The notes below the pieces were generated by a model, which made no database searches, was not told the DNA's origin, and saw nothing but the letters and a program-made list of their open reading frames with translations. Shown here piece after piece: positions 1 to 10,989 of a stretch of 10,989 bases of DNA (within the stretch, counting starts at the first letter, position 1; each line of letters opens with the position of its first letter). Position numbers and translations under genes: made by a program. This DNA is from Methanothrix sp. (GTDB lineage Archaea; Halobacteriota; Methanosarcinia; Methanotrichales; Methanotrichaceae), in NCBI GenBank assembly GCA_012798025.1, contig JAAZNX010000051.1, forward strand, positions 1 to 10,989, written 5' to 3'.

Positions 1-297
1 AGGGACAAAGACTACAACCTGCTCTACAAGTTTGCAGACGAGCAGAACAATTACTTCCTTTCCACGACTCCACCAACAGGGTTTAGCGCAATTGAGATAC
101 CAGCTTTGCCGGTGACAGGCGATTTCTACGTTGTATTTTATGACAGGGGAGCCATGGGCATCGCCATGGATAGCAGCAATGGAACTGGCAACTCTTACTT
201 CTTCATGAACGGCCAGATGATTCCTGCTCAGTTCAAGATGACAAACACCAATGAGACCATAAAGGTCGACTGGATGATCTTGGCAGTAGGCAAGTAA
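1..297 (+). CDS. C-terminal part of an unrecognised, probably extracytoplasmic protein (5' end outside window)
   Basis: The reading frame is open from base 1 and ends at TAA 295-297, so only the last 98 residues are visible. They are rich in aromatic, Asn, Thr and Gly residues, with alternating beta-strand-like stretches (FYVVFYDRG, GNSYFF, TIKVDWMILAVGK at the end), no transmembrane segment, and no Cys. This composition suggests a small beta-sandwich domain at the end of a secreted or surface protein, as is common in methanogens; that is inference, since the N-terminus with any signal peptide is missing. I do not recognise the family. An internal TTG (106) is just a codon inside the open frame, not a credible start. 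The stop codon lies inside the first unit of a 16-bp tandem repeat that leads into the next gene. Confidence 0.7.
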   Translation, partial: RDKDYNLLYKFADEQNNYFLSTTPPTGFSAIEIPALPVTGDFYVVFYDRGAMGIAMDSSNGTGNSYFFMNGQMIPAQFKMTNTNETIKVDWMILAVGK

Positions 298-317
298 AAC
301 GGTAGGCAAGTAAAACG
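286..317. repeat. perfect 16-bp tandem duplication at a gene junction
   Basis: Two identical head-to-tail copies of GTAGGCAAGTAAAACG occupy 286-301 and 302-317, with the ATG of the PAC2-family gene starting at 318. The first copy carries the stop codon of the upstream gene (TAA 295-297). Without one copy the two genes would be 4 bases apart; with both they are 20 apart. The pattern looks like a recent slippage duplication. Confidence 0.95.
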
Positions 318-980
318 ATGTTTGAATCCTGTAAAATATGCATTGCTGGACTTCCAGGAATTGGAAGCGTGGGCAAGGTGGCTTGCGAATATCTTGCCAC
401 GGCGCTGGAATCCAGCACATATAAGTCCTTTTTTTCGCGTGTTTTTCCAGCGCAAGTTATGGTCTCAGATGGACTGTCTGAGCTTTTGCACGCCGAACTG
501 AAGGTCCCCAAAGACAGAAAAAATATGTTAATCCTTTCTGGCGACGCCCAGCCGCAGGATGTTGTGGGAATGCATTGGCTGGCTGCAGAGATCCTTGAAA
601 CCCTGAAGGAAGAAAAAGTGACTGACGTCATAACCTTGGCAGCTTATGTTGGAGACACAAAGGAGAAAGTGCTGGGCGTGGCCAGCGACTTTGACAGCGC
701 TGCGGCCTTAACGCAAAATAAAATTCCACTCTTGAGGACAGGTGCCATCGGAGGCCTGAACGGCCTTCTGGCCGGGCTTGCGCCACTGCATGAAATGCGC
801 GGCTTTTGCCTGCTTGGAACCAGCTCAGGAGCAGACCTTGTGGACATAAGAGCAGCGACGAGCCTATTGGAGGCATTAAAAGAACTGCTTCATCTCGATT
901 TGGAGATATCTCTGATGGAGCCGGAGACTGAGAGTCCTGTGGAGTTCGCTCCCGAAGACTTGGACATGAACTATCGGTGA
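318..980 (+). CDS. PAC2-family protein (archaeal proteasome-assembly-chaperone-like)
   Basis: This 220-residue protein begins with the glycine-rich signature of the PAC2 family: KICIAGLPGIGSVGKVACEYL at residues 6-26. Further family-like blocks are LILSGDAQPQ (71-80) before a helix, VTDVITLAAYVGD (101-113), and the TGAIGGLNGLL stretch (141-151). The family includes eukaryotic proteasome assembly chaperones and archaeal PbaA/PbaB-type proteins; many archaeal members have no assigned role. The tail from residue 200 is acidic and probably disordered, ending in MNYR, a penultimate Tyr reminiscent of the HbYX motif that docks into proteasome alpha rings, although the preceding residue is Asn rather than hydrophobic. 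The start at 318 fits because the domain begins within six residues. No strong ribosome binding site precedes it; only GGTAGG (301-306), partly in the repeat, is purine rich. It may be co-transcribed with the gene ending at 297. Confidence 0.85.
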   Translation: MFESCKICIAGLPGIGSVGKVACEYLATALESSTYKSFFSRVFPAQVMVSDGLSELLHAELKVPKDRKNMLILSGDAQPQDVVGMHWLAAEILETLKEEKVTDVITLAAYVGDTKEKVLGVASDFDSAAALTQNKIPLLRTGAIGGLNGLLAGLAPLHEMRGFCLLGTSSGADLVDIRAATSLLEALKELLHLDLEISLMEPETESPVEFAPEDLDMNYR

Positions 981-992
981 ACTCCTGATGTA

Positions 993-1014
993 GGGGGCTT
1001 CCCGCTCAGCCCCC
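993..1014. terminator. hairpin between convergent genes, likely terminator
   Basis: A perfect 7-bp stem (GGGGGCT 993-999 with AGCCCCC 1008-1014) encloses an 8-base loop and is followed on the plus strand by TTT. It lies between the plus-strand stop at 980 and the minus-strand gene that ends at 1006. The TGA stop of that gene (1006-1008) straddles the loop and the stem. Archaeal termination depends mainly on T-runs, so the hairpin may serve transcript 3'-end stability as much as termination. Confidence 0.55.
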
Positions 1015-2679
1015 TTTGCTCCTGCAAGTTAAATCAAGCAGCACGCCATAGTCTATGTTCTCCAGGAACCTCTTCTCTCTGGAGTCTTTCGTCCCGAACC
1101 TTGCGATATTGATGGCGTCCCTATCTGGTGGAGATGAAAAACGGGCGATCTTTTCCGGATAGCGGGAGTAACTGCACAAAAGGCTCTCGCCGATAGCATG
1201 CAGCCTGCCGCAGTTCCCCCATTGATTGGACACTGCCAGGTGCATCTGCTCGCCCAGCCTTGCCTCCCATATGAACCTGGCTTTAGCATCGTCCCAGAGG
1301 GCAGGCACACAGAGCATGTCTGCGCCAAGCTTTGCCAGAGAATCTGCAGCCTCAGGAAACATGAGGTCGTGGCCGAGGAGCATTCCGATCCTGGCGAAGG
1401 GAAGGTCAAAGGCTGCAAAACCGCAGTCGCCGAGACATGCCCAGCTTTTATCACGCGAGGTGAGGTGAACAGCTCTGTACTTGCCCAGGATCCCGTCGGG
1501 ACCAACCAGGACAGAGCTGTTATAGAGCCCCTTCTCATCCAGCTCAGCCATACCAAAGACTATGAAGAGATCCTTTTCTTGCGCTTTTCTGGCAAAAAGG
1601 TCTGTAGTCTTCCCTGGTATCTCCTCCGAGCAGCTCTCCGCCTCCTCTGGGCTGAAAAGTGCTCCTGAGGTGGAGAGCTCCGGCAGAACGACGAGGTTGA
1701 TCTTCTGTCCGTCCTTGGAAGCCCTGGCCACTGCATCGTCTATGAGCCTAAATGCCCTTAACACATTGGCCGCCGCATCCAGAGGCTCAGGGCAGAACTG
1801 CAGTGTTGCGGCCGTAAAATCGGCTGCATGCGGCAAACCCAGAAGGAACTCGATATTGATATGGGAGTAGGGGTCCAAAGTTATGTTTCCATAGCATTTG
1901 GGCCGTCTGCAGCTCAAGGCATTGTGCATCGTGATGCTGCTTGAGGGCAGCGTGCAGTAAATGATGGTATCCTCAGGAGAGCTGGCCTGCACTATCGCTT
2001 CTCCCCGAGGATCTACGACGAAGGATTGCGCACTATTGCAGTCCATGACCCTGTCTTTTCCTGTCCTATTGCATGCAAGGATGTACATGCCGTTTTCCAG
2101 TGCTCTGGCCCGCCAAAATTTTTCAGGGTTGTGGTGCTCAGGAGGCCAGTTGGCCGGAACCAGCAGGATCCTCGCCCCTTGAAGGGCCGCGATCCTGGCA
2201 GGTCTGTAGGAGTACGAGTCGGCGCAAATCAACAGGCTAATCGGTCCAAACTCGGTCTGGACCACATCAACTGGTATATTGCCCTTTGCAGCCCAGAGAT
2301 TTTCCCTGAAGGCCGGGGATAGCTTGCGATGTCTGGCCACAACAGTTCCCGTCGGCCCCAGCAAGGCAGCTGAATTGTAAAATATGCCCGTTCCACAGTC
2401 GCGCTCGGCCATGCCGATGCAGATGTAGCAGCCGTACTCCTTTGCAATCCGACCGAAGGCCTCAGTCGTCGGCCCGGGAATGCTCTCAGCAAGAGGTGCA
2501 ATCTCCCTTCTGCTTTCAAAGGCGTAGCCTGTGGTGGCAAGCTCAGTATTCACGATGATTTGGGAGCCTTCTTGAGCTGCCTCTTCATTCAAAGCTAATA
2601 GCCTGGCTAAATTTTTATCTTTGTCCTTCCAGGAAATCGACGCATGAACGAGTGCGACCTTCAACTCTTCGCATGGCAT
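1006..2679 (-). CDS. double-domain carbon-nitrogen hydrolase (nitrilase superfamily), second domain lacking catalytic residues
   Basis: The 557-residue protein is about twice the usual CN-hydrolase length and contains two tandem nitrilase-fold domains (about 5-245 and 285-555). Domain 1 keeps the triad: E46 in NTELATTGYAF, K119 in RHRKL, C152 in LLICADSY, plus an accessory Glu (E126) and the family-typical RARALENGMYILACN block at 190-204. It is probably a cytosolic amidase or nitrilase acting on a C-N bond of unknown substrate. In domain 2 the first Glu survives (E334 in LPELSTSGA), but the Lys position is Ala (A403 in GKYRAVHL), the Cys position is Gly (G436 in MLLGHDLMFPE) and the accessory Glu is Asp (D410). 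Domain 2 therefore looks like a pseudoenzyme, perhaps structural, since nitrilases work as dimers or larger assemblies. ATG 2679 fits the domain start; only a weak GGGG lies upstream. It is transcribed divergently from the CobN-type gene. Confidence 0.88.
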   Translation of the reverse strand: MPCEELKVALVHASISWKDKDKNLARLLALNEEAAQEGSQIIVNTELATTGYAFESRREIAPLAESIPGPTTEAFGRIAKEYGCYICIGMAERDCGTGIFYNSAALLGPTGTVVARHRKLSPAFRENLWAAKGNIPVDVVQTEFGPISLLICADSYSYRPARIAALQGARILLVPANWPPEHHNPEKFWRARALENGMYILACNRTGKDRVMDCNSAQSFVVDPRGEAIVQASSPEDTIIYCTLPSSSITMHNALSCRRPKCYGNITLDPYSHINIEFLLGLPHAADFTAATLQFCPEPLDAAANVLRAFRLIDDAVARASKDGQKINLVVLPELSTSGALFSPEEAESCSEEIPGKTTDLFARKAQEKDLFIVFGMAELDEKGLYNSSVLVGPDGILGKYRAVHLTSRDKSWACLGDCGFAAFDLPFARIGMLLGHDLMFPEAADSLAKLGADMLCVPALWDDAKARFIWEARLGEQMHLAVSNQWGNCGRLHAIGESLLCSYSRYPEKIARFSSPPDRDAINIARFGTKDSREKRFLENIDYGVLLDLTCRSKGG

Positions 2680-2735
2680 GATATCAGTGTCCCCGCTATA
2701 ACCTAAAAACCATTTGATACGTGCTCACTAAATGA

Positions 2736-2750
2736 TCGAGGATCTCTCGA
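2736..2750. repeat. short inverted repeat in divergent promoter region
   Basis: TCGAG (2736-2740) and CTCGA (2746-2750) are perfect 5-bp arms around a 5-base centre, abutting the putative BRE/TATA box for the CobN-type gene. It could be an operator for a dimeric regulator, but arms this short can arise by chance. It sits in the 169-bp gap (2680-2848), which otherwise holds only AT-rich promoter-like sequence. Confidence 0.3.
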
Positions 2751-2762
2751 AAGCTTTATTTA
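2748..2762 (+). promoter_or_regulatory. putative archaeal BRE/TATA promoter for the CobN-type operon
   Basis: CGAAAG (2748-2753) followed by CTTTATTTA (2754-2762) resembles the purine-rich BRE plus TATA arrangement of euryarchaeal promoters. Transcription would begin near 2784-2788, leaving a leader of about 60 bases before ATG 2849. A second AT-rich candidate, TTAAATTAAAA at 2779-2789, lies closer to the gene. Read on the other strand, the same AT block (TTAAATAAAG) could drive the nitrilase-like gene, so the region may be a shared bidirectional promoter. No start site has been measured, so the assignment is inferred from sequence alone. Confidence 0.45.
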
Positions 2763-2848
2763 ATCAACTTAACTAGCCTTAAATTAAAAATTGTTTTGTT
2801 ATGCGAAAGTCAGCCTGATCAATAAAGATAGCGGGATGGATCAATACG

Positions 2849-5800
2849 ATGAAGGTCAAGATTGCCTATGTCACAACACAGGAAGCAAGCGACGTCTTCC
2901 CTCTCATATCCGCACTAAAAGAGCTGATCCGCCAGAAAGGAGAGGTGGCAGAGGTGGCCGTCAGATCTGGCGAGGATCTCAAGGATGCTGTCCTAAGGGA
3001 GCAGTTCGAGCGGTTTGCCAGAGGCTGTCACCTGGTCATCTTCAATTTGCACGGCGGAAAGAAGAGCCTTCCCTCCTTCGACGAGCTGATCCAGGGGCTG
3101 CAAAACAGCGGCGCCTCGATCTTTGCTCAGTCGGCCTCAAATGAGCCCGAGATCGAGCTCACGAGGCTGTCGACTGTCGATGGCGAGGTCTACAGGAAAG
3201 TGTCCCAATATCTCGATTATGGCGGGCGGGAAAACTTCTACAACCTCCTCCTCTACCTGGCCAATCAGTTCATCGGGGCGGATTATGCTTTTTCCGAACC
3301 CATGAGGCCCACCTGGGAGGGCATCTATCATCCAACATTCGATCACGTTCCGACCTTGGATGAGTATCTGAAGAGCAAGTACGTAGCCGGTCGGCCGACG
3401 GTCGGCCTGTGGTTCTACCAGAGCCTTTGGCGGGCGGGAAACACTGCCTTCATCGACAGTCTGATCGCTGAGATCGAAGGGCAGGGCGCAAATGTCATTG
3501 CAGTCTTCCTTCACGCCCTCAAAGACGTCGAGCGGGGAACGAAGGGTGCTGAGTGGGTGGTAGACAACTTCTTCATGAAGGACGGACAGCCTCTCATAGA
3601 CGTCCTGATCAGCACCCTCATGTTCTCGCTCTCCATCAAGCCATGGGCGGGATCGGACAAAGACGAGGCTGAGGAGGTCGCCAGATCTGAGCAGTGGTTT
3701 TTGAAGAGGCTGAATGTTCCAGTCCTGAAGGCCCCAGTGACCTACAACTCTCCTGCAGAGTGGATGCAGTCGCTGCAGGGCTTAAGCCCCCTGGACATCT
3801 CCATGGGGATCGCCATGCCGGAATTTGACGGCATGCTGATCGCGGTTCCTGTGGCAGCCAGGGAGAGGACAGATACAGATCCGCTGACTGGAGCCAGGAT
3901 CATCAGGTTTGAGCCGCTGCCCGAGCGCATCTCCAAGATCGTGCGGCTGAGCCTGAACTGGGCGAGGCTTCGGCGTATTCCCAATTCCCAGAAGAAGGTG
4001 GCAATCATCTTCCACAACTACCCTCCCCGGGACGATCGCATAGGCTCGGCCTTTGGGCTGGACTCGCCCGTATCGGTCTTGAACATCATGAAGGACATGA
4101 AGGACGCGGGATATACGATTGAGAGGATGCCAGAGAGCGGCCAGGCCCTGATAGAGGATGTGAAGAGCAGGCTCACCCTTGACCGACGCTGGAGGAGTCC
4201 GGAAGAGCTGGCAAGAAGGGCGATCGACTCGGTCTCGGAAAAAGAATATGAAGCCTGGTTTGGGCAGCTCCCAGTGGCAGTGCAAGAGAAGATGACCTCT
4301 GCCTGGGGAGAGGCACCGGGAAAGCTGTTCGTTCATAAGAAGAACCTGATAATTCCGGGCCTCATCAATGGCAATATCTTCATCGGCCTTCAGCCCCCGC
4401 GCGGCTTTCTGGAGGACCCGGCAGCCATCTACCACAGCCCCGATCACCCCATTCCCCACCACTATTATGCCTACTACCGTTGGATTCGGGATGTATTCCG
4501 GGCCGATGTCATCATGCACATCGGAAAGCACGGCTCTCTGGAATGGCTTCCGGGAAAGTCCGTGGGGCTTTCCCAGTCGTGCTTCCCAGACATAGCCATA
4601 TCCGATCTTCCCAACATCTATCCCTACATCATAAACAATCCTGGCGAGGGAACTCAGGCCAAGAGGAGGAGCTACTGCTGCATCATCGATCATCTGGTTC
4701 CCGTGATGCACAACGCCGATTCCTATGACGAGATGGCAGAGCTGGAGGTGATGCTCACCGATTACTATCAGGCCGCCTCTGAGGACCCATCCAAGCTGCC
4801 GACGCAAAAGAAGATGATCTGGGAGAAGGTCTGCGAGGCCAAGCTGGACCACGACCTTGAGACGGACGAAGAGGTGGCATTCTCGGACTTTGACAAATTC
4901 CTGGAGAGGCTGCACGAGTATCTACACGAGATGGCAGACACTCAGATCAGGGACGGACTTCATATCCTGGGCGAGCCGCCCGAAGGCTCGCGTCTGGACG
5001 AGTTTCTGGTTGCGCTCACGAGGCTTGCCAATGGCCAGGTGCCATCTCTCCGGCAGTCTCTGGCAGAGGCCATGGGCTACGATTACGATTATCTTTTGTC
5101 AAACCGGGGGCGGATCGTTTCCGGGTCGAAGAGCTGCGGACAGGTGATTGAGGATTTAAACGCCCTCGCCCTGCGGCTGGTGTCAGGGCTTCATCAGCGG
5201 GACTTTGCCTTTGAGACGATTCCCGAGCTGATGAAGGAGATCCTGGGAAAGAGAAACCCCAAGATTGAAAAGGTGCTGGATTACATAGCCACGACGCTCG
5301 CGCCCAACATCGATGCTACAGTGGACGAGCTTTCAAACACACTTTGTGCCTGCAGCGGTGGTTTTGTCTCGCCCGGGCCCTCTGGAGCCCCCACACGTGG
5401 AATGGCGGACATACTGCCCACTGGAAGGAACTTCTACTCAGTCGATCCGCAGGCGATTCCATCCCAGGCGGCCTGGGAGGTAGGCGTTGCCCAGGCAGAC
5501 GCTCTGCTCAAGCGTTACCTGGAGGATGAGGGGCGCTATCCCGAGTCTCTGGGAATCGTTATCTGGGGCAGCCCTACGATGCGAACGAAGGGCGATGACA
5601 TCGCCGAGGTCCTATGCCTCATGGGCGTTCGCCCGGTCTGGGAGGAGAGGAGCGGAAGAGTTACAGGAATCGAGCTCATTCCCATGGAGGAGCTTCAGCG
5701 TCCCCGCATAGACGTTATGCTGCGAATCAGCGGATTCTTCCGGGACGCATTTCCCAATATCGTTCATCTCGTAGACAGGGCTGTGGAGCTGGTGGCAGAG

Positions 5801-6655
5801 CAAAAAGAGCCGCCTGAGAAGAACTTCCTGGCAAAGCATGTATCTGCAGACATTTCCGAGAAGACGGCCGCTGGAGTCGATGGAGAACAGGCCAAGACCC
5901 TGGCCTGCTACCGCATATTCGGCTGCCGCCCTGGAGCCTACGGTGCAGGCGTCTCGGACGCCATCGACTCCAAGAACTGGAAGGATGAGAAGGACCTGGC
6001 AGAGATCTACGTAAAATGGGGCGGCTATGCCTACGGTCGCAAAAACTTCGGAGCGACTGTTCCCGATGAGTTCCGAAGACGCCTCAGCCGTCTCGACCTG
6101 ACCGTCAAGAACGAGGACACCCGCGAGTACGACATGCTGGACGGCGATGATTTCTACTCCTATCACGGCGGGATGATCGCAGCCGTCAAGGCGCTGAGAG
6201 GCGAGCTTCCTCGTTCGTACTGCGGTGACAGCTCCGATCCTGATCGCGTGAAGACCAGGAGCACAGTCGAGGAGACCAAGCACATCTTCCGTGCCCGCAT
6301 CCTCAACCCCAAATGGATCGAGAGCATGAAGCGCCACGGCTACAAGGGCGCGGGCGACATCTCGAGGATGGTGGACATCGCCTTCGGCTGGGATGCCACT
6401 GCAGAGGTCCTGGAGGACTGGATGTACGAGGAGCTGGCGAACAGGTATGCTCTGGACAGGGAGATGCAGGAGTGGCTGAAAAAAGTGAACCCCCACGCAC
6501 TGCAAAACATCGCCGAGCGGCTGCTCGAGGCAGTGGAGAGGGGGATGTGGCAGGCGTCTGATGAGATGAAGGAGGAGCTTCGGGACGTCTATCTGGAGAT
6601 CGAGGGGTGGATCGAGGGCGATCAACAACAGGCGGATGCCAATCCAGGGAGTTAG
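2849..6655 (+). CDS. cobN: CobN/BchH-family metallochelatase large subunit, CobN type
   Basis: At 1268 residues this matches the usual length of the CobN/magnesium-chelatase H family, the porphyrin-binding subunit that works with AAA+ subunits to insert Co2+ or Mg2+ into tetrapyrroles. Family signatures appear in order: HIGKHGSLEWLPGKSVGLS from His557; IINNPGEGTQAKRRS around 594-608; PGPSGAPTRG at 842-851 followed by ILPTGRNFYSVDPQ; GCRPGAYGAGVSDAI near 1029-1043; and MLDGDDFYSYHGGM from Met1096. The PSGAPTRG form is typical of CobN rather than ChlH/BchH, which usually have a PGGDP-type block, so cobalt and the corrinoid pathway are the likelier role. No CobS/CobT, ChlI/ChlD or other corrinoid gene is visible here; methanogens often carry several CobN-like paralogs of uncertain metal, so specificity is open. 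Translation starts at ATG 2849 with no strong Shine-Dalgarno. The stop is TAG, followed 18 bases later by the radical SAM gene. Confidence 0.88.
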   Translation: MKVKIAYVTTQEASDVFPLISALKELIRQKGEVAEVAVRSGEDLKDAVLREQFERFARGCHLVIFNLHGGKKSLPSFDELIQGLQNSGASIFAQSASNEPEIELTRLSTVDGEVYRKVSQYLDYGGRENFYNLLLYLANQFIGADYAFSEPMRPTWEGIYHPTFDHVPTLDEYLKSKYVAGRPTVGLWFYQSLWRAGNTAFIDSLIAEIEGQGANVIAVFLHALKDVERGTKGAEWVVDNFFMKDGQPLIDVLISTLMFSLSIKPWAGSDKDEAEEVARSEQWFLKRLNVPVLKAPVTYNSPAEWMQSLQGLSPLDISMGIAMPEFDGMLIAVPVAARERTDTDPLTGARIIRFEPLPERISKIVRLSLNWARLRRIPNSQKKVAIIFHNYPPRDDRIGSAFGLDSPVSVLNIMKDMKDAGYTIERMPESGQALIEDVKSRLTLDRRWRSPEELARRAIDSVSEKEYEAWFGQLPVAVQEKMTSAWGEAPGKLFVHKKNLIIPGLINGNIFIGLQPPRGFLEDPAAIYHSPDHPIPHHYYAYYRWIRDVFRADVIMHIGKHGSLEWLPGKSVGLSQSCFPDIAISDLPNIYPYIINNPGEGTQAKRRSYCCIIDHLVPVMHNADSYDEMAELEVMLTDYYQAASEDPSKLPTQKKMIWEKVCEAKLDHDLETDEEVAFSDFDKFLERLHEYLHEMADTQIRDGLHILGEPPEGSRLDEFLVALTRLANGQVPSLRQSLAEAMGYDYDYLLSNRGRIVSGSKSCGQVIEDLNALALRLVSGLHQRDFAFETIPELMKEILGKRNPKIEKVLDYIATTLAPNIDATVDELSNTLCACSGGFVSPGPSGAPTRGMADILPTGRNFYSVDPQAIPSQAAWEVGVAQADALLKRYLEDEGRYPESLGIVIWGSPTMRTKGDDIAEVLCLMGVRPVWEERSGRVTGIELIPMEELQRPRIDVMLRISGFFRDAFPNIVHLVDRAVELVAEQKEPPEKNFLAKHVSADISEKTAAGVDGEQAKTLACYRIFGCRPGAYGAGVSDAIDSKNWKDEKDLAEIYVKWGGYAYGRKNFGATVPDEFRRRLSRLDLTVKNEDTREYDMLDGDDFYSYHGGMIAAVKALRGELPRSYCGDSSDPDRVKTRSTVEETKHIFRARILNPKWIESMKRHGYKGAGDISRMVDIAFGWDATAEVLEDWMYEELANRYALDREMQEWLKKVNPHALQNIAERLLEAVERGMWQASDEMKEELRDVYLEIEGWIEGDQQQADANPGS

Positions 6656-6673
6656 GCATCTGAGACATCTTCA

Positions 6674-7744
6674 ATGATCGATGAAAAACCCGCACTTCTG
6701 GCTTTATCCGTGACCGGAGACTGCAACCTTCGCTGCAGCTACTGCTATGCCCGTGGCGGCGAGTCGAGCGCCTCGATGAGCTGGGTCACTGCCAAGCGGG
6801 CCGTCGACGTCATGGCGCAACGCTTTCCCAGTTTCAAGATCCAGTTCACAGGCGGCGAGCCTCTACTTAACCTTGGCCTGATCGAAAGGGCAGTGGACTA
6901 CCTTGATGAGCTGGGCCTGCGAGTCCCCTGCCAGGTTCAGACCAACGCCACCCTCATCATCCCCGATGTTGCCGCAAAGCTGAAGAGCCTCAAGATCGCA
7001 GTAGGCGTGAGCCTGGATGGGCCTGCTCTGGTGAACGACGCTCTGCGGCCTTTTCCAGACGGCAGAGGATCGACAGGGTCGGCACTGAAGGGGATTTTTG
7101 CCCTGCGAGAAGAAGGCATCAGGGTGGGCGCTACATGCGTCCTCTCCAGCGCAAACGCAGGGGCGCTTGCGGGACTGGTGGACCTGCTGAGCTATCTTGG
7201 AAACGTGGAAGGAGTCGCCATGGACCTCCTCCGGCCAGTTGGCAGGGCAAGCCGCTCAATGCAGCCCGAAGCCACTATGGCAGCCAAAGGCATTGAGGAG
7301 GCCATAAAACGCGCTGATCGTATTGCAGAGATGGGCGGACGAAGGATAAGATTCCGTGAGATTGAGCGGATGAAGGGCACGCTGTGTCGTGGCGAAAAGA
7401 GGCTTCATCACTGCTATTTCGATTCATGCAGATCCTTGGTTGTGCTGGCCGATGGCAGATCTTACGTCTGCCCATCGCTGCTCAATGAGAATCTTGGTTT
7501 GGGAGATATCATGGCACCTGGTTTTGCAGATGGACTCTTGGATCGAATGGCTGCAGCACGCCGCCTGGTGCAAGCACCTCAAGTATGCCGAAACTGCCCC
7601 GATCGATGGCTGTGCGGAGGGCCGTGCCTGGCTCATTATGTCGCTGGTTTAAATTTGGATATCGAGTGTCTCGCAAAGAAGGTCTTCATGAGATATGCCA
7701 GAAAAATGGCGGAAAAAGATCGAAGGCTATCTCTGAGCACCTAG
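6674..7744 (+). CDS. radical SAM protein with SPASM domain
   Basis: The 356-residue protein opens with the radical SAM cluster motif CNLRCSYCY (Cys17, Cys21, Cys24) and the SAM-binding GGEP at 60-63, then SLDGP (113-117). The C-terminal third carries a full seven-cysteine SPASM pattern: C247-X13-G-X4-C266, then C305-X2-C308-X5-C314-X3-C318, then C332, with an extra C252. Such domains hold two auxiliary Fe-S clusters and occur in sulfatase-maturase-like and peptide-modifying enzymes, and in related form in heme-pathway enzymes such as AhbC, AhbD and NirJ. The substrate cannot be read from sequence; no small precursor peptide was evident nearby. It begins 18 bases after the CobN-type gene, in the same frame and without a clear ribosome binding site, which suggests coupled translation and a shared pathway. 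Its TAG stop overlaps the stop of the convergent Hsp20 gene. Confidence 0.88.
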   Translation: MIDEKPALLALSVTGDCNLRCSYCYARGGESSASMSWVTAKRAVDVMAQRFPSFKIQFTGGEPLLNLGLIERAVDYLDELGLRVPCQVQTNATLIIPDVAAKLKSLKIAVGVSLDGPALVNDALRPFPDGRGSTGSALKGIFALREEGIRVGATCVLSSANAGALAGLVDLLSYLGNVEGVAMDLLRPVGRASRSMQPEATMAAKGIEEAIKRADRIAEMGGRRIRFREIERMKGTLCRGEKRLHHCYFDSCRSLVVLADGRSYVCPSLLNENLGLGDIMAPGFADGLLDRMAAARRLVQAPQVCRNCPDRWLCGGPCLAHYVAGLNLDIECLAKKVFMRYARKMAEKDRRLSLST

Positions 7745-8199
7745 TCGACCCGCACTTTCTGGGCATTTATTACTACCAATTTAGGCAGGTGAACCTCGAG
7801 TATGCCGTCCTTGAAGCTGGCCTTGATTTGCTCTGGTTTGACCTCTACTGGCAGCTTGAGCTCTCGCTTCTGGCCGATGGGGCTGATCTCCCTGCGCAGA
7901 TATTTTCCAGCTCGTGGGTTGGCCTTGGTCTCGACGTAAAGGCTGTCCTCCGTAGCCCTCAGGTCGATATTCTCTTTGCTTGCGCCTGGCAGAGCCACAA
8001 GGGCAATCAGCTCTTCATCGGTATCCATAAGATCAACGGCTGCCAAGTCGTAGCCCTTGGACTCACCTAAGTCGCAGCTCATCTCTCCCAAGATCTTTTT
8101 TGCGACCTGGCTGGCCTGGCTTGACATCCTGGCAGCCTCGACTGCAGCCTTGCCGATCATGCGTTCCAGATCGCTAGTGCCTGAAGAATCGGATCTCAT
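7741..8199 (-). CDS. Hsp20/alpha-crystallin-family small heat-shock protein
   Basis: From ATG 8199 the product has 152 residues, typical for a small heat-shock protein, an ATP-independent chaperone that holds unfolding proteins in large oligomers. A variable N-terminal arm (1-50, mostly helical and Ala-rich) precedes an alpha-crystallin domain (about 53-140). The domain includes LIALVALPGASKENIDL, ELKLPVEV, and the hallmark ASFKDGILEVHLPK at 127-140. The C-terminus ends KVRVD, where V-R-V could serve as the I-x-I-type anchoring motif. The frame stays open to another ATG at 8271, but that start would overlap dihydroorotase by 50 bases and add 24 residues encoded inside it, so 8199 is preferred. 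The gene begins 22 bases after the dihydroorotase stop and is probably the last gene of that operon. I see no separate heat-shock promoter. Confidence 0.87.
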   Translation of the reverse strand: MRSDSSGTSDLERMIGKAAVEAARMSSQASQVAKKILGEMSCDLGESKGYDLAAVDLMDTDEELIALVALPGASKENIDLRATEDSLYVETKANPRAGKYLRREISPIGQKRELKLPVEVKPEQIKASFKDGILEVHLPKLVVINAQKVRVD

Positions 8200-8221
8200 G
8201 CTCAAAAATAAGGCCTTGTTC

Positions 8222-9511
8222 TCATAAAACCCTTTGCATCCTCTGGAAACGGCCAAAGCCAGGACTGACATTCAGATCTCCATCATAGACCACAGTGCCT
8301 CTGACCAGGGTCATTTGAGGAAATATGGCCTCCTTTCCCTCATAAGGCGTCCAATCGGCGCGGCTGTGCAGATGATCGGCGTTTATCTTCCGGACGTTCT
8401 TGGTGTCCACTATCACCAGATCTGCGTCCCTACCAGGCTCGATGGTGCCCTTGCCTGCCAGCCCAAATATCCTCGCAGGTTTTACAGCAGTCGCATCCAC
8501 CAGTCGCTCGAGGCTGATGAGATTGCGTCTCACTGAAAAGAGCATCATGGGCAGCATAGTCTCAACTCCCGGAACGCCTGCAGGCGCATCCCAGATGTCA
8601 TCTCTCTTCTCCTCTGGTAGGTGAGGCGCGTGGTCCGAGGCCAGAGCGTCGATAGTTCCATCACGCAGGCCTGCCCAAAGAGCGTCACAGTCCGCCTGGC
8701 CACGCAGCGGTGGATTCATCTTCAGAAAGGTGCCCTGTTGACGGTAGTCCTTTGTATTGAAGAGGAGGTGATGAAGGGCTACCTCACAGCTCGCCTCTTT
8801 GCCGCTCATCTTTGCCGACCTCACGAGACTCAATCCCAGTCCAGTGCTGAGGTGACAGATGTGCAGTCGGTCCGACCATGCCAGCACTTTTTCGATTGCT
8901 TTAGCCTCTGCCAGAGCAGGCCTGGCCATGGAGTAAACCTGCGGATCATGAGAGCTCTTCAAGGGCTCGGTCTTCTCCCTGACCACTGAGCCGTCCTCGG
9001 CATGAACAGTTGCCAGCATTCCTGCTTTTCGGATCTCCTCCAAGACGATTTTTAGCTCCTCGTCGCTGTGCTCGTAGGTGAAGATCTCGCCTATGGCCGC
9101 TGCCCCGGCTCCTGCCAGCTCCTCGATTCTGCCTGGGCCCCCGTTGATGCAGAAGTCCACTACCGATCGGTTCCGGGCGAGGTCCAGCTTCATCTCAAAT
9201 GATCTGGCGTCCAAGGTCTTTGGATCGGTGTTTGGCTGGTCCACAACCGCAGTCACGCCACCTGCAGCCGCGGACAGTGAGCCGCTCAGCCAATCCTCTT
9301 TGTAGTCCTGCCCAGGTTCGCGGAAATGAACGTGGGCATCGATGGCACCTGGGAGCACCAGCATTCCCATGGCATCGATCTTCTCGTCTGCCCTATGGGA
9401 GCCGCCAAGGGCCAACACTTTGCCGTCTTTGATCCAGACATCGATGGTCTTCAGGCCCGCATGAGTAAAAACGCGGCCATTCAAAACCGCCAGATCAAAG
9501 TTTATATCCAA
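8222..9511 (-). CDS. pyrC: dihydroorotase, third step of pyrimidine synthesis
   Basis: This 429-residue amidohydrolase interconverts N-carbamoyl-L-aspartate and dihydroorotate. Metal ligands and substrate residues are visible: DAHVHFREPG (H60, H62, R64), the QPNTDP block around N94, VHAEDGS (H170), ICHLST (H220), ASDHAPH (D293), then VPGVETMLPMML. The position that in many dihydroorotases is a carboxylated Lys appears to be Glu142 (IGEIFTYE). A D-hydantoinase or allantoinase is the main alternative, but DHAPH plus GVPGVET favours dihydroorotase. Initiation is unusual: an in-frame TGA at 9518-9520 limits the start to TTG 9511 or a codon downstream, and no ATG exists before Met48. It overlaps the PF04008 gene by 17 bases, indicating translational coupling, and is followed closely by the Hsp20 gene. 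Confidence 0.9.
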   Translation of the reverse strand: MDINFDLAVLNGRVFTHAGLKTIDVWIKDGKVLALGGSHRADEKIDAMGMLVLPGAIDAHVHFREPGQDYKEDWLSGSLSAAAGGVTAVVDQPNTDPKTLDARSFEMKLDLARNRSVVDFCINGGPGRIEELAGAGAAAIGEIFTYEHSDEELKIVLEEIRKAGMLATVHAEDGSVVREKTEPLKSSHDPQVYSMARPALAEAKAIEKVLAWSDRLHICHLSTGLGLSLVRSAKMSGKEASCEVALHHLLFNTKDYRQQGTFLKMNPPLRGQADCDALWAGLRDGTIDALASDHAPHLPEEKRDDIWDAPAGVPGVETMLPMMLFSVRRNLISLERLVDATAVKPARIFGLAGKGTIEPGRDADLVIVDTKNVRKINADHLHSRADWTPYEGKEAIFPQMTLVRGTVVYDGDLNVSPGFGRFQRMQRVL

Positions 9512-9977
9512 ACCTCCTCAGCAGCAAACGCCGCTCCTCGACCATGGTCGCATCCTCTACGCCCTTGGGCGGCAATCCGTCAATGACGCCCAAGATCCCT
9601 CGACCGAGCTCTGTCTCGGCCACAACGACCTCCAGGGGGTTGGCTGTTGCACAGAAGATGCCACAAACCTCCTGAATGCCCTTGATGGCGTTCAAGACAT
9701 TTATTGGAAAAGCACCTTTCATGAGCACGACGAAGGTATGGCCGCAGGCAAGCGCCAGCGAGTTCTTCTTGGCCACCTCGATCAAAGCTGCGTCGTTGCC
9801 CTCTAAACGCACCAGGCAGTCACCGCTGGCTTCTGAAAAAGCGACGGCGAACTTGGCCGCTGGCACGATGCCTGCAATGGCTTCATAGAGGTCTTCTGCC
9901 GTCTTGATGAAGTGGCTCTGTCCCAATACCAGGTTCGATCCTTCAGGAATATCCATCTTTATTACTTTCAGTTCCAT
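9495..9977 (-). CDS. PF04008 family protein ('adenosine-specific kinase')
   Basis: This roughly 160-residue protein matches PF04008/COG1839, named adenosine-specific kinase after a proposed ligand or activity of an archaeal member; physiological function is not well settled. Conserved blocks are LVLGQSHFIKTAEDLYEAI (16-34), VAFSEASGDCLVRLEGND (45-62), ACGHTFVV (77-84), and the strongly diagnostic EVCGIFCATANPLEVVVAE (103-121), GRGILGVIDGLPPKGVE (125-141) and RRFGYK at the end. Upstream sequence offers TTG 9983, ATG 9980 and ATG 9977; GAGG at 9985-9988 is 7 bases from ATG 9977 and 4 from ATG 9980, so 9977 is chosen, with 9980 nearly as good. The gene follows the small membrane protein by about 9 bases and overlaps dihydroorotase by 17, suggesting one nucleotide-related operon. 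Confidence 0.85.
   Translation of the reverse strand: MELKVIKMDIPEGSNLVLGQSHFIKTAEDLYEAIAGIVPAAKFAVAFSEASGDCLVRLEGNDAALIEVAKKNSLALACGHTFVVLMKGAFPINVLNAIKGIQEVCGIFCATANPLEVVVAETELGRGILGVIDGLPPKGVEDATMVEERRLLLRRFGYKL
9512..9518 (-). promoter_or_regulatory. strong Shine-Dalgarno AGGAGGT for dihydroorotase, inside the upstream gene
   Basis: Read on the minus strand, AGGAGGT immediately precedes TTG 9511 with no spacer. Its spacing is ideal (6 bases) for the ATA codon at 9505, two codons into the frame. This leaves it open whether TTG, or a rarer initiator just downstream, is actually used. The site lies within the last codons of the PF04008 gene. Confidence 0.6.
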
Positions 9978-9984
9978 CATCAAC

Positions 9985-9988
9985 CCTC
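9985..9988 (-). promoter_or_regulatory. GAGG ribosome binding site overlapping the upstream stop codon
   Basis: Minus-strand GTGAGGG spans the TGA stop (9987-9989) of the small membrane protein gene and lies 7 bases before ATG 9977. Ribosomes ending the upstream gene would land on this site, which fits termination-reinitiation coupling. It is the basis for choosing the start of the PF04008 gene. Confidence 0.6.
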
Positions 9989-10268
9989 ACTTATTTCTTA
10001 GGCCCTTCTTCGGTCCCTTCGACGATCCTGCATGAATATTCTTTTTGATCACAAAAACGGTTGTCAAGTAATAGACTACCATGAAAACTATCGATGAGTA
10101 TATAGATATGCTGGCAGACTCCACAGGTCCCATGTGCAAAAGAAGAATGTAATAAAGGGAATTGATGATGAAGAATATGAGGCCTATAAAGGCTGATTGT
10201 TGCATAGGCTTGAGCTGCCTGAAGCGAATTATAATGTCTGTGTAACTTGGTTTTCCAAAGCTCACCAT
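9987..10268 (-). CDS. small two-helix membrane protein of unknown family
   Basis: The 93-residue product has two strongly hydrophobic segments, about 26-46 (AFIGLIFFIINSLYYILLL) and 53-75 (ISIYSSIVFMVVYYLTTVFVI), joined by a short turn (GPVESAS). Both ends are basic: RFRQLK before helix 1, and a Lys/Arg/Gly-rich tail (KKNIHAGSSKGPKKGLRNK) after helix 2. By the positive-inside rule this is a hairpin with both termini in the cytoplasm. I do not recognise the family. Its ATG (10268) overlaps the 3' end of the upstream membrane-protein gene by 7 bases (ATGGTGA), so translation is probably coupled, and the two products may work together in the membrane. No catalytic motif is present. Confidence 0.75.
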   Translation of the reverse strand: MVSFGKPSYTDIIIRFRQLKPMQQSAFIGLIFFIINSLYYILLLHMGPVESASISIYSSIVFMVVYYLTTVFVIKKNIHAGSSKGPKKGLRNK

Positions 10269-10989
10269 GGTTCCCCCACGTCGTCGACCAGTAGAAATCC
10301 CTTTCTATCCATATAAAGCCTTGTCCACCAGACGTTGGAGAGAGGAGCCAGGACCAAGATGTTTATCAGGCCCGTTACCACTGACAGAAGCTGATAGGTT
10401 GAGCTCTCTTTAGCCGAGAAAGAGCCGCCAATCATCTGCAGACCGAAGGATATGGCCACTACAACCAACCAGAGAACCAGTACGTCGAACTTGTTGTATC
10501 GAAAGAAGCTTATGCTGGCCTTGATGGCTGCCAGAGCCCCCATATTGTCGACCACCAGCGCATAGGGCGCCGCCGCCAGTGCCAGAGACAGTGCAAAAAC
10601 ATAGAGGATAAGCATGAGGACTCCTAATACCAACAAGCCTACTGCCTGAGGTTCTGCCTGCAACGGGCTTGGGAGCATCGCTATGCCCGGAGCAATGAAT
10701 ATCAAGCCTGCCATGGTCATGAGGTTCATCAAGATGGTGGCAATGAACATATTCAGGAAATGCTTACTTCCTGCAGACCACATGGCGCCTGTATCTGATT
10801 TGCCCTTCTCCAGAGCTTGCCTGGCCATTCCGATGGCTCCGGCGGTGAAGAAGGCGCTTACCAAGGATAAGAGCACTATCAGTATGACAAAGATCAGCAC
10901 GATCTGTACGAACTGCTGTAGGGGCAGGCCGCTTATGGAATCTTCCATCTGAGAAAGCAGCTCTTGCATCTCCTCCATGCTCTCCACAG
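10262..10989 (-). CDS. multi-pass membrane protein, resembles archaeal DUF7847-type proteins (5' end outside window)
   Basis: The frame runs off the right edge, so at least 242 residues are present and the true start is not visible; the GTG at 10987 is only the first candidate codon inside the window. About five hydrophobic spans can be seen, near 26-52, 77-105, 115-145, 166-187 and 198-225 (counted from that GTG). A conserved-looking stretch, AAPYALVVDNMGALAAIKAS, follows the third span; this layout recalls the archaeal membrane domain family annotated as DUF7847 (related to glycerophosphodiesterase membrane-domain proteins), with no known activity. The family call is from memory of its pattern and is tentative. 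It overlaps the small membrane protein gene by 7 bases and heads the visible part of the minus-strand operon; any promoter lies outside the window. Confidence 0.65.
   Translation of the reverse strand, partial: VESMEEMQELLSQMEDSISGLPLQQFVQIVLIFVILIVLLSLVSAFFTAGAIGMARQALEKGKSDTGAMWSAGSKHFLNMFIATILMNLMTMAGLIFIAPGIAMLPSPLQAEPQAVGLLVLGVLMLILYVFALSLALAAAPYALVVDNMGALAAIKASISFFRYNKFDVLVLWLVVVAISFGLQMIGGSFSAKESSTYQLLSVVTGLINILVLAPLSNVWWTRLYMDRKGFLLVDDVGEPW

Follow-up and report, generated by a model that had tools for sequence, protein, structure and literature searches.

A CobN-type chelatase subunit and a radical SAM/SPASM protein are conserved neighbours in anaerobes and may serve corrinoid scavenging

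Introduction

Why should a methanogen keep the large subunit of a CobN-type chelatase directly ahead of a radical SAM/SPASM enzyme, and what molecule would the two handle? The question is raised by a contig of Methanothrix sp. (GCA_012798025.1, JAAZNX010000051.1), whose positions 1 to 10,989, read on the forward strand, make up the 10,989-nt stretch of DNA analysed here as a whole and called the window. A first-pass annotation had suggested that these genes may form a dedicated module acting on a tetrapyrrole, possibly a corrinoid or F430 variant or an unrecognised cofactor. Our literature search, which covered titles and abstract openings and few subscription papers, found the CobN-radical SAM pair nowhere described.

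Results

The gene pair and its promoter region

Two forward-strand open reading frames, at 2849..6655 and 6674..7744, confirm what had been noted at this locus: a 1268-residue CobN-type protein and a radical SAM (rSAM) protein with a seven-Cys SPASM region, 18 bases apart (6656..6673, forward strand). The former is a class I chelatase large subunit that groups with cobaltochelatase CobNs; the latter, 356 residues long, is its partner, from a family so far undescribed. A two-domain CN-hydrolase of the amidase/nitrilase type (1006..2679, reverse strand; two PF00795 stretches) is divergent to cobN, and the intergenic region between them (2680..2848) holds, judged by eye, the likely promoter of cobN-rSAM, with a putative TATA-like element, TTTATTTAA, spotted by eye at 2755-2763.

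CobN groups with cobaltochelatases of B12-type loci

The window CobN is best read as a true cobaltochelatase subunit, for which ATP-driven cobalt insertion is predicted. It matches PF02514 with 1418.6 bits and the CobN model TIGR02257 with 1096.3 (cut-off 822.05), also just exceeds the BchH model TIGR02025 (865.8 vs a cut-off of 829), and stays below the cut-off of each of the five other CobN models matched (NF004646, NF008973, NF004643, NF004645 and NF004644); its closest solved structure is the CobN 7c6o (915 bits). In a tree from whose input 4 of 74 rows were left out (a duplicate, a near-duplicate and two sequences truncated where their stretch ended), a 53-row clade (SH-aLRT 98, quick search) holds all 31 CobNs that abut rSAM together with four CobNs from B12-type loci, while BchH, five other full-length CobN-like paralogues of the Methanothrix genome and HmuS, the last a single, long-branched sequence from L159, fall outside. 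The window CobN carries the clade residues W566, Q603, D1101 and D1182, and in a 26-row tree, built without HmuS or BchH, it forms a clade with the B12-locus CobNs against four of its own paralogues (support 100/100). Nesting of the B12-locus CobNs among the rSAM-linked CobNs in the tree with the 53-row clade is not established, because an AU test of the rSAM-linked CobNs as a separate clade gave p = 0.313 on the 26 rows. Additional CobN-like copies that do not belong to the clade occur in some module loci or genomes (e.g. L150, L172 and L204). On the substrate side, the clade of CobN points to corrinoids.

The radical SAM protein belongs to an unnamed family

The rSAM protein matches PF04055. 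The three cysteines of its C17xxxC21xxC24 motif for the radical SAM [4Fe-4S] cluster (residues 17-24; 6722..6745, forward strand) and the seven of its SPASM region (Cys 247, 266, 305, 308, 314, 318 and 332; residues 247-332; 7412..7669, forward strand) are invariant in 25/25 aligned rows, the window row included; the SPASM region is shorter in the f8 archaeal family members that were read. As to whether the protein falls inside a characterised subfamily, it reaches no NCBIfam cut-off among the matches listed (25 of 67 models). The AhbC, AhbD and NirJ models give 82.9, 66.6 and 58.6 against cut-offs of 650, 500 and 515.45, and the PapB, nif11 and SCIFF maturase models 104.1, 106.8 and 68.6 against 340, 518.7 and 425, with several peptide maturases scoring above AhbC, AhbD and NirJ. 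The suggested kinship with AhbC, AhbD and NirJ gains no support from these scores or from the rSAM tree: L099, the sole AhbC/NirJ-type protein in it and itself below the cut-offs of that type, lies outside the family clade (61 rows, support 98), though on long branches. An AlphaFold2 model (mean pLDDT 93.1) has SPASM enzymes as its nearest folds, and the nearest profiles and folds alike are peptide or protein maturases. AhbC, AhbD and NirJ are absent among the fold matches listed, from which we draw nothing, and the fold ranking is weak evidence, as solved structures may not cover these three enzymes. By profile, motif and tree, rSAM is a member of an unnamed family with no description so far.

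Membership of the family was set by the tree. The f8 archaeal matches (176-222 bits) and three Actinomycetota matches (207-227 bits) were kept despite weak scores because they lie inside the rSAM family clade. Weak matches in the class Clostridia (4/9, 174-190 bits) were left out of the 64 family loci; the two of these four that were checked, L210 and L211, have no CobN, and the tree puts both among SCIFF/nif11-type maturases. A RiPP product was also considered, by searching annotated loci for conserved small ORFs within 9 kb of rSAM, a search that very short or overlapping ORFs could escape; the only small ORFs (22-110 aa) common to many loci (28 and 27) overlap the riboswitch described below, and a peptide product was rejected.

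CobN and rSAM are linked across phyla

The 64 rSAM-family loci come from archaea, Bacillota, a spirochaete and Actinomycetota. CobN abuts rSAM (within 150 bp) in 37 of them and lies somewhere in the fetched stretch in 53; the other 11, some of them short contigs, show no CobN there. Among close relatives the adjacency is conserved (9/9 Methanotrichaceae loci), and between phyla the gene orders around the pair differ while the linkage is kept. A genus-level scan found rSAM in 8/9 genomes with a close CobN, the exception being G003, whose close CobN is in two partial pieces, and in 0/17 others; CobN occurred in 0/74 other loci of the genome scan, taken as a control. L012 has a relative at 37% identity, although its genome, of 1.1 Mb, gave no CobN match. 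Identities of CobN and rSAM correlate with r = 0.93 over 47 loci (0/2000 permutations as high). On this comparative evidence the pairing is no accident, and the proposal of a dedicated CobN-rSAM module handling a tetrapyrrole gains support from both adjacency and co-occurrence.

Neighbouring genes belong to corrinoid import and salvage

In relatives, the pair lies near genes for ChlI/ChlD motor subunits (41/64 rSAM-family loci), SBP/FecCD components of a Btu/Fec-type importer (46/64), CbiZ, CbiR-like or CbiK proteins (29/64; CbiK in 5/64), ABC-2 permease-like proteins (16/64), a CN-hydrolase and sometimes NifHDK-like proteins. The window itself encodes no importer, ChlI/D or CbiZ, and no hmuY or hmuR was found among its ORFs scanned. 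That no AAA+ or corrinoid genes lie beside the pair, as had been remarked, is therefore right within the window and misleading beyond it: the Methanothrix genome carries ChlD-like and ChlI-like genes on other contigs (C218 and C186), and ChlI/ChlD and CbiZ do lie near the pair in relatives. An importer, too, is encoded on another contig. The CN-hydrolase is found at the same place in 5/9 Methanotrichaceae loci, two others ending short of it, and immediately ahead of CobN in L141 and L143 (53% identity); its first domain has an intact catalytic triad and its second lacks the Cys. Judged from these positions, it very probably belongs to the module.

CbiG_N, a CbiG domain, is encoded in 77 of 80 module carriers tested. 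Early cobalt insertion is therefore probable in these organisms, and CobN should be unneeded for de novo synthesis. No rSAM of the family is annotated in the B12-synthesis loci viewed, where the CobNs seem to work without one.

Bacterial loci carry cobalamin riboswitches

A cobalamin riboswitch was found in 34 of 44 bacterial module loci scanned and was missing from the other ten; eight hand-picked control loci had none, nor did the four archaeal loci scanned, the window included. Tracing 26 switch-bearing loci placed rSAM inside a co-directional gene run behind the switch in 20. A study of Dehalobacter restrictus describes an operon-2 with FepBCD/BtuCDE, two CbiZ, CobN, Mg-chelatase subunits and a cobalamin riboswitch; under corrinoid starvation the RNA of its first gene rises 346-fold and its proteins by an average of 46-fold (PMC4285132). 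The word 'radical' is absent from that paper's main text; an Acetobacterium-like locus (L223/L206) combines the operon-2 gene types and a riboswitch with rSAM.

Discussion

The module is visible directly in gene content, conserved linkage, the CobN clade and the cobalamin riboswitches of bacterial relatives. We think it rather probable that the CobN-rSAM pair is the core of a module by which anaerobes scavenge B12-family corrinoids, rSAM and a true cobaltochelatase acting jointly on what is imported; from the gene data we infer the substrate, the direction of metal transfer and the action of rSAM on the corrin. A Btu/Fec-type transporter would bring in outside corrinoids, whose nucleotide loop and amide side chains would be trimmed by the CN-hydrolase and CbiZ, joined in some relatives by a CbiR-like protein. 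The corrin ring may next be altered by rSAM, aided in some lineages by a NifHDK-like reductase, after which CobN, driven in Methanothrix by ChlI/ChlD AAA+ partners encoded elsewhere in the genome and with rSAM as its regular partner, would set or exchange the central cobalt. Corrinoids that are unusable because metal-free, wrongly metallated or altered might thereby become usable. In a variant that we consider unlikely, radical SAM chemistry, joined in some lineages by nitrogenase-like reduction, would let CobN-ChlID take the metal out of imported corrinoids, or replace it, while the corrinoid stays intact, and the classical B12-synthesis CobN would be an offshoot or sister of this anaerobic machinery.

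Several observations sit uneasily with scavenging: the archaeal loci scanned and ten of the bacterial ones lack the riboswitch, the window lacks importer, ChlI/D and CbiZ, and the main text on operon-2 never uses the word 'radical'; there are CobN-less family loci (11/64), extra CobN copies, G003 and L012; and the rSAM profiles and folds are maturase-like, B12-synthesis CobNs are apparently rSAM-free, and CbiG_N is near-universal among carriers.

The module resembles known systems in part. It shares a CobN clade, clade residues and, in the Methanothrix genome, AAA+ partner-like genes with late-insertion B12 cobaltochelatases, but its CobN sits in anaerobes whose CbiG_N implies early insertion, has an rSAM partner, and lies near genes for import and salvage, not near late-insertion cob genes. 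With D. restrictus operon-2 it has in common the importer, CbiZ, CobN, Mg-chelatase-type subunits and riboswitch; the operon-2 passages of PMC4285132 give no account of the chelatase step. HmuS, described in PMC12583661 as a heme de-chelatase, is likewise a CobN-superfamily protein tied to tetrapyrrole uptake, but it sits on a separate branch and acts on heme rather than corrin, and the single hmu locus viewed carries no annotated ChlI/ChlD or rSAM. AhbC, AhbD and NirJ combine, as rSAM does, a SPASM-type C-terminus with a tetrapyrrole context, but rSAM stays far under their cut-offs. PapB, nif11 and SCIFF maturases and anSME are nearest in profile and fold; unlike these, rSAM meets no cut-off, has no precursor peptide that we found, and stands in a B12-controlled chelatase context.

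Cobalt might instead be harvested, stripped from foreign corrinoids in the way that HmuS strips iron from heme: rSAM and the nitrogenase-like reductase would loosen the ring, the freed cobalt would enter the cell's own early-insertion pathway, and the carcass would leave by an ABC-2 exporter. CbiG_N would make that cobalt usable, and ABC-2 permease-like genes, CbiK and the de-chelatase activity reported for CobN-like HmuS (passages of PMC12583661) fit such a route. We nevertheless find it doubtful, for the tree places the window CobN with those from B12-synthesis loci and apart from HmuS, the module has ChlI/ChlD motors just as insertion does, and cobalt corrins are reported to resist cobalt removal unless the ligand is destroyed (passages of PMC6771967). 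There is a similarly small chance that rSAM modifies a module protein (CobN, ChlD or a binding protein) and not a tetrapyrrole, as the anaerobic sulfatase maturase acts on sulfatase; CobN offers no clear target, since a comparison of 49 CobNs of module-bearing genomes with four from B12-type loci left, among 191 conserved positions, only W156 and G729 missing from all four.

As to the kind of tetrapyrrole, the corrinoid among the earlier suggestions is favoured because of the cobalamin riboswitches, CbiZ, the Btu/Fec-type importers and the CobN clade. Targets such as F430, heme or an entirely novel cofactor are unlikely. Many of the bacteria that bear the module are not known to make F430. An F430 variant, heme derivative or cofactor of another kind could draw on the NifH-like protein of L183, whose match to the F430 CfbC model (364.5 bits) falls short of the cut-off, 402, and on an EMBO J paper that calls the roles of many archaeal CobN-like proteins unclear; set against the four lines of evidence just named and the induction of a similar operon by corrinoid starvation, it is very improbable. 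Chance neighbourhood or shared transcription alone, without joint function, would suit the lack of another known corrinoid gene adjacent in the window, but is hardly credible and already refuted by the comparative data: linkage across several phyla in differing gene orders, co-occurrence and co-divergence.

Read as a scavenging module, the pair gives one CobN-like subgroup a setting, B12-controlled in bacteria and common to methanogens, Actinomycetota, a spirochaete and Bacillota, the last including Acetobacterium-like acetogens and the class to which Phascolarctobacterium belongs. A paradox comes with it: anaerobes that appear equipped for early cobalt insertion retain a cobaltochelatase of the late type, in most cases close to an rSAM enzyme. 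Solving this paradox bears on corrin chemistry and on competition for B12 in guts and digesters. The recurrence of the pair in many oxygen-avoiding microbes points to an additional step in B12 scavenging.

A conserved pairing of CobN with a radical SAM protein

In this contig (C173) of a 1.74 Mb genome (234 contigs, completeness 87.65), a CobN (2849–6655) and a radical SAM protein (6674–7744) are encoded 18 bases apart, as the first-pass annotation had read them. The CobN scored 1418.6 bits with PF02514 and exceeded the cut-off of TIGR02257 and, narrowly, that of the BchH model TIGR02025; among solved structures its best match was CobN (7c6o, 915 bits), followed by ChlH (553) and the heme de-chelatase HmuS (393). 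The radical SAM protein carries CxxxCxxC and the seven SPASM cysteines first noted in it, all unchanged in every one of 25 aligned rows, and none of the best 25 of the 67 NCBIfam models matched reached its cut-off (top scores/cut-offs among these 25: nif11, 106.8/518.7; PapB, 104.1/340; AhbC, 82.9/650). Its named full-length homologues at 73–76% identity belong to Methanothrix sp., which marks the source as a Methanothrix-like archaeon.

Scoring the 7999 candidates with most shared words returned at least 2167 homologues, many of them general SPASM proteins. A public genome scan kept 80 loci, of which 74 had no CobN and six had one: adjoining the radical SAM gene in Desulfovirgula, Phascolarctobacterium, a Clostridiaceae strain and Desulfofundulus, and more distant in two MAGs, one of Treponema and one of Actinomycetes. 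At the thresholds used, the family occurs in 8 of 26 genomes of the window's genus (at least 279 bits), 10 of 392 of its phylum, 12 of 113 of the class of Desulfovirgula (which we take to be Desulfotomaculia) and 52 of 200 of the class of Phascolarctobacterium (presumably Negativicutes); matches were also found in 9 of 391 genomes of the Clostridiaceae strain's class (four weak), 1 of 248 of the spirochaete class (the search centre itself) and 4 of 296 of the actinobacterial phylum (three weaker).

Within the genus the two genes occur together: a close CobN (at least 56% identity) is present in 9 of 26 genomes, and the radical SAM family in eight of these nine and in none of the other 17 (Fisher ~6e-6 by our own arithmetic, which ignores shared ancestry, several genomes being incomplete). 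One genome of the genus, G002, has four close copies of the window's CobN type and eight CobN-like places above threshold. A related radical SAM protein (37% identity; locus L012, 7998–8876) stands in a Methanothermococcus MAG with no CobN match anywhere in that MAG.

The adjacency also extends well beyond the window. We annotated 64 family loci: nine from Methanotrichaceae, four from the archaeal family f8 (Archaeoglobales-like, at a guess), 11 from the Desulfovirgula class, 30 from the Phascolarctobacterium class (a subset of the 52 found), five from Clostridia, one from a spirochaete and four from Actinomycetota. CobN lies within 150 bp of the radical SAM gene in 37 of the 64 and somewhere in the stretch in 53, with radical SAM coordinates for L198 and L219, where ORF calls lacked the gene, taken from the Phascolarctobacterium-class search, and the pieces of L179 counted as adjacent on the basis of L021 from the same contig. 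The f8 proteins (L137–L140) are shorter, those read stopping soon after about residue 260; they have lost most SPASM cysteines and kept the CobN linkage.

Phylogeny of the two families

In a quick IQ-TREE phylogeny of 70 CobN rows (SH-aLRT support only), a 53-row clade (support 98) contains all 31 CobNs that adjoin a radical SAM gene, 18 other CobNs of module-bearing genomes, and four encoded on plasmids (in loci of Spirosoma, Deinococcus and Halobaculum that carry annotated B12 genes, and in an unannotated one of Streptantibioticus). Outside it fall BchH (L158), HmuS (L159), two membrane-linked CobN-like proteins, the window genome's five other full-length paralogues and eight further copies from module-bearing genomes; D1182 is present in 53 of 53 clade rows and 0 of 17 outside rows. 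A 26-row tree separated linked and B12-locus CobNs from four paralogues (100/100), and an AU test of radical SAM-linked CobNs as a separate clade gave p = 0.313 on these 26 rows. The radical SAM family forms a single clade (61 rows, support 98), separate from one outgroup each of AhbC/NirJ-type (a label resting on a below-cut-off profile score), SCIFF, nif11, anSME and TIGR04083, with a warning of long outgroup branches. CobN and radical SAM identities correlate at 0.93 across 47 loci, to which shared species history contributes. At L149, though, both genes group with the Phascolarctobacterium class, a pattern that makes transfer of the two together likely.

Elsewhere, CobN-like proteins at L160 and L163 have genes of the MotA/ExbB type, DUF2149 genes and TonB receptors as neighbours; one in Runella adjoins hydrogenase maturation genes and is perhaps nickel-related.

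Gene neighbourhood of the pair

Neighbours were named by similarity to reference proteins, with types confirmed on examples by Pfam; stretch lengths vary, and ABC, substrate-binding protein and TonB receptor calls may include generic transporters. Across the 64 loci we found ChlI or ChlD in 41, substrate-binding protein or FecCD in 46, CbiZ in 24, CN-hydrolase in 20, TonB receptor in 19, ABC-2 permease-like in 16, NifD/K-like in 14, NifH-like in 10, a CbiR-like TIM barrel in eight, and CbiK, Gate permease and FmdE in five each. CbiR, which belongs to the AP endonuclease 2 superfamily, remodels cobamides (PMC7733943), and we infer that the PF01261 proteins of module loci are CbiR.

NifH/NifD/NifK-like genes lie inside clusters at L183 (11033–14397), L177, L214, L216, L220, L221, L208 and L209, and possibly encode a nitrogenase-like corrinoid reductase of an uncharacterised type; the L183 NifH-like protein scored 365 with the NifH model and 364.5 with the CfbC model, both below cut-off. 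FmdE-family genes are close to the radical SAM gene in the Desulfovirgula class (L141, L143, L145, L148, L179). A Gate-domain permease, possibly a metal or corrinoid transporter, is near the pair at L139 (PF07670 confirmed), L140, L137, L142 and L147.

The window's genome has eight CobN-type places, six of them full-length. Its contig C218 carries a ChlD-like gene (83% to ChlD of the related genome G001) with an ABC-2 exporter behind it, and C186 an importer and a ChlI-like gene; in G001, FecCD, ABC, ChlD and ABC-2 genes of the same orientation begin ~0.9 kb downstream of the radical SAM gene. A recurrent neighbour of the pair, the two-domain CN-hydrolase (1006–2679), retains Glu-Lys-Cys in domain 1, and the catalytic Cys of domain 2 is replaced by Gly in all eight two-domain copies examined. 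It is very probably part of the module, because CbiZ lies on its far side in four relatives (G004, G001, G351, G305); in the window PAC2 occupies that position.

Cobalamin riboswitches and the role of the module

A cmscan of 44 of the set's 51 bacterial loci revealed a cobalamin riboswitch in 34 (62–125 bits; gathering score 31.5), two of them in extension stretches only: at L223, immediately ahead of the L206 cluster, and at L225, ~5 kb beyond L205 with the connection untraced. None was detected at L213, L207, L203, L221, L147, L146, L199, L202, L177 and L220, in the window, at L132, L137 and L139, or in eight hand-picked loci of other SPASM radical SAM proteins (136 kb). Of 26 switch-bearing loci traced, 20 have the radical SAM gene within the co-directional run behind the riboswitch (gaps of at most 600 bp); at L142 it comes first, with CobN directly next, and at L148 it is other genes, not this one, that stand behind the riboswitch. 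A gene run at L148 (649–8289), behind a cobalamin riboswitch and just downstream of the radical SAM gene, looks cbi-biosynthesis-like by eye. A search for conserved small ORFs near the radical SAM gene recovered the riboswitch independently and found nothing resembling a precursor peptide.

This type of salvage operon is already known. According to PMC4285132, operon-2 of Dehalobacter restrictus has the module's gene types and a cobalamin riboswitch; under corrinoid starvation the transcript of its first gene rises 346-fold and its mean protein level 46-fold. The L223/L206 locus, whose genome is Acetobacterium-like (its nearest named homologues are those of Acetobacterium), has the same gene types and includes the radical SAM gene, between ChlI and CbiZ. 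In titles and abstract openings of the literature found, we saw no description of the radical SAM family, no tie of it to true CobN across domains and no link of either to NifHDK-like genes.

CbiG_N, a mark of the early-cobalt pathway, is encoded in 77 of 80 carriers tested (89 found) and in 7 of 14 control genomes; CobN therefore looks redundant for de novo B12 synthesis in carriers. The most economical reading is that the module's CobN would act as a salvage-side cobaltochelatase. Metal-free corrins do occur in nature, since purple sulfur bacteria that grow with no cobalt supply produce corrinoids lacking the metal (PMC6771967). Alternatively, the module might remove cobalt instead of inserting it, for which HmuS is a precedent; however, the module's CobN sits on the wrong branch of the tree for a HmuS-type role. 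The target of the radical SAM protein may be either the corrin ring or the chelatase protein. Control by the riboswitch suggests a need for the module under cobalamin scarcity.
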